Shown here: positions 1 through 64,000 of the stretch, one piece after another
Layout: each line of letters begins with the position of its first letter
Numbering within the stretch: the first letter of the stretch is position 1
Assembly (NCBI RefSeq): GCF_000012625.1
Contig: NC_007516.1
Location: 620,001 to 684,000, forward strand
Source of the DNA: Synechococcus sp. CC9605
Lineage (GTDB): Bacteria; Cyanobacteriota; Cyanobacteriia; PCC-6307; Cyanobiaceae
Direction: 5' to 3'
Length of the DNA: 64,000 nt
The notes under the pieces: generated by a model
Seen by the model: only the letters and a program-made list of their open reading frames with translations
The model's database searches: none
Told to the model about the DNA's origin: nothing
Program-made: the position numbers and the translations under genes

Positions 1-51
1 GGCTGACTCCAACACCTTCACAACATCACCAGGTTGAAGATCCAACTCCAT
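1..51 (-). CDS. Hyper-conserved small protein PSHCP, N-terminal 17 codons only
   Basis: The reading frame starts at an ATG on the minus strand and runs off the left edge, giving MELDLQPGDVVKVLESA. From memory this matches the start of PSHCP, a roughly 62-residue SH3-like protein nearly invariant across Prochlorococcus and marine Synechococcus and linked to translation and nucleic-acid binding. Its place just after tRNA-Trp and rplS on the same strand fits that link. Only 17 residues are visible, so the identification rests on recall of the N-terminus and on context. Confidence 0.75.
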   Translation of the reverse strand, partial: MELDLQPGDVVKVLESA

Positions 52-88
52 GCTCAGAACCGGGAAAGTGCACGAGGGGAACATCGGA

Positions 89-161
89 CGCGCCGTGGAG
101 GACTCGAACCCCCGACATCAGGTTTTGGAGACCTGCGTTCTACCAACTGAACTAACGGCGC
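89..161 (-). tRNA. trnW: tRNA-Trp (CCA anticodon)
   Basis: A 73-nt cloverleaf reads on the minus strand. The 7-bp acceptor stem pairs GCGCCGT with ACGGCGC, the discriminator is G, the anticodon loop is CTCCAAA with anticodon CCA, and the T-loop is the standard GGTTCGAGTCC. The 3' CCA is not encoded and must be added after transcription. It lies between rplS and the PSHCP gene on the same strand, so all three may be co-transcribed. Confidence 0.97.
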
Positions 162-221
162 AAAGCGATGTACCCCTCAGCCAACGTTGAAGTTGGCAAC
201 TGATTGAACGAGGTCGAAACC

Positions 222-698
222 TCAGCGATCGAAGCGCTGCTTCACGCGGGTGGCCTTGCCCACCCGTTCCCGCAGATAGAAAAGCTTCGCCCTACGCACT
301 TTACCGCGCCGTTCCACCTTGATGGAAGCCACCTGGGGGCTGTGCAGCATGAACACCCGCTCAACGCCGATGCCCTGGAAAATCCGGCGCACCGTGATGG
401 TCTGGTTGAGACCGCCATGGCGCTTGGAAATCACCACGCCCTCGTAGGGCTGAACGCGCTCCTTGTTGCCCTCGCTGATGCGAACGCCAACGCGCACGGT
501 GTCACCCACATAGATCTCAGGAAGATCATCCTTCTGCTGAGACGACTCAAAGGAGCGAATCAGAGCTTCGGGGCTCAGTTTCTTGGCAGCAGCACTTGAA
601 GCCTTGCTGGACTTCGCCACTGTGGCCTCTGGTGCTGCTTCCACAGCCGTTTCGGTGTTCTCGTCGGTCACCGCTGTGTCCTTCGAATCGGCTGCCAT
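222..698 (-). CDS. rplS: 50S ribosomal protein L19
   Basis: This encodes the large-subunit protein L19, located at the 30S-50S interface. The C-terminal ~115 residues carry the family core ([60 protein letters not shown]). The first ~45 residues are an Ala/Glu/Lys-rich extension. I chose the ATG giving MAADSKD (158 aa). An upstream in-frame start would add only eight residues (MAIQRGAG) and looks unlikely. It precedes tRNA-Trp on the same strand. Confidence 0.95.
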
Positions 699-723
699 CC
701 CAGCTCCGCGTTGTATCGCCAAA

Positions 724-1011
724 CTATGAGTGTACCTTTCGACGCCATCGCTCTATTAAGAGCACCATCCCTGTGATCAGCATCCACAGCAGGCCGATGG
801 CGTTGAGAAGAACAACCATCGGTTCCAGCGTGGAACCGAGCCATTCCCCTTCATGCACCACCATTAACCAGTGAACTTGTTCCCGACTGGCTCCGAACCA
901 GTCCCGGGCTAGGCGGTAACTGACACCGGAGAACACCGTCACCAGCAAAGGCGCCAGAACGAAAGGTGCAACGCTCCGATGCAGTTCACGCAAGCGCACA
1001 AGCAGCGACAT
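724..1011 (-). CDS. Small PepSY-like membrane protein
   Basis: This is a protein of about 95 residues with two hydrophobic helices: one near the N-terminus ([20 protein letters not shown]) and one near the C-terminus ([18 protein letters not shown]). Between them lies a charged loop containing [12 protein letters not shown]. Such two-helix PepSY-associated proteins are common in cyanobacteria, but I infer the family only from the layout and the VHEG-type motif. An alternative ATG three codons upstream (position 1020) is possible. It ends 25 nt upstream of the rplS start on the same strand and is divergent from map. Confidence 0.6.
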
Positions 1012-1064
1012 GACCGGCATCAATTCGGTTGCTGTTGATAGCGTGACGGATATTGGGTTGAGCC

Positions 1065-1910
1065 ATGAATCTGTTTGCTGATCTTCTGGCATCCACCCAG
1101 GCAGCGCAGGGGCAGGTGACGGCGACCGGTCCGCGCATTCAGAAGCGTCGCGGTGTTGAGATCAAATCAGCCCGTGAAGTCAAGATCATGCGCAAGGCCA
1201 GCCACATCGTCGCCACCGTGCTGCGCGAGGTGATGGGAATGGTGGAGCCCGGCCAGACAACGGGAGATATTGATGCCTATGCCGAAAAACGCATCCGCGA
1301 AATGGGGGCGACCCCAAGTTTCAAGGGCTATCACGGTTTTCCGGCAAGCATCTGCGCCAGCATCAACAACGAAGTGGTGCATGGCATTCCGAGCCCGAAG
1401 CGTGTGATCCGCCAGGGCGATCTTCTGAAGGTGGATACCGGCGCCTACTTCGAGGGCTACCACGGCGATAGCTGCATCACGATCTGCGTTGGAAACGCGC
1501 CCCAGGAAGCACAGACCCTGAGCCGCGTTGCTAAGGAAGCCTTGATGGCTGGCCTGAGCCAGGTCAAAGCAGGCAACACATTGCTGGACATCGCTGGAGC
1601 CGTTGAAGACCACGTCAAGGCCAACGGTTTCAGTGTTGTGGAGGACTACACCGGCCACGGAGTTGGCAGGAACCTGCACGAAGAACCTTCCGTGTTCAAT
1701 TTCCGTACCGATGAGCTTCCCAACGTCACCCTGCGTCCTGGCATGACCCTGGCGATTGAGCCCATCCTCAATGCCGGCAGCAAGGCATGCCGCACCTTGC
1801 GAGACCAGTGGACCGTTGTGACCCGCGATGGCTCCCTCTCGGCGCAGTGGGAGCACACCGTTCTGGTGACGAGTGATGGATGCGAAATCCTCACGGATCG
1901 GGGCGACTGA
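1065..1910 (+). CDS. map: Methionine aminopeptidase, type I
   Basis: This 281-residue enzyme removes the initiator methionine from nascent proteins. All five metal ligands can be placed: Asp in [15 protein letters not shown] (first and last Asp), His in [12 protein letters not shown], Glu in AIEPIL and Glu in AQWEHTVL. The substrate-pocket motif [18 protein letters not shown] is also present. The N-terminus has ~30 residues before the catalytic fold and no zinc fingers. The last 20 nt overlap the 3' end of the convergent dehydrogenase gene. Confidence 0.96.
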
Positions 1911-2610
1911 GGATTCGGCTGTAGACCCGCCGTCCAAGCTCGGTTAGAGGCATCAAAACATAGGTCAGGGGGTTTGGCGTCACGATCACCAGGCGAAATC
2001 CCCAGCCCGCCTGGCGCAGCACCTGACCTGCGACGAAATCAGCGCCCATCACCCCGATCGGATTGAGCGATGAGCGAAAGGGGCCCAGCACCAGCTTGCG
2101 CAGAATCAGGGCCTCCCGGCCTGAGGCATCAAGCACCGCGCCGCGGATGCTCACCAGTTGTCCCAGCATCCTCTTGGTGAGCTCGTAAACAGGACTCACG
2201 GCAGGCTGGATTTCAGCCTCCGAGGTGTTGACCCACACTTCCTTCGGGCTGACCTGCGGAGATGCTCTGCTGATGGCCTCAAATCGCTGCATCAGCCGCC
2301 AGCTGCTCAAGGTGTTGATCTCCAGCGCCTGATTGATCACATCGGGGCTTTGACCGCCCTGCGGATTGATTCCGTGATTCAGGATCAGAACATCGATCGC
2401 CGCGAGATCCTCATCCAGGCTGGCTTCCTCTCCGCAGCTCCAGCTCACCCAGCGATGTGGCCCCTCCGGATGCTCTGGCGGAGTGGAACCGTGGGTGAAT
2501 CCGGTGACGTGGGCGCCTGCGGCACGGAAACAACGGGCCAGGGCTGCGCCAAGGGCTCCACGAGCGCCTGTGATGCCGATCCGTTTGCCGTGGAAAGGGG
2601 ACTGGGCCAT
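1891..2610 (-). CDS. Short-chain dehydrogenase/reductase (SDR)
   Basis: This is a 239-residue protein with a Rossmann nucleotide-binding motif at its start ([13 protein letters not shown], TGxxGxxG type). Its active site has NTSEAE for the usual Ser strand and YELTKRM for YxxxK, and ILNHGIN matches the NAG-like motif. Substrate is unknown. The start was placed at the ATG giving [15 protein letters not shown]; an ATG six codons upstream is possible. The C-terminal ~40 residues are hydrophobic, which may mean membrane association. It overlaps map tail to tail. Confidence 0.8.
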
Positions 2611-2664
2611 GGGGCCAGCTTGGGGCATCCTTGAAGCGAGCGGAGCAAGAATCGAGCACCAGCT

Positions 2665-3033
2665 GTGTCAGACGCCGCCCAACTGGTTCTGTTTGCTCCC
2701 TACTGCGGTGGGGTCAGTCGCGAGCAAGATCTCTTCGCAGCGCTGCAGATCCTGGGGCGTGGCGCACTGCAGGGGCGGCGTCCGGTGGCCGGAAGCGATG
2801 GACATCCTTACGAACTCCGTTGGAATGGGGTTGATGCACCGATGGAGAGGCTGGACTGCCAGCTTTGTTTTCCCGGTCATCCCGAGGGGAATGTTGATTT
2901 CGCCGTCACCACTCATCAGCTGGTGACCTGGCTCATGGATTGTTCCCATCTCCAACCATCGGAGCCTGATCTGCCCGATGGGTTCTGGCAGTGGTTGTTG
3001 ATCGAGCGCGGAGATGCACCAGAACAGGCCTAG
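2665..3033 (+). CDS. Conserved hypothetical protein, 122 aa
   Basis: A GTG-started frame encodes MSDAAQLVLFAPYCGGVSRE. No membrane segment or known motif is visible. The protein is acidic and tryptophan-rich toward the C-terminus (GFWQWLLIERGD), and two cysteines (LDCQLCF) sit mid-protein. It starts 54 nt after the divergent dehydrogenase start and ends 26 nt before the BioD-like gene on the same strand, so co-transcription with that gene is plausible. I cannot assign a function. Confidence 0.55.
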   Translation: MSDAAQLVLFAPYCGGVSREQDLFAALQILGRGALQGRRPVAGSDGHPYELRWNGVDAPMERLDCQLCFPGHPEGNVDFAVTTHQLVTWLMDCSHLQPSEPDLPDGFWQWLLIERGDAPEQA

Positions 3034-3059
3034 ATTCGGCAATGACAGGCATCACCTCC

Positions 3060-4157
3060 ATGGGAACGACACTGTTGATCGGATCGTGTGAGCCGTTCAG
3101 TGGGAAGTCAGCTCTCGTCCTTGGAATTGCCCAGCAGCTTGCCCGTTCCGGACAGCAGATCAGGTTCGGAAAGCCCCTGGCCACAAGCCTGGATTGGGAT
3201 CCGAACCAGGGGCCGCTGCCTCAACCGCTCATCGATGACGACGTTCGCTTTGTTGGTGAAACGCTCAATCTGCCGCCTGAGCGTCTGATTCCTTCGATGC
3301 ATCTGCTGTCGCCGACAACAGCTGCCCAGCGCCTTGGCCAGGGCGAGTTGGACGCTGGCCAAGGTTTCGCGGAGCTGCGCCAGCACATTCAGGCTGATGA
3401 GGGACTCACCCTCCTGGAATGTGCGGGAAGCCTCCAGGAGGGATTGTTGTACGGCCTCAGCCTTCCGCAGCTGGCCACAGGGTTGGATGCCAAGGTCGTC
3501 TTGGTGCACCTCTGGCAGGACAGCCGCAGTGTGGATGCACTGTTGGCGGCCAAGCAGATCCTGGGCGACCGTCTGGTTGGAGTGGTGCTGAACGCTGTCA
3601 CGCCAGAGGAGGTCGAAAGCTTGGAGCGACAGGTGGTTCCTGCCTTGCAGGGGCTGGGCTTGCAGGTGTTCGGTGTCATGCCCCGTTCCCCTTTGCTTCG
3701 CAGCGTCACCGTCGGCGAGTTGGTGCGGCGGCTGAATGCCCGGGTGATTTGCTGCAAGGAACGGCAGGAACTGCTGGTGGAAACCCTGAGCATCGGCGCG
3801 ATGAATGTGAATTCGGCCATGGAGTTCTTCCGAAAACGACGCAACATGGCTGTGGTGACAGGGGCGGATCGCACCGACATCCAGCTGGCCGCTCTGGAGG
3901 CCTCAACCCAATGTCTAATTCTCACTGGCGCTGGTGAACCTCTTCCTCAATTGATCAATCGCGCGGAGGAATTGGACGTGCCCTTACTCAAGGTCGAGCA
4001 CGACACTCTGGCCACGGTGGGGGTGATTGAGCAGGCCTTCGGCCATGTGCGCCTGCATGAAGCTGTGAAGGCCACCTATGCCTTCCGTCTTGTGGAAGAG
4101 CACTGCAAGCTCGATCAGCTTTTCAGCGCATTGAATCTGACGGTTCAGCACGCCTGA
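3060..4157 (+). CDS. BioD-like P-loop / DRTGG-domain protein (Pta N-terminal-like)
   Basis: This 365-residue protein resembles the regulatory N-terminal half of large phosphotransacetylases but has no Pta catalytic domain. The N-terminal ~210 residues form a dethiobiotin-synthetase-like P-loop ATPase (LLIGSCEPFSGKSALVLGIA). The C-terminal half looks like a DRTGG domain (GAMNVNSAMEFFRKRRN, VVTGADRTDIQLAALE). I chose the ATG giving MGTTLLIG, because the P-loop then lies at residue ~10. An in-frame ATG six codons upstream also exists. A role as an ATP or metabolite sensor is inference. The next gene starts 16 nt downstream. Confidence 0.75.
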   Translation: MGTTLLIGSCEPFSGKSALVLGIAQQLARSGQQIRFGKPLATSLDWDPNQGPLPQPLIDDDVRFVGETLNLPPERLIPSMHLLSPTTAAQRLGQGELDAGQGFAELRQHIQADEGLTLLECAGSLQEGLLYGLSLPQLATGLDAKVVLVHLWQDSRSVDALLAAKQILGDRLVGVVLNAVTPEEVESLERQVVPALQGLGLQVFGVMPRSPLLRSVTVGELVRRLNARVICCKERQELLVETLSIGAMNVNSAMEFFRKRRNMAVVTGADRTDIQLAALEASTQCLILTGAGEPLPQLINRAEELDVPLLKVEHDTLATVGVIEQAFGHVRLHEAVKATYAFRLVEEHCKLDQLFSALNLTVQHA

Positions 4158-4173
4158 TGGTTGCTAACTTCCG

Positions 4174-4710
4174 ATGAAATCAGGCGGCAAGTTTTCCTTG
4201 GGTCAGTCACTGGATCTGCCGGCTCTTGATCGGGTTGACACGCTTGCGCAGGAACTCGCTCTTCTGCAGGACAAAAGCCAACGAAGGATCGCCATCCTCG
4301 GCAGCCGCCATGTGCCCGTTGTGGCGGTTCACCTGATCGAGTTGGTGGCGCGCTCTCTCGTTCAGGAAGGGCACTCCCTGGTCACCTCCGGATCCCAGGG
4401 CGTTAATGCTGCGGTGATTCGTGGATGTTTGGAGGTGGATCCTTCCAAACTCACGGTCTTGTTGCCCCAGAGCCTCGACCGACAGGTGCCTGAAATCAGA
4501 GATCTTCTCGATCGGGTGTTGCACCTGGTGGACAAGCCCGAGCAGGACGATCTGCCTTTGCCCATGGCCAGCAGTTTGTGCAATCAAGAGATCATCAACC
4601 GCTGTGATCAGTTGATCTGCCTGGCCTTTCATGACAGTGAAACGCTGCTGGCCAGTGCTCGAACGGCTGAGGATATGGGGAAGGTGGTGAGCCTTCTGTA
4701 TTTCGACTAG
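4174..4710 (+). CDS. DprA/SLOG-type nucleotide-binding protein
   Basis: This 178-residue protein is built on a Rossmann-like core: RRIAILGSRHVPVVAVHLIE, then LVTSGSQGVNAAVIRG, then LTVLLPQSL and a late CDQLICLAF strand. The pattern of GSR followed by SGSQGVNAA is typical of the SLOG superfamily. Cyanobacterial members are usually annotated as DNA-recombination-mediator (DprA-like) proteins. It lacks the length and extra domains of full DprA, so a true role in ssDNA handling is uncertain. It follows the BioD-like gene by 16 nt, probably as one operon. Confidence 0.65.
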   Translation: MKSGGKFSLGQSLDLPALDRVDTLAQELALLQDKSQRRIAILGSRHVPVVAVHLIELVARSLVQEGHSLVTSGSQGVNAAVIRGCLEVDPSKLTVLLPQSLDRQVPEIRDLLDRVLHLVDKPEQDDLPLPMASSLCNQEIINRCDQLICLAFHDSETLLASARTAEDMGKVVSLLYFD

Positions 4711-4850
4711 GTAACAGGTTTGGCTTCAGGGAAATTCATGGTTCTTTTCCATTGCTAGTGGGTGTGGTGGGATCGGCTCCCTGAGCGATTCAACCTACTG
4801 GCATTTCTAAACCCATAACCATAGATAGAGAGATTGCAGATAAGTTGCTG

Positions 4851-6797
4851 TCAATCAGGTGTTGTTAAATAGCGTTGATACCAACTCAGCATGCGGTGCA
4901 TGAGATCTAATTTTTGGGTTCGGTTTACGAATCCATGTCTTTCCCCTGGATAGATCACCTTCAGTGTTGTGACTCCGGCATCCTGCACCGCTCGATGCAT
5001 CTGATCCACTTGGCCTGGGGGTGTGCGTGTGTCATGGCTGCCGGCATAAAACAAAACCGGTGTTGTCACCTTCGCTGAATGGTTGATTGGAGATCGTGCT
5101 CTTGCCAGTGATTGGTCAGTGAAGGGGGGTGCTTCAAGAAAAACTCTCAGATAATGAGGAATATCTGTGGTTCCATAGAAACTAACCCAATCAGCAATGA
5201 TTCCTCCGGATACTGCGGCTTTGAAGCGTGTTGTTTGCGTGATGGCCCAGGAGCTTAGATAACCGCCATAGCTGTAGCCCCCAATGCCGAGGCGATCAGG
5301 GTCGGCTAGTCCGTCGGCAACCAAATGATCCACTCCGCTGATGACATCGATGAAATCAATTCCGCCAAGATCTCCTGTATTTGCATTGATGTAATCAACA
5401 CTAGCGCCGAGAGATCCCCGCACATTCGGAAAAAAAGTGATGTAGCCCTTGGCAGCAAGCAACTGCCCCCAATCTGTAAATCCATCAGGCCATCCGCGTT
5501 GCCACGCAGATGTCGGGCCGCCATGGAGAATTGTCACCATCGGATAACGACGACCAGGCTGATGGCCAACTGGAAGGACAACAAATCCATGCACCCTTTT
5601 GCCATCATTTGGATTGCGCCAATGCACATCACGCACAGCACCAAATCTGATCTGTTCAACCTTCGGGTTCAAACGGGTGAGCTGTTTGGGGGGCTTGTTA
5701 GAACCGATTATCCAGAGGTCGGGAGGGGTTGATTGTGAGGCTTTGAGAAGAACGAAATCGCCGGAAGCTGCGTGGGATGAGTAGGTGTCCTTTGCAAACA
5801 CGCTCACTCCGGATGGGCTTAAGTTCTGGCGTAATCCTGTCTCTCGATCAATCTTGACGAGGGTGGTCTGATTCTCTTTCAGTAATTGCCCCATTAAAAA
5901 ACGGGAGTCGGCGGACCAGCGGGGATCACTGAATGTTGCTCTGGCTCCCTCCAGTAAAAGTCGGCTCTGACCGTTGTCAGTCGATATCAATGCTGGTGAC
6001 CAGGCATCTCCGGGTGATGGACTCCATATGTCGACATGGATGAATTTTGAATCTGGAGACCAGAGCAATGGAGAATTCCAGCCGATGCGGTTTGAAAAAC
6101 GCCGTTCCACCTCACCGGTGTCGCTGTCCAGAACAACAAGTTGTCTGGTATTGACCACATCCTCATTTGTGGCCGTTGGAGAGATCAGAGCGGCGATTCT
6201 GGTTCCATCCGGTGACCAATCAAAGTCGATCACATTCAGACCGGATGGTGAGATCACTCTCAGTTCTTCTCCGGAAATTGAAATGCGGTTGAGCTTTGTG
6301 AGGGGTCGGGGCTGATTCGACAGCTGGGGGTCACCGTCTTCTACAGTCGGATCCTGGGTACTTAAAAAAGCCACACTTCTGCCATCAGGAGACCAACGAA
6401 ATTGGGAAATGTTTCCGCTTAGTTGCGTCAATTGATGCAGTTGATCCCCATCTGCATTGACCAGGTAAATCTGGGTTCTCGGTTCGGTCGACCCTATGGT
6501 TTTTCGTTGGGAGAGGAAGGCCAACCGTGTTCCATCCGGAGACCATCGCGGCGACCAGTCACGCTCAGGACTGGAGATCCAGCGCTGGGGGGCAGCGTTG
6601 CCATCGGCCGGCACCCTCCAAAGATCTTGATCGCCGCGCCAGGGTTCTCCTTTTGGTTGCGGACCGGGCTCTTCCAAGACGAAGACGACCGTTCCACCAT
6701 CCGGGGAGATTTGAGTCGGAGGCCTCGCGGGTGGTGAGGAAATCCAGTGGGATAGCTGTACGTCGCTCTGATGCTGTCGATGAACCAGCCAGGACAC
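4851..6797 (-). CDS. S9-family serine peptidase (acylaminoacyl-peptidase type)
   Basis: This 648-residue protein has a TolB/beta-propeller N-terminal region followed by an alpha/beta-hydrolase domain. The propeller repeats are visible as SPRWSPDGTRLAFLSQ, QFRWSPDGRSVAFLS and DFDWSPDGTRIAAL. The catalytic triad is Ser in GGYSYGGYL, Asp in YAGSHDTRTPPGQ and His in GERHGFVNR. No signal peptide is evident, so it is probably cytoplasmic, clearing short peptides. Its GC content is visibly lower than that of its neighbours (27 G/C of 60 at 5161-5220). The gap at 4711-4850 shows no clear terminator. Confidence 0.9.
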   Translation of the reverse strand: MSWLVHRQHQSDVQLSHWISSPPARPPTQISPDGGTVVFVLEEPGPQPKGEPWRGDQDLWRVPADGNAAPQRWISSPERDWSPRWSPDGTRLAFLSQRKTIGSTEPRTQIYLVNADGDQLHQLTQLSGNISQFRWSPDGRSVAFLSTQDPTVEDGDPQLSNQPRPLTKLNRISISGEELRVISPSGLNVIDFDWSPDGTRIAALISPTATNEDVVNTRQLVVLDSDTGEVERRFSNRIGWNSPLLWSPDSKFIHVDIWSPSPGDAWSPALISTDNGQSRLLLEGARATFSDPRWSADSRFLMGQLLKENQTTLVKIDRETGLRQNLSPSGVSVFAKDTYSSHAASGDFVLLKASQSTPPDLWIIGSNKPPKQLTRLNPKVEQIRFGAVRDVHWRNPNDGKRVHGFVVLPVGHQPGRRYPMVTILHGGPTSAWQRGWPDGFTDWGQLLAAKGYITFFPNVRGSLGASVDYINANTGDLGGIDFIDVISGVDHLVADGLADPDRLGIGGYSYGGYLSSWAITQTTRFKAAVSGGIIADWVSFYGTTDIPHYLRVFLEAPPFTDQSLARARSPINHSAKVTTPVLFYAGSHDTRTPPGQVDQMHRAVQDAGVTTLKVIYPGERHGFVNRTQKLDLMHRMLSWYQRYLTTPD

Positions 6798-6949
6798 ACA
6801 TCAAGAGAGCAATGCCACTCGTAAGCAAACTGCACTTCCGCCAAGTTTGCATAACGCTTCAAAAACTCATCCTTCAAACTATCTGCATTGGCGAAAGTTC
6901 GCTAAATCGGTTGATCAATCGGATTGTCGATCGTGCCAAGGCGGCACCG

Positions 6950-7402
6950 TTAACCAATTAATAGTGCTTTCAGCCCTTCGCTGTAGAGAATCCCGCTGCA
7001 GAGCAGGCCGCTGGCCCAGCACAGTCCCCGCGCTGGCGGGATGTTGCCCACGTAGGCGGCGATGTAGGCGAGCCGCAGCACGGGATGGGCAAAAGCTGCG
7101 ACAACGGCCGTGGCAGGCAACGTGCCCGTTTGCAGTGCTGCGGTCAGGGCCAACAGAGCCGCTGGGGCGTGAAGGCTGAAGGCCTCGAAGCTGTTCTGGT
7201 GGGCCCAGCTGGCCCGTTTGCCCCAGGCCGGATAGCGATCGAACATGGCTCGGGGGGCGGCCATGTCTTTCATTTCGAAGTTGGCGGCCGACCGGGCTGC
7301 CCCCAGGGGAAGGATGCTGGCCACAACGTAACCACCGGACAGCACCAACGACCAGGCGTAGGGCGCCGCATCCGTGGCGGTGAACAGCTGCAGCAGCGAC
7401 AT
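6950..7402 (-). CDS. MAPEG-family membrane protein
   Basis: This is a 150-residue, four-helix membrane protein. Visible segments include AYAWSLVLSGGYVVASILPL, FSLHAPAALLALTAAL and a C-terminal pair. The motif WAHQNSFEAFSLHAPAALLA between helices 1 and 2 is the MAPEG signature (cf. RAxxAHxNxxE). Eukaryotic members are microsomal glutathione or eicosanoid enzymes; the bacterial substrate is unknown. The start giving MSLLQLFTATD avoids an implausible 22-residue extension. It is divergent from yajQ, with only 55 nt between the two starts. Confidence 0.8.
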   Translation of the reverse strand: MSLLQLFTATDAAPYAWSLVLSGGYVVASILPLGAARSAANFEMKDMAAPRAMFDRYPAWGKRASWAHQNSFEAFSLHAPAALLALTAALQTGTLPATAVVAAFAHPVLRLAYIAAYVGNIPPARGLCWASGLLCSGILYSEGLKALLIG

Positions 7403-7457
7403 TGTTGGGGCTTCAAACCGCGCCTTTCTAAGCTGGAGCCAGGTAACAGCGCGAGCC

Positions 7458-7955
7458 ATGGCCAGCACCTATTCCTTTGATGTGGTGTCCGATTTCGACC
7501 GGCAAGAGCTGGTCAACACCCTCGACCAGGTGCGTCGTGATGTGGGCAACCGCTACGACCTCAAGGATTCCAACACGGAGATTGATCTGGAGGAGACGGA
7601 GCTGGTGATCACCACGGCCAGTGATATGACCCTTCAGGCGGTGGAGGATGTGCTGCGCACCAAGGCCACCAAGCGCAACCTTTCGCTGAAGATTTTCGAT
7701 TTCCAGACCCCGGAAACCGCGGGGGGAAATCGGGTGAGGCAGGTGGTGAAGCTGCGCAAGGGGTTGAGTCAAGAGATCGCCAAGAAACTGAGCAAGATGG
7801 TGCGCGATGAACTCAAGAAGGTGACGGTGGCGATCCAGGGGGAAAGTGTGCGGATCACGGGCAAAAGCAAGGATGACCTGCAGGCTGCGATTCAGCTGGT
7901 GAAGGGCAAGGAAGATGAATTGGATGTTCCCCTGCAGTTTGAAAACTATCGCTGA
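7458..7955 (+). CDS. YajQ family nucleotide-binding protein
   Basis: This 165-residue protein matches the YajQ family along its full length: MASTYSFDVVSDFDRQELVN, NRYDLKDSNTEIDL, VRQVVKLRKGLSQEIAKKLSK and the C-terminal DLQAAIQLVKGKEDELDVPLQFENYR region. YajQ proteins have two ferredoxin-like repeats and bind nucleotides. In some bacteria they bind cyclic-di-GMP. The start was set at the ATG giving the family's usual N-terminus. The 150 nt after it contain no recognisable terminator. Confidence 0.92.
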   Translation: MASTYSFDVVSDFDRQELVNTLDQVRRDVGNRYDLKDSNTEIDLEETELVITTASDMTLQAVEDVLRTKATKRNLSLKIFDFQTPETAGGNRVRQVVKLRKGLSQEIAKKLSKMVRDELKKVTVAIQGESVRITGKSKDDLQAAIQLVKGKEDELDVPLQFENYR

Positions 7956-8106
7956 TGAGGAGATCGCAAGATTTTGCTTTGGGTGATGCAAGCCACAAAC
8001 CTGTCTTGATGATGTCTCTGAAATTGTGAGTTCCTGCCAAAAATCCAGCACTGAAGATGTTTGGTTCAGGTGTTTGTGGTAATTTGAATGAAAATCTTTG
8101 GTTTGA

Positions 8107-9096
8107 GTGAGCAGCTTTGCCATAGCGGTTCGTGTTTTTGATGGTGAGGCTCCCTTTCTCCAGTCTTTCATTGATCACCACCGCCGCTTAGGGGTTGATG
8201 CTTTTTATCCGGTGCTCGCTCCGGGGGCTGCGCCGCTATGTCGAGAAATTTTTGCGCGTAACGGTGTCGCTGTCCACGAGTCTGACGGGCAGAGGATCAG
8301 CTCTCTTCAGGATCTGATTCGTGAAGATTATGTCGCTGTTATTGATGCTGATGAATATCTGCATCCAGGCTTGTTCGACTTTCTTGTTGAAGAAAAAGTT
8401 GAATCATTGTCGATGCCATGGCGGCTAACAGCGTCACTTGATGACGACTTCTTTGAGTCCAGTCAAAAGAAATTTTTTGTTTTTCCTCAGGTAAAATCGA
8501 TCGTTAAAACATCTGCTCTGAAGTTGCTTCGTCTTCATGAGTCCAATACCAATGGATCTGGGCGGAGACTGGGCATTGCTCAGGGACAGCACTTTCCTGT
8601 GCAGCACTATTACCTTCGCGGTCTTGATGACCTACTGCTGAAAGAGGGTGGTGTTGTGAAGCGAACCCTGGCGCAGAGTTCGGGGCGAAAGCCAGTCAAC
8701 CTCAGCGGGAATGCTGAATCATTGGATTTCCCTAGCCGTCATGCTCGTGTCGCTTATCTGCTGAAGGTTCTTGATTCCATTCCTCCGCAGGCTGACCCGT
8801 ACGGCATGGCGTTGGATCGTTCGATGTTGGATCGTCTTCGGGCCAATGTTGAGGGTGATCCTGAGGTTTCCAAGCGAGCGTTGCGCGACAGTGTTGTGAA
8901 GATCAAAAGGGTTTATCGGAACCGCACGATCCGTTGTGAAATCAACGCAATGCAACAGCTGCTTGCTAATGAGCCGCGCAAGATCAGTTATCAAAAAAGG
9001 GTGCTGAAATTGCTCCGGCAGGATTTTCAGTTTCGCCGCTCATGGTTGGGACGTCTAGAAAAAGCACGTGACTCCCTGTTGATGCCTTGGAGTTGA
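8107..9096 (+). CDS. Glycosyltransferase, GT2/GT92-like (DUF23 type)
   Basis: This 329-residue protein opens with an FAIAVRVFDGEAPFLQSFID strand-helix and an IDHHRRLGVDAFYPV region typical of the 'glycosyltransferase family 2-like / DUF23' group. A VAVIDADEYLHPGLFDFL segment holds the DxD-type metal/UDP-sugar motif, and QGQHFPVQHYYLRG is a later His-rich segment. The C-terminus is basic. It uses a GTG start with no obvious ribosome binding site. The first half is strikingly AT-rich for this window (19 G/C of 60 at 8461-8520), which suggests horizontal acquisition. A surface-polysaccharide role is inferred. Confidence 0.72.
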   Translation: MSSFAIAVRVFDGEAPFLQSFIDHHRRLGVDAFYPVLAPGAAPLCREIFARNGVAVHESDGQRISSLQDLIREDYVAVIDADEYLHPGLFDFLVEEKVESLSMPWRLTASLDDDFFESSQKKFFVFPQVKSIVKTSALKLLRLHESNTNGSGRRLGIAQGQHFPVQHYYLRGLDDLLLKEGGVVKRTLAQSSGRKPVNLSGNAESLDFPSRHARVAYLLKVLDSIPPQADPYGMALDRSMLDRLRANVEGDPEVSKRALRDSVVKIKRVYRNRTIRCEINAMQQLLANEPRKISYQKRVLKLLRQDFQFRRSWLGRLEKARDSLLMPWS

Positions 9097-9119
9097 GCCG
9101 CATGGGTCAGGGGCGATAC

Positions 9120-9374
9120 TCAGCTGATCGGTTCCCGGGCCCGACGAGCATCGATGATCCTCGCCAGCTCCAGCACATAGCCCGCGGTGCACCAGCGTCC
9201 ATGACTGCGTGATCGGTTTTCAGGGTCTGATCGGATCTCAGCCGTCTCGGCCATCAGAAGATCCAGGTCGTCCTGCGGCAGGTCATAAAGCTCCTGCAAC
9301 TCCAGTTCCCGGTTGAGCAGATGGCTGCGAAACCATTTGCGGTTTTGTTCCTGGGGCGGGATGTCTCGGCTCAA
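9120..9374 (-). CDS. Small conserved hypothetical protein, 84 aa
   Basis: This is a soluble, charged protein (MSRDIPPQEQNRKWFRSHLL at the start), rich in Glu, Asp, Leu and Arg, with no membrane segment or known motif. It ends 23 nt from the 3' end of the convergent glycosyltransferase and starts 35 nt from the start of the divergent phosphoribosyltransferase. The frame has normal GC and codon use for the region, unlike the adjacent glycosyltransferase. I cannot assign a function. Confidence 0.55.
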   Translation of the reverse strand: MSRDIPPQEQNRKWFRSHLLNRELELQELYDLPQDDLDLLMAETAEIRSDPENRSRSHGRWCTAGYVLELARIIDARRAREPIS

Positions 9375-9409
9375 GGGAGATCACAGCGTGGATGTGTCAT
9401 TCTCCGGCT

Positions 9410-9802
9410 ATGCAGGTACTGCGCTGGGCCCAATTCGATCAGGCGGTGCAGCAGTTGGCTTCACGCTTTGCCGGTTCTGCGGTGACCGGCGTTTATGGGG
9501 TCCCCCGTGGAGGGCTGTGCCTTGCCGTAGCCCTCAGCCATGCCATCGATCGCCCCTTGCTGTCAGCACCTGAGCCATCAGCCCTGATTGTGGATGATGT
9601 CTATGAAACCGGTCGCACCTTGCAGGCATTGAAAGTTCAGGTGCCGCAGGCATTCTTTGCTGTTTGGGTCAGCAAGGTGCGTCCTGATTGGTGGGTGGCA
9701 GCCGAGGTTGCCGAGTCGTCGGAATGGCTGGTGTTTCCTTGGGAGAACCTTGAACAGGCCCGTGCCGATGAGCAGGCGTACCGCTCCTCCCGGGGCCTGT
9801 GA
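9410..9802 (+). CDS. Phosphoribosyltransferase-domain protein
   Basis: This is a 130-residue type I phosphoribosyltransferase. The PRPP-binding loop is SALIVDDVYETGRTL (two acidic residues followed by TGRT), and an early VYGVPRGGLCLAVALS segment forms the pyrophosphate loop. The short length resembles bacterial Gpt/PyrR-like or ComF-like stand-alone domains; the base specificity cannot be read. The ATG giving MQVLRWAQFD was chosen over one six codons upstream. Its stop overlaps the next gene's ATG (TGATG), so the two are translationally coupled. Confidence 0.8.
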   Translation: MQVLRWAQFDQAVQQLASRFAGSAVTGVYGVPRGGLCLAVALSHAIDRPLLSAPEPSALIVDDVYETGRTLQALKVQVPQAFFAVWVSKVRPDWWVAAEVAESSEWLVFPWENLEQARADEQAYRSSRGL

Positions 9803-10272
9803 TGAACAACAGCGCACGCACGATTTATCTGGCGTCTCCTTACGGCTTTTCGGAGCAATGGAAGCGGCTGTTGTTGCCGGAGTTCATTGGGGCATTGGAA
9901 GCCCTGGGATTGGAGGTCTGGGAGCCCTTTGCTCGCAATGGTCAGGTGAACCTGGCGGAATCGGGATGGGCCTATCGCGTCGCGCAGCGGGATCTACAGG
10001 ATGTGCGTGATGCCGATGCGATGTTCGCCATTGTGAATGGAACGCCTCCTGATGAAGGGGTCATGGTGGAGCTTGGTGCCGCCATTGCCCTGGGTAAACC
10101 CACCTTCCTGTTTCGGGATGATTTCCGCAGGTGCACCGATTCCGAGCAGTATCCGCTCAACTTGATGGTGTTTGCTGGTCTCCCTGAGCGGGAGTGGCAG
10201 AAGTACGTCTACAGCGCTGTGTCTGACATCAATGATCCCCACAAAGCCTTGGCCTGTTGGGCGCGATCCTGA
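9802..10272 (+). CDS. Nucleoside 2-deoxyribosyltransferase
   Basis: This 156-residue protein shows the NDT fold: TIYLASPYGFSEQWK at the N-terminus, LQDVRDADAMFAIVNG in the middle, and PPDEGVMVELGAAIALGKPT, which contains the catalytic-Glu motif. The family transfers deoxyribose between bases. It is coupled to the upstream phosphoribosyltransferase and lies close to cytidine deaminase, so a nucleoside-salvage role fits. The ATG was preferred to a GTG one codon earlier. Confidence 0.85.
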   Translation: MNNSARTIYLASPYGFSEQWKRLLLPEFIGALEALGLEVWEPFARNGQVNLAESGWAYRVAQRDLQDVRDADAMFAIVNGTPPDEGVMVELGAAIALGKPTFLFRDDFRRCTDSEQYPLNLMVFAGLPEREWQKYVYSAVSDINDPHKALACWARS

Positions 10273-10389
10273 TTTTCGGTTGAATCGTGGTCTGTTGATG
10301 CTGCTCGCTTTTGGATGAGCGCTGCAGGGCTGTGATGGCGATGATCAGTTGGTGTTTGCTTGTTTAAGTTCAAAGGGAGCAGGAAGAAG

Positions 10390-10776
10390 TTACTCGAGTT
10401 GCCTTGTGCCCACACCATCGATCTGTATTGCTGCATTGGCCGGCAGCAGTTCCTGCATCACCTGACGGCACGCGCCGCACGGCATGCGTGATTCTGGGGG
10501 CGCATCGCTCTGGGCATCGATGCAGCTCATGGCCAGTTCAATCGGTTGTTTGCCCTGGCTGATCGCTGTGAAAAGGGCGACTCGCTCGGCACAGATGCTC
10601 AGCCCATAACTGGCATTTTCCACGTTGCAGCCATCGATCACACTGCCGTCTTCACAGCGCACAGCAGCCCCCACGTGGAAGTTCGAGTAGGGGCAATGAG
10701 CATGGCTGGCGGCCCGGCGAGCCTGCACAAGTAAAGACTCAGCGTTGTTCTTGGCAGGAGCCTTGGGCCGTTTCAA
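10390..10776 (-). CDS. cdd: Cytidine deaminase
   Basis: This 128-residue protein is a homotetrameric-type cytidine deaminase. The zinc site is complete: Cys and catalytic Glu in ICAERVALF (CAE instead of HAE) and two cysteines in MPCGACRQVMQE. CPYSNFHVGAAV and NVENASYGLS are the substrate-binding motifs. The start is probably a TTG (MKRPKAP) lying inside the end of the upstream gene, with a 38-nt same-strand overlap. Later starts would remove the first conserved helix. It belongs with the two nucleoside-salvage genes just to its left. Confidence 0.93.
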   Translation of the reverse strand: MKRPKAPAKNNAESLLVQARRAASHAHCPYSNFHVGAAVRCEDGSVIDGCNVENASYGLSICAERVALFTAISQGKQPIELAMSCIDAQSDAPPESRMPCGACRQVMQELLPANAAIQIDGVGTRQLE

Positions 10777-11083
10777 AAAGGCTGCTCAGGGTTCGCATCC
10801 CAGCCGATTGGGTCAGCCGGGATTGCTGGCTGAGTTCGAATCCCTTTTGGGGATCAATGACCAGGTCTCCGCTTACAGCGACGCGACTCTCCTGGGCAGC
10901 TCCGCTGGAGGCTCCGGAGTCATTGAATGTCAGCGCTCCTAACGAGGCTTCGTAGGACCAGTGATAGGTCAAGCGAGACGCCTCCATCTGCTCAACTCCA
11001 GAACTGCTGAAGTGTTCCACCAAGGGGGTGAGCTTGCTTTCGATCACCGTTTTCGGTTCAATCCCAGGGTTGTCACCCTGCAC
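10739..11083 (-). CDS. Hypothetical protein, start unresolved
   Basis: A frame of at least 114 residues ends inside the start of cdd. It contains QQQFLVVQGDNPGIEPKTV and YHWSYEASLGALTFNDSGAS, which read like a secreted beta-rich protein. No known domain is recognised. The GTG start used here (position 11083) is only a placeholder. The frame stays open upstream into the 3' end of hemL, including HWSGQPISGIRQLEQQQ, which also looks like protein. A non-ATG start between 11083 and 11180 is therefore likely. It lies between hemL and cdd on the same strand. Confidence 0.5.
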   Translation of the reverse strand: MQGDNPGIEPKTVIESKLTPLVEHFSSSGVEQMEASRLTYHWSYEASLGALTFNDSGASSGAAQESRVAVSGDLVIDPQKGFELSQQSRLTQSAGMRTLSSLFETAQGSCQEQR

Positions 11084-11178
11084 AACCAGAAACTGCTGCT
11101 GCTCGAGCTGTCGGATGCCTGAAATCGGCTGGCCAGACCAGTGGAGGTGGAGGTGGTGCAGAGGCCAGCACGGAAAGA

Positions 11179-12480
<1,302 letters not shown>

Positions 12481-12616
12481 TGGAACCGACGCCAAAGGGC
12501 TGATGCAAACCGTGCAACATCTTGACTCAGGAACGACCGGTTCCGTTTGCTGTGTTTCTTAATTGCCCACTTCGCATGCATTTTGATGCGTAGTCTTTGA
12601 TCAGATCGAGATCAAT

Positions 12617-14068
12617 GTGGCCCACGACTGGTCAGTGCTGGAGAGGGATCTGCGGCGATGTCTGCCGGCTCGGGCCATCGTGGCGAAGCGTCAGGAACTG
12701 CTCAGTTACGACTGTGACGGACTGACACTTGAGCGCCACTGTCCGCCCCTGGCGGTGCTGCCGGAGACCACCGAACAGGTGGCTGCGGTGTTGCAGTGCT
12801 GCCATCAACACGGTGTGCCGTTTGTGGCCCGTGGAAGCGGTACCGGCCTCTCAGGGGGAGCGTTGGTGGATCAGCAGGCGCTGCTGGTGGTGACCAGTCG
12901 CATGCGTCAGGTGCTCGGCCTCGATCTGGCCAATCAGCGGGTCACGGTGCAGCCCGGGGTGATCAACAGTTGGGTGACGCGTGCTGTTGCAGGCGACGGG
13001 TTTTATTACGCCCCGGATCCGTCCAGCCAGGTGGTGTGCAGCATCGGCGGCAATGTGGCGGAAAACTCGGGCGGGGTGCACTGCCTCAAATACGGCGTGA
13101 CCAGCAACCATGTGCTGGGGCTTGAGGTGGTGCTGCCCGATGGAACCATCACGCAGTTGGGCAATGGGCTGGCTGAATCGTGCGAACTGGATCTACGTGG
13201 TGCATTCATCGGCAGCGAAGGAACTCTGGGCATCGCGACGGCCATCACCCTGCGCCTGCTTCGGGCTCCGGAGTGCGTGACCGTGCTGTTGGCGGATTTC
13301 GCCACGATGGAAGCAGCAGGGGAGGCGGTGAGATCGGTGACCGCGAGCGGCCTCTTGCCGGCGGGGATGGAAATCATGGACAACGTCACCATCAACGCCG
13401 TCAATGATTTCTTCGGGTACGACGAGTACCCGCGTGATGCTGCGGCCGTTCTGCTGATTGAGCTCGATGGCCAGGAGGCTGAGGTGCAGGCCTCATCAGA
13501 ACGGGCTGAAGCGCTTTGTCGTGCGGCAGGGGCCCGTGGTCTGCGTCGGGCCCAAGACCCCACGGAGTGTGCGGTGCTCTGGAAAGGCCGCAAATCTGCG
13601 TTTTCAGCCGTGGGAAAAATCACACCGACCTATTACGTGCAAGACGGTGTCGTTCCCCGCAGCAGCCTTCCGTCGGTGCTTGCGGCGATTGAACGGCTCA
13701 GCCAGGAACACGGCCTGCCCGTGGCCAATGTTTTCCATGCCGGAGATGGCAACCTTCATCCATTGATCCTGTATTCACTGAATCAGCCCGATGTAGAGCG
13801 GAGCGTGAAGGAGCTCGGTGCCGCCATCCTGCGGGTGTGTCTTGATGCCGGTGGCAGCATCAGCGGAGAGCACGGCGTCGGCGCCGACAAGCGTTGCTAT
13901 CTCGACTGGATGTTCACTCCCGATGACCTGGAAACGATGGGGCTGTTGCGGTCTGCCTTTGATCCGGACAACCGCGCCAATCCGGGCAAGGTGTTGCCCA
14001 CGCCGCGAACCTGCGGGGAATCGGCCAAACGGATGGTGACGCTGCCCGCTGGCGTGGAGGTTTACTGA
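12617..14068 (+). CDS. glcD: FAD-linked oxidase, glycolate oxidase subunit GlcD
   Basis: This is a 483-residue flavoprotein of the vanillyl-alcohol-oxidase type. The FAD-binding motifs are VARGSGTGLSGGAL and YAPDPSSQVVCSIGGNVAEN. The C-terminal cap includes VANVFHAGDGNLHPLILY and GGSISGEHGVGADKR, with conserved His residues near the flavin and metal. In cyanobacteria it oxidises 2-phosphoglycolate-derived glycolate (or D-lactate) in photorespiration. It uses a GTG start overlapping an ATG in another frame. No glcE or glcF gene is adjacent. Its stop lies six bases before the convergent xth stop. Confidence 0.9.
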   Translation: MAHDWSVLERDLRRCLPARAIVAKRQELLSYDCDGLTLERHCPPLAVLPETTEQVAAVLQCCHQHGVPFVARGSGTGLSGGALVDQQALLVVTSRMRQVLGLDLANQRVTVQPGVINSWVTRAVAGDGFYYAPDPSSQVVCSIGGNVAENSGGVHCLKYGVTSNHVLGLEVVLPDGTITQLGNGLAESCELDLRGAFIGSEGTLGIATAITLRLLRAPECVTVLLADFATMEAAGEAVRSVTASGLLPAGMEIMDNVTINAVNDFFGYDEYPRDAAAVLLIELDGQEAEVQASSERAEALCRAAGARGLRRAQDPTECAVLWKGRKSAFSAVGKITPTYYVQDGVVPRSSLPSVLAAIERLSQEHGLPVANVFHAGDGNLHPLILYSLNQPDVERSVKELGAAILRVCLDAGGSISGEHGVGADKRCYLDWMFTPDDLETMGLLRSAFDPDNRANPGKVLPTPRTCGESAKRMVTLPAGVEVY

Positions 14069-14074
14069 AAAGGA

Positions 14075-14908
14075 TCAGAAGAATGGTTCATCGCCTTCGT
14101 CCTCGTCGGCTGGAGGCCAGTCGAGATCAACGCTGACCGGGGCATGGTCGCTGGGTTGCTGGTTGCCACGCATGCCTTTGTGGATTACGCAGCTGCGGGC
14201 GAGTCCCAACAGCTCGTCGCATAAATAGATGTGGTCGATCCGCCAGCCGCGGTCCCTGTCCCAGGCACCGCTGCGGTAGTCCCACCAGCTCCAGTGGCCG
14301 GAGTCCGGCTCGAACACCCGGAATACGTCCTGAAGCCGGTCACCGAGGGCGTCACGGAGGGCCTGGCGTTCGGCATCGCTCGCCATGATTCCGCCGGTCT
14401 GGCGGTCGGGATCAGGAAGATCACGTGCTTCAAGGCCGATGTTGAAGTCGCCGACCATGCACAGCGGCTCGCCGCGTTGCTGTTGAGCATCGAGATAACG
14501 CTTCAGGCAGCCGAGCCAGGTCAGTTTGTAGGGGTATTTCTCCGACTTCAGGCTCGATCCATTCGGTACGTACAGGTTGAGCACGCGAACGCCACTTAGC
14601 AGTGCGCTGATCACGCGCTTCTGTGCCCCGAGATCGTCTGCTTCTGCGTCATCCGGGAGCTCCCCGACGAAGCCGCAGCGCACATCCTCCAAGGGCTCGC
14701 GGCTGATCAGGGCGACGCCGTTGTAGGCCTTCTGGCCATGGATGTGAACGTGCCAGCCAGCAGACTTAAAGGCTTCAACGGGAAACAGAGAGTCATCCAC
14801 CTTGGTTTCCTGCAGACACAGCAGATCTGGTTGCTCGCGATCCAGCCAGCTGAGCACCTGATCCAATCGCGTGCGGACCGAGTTCACGTTCCAGGTGGCG
14901 ATCTGCAC
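14075..14908 (-). CDS. xth: Exodeoxyribonuclease III
   Basis: This 277-residue AP endonuclease/3'-exonuclease acts in base-excision repair. The EEP-fold motifs are complete: QIATWNVNSVRTRLDQVL at the N-terminus, LCLQETKVDD with the metal-binding Glu, MVGDFNIGLEARDL, and PSDHAPVSVDLDW with the catalytic Asp-His. I chose the GTG that places the ATWNVNS strand at residue 4. An ATG 11 codons upstream adds an unlikely leader. The C-terminus ends with an acidic tail (EDEGDEPFF). Confidence 0.93.
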   Translation of the reverse strand: MQIATWNVNSVRTRLDQVLSWLDREQPDLLCLQETKVDDSLFPVEAFKSAGWHVHIHGQKAYNGVALISREPLEDVRCGFVGELPDDAEADDLGAQKRVISALLSGVRVLNLYVPNGSSLKSEKYPYKLTWLGCLKRYLDAQQQRGEPLCMVGDFNIGLEARDLPDPDRQTGGIMASDAERQALRDALGDRLQDVFRVFEPDSGHWSWWDYRSGAWDRDRGWRIDHIYLCDELLGLARSCVIHKGMRGNQQPSDHAPVSVDLDWPPADEDEGDEPFF

Positions 14909-14963
14909 GGTTGATTCAGTGGCGTCAAAGACCCTTAGCATCAGCCAACTCCGGATTCCGCTG

Positions 14964-15248
14964 ATGTCTCGCCGTCTTGCGGCTGTCGCTCAGGTTGTGT
15001 TTTCTTCCCTGTTGGTGACAGCCATCCCGATGGGTGCAGAGGCCCAGGTTGAAGCGCCTTTTCAGAACCGCGAGGAACGCGAGATCTACGGCGACACCAA
15101 CGGCAGCGGCTCAATTCTGGATGCCGCCAACCCCATGGATTTCTTGAACCAGATCCGACGGGCGACGGCCATGGACGACGCCACGCCACCCTCCGATGCC
15201 ATTGATGCGGCCCTCAAGGCCTATCAGAACCCTCCAGCGACGCCGTAG
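14964..15248 (+). CDS. Small secreted hypothetical protein
   Basis: This 94-residue protein has a signal peptide: basic MSRRLAAVAQ, a hydrophobic core VVFSSLLVTAIPMG, and an AEA-Q cleavage site at residue ~27. The mature part is acidic, with a possible conserved block (NREEREIYGDTNGSGSILD, NPMDFLNQIRRATAMDD). The start was set at the ATG of the signal peptide. Its last 35 nt are also coding on the opposite strand (the TPR-like gene) and hold a perfect 15-bp hairpin. Function unknown. Confidence 0.65.
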   Translation: MSRRLAAVAQVVFSSLLVTAIPMGAEAQVEAPFQNREEREIYGDTNGSGSILDAANPMDFLNQIRRATAMDDATPPSDAIDAALKAYQNPPATP

Positions 15249-15263
15249 CGCTGGAGGGTTCTG
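15225..15263. terminator. 15-bp perfect inverted repeat at a convergent gene end
   Basis: Arms 15225-15239 (CAGAACCCTCCAGCG) and 15249-15263 are perfect reverse complements separated by a 9-nt loop that contains the TAG stop of the plus-strand gene. There is no T-run on either side. The position, spanning the overlapping 3' ends of two convergent genes, suggests a bidirectional transcription stop or an mRNA 3'-end protecting hairpin. A true intrinsic terminator would normally need a U-tract, so this is a candidate only. Confidence 0.55.
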
Positions 15264-15867
15264 ATCCGGTGCTGCGGGCTGCGCTCAATCCCAGTTGTGC
15301 TGACACAACATCGATCAGCGGATTGATCCGTCCGTTGAAATCCCGCCGTTCCCGGGCCTGCTTGAGCAGGGTGTGAACCGCCTCCGAATCGCCTCGCTCT
15401 TGCTGCAACAGGGCTAGTGCCAATAGGGGTCTTGCGTCAGTTTTGTTCTCTGTGGCCAGCTGGCCGTACAGCTTCATCGCGGTCTGATCGGATCCGCCCT
15501 GTCGCAGCAGATCAGCCAGGAGCAAACCGATCTCCAACCGCTGGCCAGCCTCCAGGCCCTTGAACCGGGTGGTGAGTTCTGCCGTCACCTGACCCTGACG
15601 TCCCAGCTCTTGGTCCAGGAGCACCAGCAGTTGCAGAACCTGCAGATCATTCGGATGCAGCCGCAGCAGAAGGTGGAGGCTGCGCCGGGCTGCCTCGGGC
15701 TGGCCATTGCGACGTTGCAGTTCCGCTTTGAACAGGGTGAGTTCGCGCGGCGTGGAGCGGCCAGACAGCCACGGTTGCAGCACCACTTCGGCGTCCTGCA
15801 GGCGCTCCAGTGTCACCAGGCGTTCCAGCAGAAGGCTCCTTTCTGCTTCGTTGAGGTTGTCATGGTG

Positions 15868-15907
15868 CTGAAGAAGATCAGCAGGTTGAGCTGCTGATCT
15901 TCTTCAG
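15868..15907. repeat. 17-bp perfect inverted repeat inside a coding region
   Basis: Arms 15868-15884 (CTGAAGAAGATCAGCAG) and 15891-15907 are exact reverse complements with a 6-nt loop (gttgag on the plus strand). It lies inside the TPR-like gene exactly where the reading frame changes. There is no T-run, so it is not a standard terminator. Confidence 0.9.
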
Positions 15908-16118
15908 CCTGGCGACTCGCGCGTGCCCGGGTTTCCGGGGCCATGAAGGCTGCAGCGATCCAACCGACCAGGGCAGCCCCCACCATGGACGCCAGCAGCA
16001 ACAGGATCCGGCGCAGGCTGGGCATCCGATCTCGAATCAGCCACCTCAGTCTGAGGAGATTGCAGTGGCCTGGGTACAGTCTTTACGAGGGCTTTTGACT
16101 CCGCCCGGATCAGCATCA

Positions 16119-16739
16119 ATGCGCGCCCATCCGATTCCCCCGGTCACAGAGCCGTTGCAGTACCGGGCCATCGGTCTTGTGCGCGGCACCTACACCCCAA
16201 CCGATCCCGAGCAACTCACCCGTGGCACCTTGACCGATGCCCAGGGCGTCCCCCTTGAAACGGTTGTGCTTGGACGTGTGCTCACCCTGATTCGGCGGCA
16301 TCTGCCTCTGGATCAGCCCCACCTATGGGTCGTTTATCCCAGAAGCCGTGAAAGCGATCATCTGCATCTGCAGATTGCTGGGGTCTGGGAACCCAGCACC
16401 CTGGCGCCAGATCAAGCCGATGCCTCCGACACCCTGCCGGAGGGTGATGACTTCTTCTCTGTTCGAGGCGAATTGATCTTCACCAAGCCAGAAACCGGCG
16501 AAATGGTGGTGAAAGTGCGGCAGCAGGCCCGCGCCGACGGCCAACGACCGCTTCCCTTCAAACTCCAGATCAAGGGTGAGCTTCCCCTGGAACACCTGCG
16601 TCACTTCGTCAGCCTTGACCTGCGTCGCCAGGGCCAGGAACTGCACCTTGAAAAACACGAGGTGATTGCTCCGATGCCGACGCGTGGCGGCAAATTCAAG
16701 GGAGGTCGTGGGCGTGCCACCTCCCGCGCTCGCAGCTGA
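16119..16739 (+). CDS. Conserved hypothetical protein, basic C-terminus
   Basis: This 206-residue soluble protein (MRAHPIPPVTEPLQYRAIGL at the start) has a beta-rich core including LETVVLGRVLTLIRRHL and FSVRGELIFTKPETGEMVVKV. It ends with a Gly/Arg/Lys-rich tail (RGGKFKGGRGRATSRARS) that resembles RNA- or DNA-binding tails. A GTG about 18 codons upstream could extend it. Its stop overlaps the next ATG (TGATG), starting a four-gene overlapping run that goes on through the M41-like gene, larC and the flippase-like gene. Confidence 0.65.
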   Translation: MRAHPIPPVTEPLQYRAIGLVRGTYTPTDPEQLTRGTLTDAQGVPLETVVLGRVLTLIRRHLPLDQPHLWVVYPRSRESDHLHLQIAGVWEPSTLAPDQADASDTLPEGDDFFSVRGELIFTKPETGEMVVKVRQQARADGQRPLPFKLQIKGELPLEHLRHFVSLDLRRQGQELHLEKHEVIAPMPTRGGKFKGGRGRATSRARS

Positions 16740-17386
16740 TGGCAGATGGAGGGCAGGGCTCCACAGGGGTCCTACGGGCAGGCGTCGCCGTTGCCGGCAT
16801 CACTGTCCTCGGCGCCTTTGGTCCAGCCCTGGGTCTGTCTGCTGCCTGGATCGTGGTGGCGGTTGGGGGTGCCCTGGTCACCCTCAGCGTTGATGCCGCC
16901 ACCTGGGAAGGCATGGGTGGTCACATCCTTGCTGAAGCGCTGCCCGGTGGGCAGGAGCGTCTGCGTCGGATTGCGGTGCATGAGGCCGGTCATGTTCTGA
17001 TCGCGGAAGGGGAGCAACTTCCGGTTCAGCAGGTGCTGGTGGGAACCCTTGCCTGTGTGCGTGCAGGACTGCGCAGCAGCGGCGCCACTGAGTTCGCGGT
17101 GCCGGACAGCGTCCGCATGCCGCTTGAAGATCTACGCCGTTGGAGCCGGGTGCTTCAGGCCGGCATCGCCGCTGAAACCGTGGTTTTTGGTAAGGCTCAT
17201 GGTGGGGCCGATGACCGCGCTTTGTTGGGACGGCTGTGGGGACTATCGGGTCATGACGTGGCCACGGCCCAGCGGGAGCAGCGTCGCGCCCGCCGGGAGA
17301 TTGAACAGCTGTTGCGTCAGCAGCGTGAGGCGCTTGACCAGCAGGCCGGTGTTCTGTTGGAGGCGGCCCCGCGTCTGGGGCGATGA
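16739..17386 (+). CDS. Stand-alone M41 (FtsH-protease-like) domain protein
   Basis: This 215-residue protein has two N-terminal hydrophobic segments (VAVAGITVLGAFGPALGLSA and AWIVVAVGGALVTL), then a zincin motif in RRIAVHEAGHVLIAEGE (HEAGH). A downstream GIAAETVVFGKAHGGADDRA segment matches the FtsH A-x-E-x-x-x-G...SGGAxxD region and supplies the likely third metal-ligand Asp. There is no AAA ATPase domain, unlike FtsH (>600 aa). A role as an ATP-independent membrane protease or an assembly partner of FtsH is inference. Starts and stops overlap with both neighbours. Confidence 0.75.
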   Translation: MADGGQGSTGVLRAGVAVAGITVLGAFGPALGLSAAWIVVAVGGALVTLSVDAATWEGMGGHILAEALPGGQERLRRIAVHEAGHVLIAEGEQLPVQQVLVGTLACVRAGLRSSGATEFAVPDSVRMPLEDLRRWSRVLQAGIAAETVVFGKAHGGADDRALLGRLWGLSGHDVATAQREQRRARREIEQLLRQQREALDQQAGVLLEAAPRLGR

Positions 17387-18591
17387 GTGCTCTTTGGGTT
17401 GATGCACCGACGGGGTTGGCAGGGGACATGCTTCTGGCCGCACTGTTTGATCTGGGCGTGGACCAGGCTGTGGTGGAGTCGCCGCTGGCGGCCCTCGGTT
17501 TGGCAGGGCAGTATCGCCTCACCCAGCAGGAGGCGCGCAGCGGCGGGCTGCGGGGGGTCAGGGTTGATGTGGAGGGTCTAGAGGCTCAGCCGCCCCACCG
17601 CCACTGGTCGGGGATCCGTGATCAGATCAATGCAGCTGCTTTGGCGCCATCGCTGAAGCAACGGGTGCTCGCCGTGTTCTCCCGTCTGGCGGAAGCCGAG
17701 GCCACCGTGCATGGAACTCCAGTGGAGGCCGTTCACTTCCATGAGGTGGGAGCCATCGATGCCCTCGTGGATGTGGTGGGCGTCTGTGCGGCGATTGACG
17801 ATCTCAATCCGGCCCGGATCGTCTGTTCCCCCTTGCCTGCGGGGAGTGGAACAGTGTCAACCGCCCATGGCCTGTTGCCCGTGCCCGTTCCAGCTGTGCT
17901 TGAACTGGCGCGACGTCACCGCATTCCTCTGCTTCAGGGAGGAAACCTGCCTCCGGGAGAGTTGGTGACGCCCACGGGCCTCGCCCTGGTGTCGGTGCTG
18001 GCAGATGAGTTTGTCGCTCCTGAGCGTTTGGTTGCCGAAAAGGTTGGCGTCGGCCTTGGCCACCGCCAGCTGGATCGCCCCAACCTGGTGCGCCTTGTGC
18101 TGCACACCCCAGCGGCGAATGCGGAAGAAGCTCCCCGGTGGGAGTCGTTGGTGGTGCAGGAAGCCTGGATCGATGACGCCACTCCAGAGGAGGTTGCGCT
18201 CTTGGTCAATCGCTTGCGTGAGGCCGGAGCGATCGATGTGGCGGTGCAGCCGTTGCTGATGAAAAAGGGCCGCAGTGGCCAGTTGGTGACGGCACTCGTG
18301 CGGGATGGGGATGCCGATCAGATCCGCCGCCTCTGGCTCAGTGCTGGCAGCAGCATCGGCCTGCGGGAGCGGCGTCAGGGACGCTGGGTGCTGCCAAGGC
18401 GGCATGGCGTGCTCGAAACGCCCTGGGGCCCCGTCGCGGCCAAACAGGTGCGTCGCCCCGATGGCCGTTGCACCGTTAAAGCCGAGGCGGATGCCCTTGA
18501 GGCTCTGCAGGCCAGCGCCGGGTGTTCATTTGATGAGCTGCGTGCTGCTGTTGCAGTAGCGCCATTCGTTTGCACGGACGATTGGGCCTGA
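17383..18591 (+). CDS. larC: LarC-family nickel-insertion protein (DUF111)
   Basis: This 402-residue protein matches the LarC/DUF111 family from end to end: WVDAPTGLAGDMLLAALFDLG, VEAVHFHEVGAIDALVDVVG, PLPAGSGTVSTAHGLLPVP, PTGLALVSVLADEF, and the C-terminal PLLMKKGRSGQLVTALV. Lactobacillus LarC is a CTP-dependent nickel insertase that completes the nickel-pincer cofactor of lactate racemase. No larB, larE or larA homologue is in this window. The ATG overlaps the previous gene by four bases, and its stop overlaps the next start. Confidence 0.88.
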   Translation: MSALWVDAPTGLAGDMLLAALFDLGVDQAVVESPLAALGLAGQYRLTQQEARSGGLRGVRVDVEGLEAQPPHRHWSGIRDQINAAALAPSLKQRVLAVFSRLAEAEATVHGTPVEAVHFHEVGAIDALVDVVGVCAAIDDLNPARIVCSPLPAGSGTVSTAHGLLPVPVPAVLELARRHRIPLLQGGNLPPGELVTPTGLALVSVLADEFVAPERLVAEKVGVGLGHRQLDRPNLVRLVLHTPAANAEEAPRWESLVVQEAWIDDATPEEVALLVNRLREAGAIDVAVQPLLMKKGRSGQLVTALVRDGDADQIRRLWLSAGSSIGLRERRQGRWVLPRRHGVLETPWGPVAAKQVRRPDGRCTVKAEADALEALQASAGCSFDELRAAVAVAPFVCTDDWA

Positions 18592-19505
18592 TGGTCAAGC
18601 TTCTCCGTCAACCCAAGCTCTGGATCACGCTGGCCAGCCTGATCTTCATCGCTGTGGCTCTGGCCCAGCAGGCGGGCCAACTGCGTCAGCTGAGCTTGGT
18701 GGCCAACGGTTGGTGGTGGCTGGTGCTGGGGCTGGGCCTCACCTGGCTCAGCATCCTGATCAATGGTCTGGCCTGGCGGGATCTGCTGGTTTGGTTGAAA
18801 CACCCTCCCCAGGGGGTTGCCGTGGTGCCGCTGTTTGTGCTCAGCAACCTGCTCAAGTACTTGCCGGGAGGGATCTGGCATCTGGTGGAGCGGGTCCGGG
18901 TGCTGCGTCCGGTGATTGGCGGCGGCCCGGCCCTGGCCGGGGTGATCCTTGATCCGCTTCTGATCGCCGCAGCGTCCGTTCTTGTTGTGGTTGCTGGTGG
19001 ATGGCAGCAGGGCCTGGCCCTGCTGGCTCCATGGCCCGCGTTGATGATGATTCCTCGCTGGCGCGAGCCCCTTCTGCGTCGACTGGAGCGTTCCAAGGCG
19101 GCGCAATTGCAGTCGGTTGGAAGCGGACCCCTGGAAAGTGAGGGAAGCGGCCGCGGCGGCTATCCCTGGCGGCCCCTCAGCCTTCAGCTGCTGTTTGTGC
19201 TCTGCCGCTTTGCCGGGTTCTGGTGCAGCGTGCAGTCCTTCGGCATTCAAAGTCCGGCACCGTTCACCTGGCTTGCGGCCTTTGGTCTGGCTTATGCCGT
19301 TGGGCTGGTGGTGCCTGGTGCCCCCGGGGGGCTCGGGGTGTTTGAGGCCAGCCTGCTGCTGCGTTTGGGTGCTGCCGTGCCAGAGGCGCAGTTGCTCGCG
19401 GTGGTTCTCAGCTACCGACTCCTCTCCACCCTGGCGGATGTTGTTGCCAGCGGGGCCCTGGTGGCCGATCGAGTGCTGGGCCAACGTTTGAAACGCCACC
19501 GCTGA
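18591..19505 (+). CDS. Flippase-like membrane protein (LPG-synthase TM / UPF0104 family)
   Basis: This 304-residue protein has about seven to eight hydrophobic helices, starting KLWITLASLIFIAVALAQQA. The segments LVWLKHPPQGVAVVPLFVLS and VVPGAPGGLGVFEASLLLRL fit the AglD/lysylphosphatidylglycerol-synthase transmembrane family. Such proteins move lipid-linked sugars or modified lipids. It lacks a cytoplasmic transferase domain. Its ATG overlaps the larC stop (TGATG), and it ends 13 nt before the phosphoesterase gene. Confidence 0.75.
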   Translation: MVKLLRQPKLWITLASLIFIAVALAQQAGQLRQLSLVANGWWWLVLGLGLTWLSILINGLAWRDLLVWLKHPPQGVAVVPLFVLSNLLKYLPGGIWHLVERVRVLRPVIGGGPALAGVILDPLLIAAASVLVVVAGGWQQGLALLAPWPALMMIPRWREPLLRRLERSKAAQLQSVGSGPLESEGSGRGGYPWRPLSLQLLFVLCRFAGFWCSVQSFGIQSPAPFTWLAAFGLAYAVGLVVPGAPGGLGVFEASLLLRLGAAVPEAQLLAVVLSYRLLSTLADVVASGALVADRVLGQRLKRHR

Positions 19506-19518
19506 CCCCCGTGCTGTT

Positions 19519-20511
19519 GTGTTGCTGAGTCGTCGCCAAATGCTGCAGTTGGTGCTTGGCACCGGTCTTACGGCAGCGGCTCTGCCCTGGAGCGCCGCCA
19601 GGGGTGCTGTTCACCGGGTTGGGCTGATCAGCGACCTCAACAGCAGCTATGGCTCCACCAGCTACATCCCTGCCGTGGATCAAGGGCTGGATCAGCTCAT
19701 TGGCCTGCAGCCGGATCTGGTGGTGTGTGCTGGCGACATGGTCGCGGGTCAGCTGCGAGGCCTCAGCGGCCAGCAGCTGGATGCCATGTGGCGGGGCTTT
19801 GAAACGTCCGTTCTGCATCGGCTTCAGGCGGCAGACATTCCACTGCTGCCAGCGATCGGGAACCATGACGGTTCACCGGGGTTCCCGGCGGATCGTGCCG
19901 CTCTGCGTCGGTTCTGGACCCCGATCCGTTCACGGATGGGATTGGCGTTTGTGGACGCCTCACAGTTCCCGTTTCGCTACTCGGTGCTGCAGGACGGGAT
20001 CTTCTGGCTGGTCTGGGATGCCAGCTCAGCCCGTGTTCCTGAGGATCAGCTGGTCTGGGCAAAACAGCAGTTGGCCAGCCCTCAGGCACAAATGGCTCGT
20101 GCTCGGTTTGTGGTGGGTCATCTCCCTCTGGCTGGGGTTGGTCTGGGCAAGGATCGCCCCGGTGAGGTGTTGGAGCGGGGACATGCGCTTCAGGCCTTGA
20201 TGGATGCCGCTGGCGTGCAGGCCTACATCAGTGGTCATCACCACGCCTGGTTCTCCAGCCGTCGTGGCCAGCTCGATCTGATCCAGCTCGGCGCCTTGGG
20301 TAGTGGCCCCCGGCCCCTGCTGGAAGGTGAATCGCCAGCACAGCAGACTTTCACCCTGTTGGAGATCGATGGGGGCAGGGGCACCCTCCGGGAAACCACC
20401 TACGCCGTATCCACAGGACGCCCGCTGTCCTGGTCAACACTCCCCCTCCGTCTCAACACCCGTGCTGGCTCGCTCCAGCGCAATGCATCAGAGCGGTTGC
20501 TGCGGGGGTGA
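19519..20511 (+). CDS. Exported metallophosphoesterase
   Basis: This 330-residue calcineurin-like phosphoesterase has a twin-arginine-type leader: SRRQMLQLVLGTGLTAAALP with an ARGA cleavage region. The metal motifs appear in order: GLISDLNSSYG (an altered DxH, with Asn instead of His), CAGDMVAGQ, PAIGNHDGSPG, VVGHLPLAG and SGHHHAWFS. Cofolded export via Tat suits a metalloenzyme; substrates are unknown. The final 24 nt overlap the 3' end of the convergent permease gene. Confidence 0.85.
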   Translation: MLLSRRQMLQLVLGTGLTAAALPWSAARGAVHRVGLISDLNSSYGSTSYIPAVDQGLDQLIGLQPDLVVCAGDMVAGQLRGLSGQQLDAMWRGFETSVLHRLQAADIPLLPAIGNHDGSPGFPADRAALRRFWTPIRSRMGLAFVDASQFPFRYSVLQDGIFWLVWDASSARVPEDQLVWAKQQLASPQAQMARARFVVGHLPLAGVGLGKDRPGEVLERGHALQALMDAAGVQAYISGHHHAWFSSRRGQLDLIQLGALGSGPRPLLEGESPAQQTFTLLEIDGGRGTLRETTYAVSTGRPLSWSTLPLRLNTRAGSLQRNASERLLRG

Positions 20512-22098
20512 GGAGCCCTCGCGTCTGGAGGAGTGATCCAGCGTGGGCACCAAGGCCATGGCGGCGACCAGCCCCAGAACGAGGATCATCAGGGCCGGCA
20601 ACATCGCTTCGGCCAGCCGTTCATCGCCGGCGTACTGGAACACACGCACCGAGAGGGTGTCGAAGTCGAAAGGCCGAAGAGCGAAGGTGAGGGGAAGCTC
20701 CTTCACCGTGTCGACAAACACCAGCAGCAGCCCAACGGTGATCGGTCCGCGCAAGAGGGGCAGATGCACCCGTTGGAGCACGCGTTGCCACGGTGATCCC
20801 ATCCCCGTCGCTGCCTCATCGAGGCTTGGGCTGATCCGCTCCAGGGCTGCGTCCAGGCCCCCTTTTGCCACCGCCAGAAATCGATCGCTGTAGCCCCACA
20901 GCAGCAGGAGCAAGGGGGCGACCTGCCAGGGGGCGCCGGTGAGCAACAGGGCCAGAGCGAGCACGGTGCCGGGGATGGCGTAACCCGTTCCCGCCAGGAA
21001 GGTGAGGCTTCTGAGCCATGCGGCGGTGGACCAGCGCTTGGCGATGGCCAGCACGAGCGCTGCCGTTACGGCCAAAACAGCAGCGGCCAGGGCTAGCAAA
21101 AGACTGCGGCTGCTCAGGCTGATCAGATCGTCGTTCCAGCTGTTTTGGAGCTGATCCAAGTTGCTGGCGGCCCACAGCAGCGGGGTCCCCAGGCTTACGA
21201 CCGGAGGGATGACGGCGAGCAGTTGCGCCACCCCAGCACGGAATCCATGAAGGTGCCAAGCGGTTGCGTCTCCGCCGGCCACGCCATCGCTCCAGCGTCG
21301 ACTGCGCCTGCGCAGGCTGCGTTCACACACCACCAAGGTCAACACGATCACCAGCGTGATCAAGGCCAAGCTGATGGCGCCTGCGGGGTCGCCGTTGGAT
21401 TGCCAGGTTTCCAGGATGCCTGCGGAGAGACTTGGGATGCCGAGAAGCTGGACGGCACCCAGCTCATTGACCACTTCCATCCCCATGAGTGCGACGCCGG
21501 CGCCGATCGCGGGAAGTGCAATGGGCAAGGCCACACGCCGAAAGGCTGACCAAGGACCAACCCCCAGGCTCCGGCATGCCTCCAGCTGACGCTGACCGCT
21601 GACGGAGAAACTTTCCGTGCTCAGCAGGAACGCATAGGGGTAGGTCGTCAGGGCCATCACAGAGATGCCCCACCCCATGCCGTGAACGGTCCAGCTGTTG
21701 CGACTGCCCAGATCGACAAGGATCGCCGAGAGGAGATAGGCCGGTGTCGCCAGGGGAATCAGCTGTGCAATTCGCAGCCATGCCCGACCGGGAAAACGGC
21801 AGTTGCACAGTAACCAACCATTGGCTGTGCCGAGCACGGTGCCCAGCGTTGCTGTGCCGAGCAGCAGCTGGATGGTGCCAACGATCTGTCGCATGCCATC
21901 GGGGCCAAGATCGCTGAAGCCGCTGTGCAAGGACGTCAGAGCCTCTTTCACCAGCGTCAGAACCGGCCAGATGGCAAACAGGCCCGTGATGAAGGCAATC
22001 AGGATCAGGGCCAGCCGGGTTGGGCTTGGAACAACAATCCGGTTGGGCAGCAACTTCACTTCAGCGATGGGCCGGACACCGTTGCCGCGACATGGCAT
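20488..22098 (-). CDS. futB: ABC transporter permease, Fe(III)-type (FutB/FbpB-like)
   Basis: This permease of about 536 residues contains two six-helix units in one chain, as in FbpB/FutB and ThiP. Each half has an EAA-type loop facing the ATPase: LEACRSLGVGPWSAFRRVAL in the first and LDEAATGMGSPWQRVLQRVH in the second. It probably imports ferric iron with the divergent ATPase gene; no periplasmic binding protein gene is nearby. The start is uncertain. I used the ATG giving MPCRGNGVRP, while an upstream ATG at 22182 would give a charged leader. The iron substrate is inference from family resemblance. Confidence 0.8.
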   Translation of the reverse strand: MPCRGNGVRPIAEVKLLPNRIVVPSPTRLALILIAFITGLFAIWPVLTLVKEALTSLHSGFSDLGPDGMRQIVGTIQLLLGTATLGTVLGTANGWLLCNCRFPGRAWLRIAQLIPLATPAYLLSAILVDLGSRNSWTVHGMGWGISVMALTTYPYAFLLSTESFSVSGQRQLEACRSLGVGPWSAFRRVALPIALPAIGAGVALMGMEVVNELGAVQLLGIPSLSAGILETWQSNGDPAGAISLALITLVIVLTLVVCERSLRRRSRRWSDGVAGGDATAWHLHGFRAGVAQLLAVIPPVVSLGTPLLWAASNLDQLQNSWNDDLISLSSRSLLLALAAAVLAVTAALVLAIAKRWSTAAWLRSLTFLAGTGYAIPGTVLALALLLTGAPWQVAPLLLLLWGYSDRFLAVAKGGLDAALERISPSLDEAATGMGSPWQRVLQRVHLPLLRGPITVGLLLVFVDTVKELPLTFALRPFDFDTLSVRVFQYAGDERLAEAMLPALMILVLGLVAAMALVPTLDHSSRREGSSPPQQPL

Positions 22099-22228
22099 TG
22101 CGACATTGCCATGGAATGAGTCTGGCGATAAACGATGGGGATCTGATTCAGGGCGTGCAAACCGCACACCGGCTTCGATCATTTGTCACTCTCATAAGCT
22201 CGGTCGCTTCCCAAGCTTCATCTGATCT

Positions 22229-23317
22229 GTGGAACAGCTGCTCCCGATGGAGCCAACGGTTGCTTTAAACGGGGTCTGGCACAGCTACGGCGATGCGACT
22301 GATGGCTGGACCCTGAAGGGGGTGGATCTTGAGGTGGCGCCTGGGGAACTGTTGGGCCTGCTGGGCCCCTCCGGCTGTGGCAAGACCACCCTGCTTCGCT
22401 TGATCGCCGGCTTCGAACGCCCACGGCGCGGCACGGTGCAGTTGGATCAGCGCATGGTGGCTGGGGATGGGGTCTGGATGGAACCGGAACGCAGGGGCGT
22501 TGGCATGGTGTTTCAGGACTACGCCCTGTTCCCTCACCTCAACGCTTGGCAGAACGCCAGCTTCGGTTTGCCCCGGCGGAATCCCAACCGTGAACGCGTG
22601 GCCTGGTTGTTCGAGTTGCTGGGGCTGAAGGGGCTTGAGCAGCGCTACCCGCACCAGCTCTCCGGTGGCCAGCGTCAACGGCTGGCGTTGGCACGCGCTC
22701 TGGCCCCAGCGCCCAGGGTGGTTCTGCTTGATGAGCCTTTTTCAAGTCTTGATGTGGAGGTGAGGCTTCGCCTGCGCAGTGAGCTCGCCTCTGTGCTCGA
22801 TGCCTGCGGTGCGAGCGGCGTGATCGTCACCCATGACGCCGGTGAAGCTCTGGCGATTTGCGATCGCGTTGCCGTCATGCGGGATGGTGTGCTGGATCAA
22901 TGTGCATCGCCTTCCGAGATCGTGAGATCACCGGCGACTCCTTTTGTTGGATCCTTTGTGCTCCAGCGCAATTTGATTCCGGTTCAGGCCGATGCCCAAG
23001 GCCAGTTGTCCTGTCTGCTGGGAGAACTGGATGCTTCCTCCCCATGGGTCCAGGCTGACCGCAGGGCCTCCGGCGCCTGTTGTGTGCTGGTTGATCCGCA
23101 TGACATCAATGTCGTCGCCGATGCCGAAGGAGAGGCCAGCGTCCTGGGCCGGGAATTTCTGGGGGATGCATGGGAGTACCGAATCCGTGTTGTGGATGTG
23201 CTGGTGCGGGCCCACTGTCCGATCGATCAGGAGCATCCTCCCCACACCCGTTGTCGCCTCAGCTTCAGCGATGGGGCCAGAGTCACGCTGCTTCCGCTTG
23301 GCCAGGCGTTGACATAA
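22229..23317 (+). CDS. futC: ABC transporter ATP-binding protein, Fe(III)-type
   Basis: This 362-residue ATPase has Walker A (GLLGPSGCGKTTLLRLI), Q-loop (GMVFQDYALFPHL), signature (HQLSGGQRQRLALARAL), Walker B (VVLLDEPFSSLD) and the H-loop (VTHDAGEAL). The C-terminal ~120 residues form a TOBE-like regulatory region, as in FbpC/FutC. It starts at a GTG; an ATG seven codons in is the alternative. It is divergent from the permease. In the ~130 nt between the two I saw only a weak, unconvincing Fur-like half-site near 22185-22200. Confidence 0.86.
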   Translation: MEQLLPMEPTVALNGVWHSYGDATDGWTLKGVDLEVAPGELLGLLGPSGCGKTTLLRLIAGFERPRRGTVQLDQRMVAGDGVWMEPERRGVGMVFQDYALFPHLNAWQNASFGLPRRNPNRERVAWLFELLGLKGLEQRYPHQLSGGQRQRLALARALAPAPRVVLLDEPFSSLDVEVRLRLRSELASVLDACGASGVIVTHDAGEALAICDRVAVMRDGVLDQCASPSEIVRSPATPFVGSFVLQRNLIPVQADAQGQLSCLLGELDASSPWVQADRRASGACCVLVDPHDINVVADAEGEASVLGREFLGDAWEYRIRVVDVLVRAHCPIDQEHPPHTRCRLSFSDGARVTLLPLGQALT

Positions 23318-23344
23318 AAAAATCCTCCGCCGCAGCGGAGGATT
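23316..23344 (-). terminator. Intrinsic terminator after the small membrane gene
   Basis: Read on the minus strand, a 10-bp perfect stem (AATCCTCCGC pairing with GCGGAGGATT, loop TGCG) is followed at once by seven T. It lies 22 nt downstream of the 48-residue gene and probably ends the phhB-cobW-small-gene transcript. Its T-tract overlaps the futC stop codon on the other strand. There is no T-run for the plus strand. Confidence 0.85.
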
Positions 23345-23365
23345 GAGGAAAAAGAATTGATGTCT

Positions 23366-23512
23366 TCAGCGTTGGTTATTACGCACTGGGATGGGAACAA
23401 GTACCGGCTGGCGTAAGCCACCACCGCCGTTGTCGTCATCGGAATCAGCAAGAAGCCACAGCAGAAGGCTGGCGAGAACAAAAAACGTTCCGAGCAGCAG
23501 TGGTTCGACCAT
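23366..23512 (-). CDS. Single-span small membrane protein, 48 aa
   Basis: The protein starts MVEPLLLGTFFVLASLLLWL, one membrane helix, then an acidic-glycine stretch (ADSDDDNGGGG) and a basic tail (VPIPVRNNQR). Size and layout resemble small photosynthetic-complex or thylakoid proteins, but it is not PetG, PetL or any Psb protein I recognise. An upstream ATG would add 12 residues without hydrophobic character. It follows cobW by 53 nt and is followed by a strong terminator, which supports a real transcription unit. Confidence 0.6.
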   Translation of the reverse strand: MVEPLLLGTFFVLASLLLWLLADSDDDNGGGGLRQPVLVPIPVRNNQR

Positions 23513-23565
23513 TGAGGTTTCTCCCATGGCACGCACAATAAGCAGCATTCCCCGGTTCTGCTGAA

Positions 23566-24705
23566 TCAGCTGAAACCTTTTCCTGCATCCGGTGCCACAC
23601 AGGCCTGGAGTTGTTCCCGCAGGGTGGTGTGGTCGATATCGCGGCCGATCAGCACCAATTGATTCTTGCGATCACCGGTCCAGTCGGTGTCGTCGATGGA
23701 AAAGCGTTTGCCCGCCAGATGGAACACATGGCGGCGTTCGCTTTCGTTGAACCACAAGACTCCCTTGGCCCGAAACACCTCCTGTGGCATCTGGTTGTCG
23801 AGGAAGTTCTGGAACTTGCGCAGGGAGAAGGGGCCATCACTTTGGAAGGACACGGAGGTGAATCCCTCGATGTCCTGATGGTCACCGTGGTTGTGGCTGT
23901 GGTGATGGTGGCCATGGTCATGACTGTCCCCATGGCTGTGGTCATGCCCATGGCTGTGATCGTGCCCTTGGCTGTGATCGTGTCCGCGGTCATGACCGTG
24001 ATCGTGGTTATGGCTGCAGTGGCCATGGTCGTGGTCGCAGTCGCTGTGATCCAGGCTCGGATCGTCGGCAGGGGAACTCACCTTGTCGGATTCGAACAGT
24101 CCAACGCTGAGCAGTAGGGGCAAGGGCACGTCTCCTTTCACCGACCGCAGGATCCGCGCATCGTTCTTGACGTCTCTGAGTTGCTGTTCGACAGCCTCGA
24201 GCCGCTCCTCGGAGACGAGGTCGCACTTGTTCAGCAGCAGGATGTCGCCGTAAATCACCTGGGCCCGGCCAACTTCCGTGTCCAGAACGACGTCGTCGAA
24301 GTTTTCTGCATCGATCAACGTGATGATCGAATCCAGGCGGGTTTGGTCCCGCAGCTCACTGCCAAGGAAGGTCATGGCCACCGGAAGGGGATCGGCCAGA
24401 CCGGTGGTTTCCACGACGATGTAATCGAGTGGCTCGGGCCGTTCAATCACCCGTTCCACCGCCTCCATCAGCTCGTCGTTGATCGAGCAGCAGATGCAAC
24501 CGTTGCTCAGCTCCACCATGTCTTCATCGGTGGTGACGATCAGATCGTTGTCGATGCCGATTTCACCGAACTCGTTCACCAGCACCGCGGTCTTCACCCC
24601 CTGCTGATTGCTCAGGATGTGATTCAGCAGCGTGGTTTTTCCCGCTCCTAGGAAGCCGCTGAGAATGGTGACGGGGATGTTGGCGGTGGCTGGTGCGGTG
24701 GTCAT
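23566..24705 (-). CDS. CobW/COG0523 G3E GTPase with His-rich metal-binding loop
   Basis: This 379-residue metallochaperone-type GTPase has Walker A (ILSGFLGAGKTTLLNHI), the metal site GCICCSINDEL (CxCC), ETTGLADPLPV and NKCDLV for guanine recognition. Residues ~220-277 are an Asp/His run with about 25 histidines, followed by the C-terminal CobW domain (GVLWFNESERRHVFHLAGKR). The family delivers Zn, Co or other metals; the very long His loop favours zinc or nickel storage and sensing. The start at MTTAPATANIPV leaves a 19-nt gap after phhB. The metal is not decided by the sequence. Confidence 0.9.
   Translation of the reverse strand: MTTAPATANIPVTILSGFLGAGKTTLLNHILSNQQGVKTAVLVNEFGEIGIDNDLIVTTDEDMVELSNGCICCSINDELMEAVERVIERPEPLDYIVVETTGLADPLPVAMTFLGSELRDQTRLDSIITLIDAENFDDVVLDTEVGRAQVIYGDILLLNKCDLVSEERLEAVEQQLRDVKNDARILRSVKGDVPLPLLLSVGLFESDKVSSPADDPSLDHSDCDHDHGHCSHNHDHGHDRGHDHSQGHDHSHGHDHSHGDSHDHGHHHHSHNHGDHQDIEGFTSVSFQSDGPFSLRKFQNFLDNQMPQEVFRAKGVLWFNESERRHVFHLAGKRFSIDDTDWTGDRKNQLVLIGRDIDHTTLREQLQACVAPDAGKGFS
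23875..24048 (-). repeat. Asp-His/Gly-His codon repeat in the CobW-type gene
   Basis: A run of about 58 codons is dominated by CAC/CAT His codons alternating with Asp, Gly and Ser (units like GHDHSHGHDHSHG). On DNA it appears as repeated GTG/ATG/CCATGG-like triplets. It encodes a flexible metal-binding loop and is a likely site of length variation between strains. Confidence 0.9.
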
Positions 24706-24724
24706 GCGCAAGGACCCACTCGAC

Positions 24725-25015
24725 TCATGCTGGCAGCAGGGCGTCAATGGCGCTGGCCAGCTCCACATCCAGGCTGCTGAGGCCGCCGAGATCATGGGTG
24801 GTCAGGTCGATTGAAACGCGGTTGTAGACGTTGCTCCAGTTCGGATGATGATTTTTGGACTCGGCCAGCAAGGCCACCTGTGCCATGAATCCAAAGGCCT
24901 CCACGAAGCTGTTGAACTCCAGATCGCGGTGCAGCTTGTCTCCGTTCACCACCCAGTTGGGCAGGGTTGTGCTGAGTGCCGACTTTTCGGCAGCATCAAG
25001 ACGTTTAACTGGCAT
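24725..25015 (-). CDS. phhB: Pterin-4a-carbinolamine dehydratase
   Basis: This 96-residue protein carries the family signature [20 protein letters not shown], with the catalytic histidine pair, and [14 protein letters not shown] before it. It dehydrates carbinolamine pterins; in bacteria lacking phenylalanine hydroxylase its role is often in pterin or molybdopterin metabolism or unknown. It is the right length for the family. It sits 19 nt upstream of the CobW-type gene on the same strand, suggesting an operon. Confidence 0.92.
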
Positions 25016-25057
25016 GGCAGCCCTGAATCACTGATCCATCGTGGCTGGAGCTGGTCG

Positions 25058-25669
25058 TCAGTCGCTCAGGTCATGCAATCGATCAATCATCAGATCGGTG
25101 TCTGTGTCGATGCCGTCGTCGGTTTCCCAGGCGTTGGGGTCGTGGCGGGCCTGAATGGCTTGATTGATCCGTTCGCCGTTGCGCAGGTTCAACAGGGTTT
25201 GCGGCGTGGCTGAGGTGTTTTGGGTGTTGCCCTCAGGGGTGGGGCGGCTGGATGGTTCACCGAACAGGTGGCAGGCGATTGTTCTGGAGTGAGCAGCGCT
25301 GCGGTGCTCCCAGAGGTAAACGGCTTGCCAGGTGCCCAGCAGCAGTTGGCCCCTGCTGACGCTCAGGTTCAGGGTCTGGCTGGTGAGCGCGGTTCGGATG
25401 TGGGCCGGCATGTCATCGGCACCTTCGTCGTCATGGAGATAACGGCGTTGTTCCGGAACGGCATCGGCCATCCATGCATCCAGGTCCCGCAGCACCCGTG
25501 GATCTGCGTTCTCGTTGATCGTGAGGCTGGCGCTGGTGTGCAGACAGGTGAGATGCAGAACGCCCTGGTCCAGCCCCGTGCTGCGGATCCAGGTGTTCAG
25601 CCGCCCATCCAGACGGGTGAAGCCCCTCCCCGGGGTTTGAACTGTGATCTGATGCAGGATCTGCTGCAC
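25058..25669 (-). CDS. YjbQ/UPF0047 family protein with C-terminal extension
   Basis: The first ~140 residues match the YjbQ family: GVLHLTCLHTSASLTINENADP with the conserved His/Thr/Asn residues, RYLHDDEGADDMPAHIRTAL, SRGQLLLGTWQAVYLWEHR. Some members act as secondary thiamine-phosphate synthases. About 60 extra residues (PTPEGNTQNTSATPQTLLNL onward) follow, low in conservation signals and acidic. I used a GTG start near the family's N-terminus. A longer ATG form would begin inside the start of the divergent DCC gene. Confidence 0.8.
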   Translation of the reverse strand: MQQILHQITVQTPGRGFTRLDGRLNTWIRSTGLDQGVLHLTCLHTSASLTINENADPRVLRDLDAWMADAVPEQRRYLHDDEGADDMPAHIRTALTSQTLNLSVSRGQLLLGTWQAVYLWEHRSAAHSRTIACHLFGEPSSRPTPEGNTQNTSATPQTLLNLRNGERINQAIQARHDPNAWETDDGIDTDTDLMIDRLHDLSD

Positions 25670-25727
25670 ACCCACCGCTCTCCAGCGTTCTTTCCTTACT
25701 TTGCGTGCTGCAGCACCGTCTGAGTCC

Positions 25728-26135
25728 ATGGCCAGCCCTTCTGCCCCAGAACTGACCCTGCTGTTCGACGGAGGGTGTCCGTTGTGTGTGCGCGAAGTTC
25801 GGTTTCTGCAGCGGCGTGATCGTCAGGCGCGGTTGGGTTTTGTTGACATTGATGCTTCGGATTACGACGCAGCGGCCCATGCCGGCATCAGCTATCGGGC
25901 GGCCATGGGCCGCATTCATGCCATCACAGGCTCCGGGGAGGTGCTGCGTGATGTGGCCGTCTTCCGTGAGGCGTATCGCCTGATTGGTCTGGGATGGCTC
26001 TACGCACCGACCCGCTGGCCCTTGATCGGCAGCGTGGTCGATTGGGTCTATGGGATTTGGGCCGCCCGGCGGCTTCAGATCACCGGACGCGCCGACCTTG
26101 AGACCCTGTGCCAAGGCCGCTGTTATGTGAAATGA
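25728..26135 (+). CDS. DCC-family thiol-disulfide oxidoreductase (DUF393)
   Basis: This 135-residue protein starts with a thioredoxin-like strand followed by LLFDGGCPLCVREVRFLQRR, the DxxCxxC motif that names the family. WLYAPTRWPLIGSVVDWVYG forms a later hydrophobic region and CQGRCYVK ends the protein. Family members are thought to be redox-active, but targets are unknown. The start ATG follows directly from the family's usual length. It is divergent from the YjbQ gene. Confidence 0.82.
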   Translation: MASPSAPELTLLFDGGCPLCVREVRFLQRRDRQARLGFVDIDASDYDAAAHAGISYRAAMGRIHAITGSGEVLRDVAVFREAYRLIGLGWLYAPTRWPLIGSVVDWVYGIWAARRLQITGRADLETLCQGRCYVK

Positions 26136-26141
26136 CTCGCT

Positions 26142-26246
26142 TTACTGAAGCGGAGATGGCTGCCGGTAGATCAGCTTGAGCGGCCAGAGCGCCATGGGCA
26201 GCGCGATGAACAGTGTCGTCCGCATAAGCAGTTCCCGCATCTTCAT
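26142..26246 (-). CDS. Possible 34-aa membrane microprotein
   Basis: A short frame starting at an ATG encodes MKMRELLMRTTLFIALPMAL followed by WPLKLIYRQPSPLQ and a TAA stop. It is one hydrophobic segment flanked by basic residues. It fills most of an otherwise empty gap between the DCC gene and the Nif11-like gene. No ribosome binding site is evident. The case rests on membrane-helix character and clean start and stop only. Confidence 0.4.
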   Translation of the reverse strand: MKMRELLMRTTLFIALPMALWPLKLIYRQPSPLQ

Positions 26247-26330
26247 CAGCAGTTGCGTTGTACGTCAACAGCATGGCCTTGGTTGATCTCAGCGCGCCAG
26301 GGTGACGTCCCAGGCCCGTGAACTTTCAGT

Positions 26331-26534
26331 TTAGAAAAGGTGCTTAAACCCTCCTGCTTGCCACAGGGGATTCGCATTCACCTCGTCAACGGTGAGCTGG
26401 TAGCCATGTTTGGCGGCGATTTCCACCAGCTGTTCTGTGCTGATCTCCTCCTGCATCGCCTTCTGAAGATCGGGGTTCTCGAGGATTGCCTTGAGAAAGC
26501 TTTTCAACGTTGCACTCGATGACAGGGGTTGCAC
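26331..26534 (-). CDS. Nif11-like small protein
   Basis: From a GTG start the frame gives 67 residues: MQPLSSSATLKSFLKAILEN, then DLQKAMQEEISTEQLVEIAA and KHGYQLTVDEV. This is the Nif11/NHLP leader-type pattern (helix with FLK...NPDLQ, then ..L..IA...GY.LT.DEV). Such peptides serve as leaders for modified natural products (prochlorosins) or stand alone. The C-terminus is NPLWQAGGFKHLF, with a Gly-Gly pair but only five residues after it. No lanthionine synthetase gene is in the window. The frame is open further upstream, but that part does not look coding. Confidence 0.68.
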   Translation of the reverse strand: MQPLSSSATLKSFLKAILENPDLQKAMQEEISTEQLVEIAAKHGYQLTVDEVNANPLWQAGGFKHLF

Positions 26535-26658
26535 GGCGTGACCAACAACATCCTTTCCATCAATAGCCCTGTGGGGACACTTCGGCTGCCCCTCCTGATG
26601 CAAGGCCTTGGTTGCGTGGTTCTTCTCGCCATGATGATCCGATCTTTGCTGCAGCGTC

Positions 26659-28167
26659 TTGGTCCATGCGTCGACGCCTTGGGATGCACTGGGCGACCAC
26701 CTGCGTGAAACGAAACTTCTCGGTTCCATCCAAAGCACCCTGTACTGGGATCAGAACACTCGTATGCCTCCCTCTGGGGCGCGTTGGCGGGGTGAGCAGC
26801 TTACGCTTCTGGCAACCCAGCTGCATGCCCGTCAGAGCTCCGCGGCCTATGCGGATTTGGTGGCCGCAGCGCGTCAGCACTGGAACTCCGCTGACCAATG
26901 CTCCGAGCAGGGCCGCAATCTTGATCTGTTGGAACAGGACCTTCAGCGGCAGCAGTCCCTCGATCCAGCTCTCGTCGCGGCCCTGGCCAAGGCCAAGGCC
27001 GAGGGCTACAACCGTTGGCAGCAGGCTCGATCAGCTTCCGATTTCAGCCTCTTCGCACCTGCGCTTCAGACCTTGATTGACCTGCGTCAGGAGCAGGCCA
27101 AACAGCTTGATGAGCTTCGCTCATGCTGGGAGACCCTGGCACAACCCTTCGAGCCGGACCTTCGTCTGGAGCGTCTCGAGGCTTTGTTTGCTCCGCTGCG
27201 GCAACGCTTGCCGCAATTGGTCGCTCAGGCATCCACCCGGCCTCGCCCCCGATCATCGGACTGGGATCTCGAGGAGTCCAGCCAGCAACAGCTCTGCGAT
27301 CAGCTGCTCGGTGCCTGGGGCCGCGATCCCGACATCACCTGCATGGCACGCTCGCCCCACCCCTTCTCGATCACGCTTGGGCCGGCGGATTACCGCATCA
27401 CCACCCGTGTGGTGCCAGGGCAGCCGTTGTCGTGTTTCCTTGCCACGGCCCATGAGTGGGGGCATTCCCTTTACGAACAGGGGTTACCGGACCAGAGCCA
27501 TCAATGGTTTGCCTGGCCCCTGGGACAGGCCACCTCGATGGCGGTGCATGAAAGTCAGTCGTTGTTCTGGGAGAACCGGGTTGCCCGGAGCCGTCCATTC
27601 GCAGAGCAGTGGTGGCAACGTTTTGCACAGGCCGGAGCTCCCTTCAGCGGTGCCCAGGACATGTGGCAGGCGATGAATCCGATGGCGCCTGGTTTGAACC
27701 GGGTTGAGGCCGATGAACTTAGCTATGGCCTTCACATCCTGATTCGCACGGATCTTGAAATTGCTCTACTTGAGCAGGGCTTGGCGGTGAAGGATCTCCC
27801 TGATGAATGGAACCGGCGCTATCAGGAGCTCCTGGGGGTGCGTCCATTGAGTGATGCCGAGGGTTGTCTCCAAGATGTGCATTGGTCGGAGGGGTTGTTC
27901 GGGTATTTCCCTTCGTATCTGTTGGGCCACCTGATTAGTGCACAGTTGAGTGAAGCGATGGCGGAGGCTATTGGGTCTCCGGAAGAGCATGTGGAGCGCG
28001 GTGATGTCTCGCCTTTGCTGGCTTGGCTGCGTGCGCATGTTCACCCGCTCGGACGCAGCGTGAATGCCGATCAACTGGTGGAAAGGGTTAGCGGACGGCC
28101 CTTGAGCACCGAGGCCTTCCTGAGCTATCTGGAGAACAAGCTTGATCGGCTGCAGCAGGAGTCTTAG
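26659..28167 (+). CDS. M32 carboxypeptidase (Taq type)
   Basis: This 502-residue zinc metallocarboxypeptidase carries the catalytic HExxH in FLATAHEWGHSLYEQGLPD, followed by AVHESQSLFWENRVARS with the third ligand Glu. YRITTRVVPGQPLSCF and ELSYGLHILIRTDLEIALLE are further family motifs. It removes C-terminal residues from peptides. It has a TTG start (MVHASTPWDALGDHLRET); earlier starts are possible. The 5' end overlaps only the non-coding-looking upstream part of the divergent Nif11-like frame. Confidence 0.92.
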   Translation: MVHASTPWDALGDHLRETKLLGSIQSTLYWDQNTRMPPSGARWRGEQLTLLATQLHARQSSAAYADLVAAARQHWNSADQCSEQGRNLDLLEQDLQRQQSLDPALVAALAKAKAEGYNRWQQARSASDFSLFAPALQTLIDLRQEQAKQLDELRSCWETLAQPFEPDLRLERLEALFAPLRQRLPQLVAQASTRPRPRSSDWDLEESSQQQLCDQLLGAWGRDPDITCMARSPHPFSITLGPADYRITTRVVPGQPLSCFLATAHEWGHSLYEQGLPDQSHQWFAWPLGQATSMAVHESQSLFWENRVARSRPFAEQWWQRFAQAGAPFSGAQDMWQAMNPMAPGLNRVEADELSYGLHILIRTDLEIALLEQGLAVKDLPDEWNRRYQELLGVRPLSDAEGCLQDVHWSEGLFGYFPSYLLGHLISAQLSEAMAEAIGSPEEHVERGDVSPLLAWLRAHVHPLGRSVNADQLVERVSGRPLSTEAFLSYLENKLDRLQQES

Positions 28168-28229
28168 CCGCTTGCAACTTGCTGGGTTGAGGGGGCCCGT
28201 AGGATGCGCCGCGCTGTCCATCGCCGTTT

Positions 28230-28817
28230 ATGGCCAACCTCGATCAGGCACCCAGCCGCAGCATGCCCAACCTGCTGCACGTGCTGCCGGCTTTCGCTGA
28301 TGAAGCCGAGCTTCGTCTCAACACGATCGTGGAGCTCAACTCCAACACGATCAACAAGTACGAGCTGATCACCGAAACCGGCCATCTCAAGCTGGACCGC
28401 GTTGGTTACTCCTCGCTGGCTTACCCCTTCGCCTACGGATGCATTCCCCGCACCTGGGATGAAGACGGCGATCCTCTCGACATTGAAATCGTTGGTGTCA
28501 CCGAGCCCCTGATTCCCGGCTCGATTGTCGAGGCCCGCATCATCGGTGTGATGACCTTCGACGACGGTGGTGAAGTCGACGACAAGGTGATCGCTGTTCT
28601 TGCCGATGACAAGCGCATGGATCACATCAAGAGTTGGGAGGATCTTGGTGAGCACTGGAAGAAAGAAACCACCTACTACTGGGAGCACTACAAGGATCTG
28701 AAGAAGCCTGGTACTTGCTCGGTGAACGGTTTCTTCGGAACTGAAAAAGCCGTCGAGATCATCAAGAGCTGCGAGGCCCGCTACACGGCTGAGATCGACC
28801 CCAAGTTGGTCGACTGA
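28230..28817 (+). CDS. ppa: Inorganic pyrophosphatase, family I (first copy)
   Basis: This 195-residue protein has the family I fold with a complete metal motif DEDGDPLDIEIVG (residues ~78-89), the DRVGYSSLAYPFAYGCIPRTW segment and a Tyr/Lys-rich C-terminal half (HWKKETTYYWEHYKDLKK). The usual EIPxGSxxKYE is altered to VELNSNTINKYEL. A second family I gene lies at 45216. This copy resembles the more eukaryote-like branch in its C-terminal half, but that is an impression. A strong terminator follows. Confidence 0.88.
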   Translation: MANLDQAPSRSMPNLLHVLPAFADEAELRLNTIVELNSNTINKYELITETGHLKLDRVGYSSLAYPFAYGCIPRTWDEDGDPLDIEIVGVTEPLIPGSIVEARIIGVMTFDDGGEVDDKVIAVLADDKRMDHIKSWEDLGEHWKKETTYYWEHYKDLKKPGTCSVNGFFGTEKAVEIIKSCEARYTAEIDPKLVD

Positions 28818-28843
28818 AGGCGTCGGTGATCGGCTGCTGATTA

Positions 28844-28869
28844 GGCGGGGGATGTCCCCCGCCTTTTTT
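28844..28869 (+). terminator. Intrinsic terminator of ppa
   Basis: A 9-bp perfect GC-rich stem (GGCGGGGGA pairing with TCCCCCGCC, 2-nt loop as drawn) is followed directly by six T, 26 nt after the ppa stop. Confidence 0.93.
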
Positions 28870-29042
28870 ATGGCTCGGCTTCACTCCAGCAGCCTCGAAT
28901 GTTCTTCGATCGGCAAGGAGACCGCTCGGGAGGCCACAGGGCTGAGACAAGACAGATCTGCCCTATTGGTCTTACCCGTGAGACCAAAGAGGTTCTGAAG
29001 AGTTCAGCCTCAGTGGCGCTGCTGCAGTTTTTTCTCGCGGCA

Positions 29043-29582
29043 ATGAATACGTTAAGACTAGTGAGTCTTGTGTGTCTCATGCCGTGGTCGTTGGCGCCGG
29101 TGATGTTGGCTGGCCTGTTGGCGGGGTCCGTCCTCCCATGCCTTGCTGCTGAATCTGCTGAGCTGGCGGTGCGGCAACCGGCCCGTGAGTCCCGCATCGT
29201 GCTTGACCTCAGCAAGCGGCAGATCACCCTCGTGCGGGGTGAGCAGCGGCTTGGCGCCTGGCCGGTGGCGATCGGAGATCCCAAAACCCCCACCCCGAAG
29301 GGGGAATTCGCCATTCTCAACAAGAAGGTCAATCCGATCTATGTGACCCACAAGTCGGGTCAGAGGCGGGAGCTGCGCGGACCCAGTAGCCCTATTGGCG
29401 ATCGTTACATGGCCTTTCATCGCAATGGCCGCGGCGAGTTTGGGATCCACGGAACGGCCTGGCCGCACTGGGTTCAGATCCGTGCGGCAGTCAGCCTGGG
29501 TTGCGTGCGCATGCTCAACAGCCACATCCGGCAGCTGTTTGATGCCGTGGATGTGGAAACGCGTCTGGAGATTCGCAGTTGA
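29043..29582 (+). CDS. L,D-transpeptidase (YkuD domain), exported
   Basis: This 179-residue protein has a signal peptide (MNTLRLVSLVCLMPWSLAPV, cleavage near CLAAES) and a YkuD catalytic domain. IVLDLSKRQITLVRGEQRLG starts the domain. FGIHGTAWP holds the conserved His, and AVSLGCVRMLNSHI holds the nucleophilic Cys and Arg. It is expected to crosslink peptidoglycan or attach proteins to it in the periplasm. The frame is open upstream, but that part lacks a signal and looks non-coding. The stop codon abuts the hemC stop directly. Confidence 0.88.
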   Translation: MNTLRLVSLVCLMPWSLAPVMLAGLLAGSVLPCLAAESAELAVRQPARESRIVLDLSKRQITLVRGEQRLGAWPVAIGDPKTPTPKGEFAILNKKVNPIYVTHKSGQRRELRGPSSPIGDRYMAFHRNGRGEFGIHGTAWPHWVQIRAAVSLGCVRMLNSHIRQLFDAVDVETRLEIRS

Positions 29583-30536
29583 TCAGGCTTCGGGGCGAAC
29601 GGTCTCGAAGATCTCTTTGAGGATCTCCCCGGCACCCTGACCTTTGAGTGTGTTGGCGAGGGCGATGCCGATGGCTTCGGCTTCGCTTGCCTCGCCACTG
29701 GTTTGGTCGCGGATCAAGCGTTTGCCATCAAGGCTGGCCACCATTCCGGTAAGGATCAGTTGATCACCTTCGAAACGTGTGTTCACGCCGATGGGGACCT
29801 GGCAGCCACCTTCCAGTTCCCGCAGGAAAGCGCGTTCGGCCAGGCAGCGCTGGGACGTCGGGGTGTGCTCCAGCACTTTGATCGCCTCAAGCACTTCGGG
29901 CTTGCCCTCCACGCATTCAATGCCTAAGGCTCCCTGGCCAACCGCGTGCAGGGAGATCTCGCCGGGGATCAGCTGGTGGATCCGATCGCTGAAACCCAGT
30001 CGACCCAGGCCGGCCGCAGCCAGGATCAGGCAGTCGTAATCTCCGCTGTCCAATTTCTCCAGCCGGGTGATCACGTTTCCCCGCACATCTTTGAAGATCA
30101 GGTGGGGGTAGTGGTGACGAAGTTGAGCCAGGCGGCGCAGGGAACTCGTTCCCACCACTGAGCCTTCGGGGAGGGTCTCGAGCTTGTAGGCCTGGTTCTT
30201 GGCGTTCACCACCAGCGCATCAGCCGGGTCTTCCCGTTCGGTGATGCAGCCGAGCATCAGCCCCTCAGGAAGGTTGGTCGGCAGGTCTTTGAGGGAGTGG
30301 ACGGCGATGTCCGCACGATCTACCAGCATCTGGGCTTCCAGTTCCTTGGTGAACAGGCCTTTGTCGCCGATCTTGGCCAGGGCAACGTCCAGGATCTTGT
30401 CGCCCTGGGTGGCCATGGCTTCCACGGTGATCTTCAGGCCGGGATGGGCCTTCTCCAGTTCCGCTTTGACCCAGTTGGTTTGCACCATGGCCAGCTGGCT
30501 GCGTCGTGAGGCGATGCGCAGTTCGGTGAGGGCCAT
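29583..30536 (-). CDS. hemC: Porphobilinogen deaminase (hydroxymethylbilane synthase)
   Basis: This 317-residue enzyme polymerises four porphobilinogens for heme, chlorophyll and cobalamin. Visible motifs are [64 protein letters not shown], and [11 protein letters not shown] with the cysteine that carries the dipyrromethane cofactor. Length is usual. It is convergent with the transpeptidase gene and shares no base with it. It is the second tetrapyrrole gene here, with hemL. Confidence 0.97.
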
Positions 30537-30673
30537 GGAAAGGGCGAATCAGCCGCCCAGCCTACGCTTTTGGACTGGAATTCTTGGATTCGCCTTCGCG
30601 AGTTTGTGAAGCTTCGAAAGGGAGGATCTCTTTATGAAGAACGCTTAAAATTCGTAAGCAATGCAGGACAGCC

Positions 30674-31141
30674 ATGCCCGGACCCGTCGTCAATGGCGTT
30701 CGTCAGGCCGGAGCGATTGGCTCGGTTGCCCCGGACCCCCAAGAGCAGGAAGCCATGCTCCCCTTGGTGGCTGAGGGCTGCATTCGTCTGATCCTGTTGT
30801 GCAGCGGCGATGTTCTGATGGCGCGGCTGCGCCACACCACCGATCGCGATGGAGACCATGCGTATCAACTGCTGCGGCCCCGTCTGGTGCGATCAGCGAC
30901 AGGGCCCTCGAAGGATGGTCAATCCAGTTGGGTGCTTCAGCCTTATCTGGCGGGGCTGACGTCGCAGCACAATCTGGTTCTTTTCAAGGGGGCGGTGGCC
31001 TCCGTGCTTGAACCGGATGCTCGCCTGCTCCAGGCCTATGCGCTGGAAACACGCCAGGAGTGCCCCCTCGAAGAAACTCCTGTGGAACGTCTGAAGCGTG
31101 CCTTTCAGGAATTCACGGAAACCTACGAAAGCAGTCAGTGA
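30674..31141 (+). CDS. Conserved cyanobacterial hypothetical protein, 155 aa
   Basis: This soluble protein begins MPGPVVNGVRQAGAIGS and includes LVAEGCIRLILLCSGDVLMA, VLQPYLAGLTSQHNLVLFKG and a helical tail (PVERLKRAFQEFTETYESSQ). No known motif is seen. It is divergent from hemC across ~137 nt, where a TTAAAAT box at about 30645-30651 could be a -10 element for this gene. A terminator hairpin lies 33 nt downstream of the stop. Function unknown. Confidence 0.65.
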   Translation: MPGPVVNGVRQAGAIGSVAPDPQEQEAMLPLVAEGCIRLILLCSGDVLMARLRHTTDRDGDHAYQLLRPRLVRSATGPSKDGQSSWVLQPYLAGLTSQHNLVLFKGAVASVLEPDARLLQAYALETRQECPLEETPVERLKRAFQEFTETYESSQ

Positions 31142-31174
31142 ATCTGTTGCACTGAATTTTTGCTTTCCAAAGGA

Positions 31175-31199
31175 AAACCCCAGCCACAGGCTGGGGTTT
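31175..31199. terminator. Bidirectional terminator-like hairpin
   Basis: An 11-bp perfect stem (AAACCCCAGCC with GGCTGGGGTTT, 3-nt loop) lies between two convergent genes. T-runs are short on both sides (TTT then GATCTC on plus; TTTT then CC on minus). It probably stops the plus-strand gene and, less certainly, rpoD readthrough. The rest of the 31142-31330 gap holds no recognisable gene. Confidence 0.6.
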
Positions 31200-31330
31200 G
31201 ATCTCTTCCGTGTGAGGAGGGCGTCTCAATTCCCTCAAGCTCTCTTATAGGAGCCCTCACGCCATTCAGCCAGGGGGAATGTACTTATGTATTACTCCCG
31301 TGACTGTTTGGTGGCGGGCTCAATGCGGGC

Positions 31331-32704
31331 TTACTTGATGTATTCCTTGAGCACCCCATTGCGGTTGGGGTGGCGCAATTTGCGCAGGGCCTTTGCTTCG
31401 ATCTGACGGATCCGTTCCCGGGTCACATCAAAAATCTGGCCGATTTCCTCGAGGGTCTTCATCCGCCCGTCGTCCAGGCCGTAGCGCAGGCGCAGGACAT
31501 CGCGTTCGCGGGGGCTGAGGGTGGCCAACACACCCTCCAGGTCTTCACGAAGCAGGTTCTTGGCAACATCCTGCTCGGGATTCTCGATGTCGGCTTCGAT
31601 GAAATCGCCCAGGCGGGAATCCTCTTCCTTGCCGATGGGGGTCTCCAGGGAGATTGGCAGCTGGGCGCTTTTGGCAATGAAGCGCAGTTTTTCGATTGTC
31701 ATTTCCATCGATTCAGCGATTTCCTCTTCCGTTGGCTTGCGGCCGAACTCCTGGGAGAGAACCTTGGTGGTCTTCTTGATTCTGGAGATCGTTTCGTAGA
31801 GGTGCACCGGCAGGCGAATGGTGCGGCTCTGATCGGCAATGGCGCGTGTGATGGCCTGGCGAATCCACCAGGTGGCGTAGGTGGAGAACTTGTAGCCCTT
31901 TTCGTGGTCGAACTTTTCAGCTGCACGGATCAGACCAAGGCTTCCTTCCTGAATCAGGTCTTGGAAGCTCAGGCCTCGATTCATGTACTTCTTGGCAATC
32001 GAGACCACCAGGCGCAAGTTGGATTGGACCATCTTTTCCTTGGCCCGGCGGCCCAGCATTAAGCGCCGGCGGAAGCGGATTAGCGGCATTTCCACCAAGG
32101 CTGCCCACTCTTTGTTGTCGGGTTCCCGGCCGTTATCGCTCTCAAATTGAGCAGCCAGTTCCTCGAGATAGAGGAGATCGGCGATTTTGCGGGCCAGTTC
32201 GATCTCTTCGTCGGGACGCAGCAGACGGATCCGCCCGATTTCCTGCAGATAAACCCGAATGGAGTCTTCGGTGTAAACGCCTTTGGGACCGATCTTGATG
32301 CTGGCCAGGGCTTTGGCCTTTGCTTCCTTCTCAGCAGCTGCCGTTTTGGCTTTCTCTTCGGCGGTAGGTTTCGCTGCTGCTTTGGCTGTTGTTGCTTTGG
32401 TGGCGGTCTTCTTCGTGGTGGCTGCTTTCTTGGTTGTGGTGGCCTTTTTTGTTGTGGTTTTGGCCTTGGTGCTCTTCGCAGCAGCCTTTTTGGTGGTTCC
32501 CGAAGCCTTGGCTTGATCAGCCGCGGCGAGCAGTTCGTCGGCCGCGGCGTTCAGGTCCTTGGCGCTGGCCTTGCTGGTTCGTCGGCGTGCGGGGGCTTTT
32601 TTGGCTTCTTTTTCGGAACCCTTGGCGACATCCTTCACCTTGCTGTCAGCATTGGCCAGAAGAACGATGTCCGGCTTGGCAGCTTTGGTGGCAGCAGGGG
32701 TCAT
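31331..32704 (-). CDS. rpoD: Principal RNA polymerase sigma factor (SigA/RpoD1)
   Basis: This 457-residue group 1 sigma factor has region 1.2/2 ([16 protein letters not shown]), the core-binding and -10 segment ([20 protein letters not shown], then [15 protein letters not shown]), region 3 and region 4 with the -35 helix-turn-helix ([20 protein letters not shown]). The first ~135 residues replace region 1.1 with a Lys/Ala/Thr-rich stretch like histone H1 tails. It directs transcription of housekeeping genes. It is divergent from priA across about 300 nt. Confidence 0.95.
32303..32503 (-). repeat. Lys/Ala/Thr-rich low-complexity coding repeat in rpoD
   Basis: Codons ~68-134 of the sigma factor encode repeated [10 protein letters not shown] and AAEKEAK-type units, like the C-terminal tail of histone H1. 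It is imperfectly repetitive at the DNA level (GCCACCAC/AAGAAG units). It may bind DNA non-specifically or act as a flexible spacer. Confidence 0.85.
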
Positions 32705-33008
32705 GGTGAGTGTCGAAGTCGGATAGAGGGGAAATGCAACAGCAGCAACAACGCATCAACGGCAATGGCCGGAACCTGGAACTTCCGTTCAAACGAAAGA
32801 GAACGACGCAGCTGACGCTGAGACGGAGTTCATGGGCTGATGGTGGTGTCCGCGAGTCGACGAAACGCTTGGACTGATTGTGTCTGTGCTGTCCGGGGTG
32901 GTCTCAGACCGGTCAAAGTGGCAAGGACAAGACCTTGACTTCAGACTCTGTGTCTTCCCTCTGGATCGAGCGCAGGGTTGGCAAAAACTGTCCAACCTGT
33001 TCACGTTA
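32705..33008. other. Divergent rpoD-priA intergenic region, no gene recognised
   Basis: About 300 nt separate the rpoD ATG from my chosen priA start. It must hold promoters for both genes. I see no convincing -35/-10 pair, no RNA gene and no plausible ORF: the open frame continuing upstream of priA reads as non-protein-like sequence, as does one on the minus strand. A shorter gap is possible if priA starts earlier. Confidence 0.5.
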
Positions 33009-35258
33009 ATGAAGTCTTCCGAAGTTTGCAAGGTCCTGTCGCATTCGCGGCGATGTGTTGAGGTCTGGCTGGAGGCTGGGCGGGAAGGACGCTCCTTCAG
33101 TTATGCCGCAGATCCCAGCATGGGTTTGAAGCCTGGAGATCTGGTGCGGGTGCGCCTCCGGGGGCGAGCCATGCATGGGCTTGTGGTGGAGGAGCGGGAG
33201 TGGGCTGAGCAGGATCCTCAGGAGCTGCAACCGGTGGAATCACTCCTGCAGCGAGCTGCTGTCGACTCGGATTGGTACAGCTGGCTGGAGCGGGTGGCGG
33301 ACCGTTGCCATCTCAGTGTCTTCCGCACCTTGAAGGCGGCTCTGCCGTCGGGCTGGATTGGTCAGGCCGGCCAGCGTTCCCTGGCCGGCGGGCGTCAGAT
33401 GTGGTGGATCCAGGCCCGGGTCCCCCCTGATGCAGCGAAGCCACCCACCCCTCGCCAGCGGGAGCTTCTGGCTTGGTTGGAGGGCCAGGGCGATGGCGCT
33501 TGGCAACGGGACCTGGTGGCCAGTGGGTTTGGGGCGCAATTGCTGCCGCCCCTGATCCAGCAGGGCTACCTGGTGCGTGAGCAGCGTCGTTGTGAGGACA
33601 AGGGCTCTTCAGCTGCTTCTGGCCCCAAGGAACTTCCCCAGGCCTTGACCGCTGAGCAGCAGGACGTGGTGAAGGCCTACCAACAGCTTTCTCCGGGGAG
33701 AGGATTGCTGCTCTGGGGAATCACCGGCTCCGGCAAGACCGAGGTGTACCTCCAACTGGCTGCCCAGGAGCTGGAGCGGGGCCGGCACGTCCTGCTGCTC
33801 ACCCCCGAGATCGGATTGATCCCCCAACTTGTTGACCGTTGCCGCAAACGCTTCGGCTCGCGTGTCGTGGAGTACCACAGCGGTTGTGGTGACGCCGAAC
33901 GGGTTCGAACCTGGCGCCACTGTCTTGCTGCCGAACAGCCCTTGGTGGTGGTGGGAACCCGCTCTGCGGTGTTCGTGCCGTTGAAGCCGCTGGGGCTGGT
34001 CGTTCTGGATGAGGAGCACGACAGCTCTTACAAGCAAGACGCACCCATGCCCTGCTATCACGCCCGGGACCTGGCCCTGGACCGGGTTGTGATGCAACAG
34101 GCACGGCTTGTGCTGGGCAGCGCCACGCCGTCGCTCGAGAGCTGGATTCAAACGGGCCCGGATGGTGCCTTGACCTTGGTGCGCCTGACCCAGCGGATTT
34201 CCCGGCAGTCCCTACCTCCTGTACATGTGATCGACATGCGCCATGAGCTGGCCGAAGGACACAAGCGTCTGGTCAGTCGCCCCTTGATGGATCGTCTTGC
34301 GGCGCTGCCGGAGCAGGGCGAACAGGCCGTGGTTTTGGTGCCTCGTCGGGGATACAGCCCCTTTTTGAGCTGCCGCAGTTGCGGCGAGGTGGTGATGTGC
34401 CCCCACTGCGATGTGGCGCTCACCGTTCACCGCAGCAAGGCCGGACGTCAGTGGCTGCGTTGCCACTGGTGTGACCATCGTGAGGACCTGGAGAACCGTT
34501 GCAGTCACTGTGGTTCCACGGCCTTCAAGCCGTTTGGGGCCGGGACGCAGAAGGTGTTGGAACTGCTCTCTCAGGAGCTCGAAGGCCTTCGTTTGCTCCG
34601 CTTTGACCGCGATTCCACCGGCGGACGTGATGGCCATCGACGCCTGTTGGACCGTTTTGCTGCCGGAGAAGCCGACGTCTTGATCGGCACGCAGATGCTG
34701 GCCAAGGGCATGGATCTGCCGCGGGTCACCCTGGCGGCGGTGCTCGCGGCGGATGGGCTTTTGCACCGCCCCGACCTACGCGCAGGAGAGCAGGCCCTGC
34801 AGTTGCTGTTGCAGTTGGCGGGCCGTGCCGGGCGAGGTGAGCGACCGGGGCAGGTGTTGGTGCAGACCTACACCCCAGAGCATCCGGTGATTCAGCACCT
34901 GGTGGATGGTCGGTATGAAGCGTTCCTCTGTCAGGAAGTGGCCCTCCGCAAGGAAGCTGGGTTAGTGCCCTTCAGTCGCGCTTGTCTGCTGCGACTCTCT
35001 GGAGATTCCCCCAGCAAAACAGCAACGGCGGCAGCGGTGCTGGCGGAGCGGATCCGGCCGATTTGTCAGCGCCAGAACTGGTGGTTGATGGGTCCGGCCC
35101 CGGCCCCTGTGGCCCGTGTTGCTGGCCGAAGCCGATGGCAGCTGTTGCTGCACGGTCCGGCGGGCTCTCCTTTGCCGTTGCCTCCGGGGCAGGCCCTCTG
35201 GGATGGCTTGCCCAAGGGTGTGGCGCTCACCGTGGATCCCGATCCGCAGCAGCTTTGA
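33009..35258 (+). CDS. priA: Primosomal protein N' (PriA helicase)
   Basis: This protein of about 749 residues restarts stalled replication forks. The N-terminal DNA-binding part (SFSYAADPSMGLKPGDLVRV) is followed by a helicase core with Walker A (WGITGSGKTEVYLQLA), DEEH box (LVVLDEEHDSSYKQD) and the late RAGRGERPGQVLVQTY motif. The zinc-binding cysteines sit in LSCRSCGEVVMCPHC and LRCHWCDHRED, then NRCSHCGS. The ATG giving MKSSEVCKVLSHS was chosen. Its stop directly abuts that of the convergent DUF3153 gene. Confidence 0.95.
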   Translation: MKSSEVCKVLSHSRRCVEVWLEAGREGRSFSYAADPSMGLKPGDLVRVRLRGRAMHGLVVEEREWAEQDPQELQPVESLLQRAAVDSDWYSWLERVADRCHLSVFRTLKAALPSGWIGQAGQRSLAGGRQMWWIQARVPPDAAKPPTPRQRELLAWLEGQGDGAWQRDLVASGFGAQLLPPLIQQGYLVREQRRCEDKGSSAASGPKELPQALTAEQQDVVKAYQQLSPGRGLLLWGITGSGKTEVYLQLAAQELERGRHVLLLTPEIGLIPQLVDRCRKRFGSRVVEYHSGCGDAERVRTWRHCLAAEQPLVVVGTRSAVFVPLKPLGLVVLDEEHDSSYKQDAPMPCYHARDLALDRVVMQQARLVLGSATPSLESWIQTGPDGALTLVRLTQRISRQSLPPVHVIDMRHELAEGHKRLVSRPLMDRLAALPEQGEQAVVLVPRRGYSPFLSCRSCGEVVMCPHCDVALTVHRSKAGRQWLRCHWCDHREDLENRCSHCGSTAFKPFGAGTQKVLELLSQELEGLRLLRFDRDSTGGRDGHRRLLDRFAAGEADVLIGTQMLAKGMDLPRVTLAAVLAADGLLHRPDLRAGEQALQLLLQLAGRAGRGERPGQVLVQTYTPEHPVIQHLVDGRYEAFLCQEVALRKEAGLVPFSRACLLRLSGDSPSKTATAAAVLAERIRPICQRQNWWLMGPAPAPVARVAGRSRWQLLLHGPAGSPLPLPPGQALWDGLPKGVALTVDPDPQQL

Positions 35259-36317
35259 TCAGGACGGCAGTTCCGGGAAGCCAAAGCCCAGCTTTCGCCG
35301 CACCACCTGCAGCACCATGCTGCTGATCAGCAGCATCAGGATCACCACGCCACCAAGGCCAAGCGGATTCCAGCGCCAGCCCTGCCAGCTGACTTCGGTG
35401 GTGGTGCCGGAAAGAGCCGTGCGCTCCACCCGCCCGTGGTTGAGGCTTAGATGAACGTCGAGCCCGGGGATCTCGGGCAGATCGCTGAGGTCCACCAACA
35501 GCTGCACGTGCTGCTGCACCCCCAGGAGCCAGTTGCGTTCTTCGAGCTTGAGCGTCGGTGCCGGGAGTGAGACTCCAGCCGCGCGACCAGCCACGGCCAC
35601 CACGGCCGCCATTTGTTGCGCCAGCTCCTGCGATGAGGCAACACGGCTGCTGATCTGTTGGCGTCCTGGGCCTGTCTGTTCGATCTTCAGCCCGGGCACC
35701 TCCCGTTGCAGGTCTCGCTTGAATTGCTCCTGCCAGGGCAACGGTCGCTCCTGGGTGCTGCGCACGTCCCAGGTGAGGGCCAGTCGATCCGGGCCGCGAA
35801 GGTCGAGATCAGCCTCGATCCGGACGCAACCACTCAGCAACAGCGTGATCCCTAGCAGAACCGCCATCACGAGCACGGCGAAACCCGCTGCTGGCGAACG
35901 CGTCGGCCCTGTGGGTGGTGGTGGCGGGGGTTCGGGGCGCCGCGAACGCCGCCGCCGCATGGTGGAGGTCTGCCCGCTGCCGGAGCCATTCAGTTCCAGT
36001 TGCGGCATCCGCATCGACCAGCGTTCCGGACGATCCAGGCTTGGGGCTTCAAGAACCCCGAGCAGTTGTTTGGCTTGCTGGCGCAACTTGGGATCGCGGC
36101 AGCGACTCAGAAGCCTGCAGGTGGCGATGGCTTTGTCGTCCTGACCCTGACCCATCCAGGCGGTGATCATCAGGAGCCTAAGGCCCGGCCCCTCCGGGCT
36201 GTTGAGCGGGTGTTGCTCCGCCAGGGGGAGAAGCAGCTCCAGGCCCTGGCCGTAGTCCCCGCGCTCCAGGGCTGCCTCCGCTTCAGAGAGGTCCAGTGCT
36301 GCGTCCTGCTCGCTCAC
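35259..36317 (-). CDS. DUF3153-type membrane protein
   Basis: This 352-residue protein has three parts. Residues 1-110 are soluble and TPR-like (AALERGDYGQGLELLLPLAE). A Pro-rich linker (RRPEPPPPPPTGPTRS) leads into a first membrane segment, AVLVMAVLLGITLLLSGCVR, with a lipobox-like LLSGC. A periplasmic beta-rich domain (IEADLDLRGPDRLALTWDVR) follows, and a second helix, VVILMLLISSMVLQVV, lies at the end. The last two parts match cyanobacterial DUF3153 as I recall it. Function unknown. It lies 3 nt downstream of argB on the same strand. Confidence 0.7.
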   Translation of the reverse strand: MSEQDAALDLSEAEAALERGDYGQGLELLLPLAEQHPLNSPEGPGLRLLMITAWMGQGQDDKAIATCRLLSRCRDPKLRQQAKQLLGVLEAPSLDRPERWSMRMPQLELNGSGSGQTSTMRRRRSRRPEPPPPPPTGPTRSPAAGFAVLVMAVLLGITLLLSGCVRIEADLDLRGPDRLALTWDVRSTQERPLPWQEQFKRDLQREVPGLKIEQTGPGRQQISSRVASSQELAQQMAAVVAVAGRAAGVSLPAPTLKLEERNWLLGVQQHVQLLVDLSDLPEIPGLDVHLSLNHGRVERTALSGTTTEVSWQGWRWNPLGLGGVVILMLLISSMVLQVVRRKLGFGFPELPS

Positions 36318-36320
36318 CCT

Positions 36321-37202
36321 CTAGCTGCGTCCCACCACCATGGTGCCGATGCCGGCGTCGGTGAAGACCTCCAGCAGTAGGGCATGGGGAACCCGGCCAT
36401 CAATGATGTGGGCGGCTGACACGCCCTGGGCCAGGGCGCGGATGCAACATTCCGTTTTGGGCGTCATGCCCCCTGCGACCACGCCATCCTCGATCAGCTG
36501 TCGCGCCTCTGAAAGGCGCAGTTTGCGGATCAGCGAGTCGGGATCGTCCCTGTCCTCAAGGATGCCGGGGGTGTCGGTCAGCAGGATTAGTTTTTCGGCT
36601 TCCAGGGCTGCCGCCAGCTCTCCCGCCACCGTGTCGGCATTGATGTTGTGGGCTCGCCCGTCATCGGGGGTTGCGGCAACGCTGGAAATGACGGGCACAT
36701 ACCCCTTCTCCAGCAGCGGTTCGAGCACATCGGGATTGACGCGGGCAACATCTCCCACCAGCCCATGGCTGCCATTCCCCCAGGGGCGTGCCTCCACAAG
36801 ACTGCCGTCACTTCCGCTCAAACCAACCGCACGGGTGCCGAGCTGATTGAGGCCATTCACGATCTGTTTGTTGACGCGGCCCACTAGCACCATCTCCACC
36901 ACGTCCATGGTGTCGGCGTCGGTGACCCGCAGTCCGTCGCGGAATTCGGCGGGAATTTCCAGACGTTGCAGCCACTGGTTGATTTCGGGCCCGCCGCCGT
37001 GAACCACCACGGGTCGGACGCCGACGCAGGCCAGCAGAGCCAGGTCGCGAAAGACGGCAGACCGCAGCTCGGCATGGGCCATGGCGGCCCCGCCGTACTT
37101 GATCACGATGCGCCGACCGGCGAAGCTCTGGATGTAGGGGAGGGCTTCACTGAGCACCGACACCCTGAGGGCGTCGTCGTTGTGCTGGGTGGATTGGGCC
37201 AT
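36321..37202 (-). CDS. argB: Acetylglutamate kinase
   Basis: This 293-residue kinase catalyses the second and regulated step of arginine synthesis. Motifs: [14 protein letters not shown] (phosphate-binding Lys), [34 protein letters not shown], and [18 protein letters not shown]. In cyanobacteria, this enzyme is activated by PII. The N-terminal helix typical of arginine-sensitive hexameric forms ([20 protein letters not shown]) is present. It lies between the DUF3153 and DUF2854 genes with 3-nt gaps, so the three form an operon. Confidence 0.96.
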
Positions 37203-37205
37203 GGC

Positions 37206-37748
37206 TTAGGCCTCACCCGCTGGAAGCAGAACAACGTCCAGCCGTTGTTCATCCAGTTCCTTGAGTTCCGCTCGCATCCCCTTGGCGAAGAAACGCCCCA
37301 GCCGCTCCTGCCGCTCTTGCCAGCGTTCGAGGGGAACAGCTCCCAGCAGGAAACGCATCCGCAGGCCATAACCGCTCTCGGAATGCAGCTCTTCGATCTC
37401 TTCCAACTGCGGTGGGGTGTCTTCATCCCAGAGTTTGAGCGCTTCCAGCGACGACTCCAGGTGGGCCTTCTGGCCGTAGCGCCAGCGCGTCACATCGCCG
37501 AGCAACTTGCCCAGTTCTGGTGCCGCAGCTTCGCGTTCCTTTTGAAAAGTCTTGATCGGTGTCACCCGGATGGCGGGTGGCAGCTCCGACGATTTCAGGG
37601 CCAGCCCCCCCAACAGGATCGGGATTCCGTAGAAGATCGTGGGAAGGCTGAGGTTGGCGCTTCCGGTGGCGTAAGCGGTGGCACCGACCACGGTCAGCAC
37701 GCCTCCGGCGATGGTGACGAGGCTGCCGGGGGAGAAGAAATCCTTCAT
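37206..37748 (-). CDS. DUF2854 membrane protein
   Basis: This 180-residue protein has two N-terminal helices (GSLVTIAGGVLTVVGATAYA and TIFYGIPILLGGLALKSSEL) and a cytoplasmic Glu/Arg-rich domain (GDVTRWRYGQKAHLESSLEA). The pattern FYGIPILLGGLALK followed by a PP-rich turn is that of DUF2854, a cyanobacterial and plastid family of unknown role. It heads the argB operon; its ATG lies 69 nt from the divergent small gene. Confidence 0.72.
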   Translation of the reverse strand: MKDFFSPGSLVTIAGGVLTVVGATAYATGSANLSLPTIFYGIPILLGGLALKSSELPPAIRVTPIKTFQKEREAAAPELGKLLGDVTRWRYGQKAHLESSLEALKLWDEDTPPQLEEIEELHSESGYGLRMRFLLGAVPLERWQERQERLGRFFAKGMRAELKELDEQRLDVVLLPAGEA

Positions 37749-37817
37749 GAAGGCCTTGGCTTGATCGTCATTTTGACCTCTAGGCCATCAGGATGGAGAT
37801 CCACTGCCTCGAGCTAG

Positions 37818-38006
37818 ATGCCTGATCCATCGTCGACCGGCATGGATGATCTGCTCCAGCAGCTTGACCGTGATCGCAGCTGGTTGCTGCAGCAGATTGA
37901 TGGGGGCCGTTGGCCCGAGCTGAGGCTGGATCTTGCCGCCCTTGAAAGGGAGCTCGGGCAATTGATCACCCGAGCTTCAGAGCTCCAGGAGGAAGCGGGT
38001 AGCTAA
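37818..38006 (+). CDS. Small coiled-coil hypothetical protein, 62 aa
   Basis: This soluble protein is predicted to be mostly helix (DDLLQQLDRDRSWLLQQIDG, then LDLAALERELGQLITRASEL), with regular leucine spacing suggesting a coiled coil. The second ATG (MDDLLQQ) is an alternative start. It lies alone between the DUF2854 start and the ssb 3' end. Function unknown. Confidence 0.55.
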   Translation: MPDPSSTGMDDLLQQLDRDRSWLLQQIDGGRWPELRLDLAALERELGQLITRASELQEEAGS

Positions 38007-38035
38007 GCGACAAAGACCCGCAAGTGTCCTCTGAT

Positions 38036-38494
38036 TCAGAAGGGGATGTCGTCGGTGTCGGGCACGAGGGGCGCAGCATTCCAGCTGGCCGGTTCAGGCT
38101 CGTTCGCCACTGTGGTCGGCGCAGCCGCAGGGGCCTGGCGGCTGGGGGCCGGGGCTGAGGCGTTGCCGGAAGGAGCTGCACCCGTGGCTGCCGCGCCGAT
38201 CGGATGGAGCCGAGCCAGGGTGAATTCAGCCCTTTTTTCCTTCATGCCATCACCCCGGGGCATAGTGTTCATTCGCAGTCGACCTTCGATCAGCAGCCGC
38301 TGCCCGGTCTGCACACGGTTCTGCAACTCCTGGGCCAGGTTGCCCCAGCCCACCACTTTCAATTCACCTGGCGGATCACCCTCCCGAAGGGGGTCAAAGC
38401 GCACGACCATCTCCGCAATGGGAGTCTGGTTGTCCTGGGTGTATCGAACCGTCGGTGCGTCGATCACCTCCACTTCGAGCACGCAATGGTTCAT
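38036..38494 (-). CDS. ssb: Single-stranded DNA-binding protein
   Basis: This 152-residue protein has an OB-fold domain at residues ~1-105 (NHCVLEVEVIDAPTVRYTQD, FDPLREGDPPGELKVVGWGN, TGQRLLIEGRLRMNTMPRGD) and a Pro/Ala-rich linker. It ends in the acidic tip VPDTDDIPF that recruits partner proteins. The ATG giving MNHCVLEVEV fits the fold, although the frame is open upstream into cobK on the other strand. Only 29 nt separate it from the divergent cobK start. Confidence 0.93.
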   Translation of the reverse strand: MNHCVLEVEVIDAPTVRYTQDNQTPIAEMVVRFDPLREGDPPGELKVVGWGNLAQELQNRVQTGQRLLIEGRLRMNTMPRGDGMKEKRAEFTLARLHPIGAAATGAAPSGNASAPAPSRQAPAAAPTTVANEPEPASWNAAPLVPDTDDIPF

Positions 38495-38523
38495 GGCTTG
38501 AGCTGGTGTCGGAGCACATCCTG

Positions 38524-39315
38524 ATGCAAGGCCCCGCGAATGACCAGCGTCGTGTGCTGCTGCTGGCTGGAACCGGTGATGGGCCGCGCTTGGTGAGAGA
38601 GCTCTTCCGCCGCAATTGGCGTGTGAGTGTGAGTGTGGTGACGGCAACCGCAGCAAAGGCCTACGCGGGATCGCCTGTGGAGCACATCTCAATTGGAGCT
38701 CTGCAGGGCATTGGCGGAATCAAGGCAGCTCTGCATCAGGCCGGCCCATTCCGTTGGGTGGTGGATGCCACGCATCCTTTTGCGGCTCGCATCAGCCATG
38801 ACCTGGTCACAGCCTGTGCGGATCTCGACCAACCGCTGCTGCGTTATGAGCGTCGCTTTGAACCGCTTGGAGCTGCCTCTCTGGTGGCGGATGCCGAGGC
38901 ATTGGCCGCCCAGTCGCTGCAGGGCCAACGCCTGTTGCTGGCCATCGGAGGTCGTCATCTTCCAGTCTTAACTGCTGCTGTGCGCCGCGCCGGAGCCATC
39001 CCTTATGGCCGTGCGCTTCCCTCCCCCGATGGATTGCGCGCCGCCCTGCGGGCGGGGCTTCCCCCGGATCACCTGGCCGTGGTGCGTCCCCTGCAGGGTG
39101 AGGTTCCGGGGGCGATCGAGGAGGGCCTCTGCCGTCGCTGGGGCATCGACGTGGTGCTCTGCCGCCAGTCCGGTGGCGTGACGGAACAGCTTTGGCATCA
39201 GCTCACGACAGATCTTGGGCTGAGCTTGCTGCTGTTGCGGCGTCCTTCCCCCCCCGATGGGATGGATTGTGTGGAGGATGTGAGCAGCCTGATGGATCGG
39301 CTTGAGCGTGATTGA
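38524..39315 (+). CDS. cobK: Precorrin-6A reductase
   Basis: This 263-residue protein of the CobK/CbiJ family reduces precorrin-6A in the corrin pathway. It shows VLLLAGTGDGPRLVRELFRR, WVVDATHPFAARISHDLVTA, LLRYERRFEPLG and LLLAIGGRHLP, all family features. With cobO at 62.3 kb it supports cobalamin production, normal for marine Synechococcus. The ATG giving MQGPANDQRR was used. Its end overlaps the start of cutA. Confidence 0.88.
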   Translation: MQGPANDQRRVLLLAGTGDGPRLVRELFRRNWRVSVSVVTATAAKAYAGSPVEHISIGALQGIGGIKAALHQAGPFRWVVDATHPFAARISHDLVTACADLDQPLLRYERRFEPLGAASLVADAEALAAQSLQGQRLLLAIGGRHLPVLTAAVRRAGAIPYGRALPSPDGLRAALRAGLPPDHLAVVRPLQGEVPGAIEEGLCRRWGIDVVLCRQSGGVTEQLWHQLTTDLGLSLLLLRRPSPPDGMDCVEDVSSLMDRLERD

Positions 39316-39652
39316 AACGCGTAGGATTGTTATGGCCCTCACCACGGAAGCGAACGCTGAGCGCGCCCAACAGCTGGCTGAGGCCTTGTTGGAGCACCAT
39401 CTCGTGGCCTGTGTGTCCATCCACCCCGTTCAATCGTTCTATCGCTGGGAGGGGGAGCTGCAGGCGTCCCATGAGGTCCAACTGCTGATGAAGACTTCCG
39501 CCCAGCATGTGGATGCGCTGCGCTCGGCCGTCTTGGAGCTGCACAGCTACGACACCCCTGAGTGGTTGTGCTGGCCGGTGACGGCATCACCGGCCTATGG
39601 ATCCTGGGCAATCGCTGAGCTCAGTTCAGATGCGTCTCCGCCAGCTGCTTGA
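39308..39652 (+). CDS. cutA: CutA divalent-cation tolerance-type protein
   Basis: This 114-residue protein has the CutA signatures RIVMALTTEANAERAQQLAE, LVACVSIHPVQSFYRWEGEL, EVQLLMKTSAQHVDAL and HSYDTPEWLCWPV. It forms trimers with a ferredoxin-like fold; function in bacteria is unsettled, with copper tolerance suggested. A GTG start overlaps cobK by eight bases; a TTG two codons earlier is possible. The 3' end overlaps the convergent PfkB gene by 32 nt. Confidence 0.9.
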   Translation: MIETRRIVMALTTEANAERAQQLAEALLEHHLVACVSIHPVQSFYRWEGELQASHEVQLLMKTSAQHVDALRSAVLELHSYDTPEWLCWPVTASPAYGSWAIAELSSDASPPAA

Positions 39653-40637
39653 GGGAGACCTGGGAGCGGGCCCCCAGTTGGGTCACAATCTGGCCGGCGC
39701 AGAGGGCACCGAGCTCACCACAGCGCTCAAGAGATTCGCCATGGGTGAAGCCATGCAGAAATCCCCCGGCATAGAGGTCGCCTGCCCCCGTGGTGTCCAC
39801 CAGATCTCCCAGACCGAAGATGCCGACATCCCTGCGCTGGTCTCCACTCAGCACGACGGACCCCTGGGCACCACGGGTGATCGCAATCACTGAGCAGCAG
39901 CCGCGCACCCGCTCGAGGGCCTGGTCGAAATTGTCGGTCTCGTAGAGCGACTGAATTTCAACGTCATTTGCGAACAGCACATCGACGTGGCCATTCACCA
40001 GCTCAAGAAAACTCGCTCTGTGCCGATCCACACAGAAGCCATCGGAGAGGGAAAGAGCCACCTTGCCGCCTGCTTCACGGCAGGCTTCGGCGGCGGCGAT
40101 GAAGGCCCGTTTGGCAGCTGGACTGTCCCAGAGGTAGCCCTCCAGGTAAAGCACCTTGGCCTGCTTGACCATCGAGAGGTCGAGATCCTCGGGCTCCAGT
40201 TGGGTGGAAGCCCCCAGGAAGGTGCACATGGTGCGCTCGGCATCGGGCGTGACGTAAATCAGGCAGCGCGCTGTTGTGGCCCCACTGGTGGCTGCTGGGG
40301 TCTCAAAGCGTGCCCCAACGGCCCGGATGTCGTGGCTGAAAATGCTGCCGAGCTGGTCATCACGGACGCGGCCGATGAAACCAGCGCGTCCGCCGAGCTG
40401 GGCGATCCCCACCATGGTGTTGGCGACCGATCCGCCGGAGGTCTCGAGGCCAGTTCCACTGGCCTTGTAGAGAGCCTCAGCTTGTTGTTCATCGATCAGC
40501 GCCATGCCCCCTTTTTGGAGGCCGTGTTCAGCGATGAAACTGTCGTCCGTTTGCACCAGAACATCAACGATGGCGTTGCCGATGCCAACGACATCGAGAC
40601 TGCAGCAGTCGCTGGGGAAACGGGTCTCTGATGACAT
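39621..40637 (-). CDS. PfkB-family carbohydrate/nucleoside kinase (adenosine-kinase-like)
   Basis: This 338-residue ribokinase-fold enzyme shows DVVGIGNAIVDVLVQTDDSF, the GG motif in LETSGGSVANTMVGIAQLGG, and the C-terminal ATP/anion-hole signature VDTTGAGDLYAGGFLHGF with the catalytic Asp. The bulky lid and Ala/Thr-rich pocket resemble adenosine kinase-like members, but the substrate cannot be fixed. It follows purA on the same strand by 41 nt, which fits a purine role. Confidence 0.85.
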   Translation of the reverse strand: MSSETRFPSDCCSLDVVGIGNAIVDVLVQTDDSFIAEHGLQKGGMALIDEQQAEALYKASGTGLETSGGSVANTMVGIAQLGGRAGFIGRVRDDQLGSIFSHDIRAVGARFETPAATSGATTARCLIYVTPDAERTMCTFLGASTQLEPEDLDLSMVKQAKVLYLEGYLWDSPAAKRAFIAAAEACREAGGKVALSLSDGFCVDRHRASFLELVNGHVDVLFANDVEIQSLYETDNFDQALERVRGCCSVIAITRGAQGSVVLSGDQRRDVGIFGLGDLVDTTGAGDLYAGGFLHGFTHGESLERCGELGALCAGQIVTQLGARSQVSLKQLAETHLN

Positions 40638-40678
40638 CGGAGCGTGGAAAGCAGCCCCGAAGTATGAACCTCAGAGGC

Positions 40679-41998
40679 TCAGGCGCTCAATAGGGCCCTC
40701 TTGGGGCCATGGATCGGATCTTCAACAACGATGGTCTGATCACGGCTGGCCCCCAGAGAGACAATGGCGATCGGCACTTCCATCAGGTCGGCGAGGAAGC
40801 GCAGGTAATCCATGGCCGGTTTGGGGAGATCCTCAAGGCTGCGGCATTCTTCGGTGGAGCACTGCCAGCCAGGCAGCGTTTCGAAGATGGGTTTGCACTG
40901 GGCGAAATCATCAGCACTGCTGGGGAAGTGCTCGATTCGTTCGCCGTTGAGTTCATAGGCCACGCAGACCTGAATTTCGTCCAGTTCGTCCAGCACATCC
41001 AGCTTGGTCACGGCCAGACAGTCCAAGCCGTTGACCTGCACGGCGTAGCGACCGATCACGCCGTCAAACCAGCCACAGCGCCTTTGGCGGCCAGTGGTGG
41101 TGCCGAATTCACCACCGCGTTCCGTGAGCTGGTCATTCAGGCTGCCGCTTAGCTCGGTGGGGAAGGGGCCTTCACCCACGCGGGTGGTGTAAGCCTTGGC
41201 GACGCCAATGACGCGGTCGATCAGGGTTGGGCCGACGCCTGCACCGATGCAGGCACCGCCGGAAACGGGATTGGAAGAGGTGACGTAGGGGTAGGTGCCG
41301 TGGTCCAGGTCCAACAGCGTTCCCTGGGCACCTTCGAACAGGATGTTCTTGCGATCTCGCGCTGCCTGATGAATCGTCTGGGTGCACTCCACCACGTGGG
41401 GGGCGAGGCGCTTTCCGTATCCCAGATATTCCTGGATGACGTCTTCGGCGTTCAGGGGCGCAACGCCATAGATGGTTTGAAGAAGTTCGTTCTTCTCCTG
41501 AAGTGGGCCTTCAAGGCGATCCCGCAGCCGCTGTTCGTCCAGCAGGTCGATCACACGGATGCCGCTGCGCTGGGACTTGTCGGCGTAGGTGGGTCCGATC
41601 CCCCGGCCTGTGGTTCCGATCCGTCGCGCTCCCCGCTGCTTCTCCATGGCCTGGTCGAGCAGGCGGTGGTAAGGCATCGTCACGTGGGCCGTGGATGCCA
41701 AGCGAAGCCCTGAAATATCAATGTCGTTGGCGATGAGCATGTCCAGCTCACCGAGCATCACCTTGGGATCCACCACCGTGCCGGATCCGATCAGGCAGAT
41801 CGTGTCGGGATAAAGGATTCCGGAGGGAATCAGGTGCAGCTTGAGCACACGATCATCGACAACAATCGTGTGGCCTGCATTCACACCACCCTGATAGCGA
41901 ACCACTACATCGGCGGATCGGCTCAGGAGATCGGTGATCTTTCCTTTTCCCTCGTCACCCCACTGCGCTCCGATGACGACAACGTTGGCCAAGAACAC
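40679..41998 (-). CDS. purA: Adenylosuccinate synthetase
   Basis: This 439-residue GTP-dependent enzyme makes adenylosuccinate from IMP and aspartate. Visible motifs: [20 protein letters not shown] (P-loop), [70 protein letters not shown], and [13 protein letters not shown] near the end. The start gives [10 protein letters not shown]; starting two codons later (TTG) would be closer to the usual MANVVVIG. It is upstream of the PfkB kinase. Confidence 0.97.
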
Positions 41999-42083
41999 GG
42001 CGGCCCGAAGCCGCAGATCTGCACAATCCGCGAGTATCTCAGATCTCGGGTGGCCTCGTCAAAACTGAGTTTGTCTCAGGGGC

Positions 42084-42509
42084 TCAGCTGCCCCGGACAA
42101 CTGATTTCTCAGCCTTGTTGAGTTCCTTGGCGATGCGGTCGTGCAGCGCTTCTGGAAGGGGGCGATTGGCGTAGGAGGCGTAGTGACCAGCCAGCGAATT
42201 GAGCGCGGTCTGCATCGTGGTGAAGGAGCTGAGTCCGTTCACACGGGGCTGGGGCCGATAACGGGACATGTAGTCGTTGATCAGGGCCCGCGCGTCGGCT
42301 TCAGCTTCCGCGTGGGTGGGATCGTCCTGAGGCAGGTCGATCACCGTCAGCAACGTGCGGGAGACCGCCACGGTGTCTTCCACGTAGTCGCCGCTCAGAC
42401 GAGCTTCAGCGTCTCCACTGCAGGCCGTCAGCAGGAGGCATAACCCGAGGCCAAGGGCTACAGCAGCCCGGCTGAGGGGGCGAAGCAGGCGTGTCAGTGC
42501 GGAGAGCAT
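42084..42509 (-). CDS. psb27: Photosystem II assembly/repair lipoprotein Psb27
   Basis: This 141-residue protein starts with a lipoprotein signal (ALGLGLCLLLTACSG, lipobox Cys ~30). The mature four-helix part contains GDYVEDTVAVSRTLLTVIDL, AEADARALINDYMSRYRPQP and SFTTMQTALNSLAGHYASY, all typical of Psb27. It binds CP43 on the lumenal side while the manganese cluster is built. It lies between proS and purA on the same strand. Confidence 0.93.
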   Translation of the reverse strand: MLSALTRLLRPLSRAAVALGLGLCLLLTACSGDAEARLSGDYVEDTVAVSRTLLTVIDLPQDDPTHAEAEADARALINDYMSRYRPQPRVNGLSSFTTMQTALNSLAGHYASYANRPLPEALHDRIAKELNKAEKSVVRGS

Positions 42510-42533
42510 GAAACCCTTAAGAGTCGTTCGATT

Positions 42534-44315
42534 TTAGGGGTGGAGTGCCTTGATCAGGCAGCTCACAGCCTCAGCGTGGGGAAGCTTCCGCACCTCGCGG
42601 CTGCTGCGGCGCACCAGTTCAACGATGCCCTCGCTGGCGTCGCGTCCCACCACGATTCTCCAAGGGATGCCGATCAGATCCGCGTCTTTGAACTTGACGC
42701 CGGCTCGTTCTTTGCGGTCGTCGAGGAGCACATCGACGTCAGCAGCTTGAAGCTCCGCATAGAGCGCTTCCCCCAGCTGGCCCTGGGTGTCGTCCTGGAT
42801 GTTGGCAACAACCACGATGGCTTCAAAGGGGGCGATGGCGGTCGGCCAGCAGATGCCGCTGTCGTCGTGGTGCTGTTCGACGGCCGCTTGCGCCAGCCTG
42901 GAAACGCCGATTCCGTAGCAACCCATCCAGAACGGTTCGGTTTTGCCGTTCTCGTTGGTGAAACCGCTCTCCATGGCCTCGGAATATTTCCGGCCCAACT
43001 GAAAAATGTGGCCGACTTCGATGCCTCTTTTTTCCGTCAGTCGTGATTCCAGGTTGTGTTGGCAGACGTCGCCTGCCCGTGCATTACGCAGATCCAGGGT
43101 GGTCGGCTTCTGCTCGATGGCTGTCCAGCTGGTGTTGAAGCGGTGCAGATCGGGCTGGTTGGCGCCACAGATGAAGCTGCCGAGTTCGCTGGCGGTTTCA
43201 TCCGCCAGACGTAGGAACGTTGGCTGCCAGGTCTTGGCTCCCTTCAGAACGTCATCCGAGAGGTCGGGCCCGATCGATCCAAAGGGGATCGGATCAATCT
43301 GCTGACGGTTGGTGTAGTCGGGTGTGATCGGGCGGCAATCGAGAACACCTTTGTTGAGGGTTCGGCTGACGGCGTTCACAACCTTGGTGGGGTTGAGCTC
43401 CTGGTCACCACGGAGGCTCACCAGCAGCGGTTGGAGGGTCTCATCGTCCAGGGTCGCCACGAACAGCAGCACCTTCACCACCTGGCTCGGATCCCAGCAT
43501 TTGGTGTCGCAGAGGCTCTCGATGCTGCCCAACCCAGGGGTTGGAATCGATTCCTCCGGGCCGTCGGGGAGAGGGGATGCGGCGGATGGGATCGAAACAG
43601 CCTTCTCTAGGTTGGCGGCGTATTGGCCGTCATCGCTGATCAGGATTAGGTCTTCCCCGGCATCCGCCGTCACCATGAACTCCTGGGAGGCGGCACCGCC
43701 GATCGCTCCGCTGTCGGCATCAACAGGGACGGCATCCAGGCCACAACGTTCAAAGATGCGGCGGTAGGCCTGGTCCATAGCGCCGTAGGTCTCGCGAAGA
43801 TCCGCTTCGCTGGCATGGAAGGAATACGCATCCTTCATAATAAATTCGCGGCCCCGCATCAGGCCAAAGCGGGGACGGATCTCATCGCGAAATTTGGTCT
43901 GGATCTGATAAAGGTTCACGGGAAGCTGCCTGTATGACCTCAGCAGCTCGCCCGCCAGGCTGGTGATCACCTCTTCGTGGGTTGGTCCAAGCCCCAACTC
44001 TCTGCCCTGGCGGTCTTCGAGGTGAAACATGATCCCCTCGCCAGCGGTGTAGCCCTGCCAGCGCCCGCTTTTCTGCCAGAGCTCAGCGGGATGCAGCTGC
44101 GGCAGCAGGGTTTCCTGAGCGCCGGCGCGGTTCATCTCCTCGCGCACCACAGCGGTGATCTTTTGCAGCACCCTCCACATCAAGGGGAGATAGGCGTAGA
44201 TACCTGATCCAACGCGACGGATATACCCGGCCCTGAGAAGCAACTGATGCGAGGTGATCTCCGCTTCGGCGGGAACATCCCGAAGCGTCACCAGCAGCAG
44301 GCGGGAGACGCGCAT
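42534..44315 (-). CDS. proS: Prolyl-tRNA synthetase (bacterial type with editing insert)
   Basis: This 593-residue class II synthetase shows motif 2 (KFRDEIRPRFGLMRGREFIM), motif 3 (GCYGIGVSRLAQAAVEQHHD), the early YAYLPLMWRVLQKI and LGPTHEEV. Residues ~230-390 hold the INS editing domain that clears Ala-tRNA(Pro). An anticodon-binding domain follows (IVVVANIQDDTQGQLGEALY). The second ATG (MRVSRLLLVTL) is preferred to one four codons upstream. It is divergent from the 154-residue gene. Confidence 0.95.
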   Translation of the reverse strand: MRVSRLLLVTLRDVPAEAEITSHQLLLRAGYIRRVGSGIYAYLPLMWRVLQKITAVVREEMNRAGAQETLLPQLHPAELWQKSGRWQGYTAGEGIMFHLEDRQGRELGLGPTHEEVITSLAGELLRSYRQLPVNLYQIQTKFRDEIRPRFGLMRGREFIMKDAYSFHASEADLRETYGAMDQAYRRIFERCGLDAVPVDADSGAIGGAASQEFMVTADAGEDLILISDDGQYAANLEKAVSIPSAASPLPDGPEESIPTPGLGSIESLCDTKCWDPSQVVKVLLFVATLDDETLQPLLVSLRGDQELNPTKVVNAVSRTLNKGVLDCRPITPDYTNRQQIDPIPFGSIGPDLSDDVLKGAKTWQPTFLRLADETASELGSFICGANQPDLHRFNTSWTAIEQKPTTLDLRNARAGDVCQHNLESRLTEKRGIEVGHIFQLGRKYSEAMESGFTNENGKTEPFWMGCYGIGVSRLAQAAVEQHHDDSGICWPTAIAPFEAIVVVANIQDDTQGQLGEALYAELQAADVDVLLDDRKERAGVKFKDADLIGIPWRIVVGRDASEGIVELVRRSSREVRKLPHAEAVSCLIKALHP

Positions 44316-44462
44316 CAATCGCAACAAACTGGGATTCGGAAGTTATCACCGCTTAGGAAGCATGCCGATCGCGGAAGTGTCTGTTTTGCTGGAATTCCTC
44401 TGTGCGCCCTGAGTCTCGGCTGCTACCGTCCAGCTCAATCCAGCCTGTCCTAGGCCCGTCTC

Positions 44463-44927
44463 ATGTTTCCTCGGTCCGTTGAATCTGTGGCGACAAGCGT
44501 TCAACAAGCGACCGAACTTTCCATGGATCCGGCTCCCGCATCGGCTCAAGCTGAGGCCCTGGTGGGAATTGACGACGTTCAGAAATCCTTGAACCGCTCC
44601 CGCGCTTCGGTGTATCGCTACACCAACACAGACCCTCGCAACCTCAACCCTCCGTTCAATCCCCGCAAGCTGAATCCGGAGTACCGCAGCGATCAGAAAG
44701 ATCCGCTGATGTTCCACCCCAACGAGGTGGCGCGCTTCGCCAAGGATGTTCTACGCATCAAGGAAGTCACCGTTGAAGTGCTTAATTCCCCTTCAACGGC
44801 GACGCAGCAAATCCTGGGATCGATCCTTGAGGAGCTTCGACTGATCCGAACCCATCTCGAGGTAAGTGGGGCATCACCCTCTGACCTGAGTGCACTTCTT
44901 GACCAGCAGGATCGGCCCGCCGCTTAA
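44463..44927 (+). CDS. Conserved hypothetical protein with HTH-like segment, 154 aa
   Basis: This soluble protein contains EALVGIDDVQKSLNRSRASV followed by YRYTNTDPRNLNPPFNPRKL. That reads like a MerR/excisionase-type winged helix: a 'helix-turn-SRASVYRY' motif followed by a proline-rich strand. Two helical segments follow (FHPNEVARFAKDVLRIKEV and ATQQILGSILEELRLIRTHL). DNA binding is inferred from these features only. Starts are ambiguous among two ATGs. It is unlinked to known operons. Confidence 0.62.
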   Translation: MFPRSVESVATSVQQATELSMDPAPASAQAEALVGIDDVQKSLNRSRASVYRYTNTDPRNLNPPFNPRKLNPEYRSDQKDPLMFHPNEVARFAKDVLRIKEVTVEVLNSPSTATQQILGSILEELRLIRTHLEVSGASPSDLSALLDQQDRPAA

Positions 44928-44977
44928 TGAGTGGTGCGTCCTGCTTTTGGCAGTGACAGAATGAATTCAACAACCCT

Positions 44978-45274
44978 GTGATCGAAGGGAGGGGCTTTGC
45001 CGCTCCCAGCTTTATGAACTCAGATGTTCCCCACCCGTCTCACGGTGACGCCATGGCGTCTTCGGAGGCGGATGAGCCGTTTAGTCGTCGCTCCTCGTTG
45101 ACGGCCATCAAAGGACTGCTGATTGCTGTTGTCAGTTTCAGTGCTCCTCTTGTGGCTGTGATCACGGATCGAACCTTCCCTTCTCCGCGACTGATCCCCA
45201 CCGCCTCGGATCGGCATGGATCTCCATCAGCTCCCCCCGTCACCTTCGCCAGGCTTGGTGAATCTCATCGTTGA
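44978..45274 (+). CDS. Possible single-span membrane protein
   Basis: This frame of at most 98 residues has one hydrophobic segment (AIKGLLIAVVSFSAPLVAVI) flanked by charged sequence. An internal ATG (MNSDVPHPSHGD) or a later one may be the real start. Its last 59 nt overlap the start of the second ppa in another frame, which lowers the chance that the full length is real. The TM part alone looks plausible. Confidence 0.4.
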   Translation: MIEGRGFAAPSFMNSDVPHPSHGDAMASSEADEPFSRRSSLTAIKGLLIAVVSFSAPLVAVITDRTFPSPRLIPTASDRHGSPSAPPVTFARLGESHR

Positions 45275-45725
45275 GATTCCGGCAGGAAGCAGAAACAAAT
45301 ACGAATATTCCGCCGAAGCTGGCGTGATGGTTCTCGACCGGGTGATGCACTCCTCAGTGCGTTACCCCTTTGATTACGGCTTCATCCCCAATACGTTGGC
45401 GGAGGATGGATCTCCCCTCGACGCCATGGTGATCATGGCCGAACCCACCTTCGCTGGTTGCCTGATCAAGGCTCGCCCCATCGGCGTGTTGGACCTCCAC
45501 GACCGGGATGTTTACGACGGGAAGATTCTCTGTGTCCCAGACGCAGACCCCCGTCAGGATGAAATTCGCAGCATTCGTCAGATCGCCGCATCCCAGCTGG
45601 AGGAAGTTGCGGAATTTTTCAGGACCTACCGCACGTTGCAGGGCAGCGTCGTGTCGATTGATGGATGGCGCGACCTCGATGCGGTTCAGCCGTTGCTTGA
45701 TTCCTGCATCAATGCAGCCGATTGA
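45216..45725 (+). CDS. ppa: Inorganic pyrophosphatase, family I (second copy, DGSPLD variant)
   Basis: This 169-residue protein is the more typical bacterial-length copy: IVEIPAGSRNKYEYSAEAGV, DRVMHSSVRYPFDYGFIPNT, then AEDGSPLDAMVIM. In the metal motif D-G-D-P-x-D the middle Asp is Ser (residue ~66). In E. coli PPase that Asp (D67) is the proposed general base. The other acidic residues (Asp64, Asp69, and GKILCVPDADPRQ) remain. Activity must come from another base or be reduced, unless this change is normal in the group. It follows the doubtful membrane ORF. Confidence 0.9.
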   Translation: MDLHQLPPSPSPGLVNLIVEIPAGSRNKYEYSAEAGVMVLDRVMHSSVRYPFDYGFIPNTLAEDGSPLDAMVIMAEPTFAGCLIKARPIGVLDLHDRDVYDGKILCVPDADPRQDEIRSIRQIAASQLEEVAEFFRTYRTLQGSVVSIDGWRDLDAVQPLLDSCINAAD

Positions 45726-45794
45726 TCTCAGGGAAGAGCCCCTTGATCAGGCCGGATGCTTGTAGGTTGGTTCGCACTGAGATTTGCGGAACCC

Positions 45795-46154
45795 GTGCCC
45801 ACCATCCGATTCGAGCAGGAAGGCCAGCAGGTTGGCTGCATCGAGGGCGCAAATCTGCGAAAGGCTGCACTTGATGCGGGCGTCAATCCCTACAAGAGTC
45901 TCAACAACCTCAACAACTGCAGTGGGGTTGGTCAGTGCGGCACCTGCGTGATGGAGGTGCTCGAGGGACAGGCCAACCTTTCCCCTCGCAGCGATGTTGA
46001 AGAGGTCTACCTCGCAGACCGTCCTGCGAACTTCCGCCTGAGCTGCCGCACCACAGTGTTTGGTGATGTCACCGTTCGCACCAGTCCCGCTGAAGGTGTG
46101 GGCCGCGGCTCCAACAGCCTCGTTGGTGCGATCAAATCCCTGTTCGGCCGCTGA
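45795..46154 (+). CDS. [2Fe-2S] plant-type ferredoxin
   Basis: This 119-residue protein starts at a GTG giving MPTIRFEQEGQQVGCIEGAN. Three cluster cysteines are in NNCSGVGQCGTCVMEVLEG and the fourth in LSCRTTVFG, the normal spacing for plant-type ferredoxins. LSPRSDVEEVYLADRPANFR separates them. The tail (GVGRGSNSLVGAIKSLFGR) is longer than PetF, so it is a specialised ferredoxin with unknown partner. It is 3 nt from the ArsC/Spx gene on the same strand. Confidence 0.9.
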   Translation: MPTIRFEQEGQQVGCIEGANLRKAALDAGVNPYKSLNNLNNCSGVGQCGTCVMEVLEGQANLSPRSDVEEVYLADRPANFRLSCRTTVFGDVTVRTSPAEGVGRGSNSLVGAIKSLFGR

Positions 46155-46157
46155 GTC

Positions 46158-46520
46158 TTGGCCGGAACTCTCCAGGTCTACAGCTACAACCGCTGCAGCA
46201 CCTGTCGAAAGGCATTGGCCTGGCTCACCGAGCGAGGCATCGCCCATGAGGTGCACGACATCACCCTGACTCCACCGTCCAAGGACATGTTGGTAGCTGC
46301 TCACCAATCCCTCGGCGACAGGAAGCTGTTGTTCAACACCAGTGGCCAGAGCTATCGCGCCATGGGTGCGGCAGCAGTGAAGGCTCTGTCGGATGACGAA
46401 GCTCTAGAGGCTCTGGCTGCTGATGGCAAGTTGATCAAACGTCCGTTCGTGGAGGTGAATTCCTCCACGTATTTAACCGGTTTCAAGCCTGATCTATGGG
46501 AGTCGTCACTCCAGGGCTGA
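46158..46520 (+). CDS. ArsC/Spx-family thioredoxin-fold protein
   Basis: This 120-residue protein has the redox motif YNRCSTCRKALAWLTERGI (CxxC) and the family pattern TPPSKDMLVAAHQSLGD, RKLLFNTSGQSYRAMGA and KRPFVEVN. Members are arsenate reductases or Spx/MgsR-like regulators; the CxxC and short size fit either. It lies just downstream of the ferredoxin gene. The end overlaps the convergent 501-residue gene by 38 nt. Confidence 0.82.
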   Translation: MAGTLQVYSYNRCSTCRKALAWLTERGIAHEVHDITLTPPSKDMLVAAHQSLGDRKLLFNTSGQSYRAMGAAAVKALSDDEALEALAADGKLIKRPFVEVNSSTYLTGFKPDLWESSLQG

Positions 46521-47988
46521 AGTTCAAGCCATCCAATTCGCTGATAAGGGCATTCACATCGCCTTGGTCGCGGATCTGACGGAAGCTCGACCGTTTGATC
46601 TCTTCCAGCAGGGCCACCAGCAAATCCTGGCTGCGGCTGAGTACGGGCCCCTGCTCCAACGTGTGGGCCAGTTCTTCCCAGAGCCGATCCAAAGCCTCGG
46701 ATCCAAGCGATTCCAGAACCGTATCTCGCTGGCCGATGCGGTTTCCGGCTCCCTTGGACAGGTCGAGCACGGAGGTCACCATGCTTTCAGCCAGCTGACG
46801 GCTGAATTCCGATTCGGCGTTTTGCAGTCCAGGAAGTCGCCGCAGGGCATCCGGCACCACGTTCCGGTCCAAGCTCTGCTGCACCAGATGGCTGATCACG
46901 GCTTGCAGTTGCGGTCGCATGGCCGGACCAATGCGGGTGAGCAGCAGGGGTAGCCACAACCGCAGCAGCTCGATCACCTCCCGTTCATCGTTCAGACCAC
47001 TGCTTTGGTAGCTGCAGAGTCCGCGAACCCTCTCCGGCAGTTGTGGTGATCGGATCAGTTGCTGCAGAGTATCGATCACCCTGATGGCGATCACTTCAAA
47101 CAGCTCCACTGCCAACAGGGCCACCACACCGCGACTGATCACGGCACGAAGCGGTTCGAGTTGTAGTAAGCCTGCTCCGCAAAGCCGTTCTGTGACCGGG
47201 ATCAGCCTGAGCCAGCGTGCAAATGGCAGCAGCAGGGGCAGGTCGATCCAGCGGCGCAACAGGGCATCCCGCCAGCGGATCGCCGGGTAGCGCTGTTTCA
47301 GACGCCAGGCACGTAGAAGAATGTCGAGCAGAAACAGCAGTTGAAATGGCGTGTCGATGCGCCAGCTCAAATCGCTGGGGCGGCCGTTTTCATCGATGCT
47401 TCGCCAGTAGTTGCTTTCCGCCAGCGGCAGGATCTGCTGGCTCCAGAACTGACGCTCCTGGCTCCAGGGAGAGCGTTCCAGATGCTCGGGGCTGAGAAGA
47501 AGCTTGGCGGATTCACGGGCTGATTCCAGGCCGGTGCGGGCGCGCAGTCGGTTCTTGAATTTTTCAAGCGTGCCGGCTTGGCCTGAACTGATGAATGGGT
47601 TGCTGTCCATCAGCGCTGTGGTGAGCACCGCTTGCTGCTTCAGCAAAGCGTTGCTTTCAGCAGGGCTCGAGCCGTTCTGCTGCAGTGCCCAATCCAGGGC
47701 GCTGTAGGCCTTGAGGTAAGCCTCGGTGTCGCGATGGGGTTCGATGCCCTTGAGGGGATCCAGCCAGGGGGTGATGTCCGGCAACCAGGGCAGAGGAACC
47801 ACCAGGGGAAGTGATGGCACCGGATAAAGATTGCGTTGCAGCCAGAAGTTGCGCAGGGGGATGTAGGTGAGGTCGATGGCGACCCAGGTGAGATTGACCG
47901 CGGCGATCACAGCAATGGCCTGGTCCCAGCTGCGCCAGCTGAGCAGGCCGTGTTGGGGCTTCAGTACTTGCCAGCGTGGACGGATCAT
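46483..47988 (-). CDS. Conserved large hypothetical membrane protein, 501 aa
   Basis: It has a first helix (SWDQAIAVIAAVNLTWVAID), a long soluble helical loop (residues ~85-205), further hydrophobic stretches (TPFQLLFLLDILLRAW, AVISRGVVALLAVELFEVIA) and a C-terminal soluble helical domain rich in Leu and Arg. No known family motif is evident. The size and topology resemble cyanobacterial ion-channel-like or unknown membrane proteins. It is divergent from lepB by 78 nt. Confidence 0.65.
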   Translation of the reverse strand: MIRPRWQVLKPQHGLLSWRSWDQAIAVIAAVNLTWVAIDLTYIPLRNFWLQRNLYPVPSLPLVVPLPWLPDITPWLDPLKGIEPHRDTEAYLKAYSALDWALQQNGSSPAESNALLKQQAVLTTALMDSNPFISSGQAGTLEKFKNRLRARTGLESARESAKLLLSPEHLERSPWSQERQFWSQQILPLAESNYWRSIDENGRPSDLSWRIDTPFQLLFLLDILLRAWRLKQRYPAIRWRDALLRRWIDLPLLLPFARWLRLIPVTERLCGAGLLQLEPLRAVISRGVVALLAVELFEVIAIRVIDTLQQLIRSPQLPERVRGLCSYQSSGLNDEREVIELLRLWLPLLLTRIGPAMRPQLQAVISHLVQQSLDRNVVPDALRRLPGLQNAESEFSRQLAESMVTSVLDLSKGAGNRIGQRDTVLESLGSEALDRLWEELAHTLEQGPVLSRSQDLLVALLEEIKRSSFRQIRDQGDVNALISELDGLNFSPGVTTPIDQA

Positions 47989-48066
47989 GGGGCCTGCAGG
48001 CTCCCCCTATCGTGGGTCGAAAGATTGAGCCTGCCCACATTGAATGCGGAGAGAGGGCCTTCCGAT

Positions 48067-48732
48067 GTGAAGGGCAGAGTGAGCGCGATCTGGGAGTTCT
48101 GGGCCCCTTTTCTGTTCACGGTTTCGCTGTATCTCCTGCTTCGGCAGTTCGCCTTTGAAGCCCGCTATATCCCTTCGGGGTCGATGCTGCCGGGTCTTCA
48201 GGTGGGCGACAAGTTGATCGTCGAGAAGCTGTCGTACCGCTCCCGACCTCCTCAGCGGGGACAGATCGTTGTGTTCAATTCTCCGCGCGCCTTCGATCCC
48301 GTTTGGAAGTTGGAGGCGGGGCAACCCAATCCACTGAAGTGCGGCTTCGTCACCTTCCCGGGCATCAGCTGGGTTGTGGATCGTGTGCTGCTTCAGCGCT
48401 ATCCCGAATGTGAAGCCTGGATCAAACGGGTGGTGGGTGTGCCTGGTGATGTTGTGGAGGTCAACAGCCGTGGTGCCGTGAGCATTAATGGCACGGCCTT
48501 CAATGAGCCTTACGTCACCAACTTTTGCTCCGATCGCGACGGAATGATCGGCTGCAAGGGCCTGTATGCAGTTGTTCCCGAAGGCAACGTCGTTGTCCTG
48601 GGCGACAACCGCCGCAACAGTCAGGATGCCCGTCGTTGGCCGGGCGGACCGTTTTTGCCTGACAATCAGATCATCGGGCGTGCCGTCTTCCGCTTCTGGC
48701 CCCCTTCGCGTATCGGTCCGCTTAGCAACTGA
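48067..48732 (+). CDS. lepB: Signal peptidase I
   Basis: This 221-residue enzyme has one N-terminal membrane anchor (WEFWAPFLFTVSLYLLL). Its catalytic serine is in YIPSGSMLPGLQVGDKLIVE and its lysine in CEAWIKRVVGVPGDVVEVN. VVLGDNRRNSQDARRWPGG is the family's box E. It removes signal peptides at the periplasmic or lumenal face. The GTG start is supported by a GGAGAGAGGG-like ribosome binding site just upstream; other in-frame starts lie further upstream. Confidence 0.93.
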   Translation: MKGRVSAIWEFWAPFLFTVSLYLLLRQFAFEARYIPSGSMLPGLQVGDKLIVEKLSYRSRPPQRGQIVVFNSPRAFDPVWKLEAGQPNPLKCGFVTFPGISWVVDRVLLQRYPECEAWIKRVVGVPGDVVEVNSRGAVSINGTAFNEPYVTNFCSDRDGMIGCKGLYAVVPEGNVVVLGDNRRNSQDARRWPGGPFLPDNQIIGRAVFRFWPPSRIGPLSN

Positions 48733-49987
48733 GGCCACAGGCCACAACTCGTCCCTGAAGCTCCCGTCCCAGCCAGGGGATGTTGGCGGCACGTGGTGCT
48801 CCCGGCGTGTCACTGCCGATGGTCCAGCGTGAATCGGGATCAAACAGCAGCCAGCGCCTGCTGCCCTGTTCGAGTTGTTCAGGGGGCTGATCGATCAGGG
48901 CTGACGGCCCAAAGCTGAGGGCCTGCCAAAGGTCTTCAACGCTCCAGTGGCCCGGCTGCACCAGGGCATTCCAGAGCGCAGGAAGCACCACATGGTGGCC
49001 GCTGAGGCCTGCGGGGCGCTGGTCACCCGGCAACAGCATGTCCTCAGCATCCAGAGGAACAGCGTGGACAGCCACGGCAGTAATCGTTCGCTGCTGAACG
49101 GCCTGGATCAACAGCTGGCGATCGTCTGGACCACCGAGGGAGGGGCAGACGCGCCAGCTCGGACTGCTGCTGGCCAGCATGCTGCGGTCGGTGAGGAGAT
49201 GCCACCAGCTCACGCTGCTTATGGGGGGCGACTCGCAGCCTGAAAGCTGCTGCACCGCCGCTGCAGTGGAGAGGTTCATCAGCCGCAGTTGTCGTTCCGG
49301 ATGACGTTGATGCAGCAGCAGCACCTGGCCGAGAGGAAGGGTCTCGCTGGTGACCGGATCCGCTGGCCATCCGGCCCGCAGCGTCTCCACCCCTTCCCGC
49401 ACCAGCCCCTCCCCCTGCAGCGTGGGATCCCGGGGTGCCACGAGCACCGGGCAACCCCCCATTTCTCCGAGCAGCAATCCCCGTTCCAGCAACGGGGCTG
49501 GAACCATGGCGTCGTCGTCCGCCAGTCCGATGGCACCGTGTTCGAGAAGATCGCCATGGGGAGCAAGTTCATCCCCCTTGCCACCACTGCTGAAGCCTCC
49601 CCAAAGGTGCAGGCGAACCGTTGCCGTCTGATCCTGATCGAGGCTGAATCCCTGGAGTCGTTCTGGACGATCGCGCCAGCTGCTGCTGCGGGGAAGTAGG
49701 GCAATCTGGCCGTAGCCTCCTGCGGCGGCACAGTGCCGCATACTCACGGCTGTTTCTTGATCCCCACTGAAAGGGGTCTCCAGGACGGAATGGGGATCAA
49801 CCAGGCAGGGAGCGACCAGTTGATCCGCTGCAGGACTGGCTTTGATGCCCAGGCCGAGGGCCTGCTGCCTCGCCTCGTCGTCAAAGCCGACGAGAACCCC
49901 CTGGTTGATCAGAACTGCACCGAGCTGAACCGAATGTCCGGGGCCACGCAGGACGCGCACCGGATCCAGCAGCAAGGTGTCGTTCAT
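48722..49987 (-). CDS. Dihydroorotase-like protein, metal site degenerate
   Basis: This 421-residue protein shows the amidohydrolase layout of long dihydroorotases: LVAPCLVDPHSVLETPFSGD, ETAVSMRHCAAAGGYGQIAL, IGLADDDAMVP, LNLSTAAAVQQLSG, and a C-terminal TIGSDTPGAPRAANIPWLGR region. Where active enzymes have DxHxHxREPG, it reads DPHSVLETP: the first His remains, the second and the Arg are lost. It resembles the non-catalytic PyrC' (PyrX) type that partners aspartate carbamoyltransferase. It follows the gpm-like gene by 4 nt. Confidence 0.78.
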   Translation of the reverse strand: MNDTLLLDPVRVLRGPGHSVQLGAVLINQGVLVGFDDEARQQALGLGIKASPAADQLVAPCLVDPHSVLETPFSGDQETAVSMRHCAAAGGYGQIALLPRSSSWRDRPERLQGFSLDQDQTATVRLHLWGGFSSGGKGDELAPHGDLLEHGAIGLADDDAMVPAPLLERGLLLGEMGGCPVLVAPRDPTLQGEGLVREGVETLRAGWPADPVTSETLPLGQVLLLHQRHPERQLRLMNLSTAAAVQQLSGCESPPISSVSWWHLLTDRSMLASSSPSWRVCPSLGGPDDRQLLIQAVQQRTITAVAVHAVPLDAEDMLLPGDQRPAGLSGHHVVLPALWNALVQPGHWSVEDLWQALSFGPSALIDQPPEQLEQGSRRWLLFDPDSRWTIGSDTPGAPRAANIPWLGRELQGRVVACGLSC

Positions 49988-49991
49988 GACG

Positions 49992-51320
49992 TCAGAGAGC
50001 GCCTGCTGCCGTGCGGTCAATCACGCTTCCGAAGTGGGAGGTGAGGTTGAGGCAGGTCACCACTGCAGGCTGGCCTGGATCGGCGGCAATGTCGACCACC
50101 GTGACGCCACCGTTGCCCTGTTTGACAGCCCAGATGTCGGCCGGGGTCAGCCCCAACAGGTCGCAGAGGATCGTCTTGTTGACGGCGTCGTGGGCCACCA
50201 CCAGCACCGTTTCCTCAGGCTTCAACTCGCCAGCGATCTCTCCCCAGCTGCGGACGGAACGGCCCCACACGTCCTGAATGGTTTCCCCCTCAGGCATCTG
50301 CACGGTCTCCGGAGCACGTTTCCAGGTGTCCAGCAGCTCCGACCAGTCCTCTCTGATTTCGGATTCGAGCTTGCCTTCCCAGACTCCGTGTCCGATTTCC
50401 ACCAGTCCGTCGATCTGGGTCAGGGGCACATCGGGATGCGCCTCGAGAATGATCTGGGCCGTTTCGGTCGGGCGCGACAGCGTGCTGCTCCAGGCCCGAT
50501 CGATGGGGATGTCTTTGAGGAAGTCGCGGGCGGCCGCGGCTTGACGGCGACCGTTCTCATTCAGCGGAATATCGATCTGCCCCTGGAAGCGCCCGGCTTT
50601 GTTCCAGTCGGTTTCGCCGTGTCGCACCAAAATCAGCCTGGCGTTTTTGCCCTTCTCCGGCAGCGGTTGCAGGTGCGTGATGCTGTTCAGGCATTCAATT
50701 TGCACCTGGGGGCCGTTCTCTCCCGGCCGGATGTTGAAGACCGAAAGGGAGGTGTTGTCGACGCGGAGCCGCCGGAAGCCGTGGTCGGGTTCCCCCAGCA
50801 ACACCAGCATCAGGCAGCGCAGGATGGCGTTGTGGGCCACCACCAGCAGCGTGTCGTTGCCGTTGGCGGGATGGCGTTCCAACAACTTGCTGATGAAGTC
50901 CTGCGCCTGTTCCATCAGCTCAGGCAGTGGCTTGTAGCTCGAACCATCACGACGCTGGAGCTCCAGCTCCATGGGCCGCTGCTTCCAGATCTTGTAGGCC
51001 TCCGTTGAGCCTTGCATCAGTTCGTCGATGGTCTGGCCAGACCAGGGCTCAAGATCCACCTCCAGCAGTCTGTCATCAAAGACGGGAGCTGGGGACTGAC
51101 CACCTTTGGTCTCCAGCAGGCTCGCCGTCGTCGCGGCCGCTCGCTGCAGTGGGGAGCTGTAGATGGCCTGGAGGCTCACGTCCTCAAGCGAGCGGCCCAG
51201 GGCCCGGGCCTGCTCATGCCCCTCCTCGCTGAGGTTCGAAAGATCATCGCGGCCCTGGATCCGTCGTTCCTTGTTGAAACTGCTGAGACCGTGGCGGACC
51301 AGAAGAAGACGAAGGGGCAC
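49992..51320 (-). CDS. Tandem histidine phosphatase (phosphoglycerate-mutase-like)
   Basis: This 442-residue protein has two phosphoglycerate-mutase domains in one chain. The first starts LRLLLVRHGLSSFNKERRIQ (residues 1-210) and the second RLILVRHGETDWNKAGRFQG (residues ~230-440). The second is the better match: catalytic RHG, IDRAWSSTLSRPTETAQII and a second-His TVLVVAHDAVNKTILC. The first also keeps RHG and LLVVAHNAILRCLM. In this form it could be a GpmB-like mutase or a sugar-phosphate phosphatase. The DHOase-like gene follows by 4 nt. Confidence 0.88.
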   Translation of the reverse strand: MPLRLLLVRHGLSSFNKERRIQGRDDLSNLSEEGHEQARALGRSLEDVSLQAIYSSPLQRAAATTASLLETKGGQSPAPVFDDRLLEVDLEPWSGQTIDELMQGSTEAYKIWKQRPMELELQRRDGSSYKPLPELMEQAQDFISKLLERHPANGNDTLLVVAHNAILRCLMLVLLGEPDHGFRRLRVDNTSLSVFNIRPGENGPQVQIECLNSITHLQPLPEKGKNARLILVRHGETDWNKAGRFQGQIDIPLNENGRRQAAAARDFLKDIPIDRAWSSTLSRPTETAQIILEAHPDVPLTQIDGLVEIGHGVWEGKLESEIREDWSELLDTWKRAPETVQMPEGETIQDVWGRSVRSWGEIAGELKPEETVLVVAHDAVNKTILCDLLGLTPADIWAVKQGNGGVTVVDIAADPGQPAVVTCLNLTSHFGSVIDRTAAGAL

Positions 51321-51396
51321 GGTTCAGCGTCAGGGCGCGGCCATCGTATGGAAGCGGCCTTTCGGGGGGACAATCGTGGGCAGTTGACGCCTGCTG

Positions 51397-52659
51397 GTGC
51401 CCAGTTCCCCACAACCGGTTTCCCCGCGCTGGAAGGGACTTCTGGCGGCCTTGTCCCTCGCTTTGGCCGGTTTTATCTGGTTGTCCGGCTTGATTGACAG
51501 CCTCTCGCGACCTTCGGTGGCACCGGCCCTGAGCCTTCAGCAGCAGGAGCTGACACTTCTGGCCGAACCAGCAGTGCCGCCCCCGCTGCGGGAGGCCCTC
51601 CTGGGGGAGGCGCCGCGGGAGGCGCTGCGCAAGGCCCTTGAGGGAATCAGCGCAGAAGAGCGCACTGAACGGCAGCAACAAATGTTCCTGTTGTTGCAAG
51701 GGCAAGGTTCCGCATCAGCGGATCTCGAACGCGGTGGCGACGATCCTTTGCTCCAGCAGCTCCAGTGCGAAGCAGGCGCCGCTGATCCGACGCTCTGCAT
51801 CGATGCTGCAGCCGCGGGGCAAGCGGCGTTCCGTTTGGCCCTCAGCACGGTGCTGCCCCTGGTGACGGCCCTGCTCGGTGGCGTGCTGCTGCTCTGTCAG
51901 GCCTGGCGTCTGCTGCGAGGTCGTCTGATGGCCTGGCCCGATGTTCAGGGGCCGGAGCTGACCCTGGTCGACATGGCCCTGCTGGTGGCGGGTGGCTTTG
52001 TGGTGATCAGTGCCGTTGGCGTTCCGCTGGTGGCGTTCCCGTTGGTTGGGGCATTGACGGCGGGGCTGGGCAGCCCTCGTCGTGAAGCCGTCAGCGTGGT
52101 GATCAATTACGGCGTGATGGCGCTGCCGAGCTTGCTGATCCTCTGGCGGCAAGTGCGTTCGCTGCCGAGGGAGAGGGCACCGCTGGGGGGGTGGATGCAG
52201 TGGCGTGTGCGGCCGCTGTTCTCCGCTCTACGGGATGCAATGACGGGCTGGTTGATGGTGACGCCGGTGGTGATGCTCACGGGGTGGTTGCTCGTGCGCC
52301 TGGTGGGGGACCCCGGGGGCAGCAATCCGTTGTTGGAGTTGGTGTTGGGCAGCCGTGATCCGCTTGCCCTGGGCTTGCTTGCTCTCACCGCGGTTGTGCT
52401 GGCGCCGCTGTTTGAAGAAACGATCTTCCGCGGTGCCTTGCTGCCGGTGTTGGCGACCAAGCTCGGTCCCCTCCCGGGGGTTCTGCTCAGTGGCCTGTTG
52501 TTTGCCATGGCCCACATCAGTGTTGGCGAGTTGGCACCGCTCACGGTGTTGGGGGTTGGGCTTGGTTTGGTGCGGCTCCGCAGCGGACGCCTGTGGCCCT
52601 CGGTGCTGATGCATGGGCTGTGGAACGCCGTGACCTTCCTGAACCTGCTGCTGCTCTGA
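51397..52659 (+). CDS. CPBP intramembrane (CAAX-like) protease
   Basis: This 420-residue protein has a long N-terminal periplasmic-type region and about eight helices. The CPBP signature is in the last third: LAPLFEETIFRGALLPVLAT (EExxxR), LFAMAHISVGEL (FxxxH) and VLMHGLWNAVTFLNLLLL (HxxxN). Family roles include prenylated-peptide processing and immunity. It has a GTG start. It is divergent from the tandem phosphatase, with 76 nt between starts. Confidence 0.88.
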   Translation: MPSSPQPVSPRWKGLLAALSLALAGFIWLSGLIDSLSRPSVAPALSLQQQELTLLAEPAVPPPLREALLGEAPREALRKALEGISAEERTERQQQMFLLLQGQGSASADLERGGDDPLLQQLQCEAGAADPTLCIDAAAAGQAAFRLALSTVLPLVTALLGGVLLLCQAWRLLRGRLMAWPDVQGPELTLVDMALLVAGGFVVISAVGVPLVAFPLVGALTAGLGSPRREAVSVVINYGVMALPSLLILWRQVRSLPRERAPLGGWMQWRVRPLFSALRDAMTGWLMVTPVVMLTGWLLVRLVGDPGGSNPLLELVLGSRDPLALGLLALTAVVLAPLFEETIFRGALLPVLATKLGPLPGVLLSGLLFAMAHISVGELAPLTVLGVGLGLVRLRSGRLWPSVLMHGLWNAVTFLNLLLL

Positions 52660-52662
52660 GCC

Positions 52663-53151
52663 TTGCCCCGCCTTTCTGCAGGTGGTTCACTGGCCTATTC
52701 GCCTGTAATCCCGGTGGTTGCCGCTCCGGAACAGCGTGCATCGACCACGGCTTTCGAGCTGATTCAAGGGTCACTGTCCTCCGGACGCATTGCACGACGC
52801 TCCCCTCTCCTTGGAGGGCTCCATCGCCTGATGGACGGCACGCTGCTGGGATTGATTGCGGCGGTTGCCGTTCTGGCCGGTCTCACGTTGCACTGGCAGC
52901 ATCGCTGGACTGTGGCCTTCCGCCTGCTGGAGGCAACCCGCACCCAGGCGCACCGGTTGACGGAATCAACCGCTGTGATGGAACAGCATCTGTTGCTGCG
53001 TTCTCAGCAGCCCAACCGCCTGGTGCCAACGCAGGTGGCCAATCTGGTGCATCTTGATCGCCCCGATCCGGGCTCATTGCAAGCGTCTGCCTCCTCCCCA
53101 ATGGCATCGCTTCAGGCCCTGGGGAATCAGCCCATTCGGGCTGGCTACTGA
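52663..53151 (+). CDS. FtsL-like small membrane protein upstream of ftsI
   Basis: This 162-residue protein has one helix (LMDGTLLGLIAAVAVLAGLT) after a ~60-residue N-terminus. A helical, coiled-coil-like segment follows (WTVAFRLLEATRTQAHRLTE, STAVMEQHLLLRSQQPN), then a disordered tail. This layout and the location immediately before ftsI match FtsL of other bacteria, which pairs with FtsI and FtsB at the division site. Sequence identity to FtsL is not recognisable. It has a TTG start and a TGATG overlap with ftsI. Confidence 0.65.
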   Translation: MPRLSAGGSLAYSPVIPVVAAPEQRASTTAFELIQGSLSSGRIARRSPLLGGLHRLMDGTLLGLIAAVAVLAGLTLHWQHRWTVAFRLLEATRTQAHRLTESTAVMEQHLLLRSQQPNRLVPTQVANLVHLDRPDPGSLQASASSPMASLQALGNQPIRAGY

Positions 53152-54956
53152 TGACGCGGGTGTCAGGGCGTCGACCCATCCGTTCGCGCAGCTCCCGCGC
53201 GCGGGTCGTGCCTCTGACCCAGGTTCCCCCCAAGCGGCTTTGGATCATCTTCTGGATCCTGGCGGCAGGCTTGCTGGGGTTGGTGGGTCGCATGGCCTGG
53301 CTGCAGTTGGTGCAAGCCCCCGACCTGGAGCAGCGTGCCCGTCAGCTGCAGACGCAGCGCACCCAACCCTTGGGGCAGCGCCGTCCGATCGTCGATCGCA
53401 CCGGCCGCTTGGTCGCGATGGATGAAAAGCGCTTCCGGCTCTGGGCCCATCCCCGCTACTTCAACATGCCGGGAGATAACCCCAATCTCGTCCGCCCTGC
53501 CGAAGATGTGGCGGTGGTGTTGGCCGATCCCTTGGCGCGTCCCGCACCTGCGCTGCTGAAAGCCATGGGAACCCAGGCCTCAGGGATCAAATTGGCTGAG
53601 GAGCTGGATCCGGAAACGGCTGACCGCATCCGGGCCCTCGGAATCAGTGGCCTCGATCTGGAGGCCTATCCCCAGCGGGTGTATCCCCAGGCGTCGTTGT
53701 TCGCCAACGTGGTGGGCTTCCTCAATGCGGAGCGGCAACCTCAAGCGGGTCTTGAGCAGAGCCGTGATGGTGATCTGGCTCGCCATGAGCAAACCCGATA
53801 CCTCCGCCGGGGTGCTGATGGCACGCCGTTGCCGGCCAACCTCGCCCCGGGATCCTTCTATGGCGATGATTTGCGCCTGCAGCTGACGCTGGATTCCAGG
53901 CTCCAGCAGGTGGCGCTCAAAGCTCTTGCTGAGCAGGTTGCCAAGTGGAGAGCCCAGAAGGGCGCCGCAATCGTGATGGATGCCACCAATGGTGAGTTGT
54001 TGGTGCTGGCATCGACACCCACCTATGACCCCAACCGCTACTGGGATTTCCCCACAGGGCGGTTTCGGGAATGGTCCGTTCAGGATCTCTATGAACCCGG
54101 CTCGACGTTCAAGCCGATCAACTTGGCTCTGGCCCTCCAGGACGGCGCCATTCAGGCGACGGATCGGGTGGATGACGTGGGCAAGCTGATGGTCGGTGGT
54201 TGGCCGATCAACAACCACGACAAAAAAGCCCATGGTTTGGTGGACTTCGCCACTGTGCTCAAGGTGTCAAGCAACGTCGGTATGGTCCAGGCCATGCGGC
54301 GTCTTGACGACGATGACTACTGGAACTGGATGGAGCGTCTTGGCATCAATCAGCGTCCAGACACCGACCTCCCCGGGGCGGTGGCTGGTCAGCTCAAGAG
54401 CAAGAAGCAGTTCACCAGTCAGCCGATCGAGCCGGCGACGACAGCCTTTGGTCAGGGGTTTTCGCTCACACCGCTCAAGCTGGTGCAGCTGCACGGAATG
54501 CTGGCTAACGGTGGCAAGTTGATCAGTCCCCACATCACCCGTGGCTTCCACTCGGGTGATGCCTTGGCTCCTGCCGCGGCACCCAGTGGTCAGCAGTTGC
54601 TGAACCCGGAGGTCACGCGCACGGTGCTCCAGTGGATGGAGTCGGTGGTGGATCAGGGCAGTGGCAAGGGAGTGAAAACACCCGGCTACCGAATTGGTGG
54701 CAAAACAGGGACAGCGCAAAAGGCCCTGAATGGGATCTATCTCCCAGGAGCCAAGATCTGCAGCTTCGTGGCCACCTTGCCGATTGAGGATCCCCGTTAC
54801 GTGGTGTTTGTGGTGGTGGATGAGCCCCGAGGTGAACACGCCTATGGCTCCACCGTTGCCGTTCCTGTCGCCAAACAGATCATTGATGCCTTGCTGGTTG
54901 TTGAGCGTATCGCCCCCTCAAAACCTGCTGAATTGAACAAGCTTTTGAACAGCTGA
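53151..54956 (+). CDS. ftsI: Division-specific transpeptidase, penicillin-binding protein
   Basis: This 601-residue class B PBP crosslinks septal peptidoglycan. After one helix (LWIIFWILAAGLLGLVG) comes the dimerisation/pedestal region (QRRPIVDRTGRLVAMDEKRF) and the catalytic domain: SxxK in YEPGSTFKPINLAL, SxN in KVSSNVGMVQAM and KTG in IGGKTGTAQKALN. It is translationally coupled to the FtsL-like gene (TGATG overlap), supporting a division role rather than an elongation role. Confidence 0.93.
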   Translation: MTRVSGRRPIRSRSSRARVVPLTQVPPKRLWIIFWILAAGLLGLVGRMAWLQLVQAPDLEQRARQLQTQRTQPLGQRRPIVDRTGRLVAMDEKRFRLWAHPRYFNMPGDNPNLVRPAEDVAVVLADPLARPAPALLKAMGTQASGIKLAEELDPETADRIRALGISGLDLEAYPQRVYPQASLFANVVGFLNAERQPQAGLEQSRDGDLARHEQTRYLRRGADGTPLPANLAPGSFYGDDLRLQLTLDSRLQQVALKALAEQVAKWRAQKGAAIVMDATNGELLVLASTPTYDPNRYWDFPTGRFREWSVQDLYEPGSTFKPINLALALQDGAIQATDRVDDVGKLMVGGWPINNHDKKAHGLVDFATVLKVSSNVGMVQAMRRLDDDDYWNWMERLGINQRPDTDLPGAVAGQLKSKKQFTSQPIEPATTAFGQGFSLTPLKLVQLHGMLANGGKLISPHITRGFHSGDALAPAAAPSGQQLLNPEVTRTVLQWMESVVDQGSGKGVKTPGYRIGGKTGTAQKALNGIYLPGAKICSFVATLPIEDPRYVVFVVVDEPRGEHAYGSTVAVPVAKQIIDALLVVERIAPSKPAELNKLLNS

Positions 54957-55004
54957 CGCATTTAAAAGCGCGGCTACGTTACGGGTATTGAGCCGTCGTA
55001 CATC

Positions 55005-56177
55005 ATGGCCAGCCTGCTCGATCAGCTTTCACAAATGACCGTGGTCGTTGCCGACACGGGTGATCTGGAGGCGATCCGTAAGTTCACCCCTCGCGATGCC
55101 ACCACCAACCCGTCATTGATCCTGGCTGCCGCACAGATTCCGGCTTATCAGAACCTGATTGATGAGGCTTTGCGCTCGTCGCGCAAGTTGATGGGCAGCG
55201 ATGCAGCGGTGGAAGACGTGGTGCGGGAAGCTCTGGATGAGATCAGTGTGATCTTCGGCAAGGAGATTCTCAAGATTGTTCCCCGCCGTGTGTCAACGGA
55301 GGTGGATGCCCGCCTGAGTTTTGACACCGACGCCACGATTGAAAAAGGGCGCAAGCTGATTCGTCTGTACAACGATGCCGGCATCAGCAACGATCGCGTT
55401 CTGATCAAAATTGCCTCCACCTGGGAAGGCATCAAAGCCGCCGAGGTGCTGGAGCAAGAGGGGATTCACTGCAACCTCACCCTTCTGTTTGGTTTCGGTC
55501 AGGCCATTGCCTGTGCCGAAGCCGGCGTCACTCTGATCTCCCCCTTCGTGGGGCGCATCCTGGACTGGTACAAGGCTGAAACCGGACGCGATTCTTACCC
55601 CGGGCCTGAGGATCCGGGTGTGATTTCGGTGACCAAGATCTTTAACTACTACAAAACCCACGGCTACGACACGGAGGTGATGGGGGCGAGCTTCCGCAAC
55701 ATTGATGAGATCACGGAGTTGGCCGGTTGTGATCTGCTCACGATTTCACCGAAGTTGCTGGATCAGCTCCGTGAGACTGATGCTGTGCTGACCCAGAAAT
55801 TGGATGCCACCCATCCCACCGATGGCGAAGCCAAGATCCACGTCGATCGCGCCACCTTTGATGCACTGATGCAGGACGATCGGATGGCCAGCGACAAACT
55901 CACCGAGGGCATTAAAGGCTTTAGCAAGGCCATTGAAACCCTGGAGCATCAACTGGCCCATCGTCTGGCTGAACTGGAGGGTGGATCTGCCTTCCGCCAT
56001 GCCGTTTCCGAGATCTTCATGCTCAACGATATGAACGGCGATGGCTCGATCACCCGCGATGAATGGCTCGGCAGCGATGCCATTTTTGATGCCCTGGATC
56101 AGGACCACGACGGTCTGATCTCTCAGGAGGACGTGCGTCAAGGCTTTGGCGCAGCGCTGACTCTGACCTCGGTCTGA
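55005..56177 (+). CDS. tal: Transaldolase with C-terminal EF-hand pair
   Basis: The first ~320 residues are a type-1 transaldolase: [40 protein letters not shown], the Schiff-base lysine in [40 protein letters not shown] and [12 protein letters not shown]. Residues ~342-375 add two EF-hand loops, [12 protein letters not shown] (canonical) and [12 protein letters not shown] (Asp rather than Glu at position 12). It works in the reductive and oxidative pentose-phosphate routes. The extra domain could make it calcium-responsive; that is inference. The ATG is clear. Confidence 0.94.
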
Positions 56178-56191
56178 GTCGCGCTGGTTCC

Positions 56192-56575
56192 ATGCATGCG
56201 CTCGACACCATGCGCGCTTTGGCCAGCAAGGCCGAAGTGATTCATCTCAGTCAGGGTGACGTGCTGTTTCGTACCGGCGAAACCGGCTCCTTCATGTACG
56301 GTCTGCTGGAGGGATCGGTGCAGCTCACCTGGATCGATTCAGCAGGCCATGAGGGACATGAGGACATCCCTGTGGGTCATGTCTTCGGCGCAGGGGCCTT
56401 GGTGATGGAGGACCATCAGCGGCTGAGCACCGCCACGGCCACCAGTGATTGCCGTTTGATTGCCATGAACCGCGACAAGTTCCTGTTTGCGGTTCAGGAG
56501 ACGCCGATGTTCGCAGTGCAACTCCTCGCATCGATTGATGCCCGTTTGCGGGACATCAAGTTGGCCGACGGATGA
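56192..56575 (+). CDS. Cyclic-nucleotide-binding domain protein without HTH
   Basis: This 127-residue protein is a single cNMP-binding beta-roll: VIHLSQGDVLFRTGETGSFM, YGLLEGSVQLTWIDSAGHEG, IPVGHVFGAGALVMEDHQRL, TATATSDCRLIAMNRDKFLF. The phosphate-binding cassette is not the strict GE-(x)6-RxA pattern, so ligand binding is doubtful. There is no DNA-binding domain, unlike Crp/NtcA. It starts 14 nt after the EF-hand transaldolase gene, so it may be co-transcribed with it. Confidence 0.8.
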   Translation: MHALDTMRALASKAEVIHLSQGDVLFRTGETGSFMYGLLEGSVQLTWIDSAGHEGHEDIPVGHVFGAGALVMEDHQRLSTATATSDCRLIAMNRDKFLFAVQETPMFAVQLLASIDARLRDIKLADG

Positions 56576-56638
56576 TCGCGGGCGGGTCGATTTTTCAAGC
56601 GAAAACGGAATGATTCCGCAAGTTTTGAGACCAGATCG

Positions 56639-58030
56639 GTGCACAGCCGTCCCCTGCGTCTGGCAATGCAGTTGGGGTTGTTCCAGCTCAGCCTGGGGAT
56701 TCTTGGCGTCCTGATCCTGGGACTTCTGAATCGTCTGTTGATTCAAGACATCCAGGTCCCGGCGGTGCTGGCGGCTGTCGCCGTTGGTGGTCAGCAGTTG
56801 ATGGGGTTCACCCGTGCCTGGTTCGGCCATCGTTCCGATCGCATCCCCATCAGCCGGCTGCGTCGCACGCCCTTCATCGTCAGCAGCACTGTGGCGATTG
56901 CACTGTTGTTCTGTGTGGCCTGCCAGTTGGTGCTGCGCTTGGCCACCAGCATGGAGGCCTCCGGCGGTGAGCTGAATGGGCTGCTGATGGGTCTGTTGAT
57001 CCTGGTTTTTGTTGGGATCGGTACCGCGATTGCCGCTGGTGGCACGGCGTTTTCAGCCTTGATTGCTGATCGCACCACGGAAGCCGAATGGCCGCGGGTG
57101 CTGTCGGTGGTGTGGGGGATGCGTCTCCTGGGGGTGTTGCTGGGAAGAAGTGTTCTGGTGAATCAGGTGTTCGGCAGTGCCTGTGCGGCTGATGCCAGCC
57201 GAACATCGGTGCTGGCTGGTTTGGAGCGTCTGTCGCTGGTGACGCCGCTGCTTCTGCTGGGGCTTGGCCTGGTATCGGTCTTCGGCGTGGAACGCCGCAC
57301 CACGGGCTTGATGCTGCCTGCAGGGTCGGTCCCCCCCGATGTTCCTCAGCGGTTGGCTTTGCCCCAGTTGCTGTTGCAACTGCGCATCATCCCTCAGGCC
57401 GGACGCTTCCTCGGGGTGCTGTGCCTGTTCACCTTCAGCATGTTCCTCAACGATGCGGTGCTTGAGCCCTACGGCGCCGCCGTCTTTGGCATGAGTGTTT
57501 GTGCCACCACAGCGCTAAACGTGTTGATTGCCCTGGGCTTCTTTGCTGGCCTGGGTCTGAGTGGCTTCTGGTTGATTGAGCGTGTCGGCAACATCAGAAC
57601 GGCCCGGGTGGGTGCGGTGCTGGCTGCTTTGGCTTTGCTGTTGATGCTTTGGGCAGGCTCTGAGCAGTCCATCCCCCTGTTGCGGACTGCCTTTGGTTTA
57701 TTTGGCTTGTCGCTTGGGGTGTGCATGAATGCCTGCCTCACCTTGATGTTCAGCTTTGTGCAGCCAGGACGCACCGGCTTTCTGCTTGGTGTTTGGGGGG
57801 CGGGCTATTCCTATTCCTGCGGCCTGGCCACCATCAGTGGAGGCGGTCTGCTCACCTTGTTCAAAGCCTGGAACGGTGGTGATTTGTTCGCTGCCTATGG
57901 CGGAGTGTTTGGCCTGCAGATGGTCTGTTTCCTGGGTGCCGCCTTGATGACGCGCCGTTTGGATGTGGTGTCTTTCCGCAACACGGTGAGAACCCACTTT
58001 TCCGATGTCATTGAAATGGCAGTGGATTGA
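56639..58030 (+). CDS. BCD-family MFS transporter (PucC/LhaA-like)
   Basis: This 463-residue protein has 12 hydrophobic segments. It opens LAMQLGLFQLSLGILGVLIL, followed by GFTRAWFGHRSDRIPISRLR and RRTPFIVSSTVAIALLFCVA, the loop pattern of the PucC/BCD family. A conserved FTFSMFLNDAVLEPYGAAVF in the middle is also typical. These proteins are proposed to move or insert (bacterio)chlorophyll into antenna or reaction centre proteins. It starts at a GTG. It follows the cNMP-binding protein on the same strand. Confidence 0.85.
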   Translation: MHSRPLRLAMQLGLFQLSLGILGVLILGLLNRLLIQDIQVPAVLAAVAVGGQQLMGFTRAWFGHRSDRIPISRLRRTPFIVSSTVAIALLFCVACQLVLRLATSMEASGGELNGLLMGLLILVFVGIGTAIAAGGTAFSALIADRTTEAEWPRVLSVVWGMRLLGVLLGRSVLVNQVFGSACAADASRTSVLAGLERLSLVTPLLLLGLGLVSVFGVERRTTGLMLPAGSVPPDVPQRLALPQLLLQLRIIPQAGRFLGVLCLFTFSMFLNDAVLEPYGAAVFGMSVCATTALNVLIALGFFAGLGLSGFWLIERVGNIRTARVGAVLAALALLLMLWAGSEQSIPLLRTAFGLFGLSLGVCMNACLTLMFSFVQPGRTGFLLGVWGAGYSYSCGLATISGGGLLTLFKAWNGGDLFAAYGGVFGLQMVCFLGAALMTRRLDVVSFRNTVRTHFSDVIEMAVD

Positions 58031-58083
58031 AGCTTGGCTGGAGCTCCGGATCCACTAGAACCGGGTTTCCTTCATTGCAGTGA

Positions 58084-59565
58084 ATGGCAGCGCTGCAGAT
58101 CGTCTGGTTCAAGCGTGATCTGCGCATCGTTGATCACCAGCCCTTGGCGGCTGCTGTGGAGCGGGGTCTGGTGCTGCCGCTGTATGTGGTCGAGCCGGAG
58201 TTGTGGCGGCAGCCCGATGCGTCCGAGCGGCAGTGGATGTTTTGCCGGGAGTCGCTGCTGGAGTTGCGCCAAGCCCTAGCGGATCGGGGCCAACCCCTGG
58301 TGGTTCGCGCTGGGGATGTGGTGCAGGTACTGGAACGGGCCCGGCGTCAGTTCGGCATCGATGGGCTGTGGAGCCATGAGGAAACCGGCAATGGCTGGAC
58401 GTACCAGCGCGACAAACGCGTTGGCGCCTGGGCCCGTCGGCATGGCATCGCCTGGATGGAACTCCCGCAGTTCGGGGTGACGCGCCGGATGCACAGCCGC
58501 AATGGCTGGGCCAAACGCTGGGAGGTTCAGATGACGGAGCCCATCACACCCGTGCCGGCCGCATTGCAAGCGCTGGATGGCATTGATCATGGAGTGATCC
58601 CGGAGCGCCCCTGTTCAGAGCTGCTTTTGGATGCGTGTCCGCAGCGTCAGATCGGCGGGCGTTCGACCGGCCTGGAGGAGTTGAACGACTTTCTGCAGCA
58701 CCGTGCCCAGCGGTATCAACGGTCGATGTCGAGCCCCAACACGGCATTCACAGGTTGTTCGCGCCTGTCGACCTATCTCACCTGGGGTTGTCTCTCGATG
58801 CGGGAAGTGCTGCAGACCAGCCGCACCCATAGCGGCCGCGGCGTCAGCAGCTTTGAATCACGGCTGCACTGGCACTGCCATTTCATTCAGAAGCTGGAGG
58901 ATCAGCCGGCGATTGAATTCAGCGATTTCCATCCGTTCATGCGGGGCATTCGCGCAGCGGACGCCGAGCGTTTGACGGCCTGGAGCGAAGGTCGTACGGG
59001 TGTGCCCTTTGTGGACGCCTGCATGCGCGCCTTGCGGGCCCATGGCTGGATCAACTTCCGCATGCGGGCGATGTTGATGTCTTTTGCCAGCTACAACCTC
59101 TGGCTTCCCTGGAGGGATAGTGGCCTGCACTTAGCGCGCCAGTTTGTCGACTACGAGCCCGGCATTCACTGGAGCCAGTGCCAGATGCAGTCGGGCAGCA
59201 CCTCGATCAACACGATTCGGATTTACAACCCGATCAAGCAGGGCATGGACCACGACCCCCAGGGGCTGTTCATTCGTCAGTGGTGCCCTGAACTCAAGGA
59301 TGTGCCTACGATTCACATTCATGAGCCCTGGATGCTGGGGGGTGGCATGCCAGCACCGATTGTTGATGTCACCGCATCGATGCAGGACGCCAAAGATCGC
59401 ATCTGGGACATTCGCCGATCGGCCGGTTTTGATCGTCATGCCGATGCGATTCAGTGCAAGCACGGCTCCCGTAAGGCGGGATTGAAGCCAACAACGGCTC
59501 GCCGCCGCCGGCGCCAACCTCAGCCACCCGACAACGGCAGCCAGCAGCTCAGCCTCGGTTTTTAG
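58084..59565 (+). CDS. phr: Cryptochrome/DNA photolyase family protein
   Basis: This 493-residue flavoprotein has the N-terminal antenna domain ([20 protein letters not shown]) and the FAD-binding domain ([74 protein letters not shown]). It repairs UV photoproducts or acts as a blue-light receptor; the subclass is not decided by sequence alone. The basic tail ([13 protein letters not shown]) may contact DNA. Its stop overlaps the stop of the convergent flavoprotein gene by 4 nt. Confidence 0.9.
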
Positions 59566-60707
59566 TTGCGCTGCAGCAGAAGCCGTTTGATCACCCGTTG
59601 GGCGATGTCGCCATAGCCCATCTCCCCGGAGAGAATCTGAGCAATCCGCCGTGGTGCGGTTGGCCGCTTGATTCCCAGCTGATATCCCACACCGGGGAAG
59701 CGATAGAACACCTGGGCAATGCGCCGACCCCAGGCCATCGACTCACCCCAGCGCTCCCGCATGCTGCGGCTGTAGCCCCACAGATCTCGGCTGTCGCCCT
59801 TGAGCCATCGGTTCAGATGCCGAGCCGCCTCGTAGCCACTCATCAGGGCAGGGCGTAGCCCTTCCGCGAGAAAGGGGTCGCACAGCGATGCCGCATCGCC
59901 CACCACCACAATGCCGTTGCCATCAAGACGGTGATGGCCGTTCCACACCCGCAGTTGCCCCCGTTGCCGGATCCCGGCATCGGCGGCGAAGCCCAGATCA
60001 GGTAGCAGCTGAGCCAGCACCTGCTCCGGGTCGGCGTCCTGCTTGCCGATGAAGCTGCCCACGCCAATGTTCACACCACCAGCGAGGGGAAAGGCCCAGG
60101 CGAAGCCCTGTTTGACCAGGCCGAATTCAAAGCGGGTGCTGCCGTCGTTGAGTTTGCCTTGCCCCTCGAGCCGTACTGACATGGTGGTGGCCATCTGGGG
60201 TTGTTTGGCTCCCAGGCCGAGCCGTTGGGGCCAAGGGGACCCTGAACCATCGGCGATCACCACGGCCTTCCCCTGCCAATGGCGTCCATCGGTTGCCGTG
60301 ACATGCCAGACGTCGCCATGACGACGGATGTCATTGACCTCAACGCCTGTAAGGCGCTCCGCTCCCGCCTGAATGGCCTGATCTGAAAGAAGTTGATCGA
60401 GCCTTTCGCGGCGCACGATCCAGAACGGTGCATCGCCGGGCAGCTCGGCGACCACCGGATCCTCCAAGCACCAACTGAAATCCACTTGCCGGATCACCTG
60501 CTCCACCGCTGGCTCCATGGAAAACGGAAACCACTGCTGCACGGAGGCCGCCATGCCACCGCCGCAGGGTTTGATCCGCGGCTCTGAGTCGCGCTCAAGC
60601 ATTAGGGCGTCATGGCCCGCTAACGCCAGATGCACGGCCGCCGCACCACCAGCGGCCCCGGACCCGATGATCAGAACATCGCGGGTCCGATCCACTCCGT
60701 TGTTCAC
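59562..60707 (-). CDS. Geranylgeranyl-reductase-like FAD oxidoreductase
   Basis: This 381-residue flavoprotein starts with an FAD motif ([20 protein letters not shown]), then [19 protein letters not shown], a pattern typical of the geranylgeranyl-reductase family (with a conserved PCGGG). [20 protein letters not shown] is the second FAD region. ChlP in cyanobacteria is longer and has its own sequence; this looks like a paralogue whose lipid substrate is unknown. The start ATG overlaps the frr stop by 4 nt. Confidence 0.85.
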
Positions 60708-61252
60708 ACCTTGAGGATGTCGGCTTCCTTGGACGCCAGGTGTTTCTCGAGTTCGGCAATGAACTTGTCGAGCGTTTTCTGCACGCCGTCTTGCTCATCG
60801 CGGCTCTGGTCTTCGGAGAACTCGCCCTCCTTTTCCTGCTTCTTGATCTTGTCGATCGCGTCGCGGCGCAGGTTGCGCAGAGCCACCTTGCCTTCCTCGG
60901 CGTACTTGGAGGCCAGCTTGCAGAACTCCTTGCGGCGTTCCTCGGTGAGGGGCGGCACGTTGATGCGGATGATCTTGCCGTCGTTGTTGGGGGTGAAGCC
61001 CAGCTCGCTCATGGCGATCGCTTTTTCGATCGAAGCCAGGGCGCTGATGTCGAACGGTTGGATCTGGATCGTCTGGGAATCAGGAGTCGACAGTGTGGCC
61101 AGCGACTTCAGCGGGGTTTCGGCGCCGTAGTACTCCACGCTGATGCGATCCAGCAGTGAGGAATTGGCCCGGCCGGTGCGGATGGTGTTGAAGTTGCGCT
61201 GGGTGGCCTCCACCGACTTGCGCATGCTGGCTTCGAGGTCCTGGGTCGACAT
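60704..61252 (-). CDS. frr: Ribosome recycling factor
   Basis: This 182-residue factor splits post-termination ribosomes with EF-G. It matches the family: [78 protein letters not shown] and the helical tail [19 protein letters not shown]. The length is exactly that expected. It lies between pyrH and the flavoprotein gene on one strand; pyrH-frr linkage is conserved across bacteria. Confidence 0.97.
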
Positions 61253-61291
61253 GGTTGCTGAGGGAGGAGGCGTGCGTACTGGGAGGCGTTG

Positions 61292-62005
61292 TTAGGCGGG
61301 GTCGCCGATGCGGGACCCGATCGGTTCCCCGGCGACGGCTCTGCCGATGTTGCCAGGTTCAAACAGGTTGAAAACAACAATCGGGATGTTGTTGTCTTTG
61401 CATAGGGCGATGGCGGTGCTGTCCATCACTCCCAACTCGCCGCTGAGCACATCCTGATAGCTGAGCTGAGGGTGCTTCACCGCATCGGCGTGCTTGGCCG
61501 GGTCCTTGTCGTAGACCCCATCCACTTTGGTGGCTTTGAACACCACATCGGCATTGATTTCAGCGGCCCGCAGGGCCGCGGTGGTGTCGGTGGTGAAGAA
61601 GGGGTTGCCGCAACCGGCGCCGAACACCACCACCCGGTTTTTTTCCAGGTGCCGAATGGCCTTACGGCGAATGTAGGGCTCCGCTACTTCCTGCATGGCG
61701 ATGGCGGTCTGCACCCTGGTGGGAACGCCGGCCCTCTCGAGACCATCCTGAAGGGTGATGGCGTTCATCACCGTGGCCAACATGCCGACGTAGTCAGCTG
61801 TGGCCCGTTCCATTCCCGCTGCAGAACCCTTGAGGCCGCGGAAGATGTTGCCTCCGCCCACGACGATTGCCAGTTGGGTGCCATTGGCCACCACCTTGGC
61901 CACGTCGGAAGCAATCGACTGAACAATGGCGGGGTCGATGCCATAGCCCTGAGATCCCATCAGAGCTTCGCCGCTGAGTTTCAGCAGGACGCGTGTGTAG
62001 GTCAT
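61292..62005 (-). CDS. pyrH: UMP kinase
   Basis: This 237-residue UMP kinase shows [80 protein letters not shown] and [20 protein letters not shown]. It phosphorylates UMP to UDP and is hexameric and GTP/UTP-regulated in other bacteria. The intergenic space to frr is 39 nt. It is divergent from the 64-residue gene. Confidence 0.97.
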
Positions 62006-62088
62006 CTACGGTCCAGATCCTTTTGACAGTAGCAAGCACTGGCACAAGCCCCTGATCGCCGCTTGGATGGGGAAACCGCGGCTGTTAG

Positions 62089-62283
62089 ATGCCAGAGACC
62101 GATGCCACCCAAAGCGGTGTGATGGCCCGTCTCACACTCTCAGCCCTGGAACGGGCCAGCCATGATCCGGACTGTTGGCGTGAGCCTGTTGTGCACCGCG
62201 CTCTGCTGGTGAGTGGGCTGTCGGTGCTCACTACGGCCACCCGTCATCTGCAAGACGATCTCGATGCGGCTGAAGAAGCCTAA
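62089..62283 (+). CDS. Small hypothetical protein, 64 aa
   Basis: This soluble, helical protein starts MPETDATQSGVMARLTLSAL and contains ERASHDPDCWREPVVHRALL and SGLSVLTTATRHLQDDLDAA. No known motif. It lies alone between the divergent pyrH gene and the convergent cobO gene. GC and codon usage match the neighbours, which supports coding. Function unknown. Confidence 0.55.
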   Translation: MPETDATQSGVMARLTLSALERASHDPDCWREPVVHRALLVSGLSVLTTATRHLQDDLDAAEEA

Positions 62284-62301
62284 GGCCGGGTTGTTCCACC
62301 C

Positions 62302-62967
62302 TTAAAACTCGATCCCCGCTTGGGCCTTCACCCCCTGTTCGCGGAAGGGATGGTGCACCAGGGTCATCTCTGTCACTAGATCGGCCCGCTCCACCAGCTC
62401 AGCTGGTGCGCCCCGGCCGGTTACCGCAACGTGGGTGAGCTCCGGTCGCTCGTTCAATCCGGCGATCACCGTACCGGCCTCGATGTAGCCCAGTTTCAAG
62501 GCCACATTCAGCTCGTCGAGCAGCACTAATTTCACGCTTGCATCCCGCAGGTAGCCCAGGGCTTTCTGCCAGGCCGCCTCCACCAGTTGTTGATCCCGCT
62601 CTCGGTTCTGGGTCTCCCAGGTGAAGCCTTCCCCCAGGGCATGCCAGCTCACCTGCTCACCGAAGGCCTGCAGTGCCCGCGCTTCACCGGGTTCCCAGCC
62701 TCCCTTGATGAATTGAACAATGGCCACCCGCTCGCCATGGCCAAGGGTGCGCAGCACCAGCCCAAGCCCGGCGGTGGTTTTGCCTTTGCCCTGGCCGGTG
62801 AACACCAGCACCAGTCCCTTCATTTTGCTCCGTTCCTCCACCCGTTGCTTCTGCACCTGCTGGCGCCGCTCCATCCGTTTGCGGTAACCGGCGGCGTCGG
62901 TTTCAGGGGCGAGCTTGCCCCCTATGCCCAGCTCTGCGGCGGATTGATCGAGGTCGTTCGTGCTCAT
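62302..62967 (-). CDS. cobO: Cob(I)alamin adenosyltransferase, CobO/BtuR type
   Basis: This 221-residue enzyme adenosylates cobalt corrins. Its P-loop is GLVLVFTGQGKGKTTAGLGL, with VAIVQFIKGGWEPGEA, KLVLLDELNVALKLGYIEA and the C-terminal HVAVTGRGAPAELVERADLV region. The N-terminal segment (YRKRMERRQQVQKQRVEERS) is basic and helical. It complements cobK in the window. The adjacent gene on the same strand is a methyltransferase; they may be co-transcribed but no link to cobalamin is evident. Confidence 0.94.
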   Translation of the reverse strand: MSTNDLDQSAAELGIGGKLAPETDAAGYRKRMERRQQVQKQRVEERSKMKGLVLVFTGQGKGKTTAGLGLVLRTLGHGERVAIVQFIKGGWEPGEARALQAFGEQVSWHALGEGFTWETQNRERDQQLVEAAWQKALGYLRDASVKLVLLDELNVALKLGYIEAGTVIAGLNERPELTHVAVTGRGAPAELVERADLVTEMTLVHHPFREQGVKAQAGIEF

Positions 62968-62989
62968 GGAGGGAGAGGCGTTGTTGGTT

Positions 62990-63622
62990 TTATCGAGGCC
63001 GCGTTGCGGTGATGCGTTGCAGGGCCCGGCCCGCCAGCAGCTCCTGGCTCACGCTGCTGAACCCGAGTTGCTCAAGCTCGGTGGGTAGGTCGTCCTCCAG
63101 CATGGCGGTGGCGGTGTCGGTTTCAAACAGGGCACAAAACAGTTGTTGGGGAAGCTTCAGCCAAGCTCCGGCTGGATGCAGATCCACCAGCACCAACCAG
63201 CCGCCCGGTTCCAGCAGCCGCAGGGCACTACGGAGTACCCGTTTCCGATCGCTGCGGGGGAATTCGTGCAGGGCCACGCTCAGCTGGATGGCGCTGAAGC
63301 TGGCATCGGCCAGAGGCGGATCTTCGGCCAGTCCCTCCACCCGCTCCAGGCTGGGGTGGCGTTGGGCGGCCAAATCCAGGGCGCGGGGGGAGACATCGAG
63401 CCCCGTCACGGCAAAGCCCGCCGCCAGCCAAGGGGCTGCTGCTTCGCCACTGCCGCAGCAGAGATCCAGCACCGCCGCGCCGGGCTTGAGATGGGGCTGC
63501 ACTGCTTCGAGCCCCAGGCTCCGCAGGCGTTCCACCCCGCCAACACTCAGCGATGACACCGCCGTAACCGTGTCGTAAATCCAGCGGTAGCGGTAGGCCA
63601 GCGGCCTCAGAAACGACGTCAT
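62990..63622 (-). CDS. SAM-dependent methyltransferase (class I)
   Basis: This 210-residue protein has the SAM motif VLDLCCGSGEAAAPWLAAGF, GLDVSPRALDLAAQRHPSLE and IQLSVALHEFPRSDR. The acceptor is unknown. The ATG giving MTSFLRPLAYRYRWIYDTVT was chosen over one 28 codons upstream. The N-terminal hydrophobic/aromatic segment resembles ubiquinone/menaquinone or demethylmenaquinone-type methyltransferases, but the match is not firm. It is 22 nt upstream of cobO. Confidence 0.85.
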   Translation of the reverse strand: MTSFLRPLAYRYRWIYDTVTAVSSLSVGGVERLRSLGLEAVQPHLKPGAAVLDLCCGSGEAAAPWLAAGFAVTGLDVSPRALDLAAQRHPSLERVEGLAEDPPLADASFSAIQLSVALHEFPRSDRKRVLRSALRLLEPGGWLVLVDLHPAGAWLKLPQQLFCALFETDTATAMLEDDLPTELEQLGFSSVSQELLAGRALQRITATRPR

Positions 63623-63656
63623 CGTTGATGTGAAAAGAAGGGCATACAGGGCGTTG

Positions 63657-64000
63657 TCAGGCCGGTTGCCGGGCCAGGGCTGCATCCACCGCCTGCTGCT
63701 GGTCACGCCGGGTGATCCAGTGGTGATAGGTGCGGGTGTGGATCGTCACCGAGTGGCCCATCATCCTGGCGGCGACGGTGTCCGGCAGGCCGACGTGGAT
63801 GGTCCGCACCGCCCAAGCGTGGCGCAGGTCGTAGGGGGTGATCGGCAGGTCGTAGCGGCGGAACTGTTCACTCACCCGCCGTCCCACCTGCTGCAGGGTG
63901 GTTCGACGCAGATCGGTCTGGATCGCCGGCAGAGCGGCTGGGTTCTCCGCCAGCTCCTGCAACCCGAAGTGCTCGACCCAGTCGGGATGGAAGGGCCAGC
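63657..64000 (-). CDS. Tyrosine recombinase/integrase, C-terminal part, cut by the window edge
   Basis: About 114 residues of the catalytic domain are visible on the minus strand, open to the right edge (WPFHPDWVEHFGLQELAENP onward). Family motifs: LPITPYDLRHAWAVRTIHVG (box II Arg), ARMMGHSVTIHTRTYHHW with the GH pair and the probable Tyr nucleophile. The box I Arg lies outside. The group includes phage and chromosomal integrases. Without the N-terminus I cannot say if it is intact or part of an island. Confidence 0.8.
   Translation of the reverse strand, partial: WPFHPDWVEHFGLQELAENPAALPAIQTDLRRTTLQQVGRRVSEQFRRYDLPITPYDLRHAWAVRTIHVGLPDTVAARMMGHSVTIHTRTYHHWITRRDQQQAVDAALARQPA

Follow-up and report, generated by a model that had tools for sequence, protein, structure and literature searches.

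A conserved, probably inactive dihydroorotase relative of cyanobacteria, paired with a tandem histidine phosphatase gene and a candidate non-catalytic partner of aspartate transcarbamoylase

Our analysis of a window of 64,000 nucleotides from the genome of Synechococcus sp. CC9605 (NC_007516.1, positions 620,001 to 684,000) identifies a relative of type-I dihydroorotases (DHOs), hereafter psD for pseudo-dihydroorotase, in which the loss of active-site residues is an old, family-wide trait and no local breakage. The reading that we favour, tentatively and at somewhat short of even chances, is that psD makes no dihydroorotate and acts as a non-catalytic partner of aspartate transcarbamoylase (ATCase; PyrB). 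According to this proposal, an ancient type-I DHO relative would have lost its catalytic residues and been kept in nearly all Cyanobacteriia sampled, dihydroorotate being presumably made by a separate enzyme, a class II PyrC here and, in the other cyanobacteria examined, a DHO of the PRK07575 type. By analogy with PyrC' in Pseudomonas, psD would be a structural or regulatory subunit of PyrB, encoded away from pyrB, in a putative operon that also includes a tandem histidine phosphatase, and apparently dispensable in one genus of small genomes.

The psD gene occupies positions 48722..49987 of the window on the reverse strand and encodes 421 amino acids from an ATG at 49987, its stop codon ending at 48722; an in-frame TTG at 50020 is an alternative start that would give 11 extra residues. 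The 5' partner in this conserved gene pair is the tandem histidine phosphatase (49992..51320, reverse strand), in which Pfam recognizes two His_Phos_1 stretches. Its stop codon (49994-49992) is followed by a gap of 4 nt and then the psD ATG, the spacing that the first-pass annotation of this DNA had reported, and this TGA-4 nt-ATG junction is identical in 11/11 close homologs. A convergent lepB open frame on the forward strand (47836..48732, the extent of the frame and not its true start), which we take to encode signal peptidase I, shares 11 nt with the 3' end of psD. Across 11 close pairs the dN/dS of psD is 0.11-0.19. Matches to psD were found in 77 of 78 genomes, its own included, a few of them being fragments from incomplete assemblies; the sole genome without a match is 69% complete, and the phosphatase was not found there either. 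Of 146 genomes sampled evenly across the phylum, 87 matched the psD profile. Those of the same class among the matches listed, at least 58 genomes, all have a best match of at least 350 bits; outside this class, some of the weaker matches belong to intact DHOs or to proteins resembling allantoinase. psD is a real gene under purifying selection; the conserved junction, the dN/dS values and the orthologs rule out a local pseudogene or frame error. One genome carries a second, divergent pair of psD and phosphatase, 50% identical to that of the window (G018, contig C1, L045:1373-2656), in an incomplete assembly where contamination could explain it.

The AlphaFold2 model of psD, computed from 48 sequences, has a mean pLDDT of 92.4 and a pTM of 0.93. 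Among known structures, its first six matches all belong to the type-I DHOs, with Z values of 45-47 across 406-409 residues, and the first seven Foldseek matches have E values from 2e-33 to 8e-31. This confident model strongly supports the retention of the type-I DHO fold, as the first-pass annotation had supposed from the sequence. Pfam returned no match to the window psD even at E 1, and neither of two psD from cyanobacteria outside the Cyanobiaceae was matched at the same threshold. The best NCBIfam match of the window psD is NF005614 (PRK07369), an equivalog named 'dihydroorotase', at 263 bits and thus under the cut-off of 456; the two non-Cyanobiaceae proteins score 608 and 614 bits with it. 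The activity implied by this name finds no support in the residues of psD, and the label 'dihydroorotase' is probably wrong for these proteins. Among the open-licence PMC articles listed by literature searches we saw none on cyanobacterial psD, and those listed for tandem histidine phosphatases in cyanobacteria offered nothing of evident use.

We compared residues by aligning the window psD with partial type-I DHO sequences of B. anthracis and S. aureus. The DVHVHLREPG motif of DHOs, in which the Arg after HxH binds the substrate, has become DPHSVLETPF in psD: psD retains the first His and has Val for the second and Glu for the substrate Arg. This degenerate alpha-site motif (DPHSVLETP, D64-P72) lies at 49772..49798 on the reverse strand. 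The alignment also replaces the first beta-site His by Ala (A184, 49436..49438, ambiguous between A184 and P185), the second by Asn (N238, 49274..49276) and the catalytic Asp by His (H308, 49064..49066), all on the reverse strand. The first-pass annotation had thus correctly read the loss of one His ligand and of the substrate Arg from the motif, but it overlooked that the two beta-site His and the catalytic Asp are replaced as well. In the Aquifex enzyme, the ligands are His61, His63 and Asp153 at the alpha site and His180 and His232 at the beta site, with Asp305 near the metal, and the two beta-site His are dispensable (PMC3880350). Because that DHO functions without its beta site, the missing beta-site His would not by themselves prove inactivity, and we discarded that argument; what we rely on is the loss at the alpha site, of the Arg and, in the Cyanobiaceae, of the catalytic Asp. 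Unlike the Aquifex DHO, to which it is 22% identical, the window psD keeps only the first His and an Asp of the six positions, and the metal centre of an active type-I dihydroorotase was not found in it.

These losses extend through the family. Among 158 distinct orthologs, 111 nearer to the window protein (the Cyanobiaceae type) and 47 nearer to psD of another family, none retains the substrate Arg or either beta-site His; both His of HxH are retained in 2/158, and no ortholog combines HxH with the catalytic Asp. In the Cyanobiaceae type the catalytic Asp has been replaced in all 111 proteins, 89 times by His, 20 times by Asn and twice by Gln, and the second beta-site His is Asn in 107/111. 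Outside the Cyanobiaceae, Tyr replaces the first His in 46/47, Gly the substrate Arg in 45/47 and Arg the second beta-site His in 45/47, while the catalytic Asp and the alpha-site Asp are each retained in 45/47. The residues and the model together strongly support the view of the first-pass annotation that psD is probably non-catalytic.

It seems improbable to us that psD has kept a catalytic activity, be it that of a dihydroorotase or of some other cyclic amidohydrolase, its metal site being remodelled or absent. One report (PMC2770081) describes as active a Zur-linked PyrC paralog that lacks the conserved zinc residues, and in 73 of the 111 Cyanobiaceae-type proteins at least three of the six ligand positions have H/D/E/C (e.g. 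H66, an Asp and H308), so that a metal site may have been rebuilt in some members; the two Asp retained outside the Cyanobiaceae point the same way. However, the substrate Arg is gone from all 158 orthologs, and 38/111 Cyanobiaceae-type and 16/47 other psD have at most two candidate ligands among the six positions, which indicates that metal binding there is not the conserved property. The own genome, moreover, has a separate intact DHO.

This enzyme is a class II PyrC (L002, open frame ~941954-942997) that scores 448 bits with TIGR00856 against a cut-off of 293. It excludes psD as the only pyrC of the genome, and it is the second, intact pyrC for which the first-pass annotation had proposed a search. 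Pfam Amidohydro_1 has two members in this genome, the class II PyrC and a protein that we take to be urease-like. A second DHO, PRK07575-like, is present at ten loci that come from other families or from G040, a deep Cyanobiaceae genome; one of these DHOs was scored (787 bits against a cut-off of 529). Such proteins are the presumed true DHO at the non-Cyanobiaceae loci examined, and L049:2896-4254, L119:5911-7260 and L048:2583-4148 have the motif DPQVHFRE/DPG, with Gln for the first metal His. Two of the PRK07575-like DHOs group (100/100) with a Pseudoalteromonas DHO adjoining folE2, and this type may therefore correspond to the low-zinc PyrC of PMC2770081. Family f41 has a compact type-I DHO whose motifs are intact; its gene abuts pyrB, and the two open frames overlap (L110:5968-7020 and L115:5989-7056; 351 and 356 aa).

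In the Synechococcus genome, pyrB (296589-297629) lies far from psD (668725-670020). The closest solved relatives of PyrB are 3r7d/2at2 (169 bits), presumably the stand-alone enzyme of B. subtilis, followed by Aquifex 3d6n_B (157 bits). A third, ATCase-like carbamoyltransferase is also encoded there (G000:C1:2444266-2445198, L185); its scores of 193.8 and 190.8 bits fall short of the two ATCase cut-offs, 236.95 and 263 respectively, and it has similar matches in other members of the genus.

Several known systems resemble psD in part. In P. aeruginosa, ATCase requires an inactive DHO-like chain (PMC7053772). Like this PyrC'/PyrX of class A2 ATCase, psD is a type-I DHO homolog that keeps the fold but lacks metal ligands and substrate residues, coexists with a separate intact dihydroorotase, and shares its side of our trees with proteobacterial pseudo-DHOs. 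Unlike PyrC'/PyrX, it is paired with the tandem histidine phosphatase, with no pyrB near it in any of 40 loci (L033-L072; flanks up to ~5 kb, some shorter), and most members of a related genus lack it, PyrB being kept in that genus. The psD model also resembles the type-I DHO of Aquifex aeolicus in its complex with ATCase (3d6n and 4bjh; PMC3880350), with a Z of 46 over 409 residues. The 'Inactive dihydroorotase-like domain' 5nnl offers another inactive DHO-like domain in a pyrimidine context, although psD is very distant from it (40 bits, profile A1) and this domain sits in a fusion protein. The domain is of fungal origin (PMC7053772) and belongs to a CAD-like protein.

For the phylogeny, DHO-like genes were also drawn from 19 records of a plasmid collection. 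Nine proteobacterial proteins are pseudo-DHOs by motif (two from Azospirillum, and one each from Methylobacterium, Sinorhizobium, Shinella, Tritonibacter, Ruegeria, Sphingomonas and Acinetobacter). pyrB lies upstream on the same stretch at 9/9 of their loci; it does so too at 7/9 control loci of intact relatives, so that linkage to pyrB is common to the whole family. The gap between pyrB and the pseudo-DHO gene is ~0.6 kb in Tritonibacter and Ruegeria, and two other gaps are blurred by over-long frames. Rufibacter tibetensis plasmid 2 (L461:1357-2637) also encodes a pseudo-DHO by motif (DLSAFTGEPG), with no pyrB in view on its 12.5-kb record; it carried the label DHO when the trees were built.

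In a tree of 35 proteins, 18 pseudo-DHO rows, eight of them cyanobacterial, lie on one side of a branch (96/96, with the bootstrap not settled). After removal of 95 active-site columns the pseudo-DHO grouping stays (86/88), and psD stands beside Acinetobacter (97/81); a placement of psD with the alphaproteobacterial set alone is not rejected (p-AU 0.163). The Cyanobiaceae psD and the Pseudomonas PyrC' were left out of these two larger trees; in earlier trees, Cyanobiaceae psD group with other psD (100/100). From these alignments, the non-Cyanobiaceae psD appear to group, with moderate support, with the pyrB-linked proteobacterial pseudo-DHOs (PyrX/PyrC'). The branches are long, however, and PyrB gives a different picture: its cyanobacterial members are sister (97/99) to those of the f48 relatives, whose DHO is intact, a single clade of cyanobacterial and PyrX-linked PyrB is rejected (p-AU 0.0195), and the PyrX-linked PyrB themselves do not form one clade. 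Either psD arrived from a PyrX lineage, or the grouping is partly an artefact.

Another explanation would derive psD from an active PyrC of the phylum itself, with a structural role for psD and a PyrX grouping that stems from long-branch attraction or parallel loss. PyrB indeed looks vertically inherited with the f48 relatives. Without the active-site columns, psD with f48 alone is not clearly rejected (p-AU 0.075), and in a smaller set psD with intact type-I enzymes is not rejected either (p-AU 0.099). Yet psD with both f48 and f41, the intact DHOs of the phylum, is rejected without the active-site columns (p-AU 0.011), as is psD with f48 when all columns of the smaller set are used (p-AU 0.0097), and we hold such an origin to be improbable.

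The phosphatase is the most conserved neighbour of psD. It lies directly upstream on the same strand in 17/18 Cyanobiaceae loci, 7/8 loci of genus g43, 72/80 loci of named Cyanobiaceae, 15/24 loci of the class and 18/30 loci of the phylum sample, whose flanks were only 1.5 kb; these sets overlap in a few genomes, and some of the misses are due to short contigs or unclear frames. In 7/24 class loci it was not found near psD. The two genes are probably co-transcribed. The first-pass annotation had placed psD behind the phosphatase rather than among pyr genes, which is true here and not everywhere, a DHO of the other, PRK07575-like type lying 0.7-1.9 kb downstream of psD in 4/24 class loci (two of them from one genus, and one with the DHO on the opposite strand) and in G040.

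Natural losses of psD bear on both candidate partners. In the genus of G176, probably Prochlorococcus, psD was matched in 9/41 genomes, or 4/15 among the well-finished ones. In G176, G217 and G237, lepB adjoins the phosphatase (3/3 loci examined), and tblastn found no trace of psD at these loci. PyrB was found in 7/7 psD-less genomes tested, which we count, as indirect evidence, against an obligatory role of psD for PyrB. PyrB N-domain HMM scores separate the psD-less genomes (119.5-124.7, n=7) from psD-bearing ones (125.8-133.1, n=6), and ArgF scores show no separation. PyrB of the psD-less genomes also differs at positions invariant in 12/12 others, e.g. Arg to Lys in STRTR, the psD-less set being one clade and the psD status of one of the 12 being unknown. 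Although the HMM scores separate the clades, we dropped the idea that PyrB accelerated after the loss of psD, as relative-rate tests were not significant (15 versus 7 sites, p 0.13; 11 versus 6 for all seven genomes, p 0.33; Tajima-type tests, p 0.27-1).

We also measured rate covariation as partial rho over 39 genomes and 75 branches under two topologies. The values for psD and PyrB are 0.36-0.40, against 0.01-0.10 for psD with ArgF or PurA; inside the Cyanobiaceae psD and PyrB reach 0.21-0.26, which is not significant. For psD and the phosphatase, rho is 0.25-0.34 overall and 0.32-0.47 inside the Cyanobiaceae. ArgF and PurA, for which we know of no functional link of such a kind, give 0.45-0.52, and in an earlier four-gene run psD and PyrB reached 0.48 but the phosphatase and ArgF also 0.50. 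With an unrelated pair scoring as high and a high background, covariation is weak evidence.

Given its conservation beside psD, the phosphatase provides the main rival to our interpretation: psD could have left the pyrimidine pathway and now assist or regulate the tandem histidine phosphatase, its reshaped pocket perhaps binding a ligand. We rank this reading next after the partnership with PyrB and consider it rather unlikely. The adjacency in most loci and the covariation inside the Cyanobiaceae speak for it, as do the new residues conserved at former ligand positions, namely the Tyr, Gly and Arg outside the Cyanobiaceae and the Asn within them. On the other hand, the phosphatase remains at all three loci that have lost psD, its rate was unchanged after the loss in the one case tested, it was not found near psD in some class loci, and the phylogeny links psD to PyrB-linked pseudo-DHOs.

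The partnership with PyrB, which the first-pass annotation had suggested after the example of PyrC', thus stands in part. In its favour are the phylogeny of pseudo-DHOs, the separate PyrC and the weak rate covariation; against it are the 40 loci without pyrB, the clean loss of psD with PyrB kept, and the disagreement of the PyrB tree. We also count against it that psD with the intact type-I enzymes was not rejected in the smaller set, that ArgF and PurA covary as strongly, that psD and PyrB show no significant covariation inside the Cyanobiaceae, and that 3r7d/2at2 rank ahead of Aquifex 3d6n_B as solved relatives of PyrB. By the analogy with Pseudomonas, psD would bind PyrB and affect its assembly or regulation. 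One may also imagine, as a speculation to which we give little credence, that psD was recruited early in cyanobacteria as a non-catalytic partner of the phosphatase, sensing a ligand of the pyrimidine pathway and coupling the phosphatase to pyrimidine flux. The pocket of non-Cyanobiaceae psD is conserved, with mostly Tyr, Gly, Trp and Arg in place of His, Arg, His and His. We know of no counterpart of such a pair of pseudoenzyme and phosphatase.

As psD has lost the active-site residues of DHOs, annotations and metabolic models that use the NF005614 name probably credit the wrong gene with dihydroorotate synthesis. If psD holds ATCase together, cyanobacterial pyrimidine synthesis would join the class A2 type, and the close relatives with and without psD would provide a natural test of what a pseudo-dihydroorotase is for.
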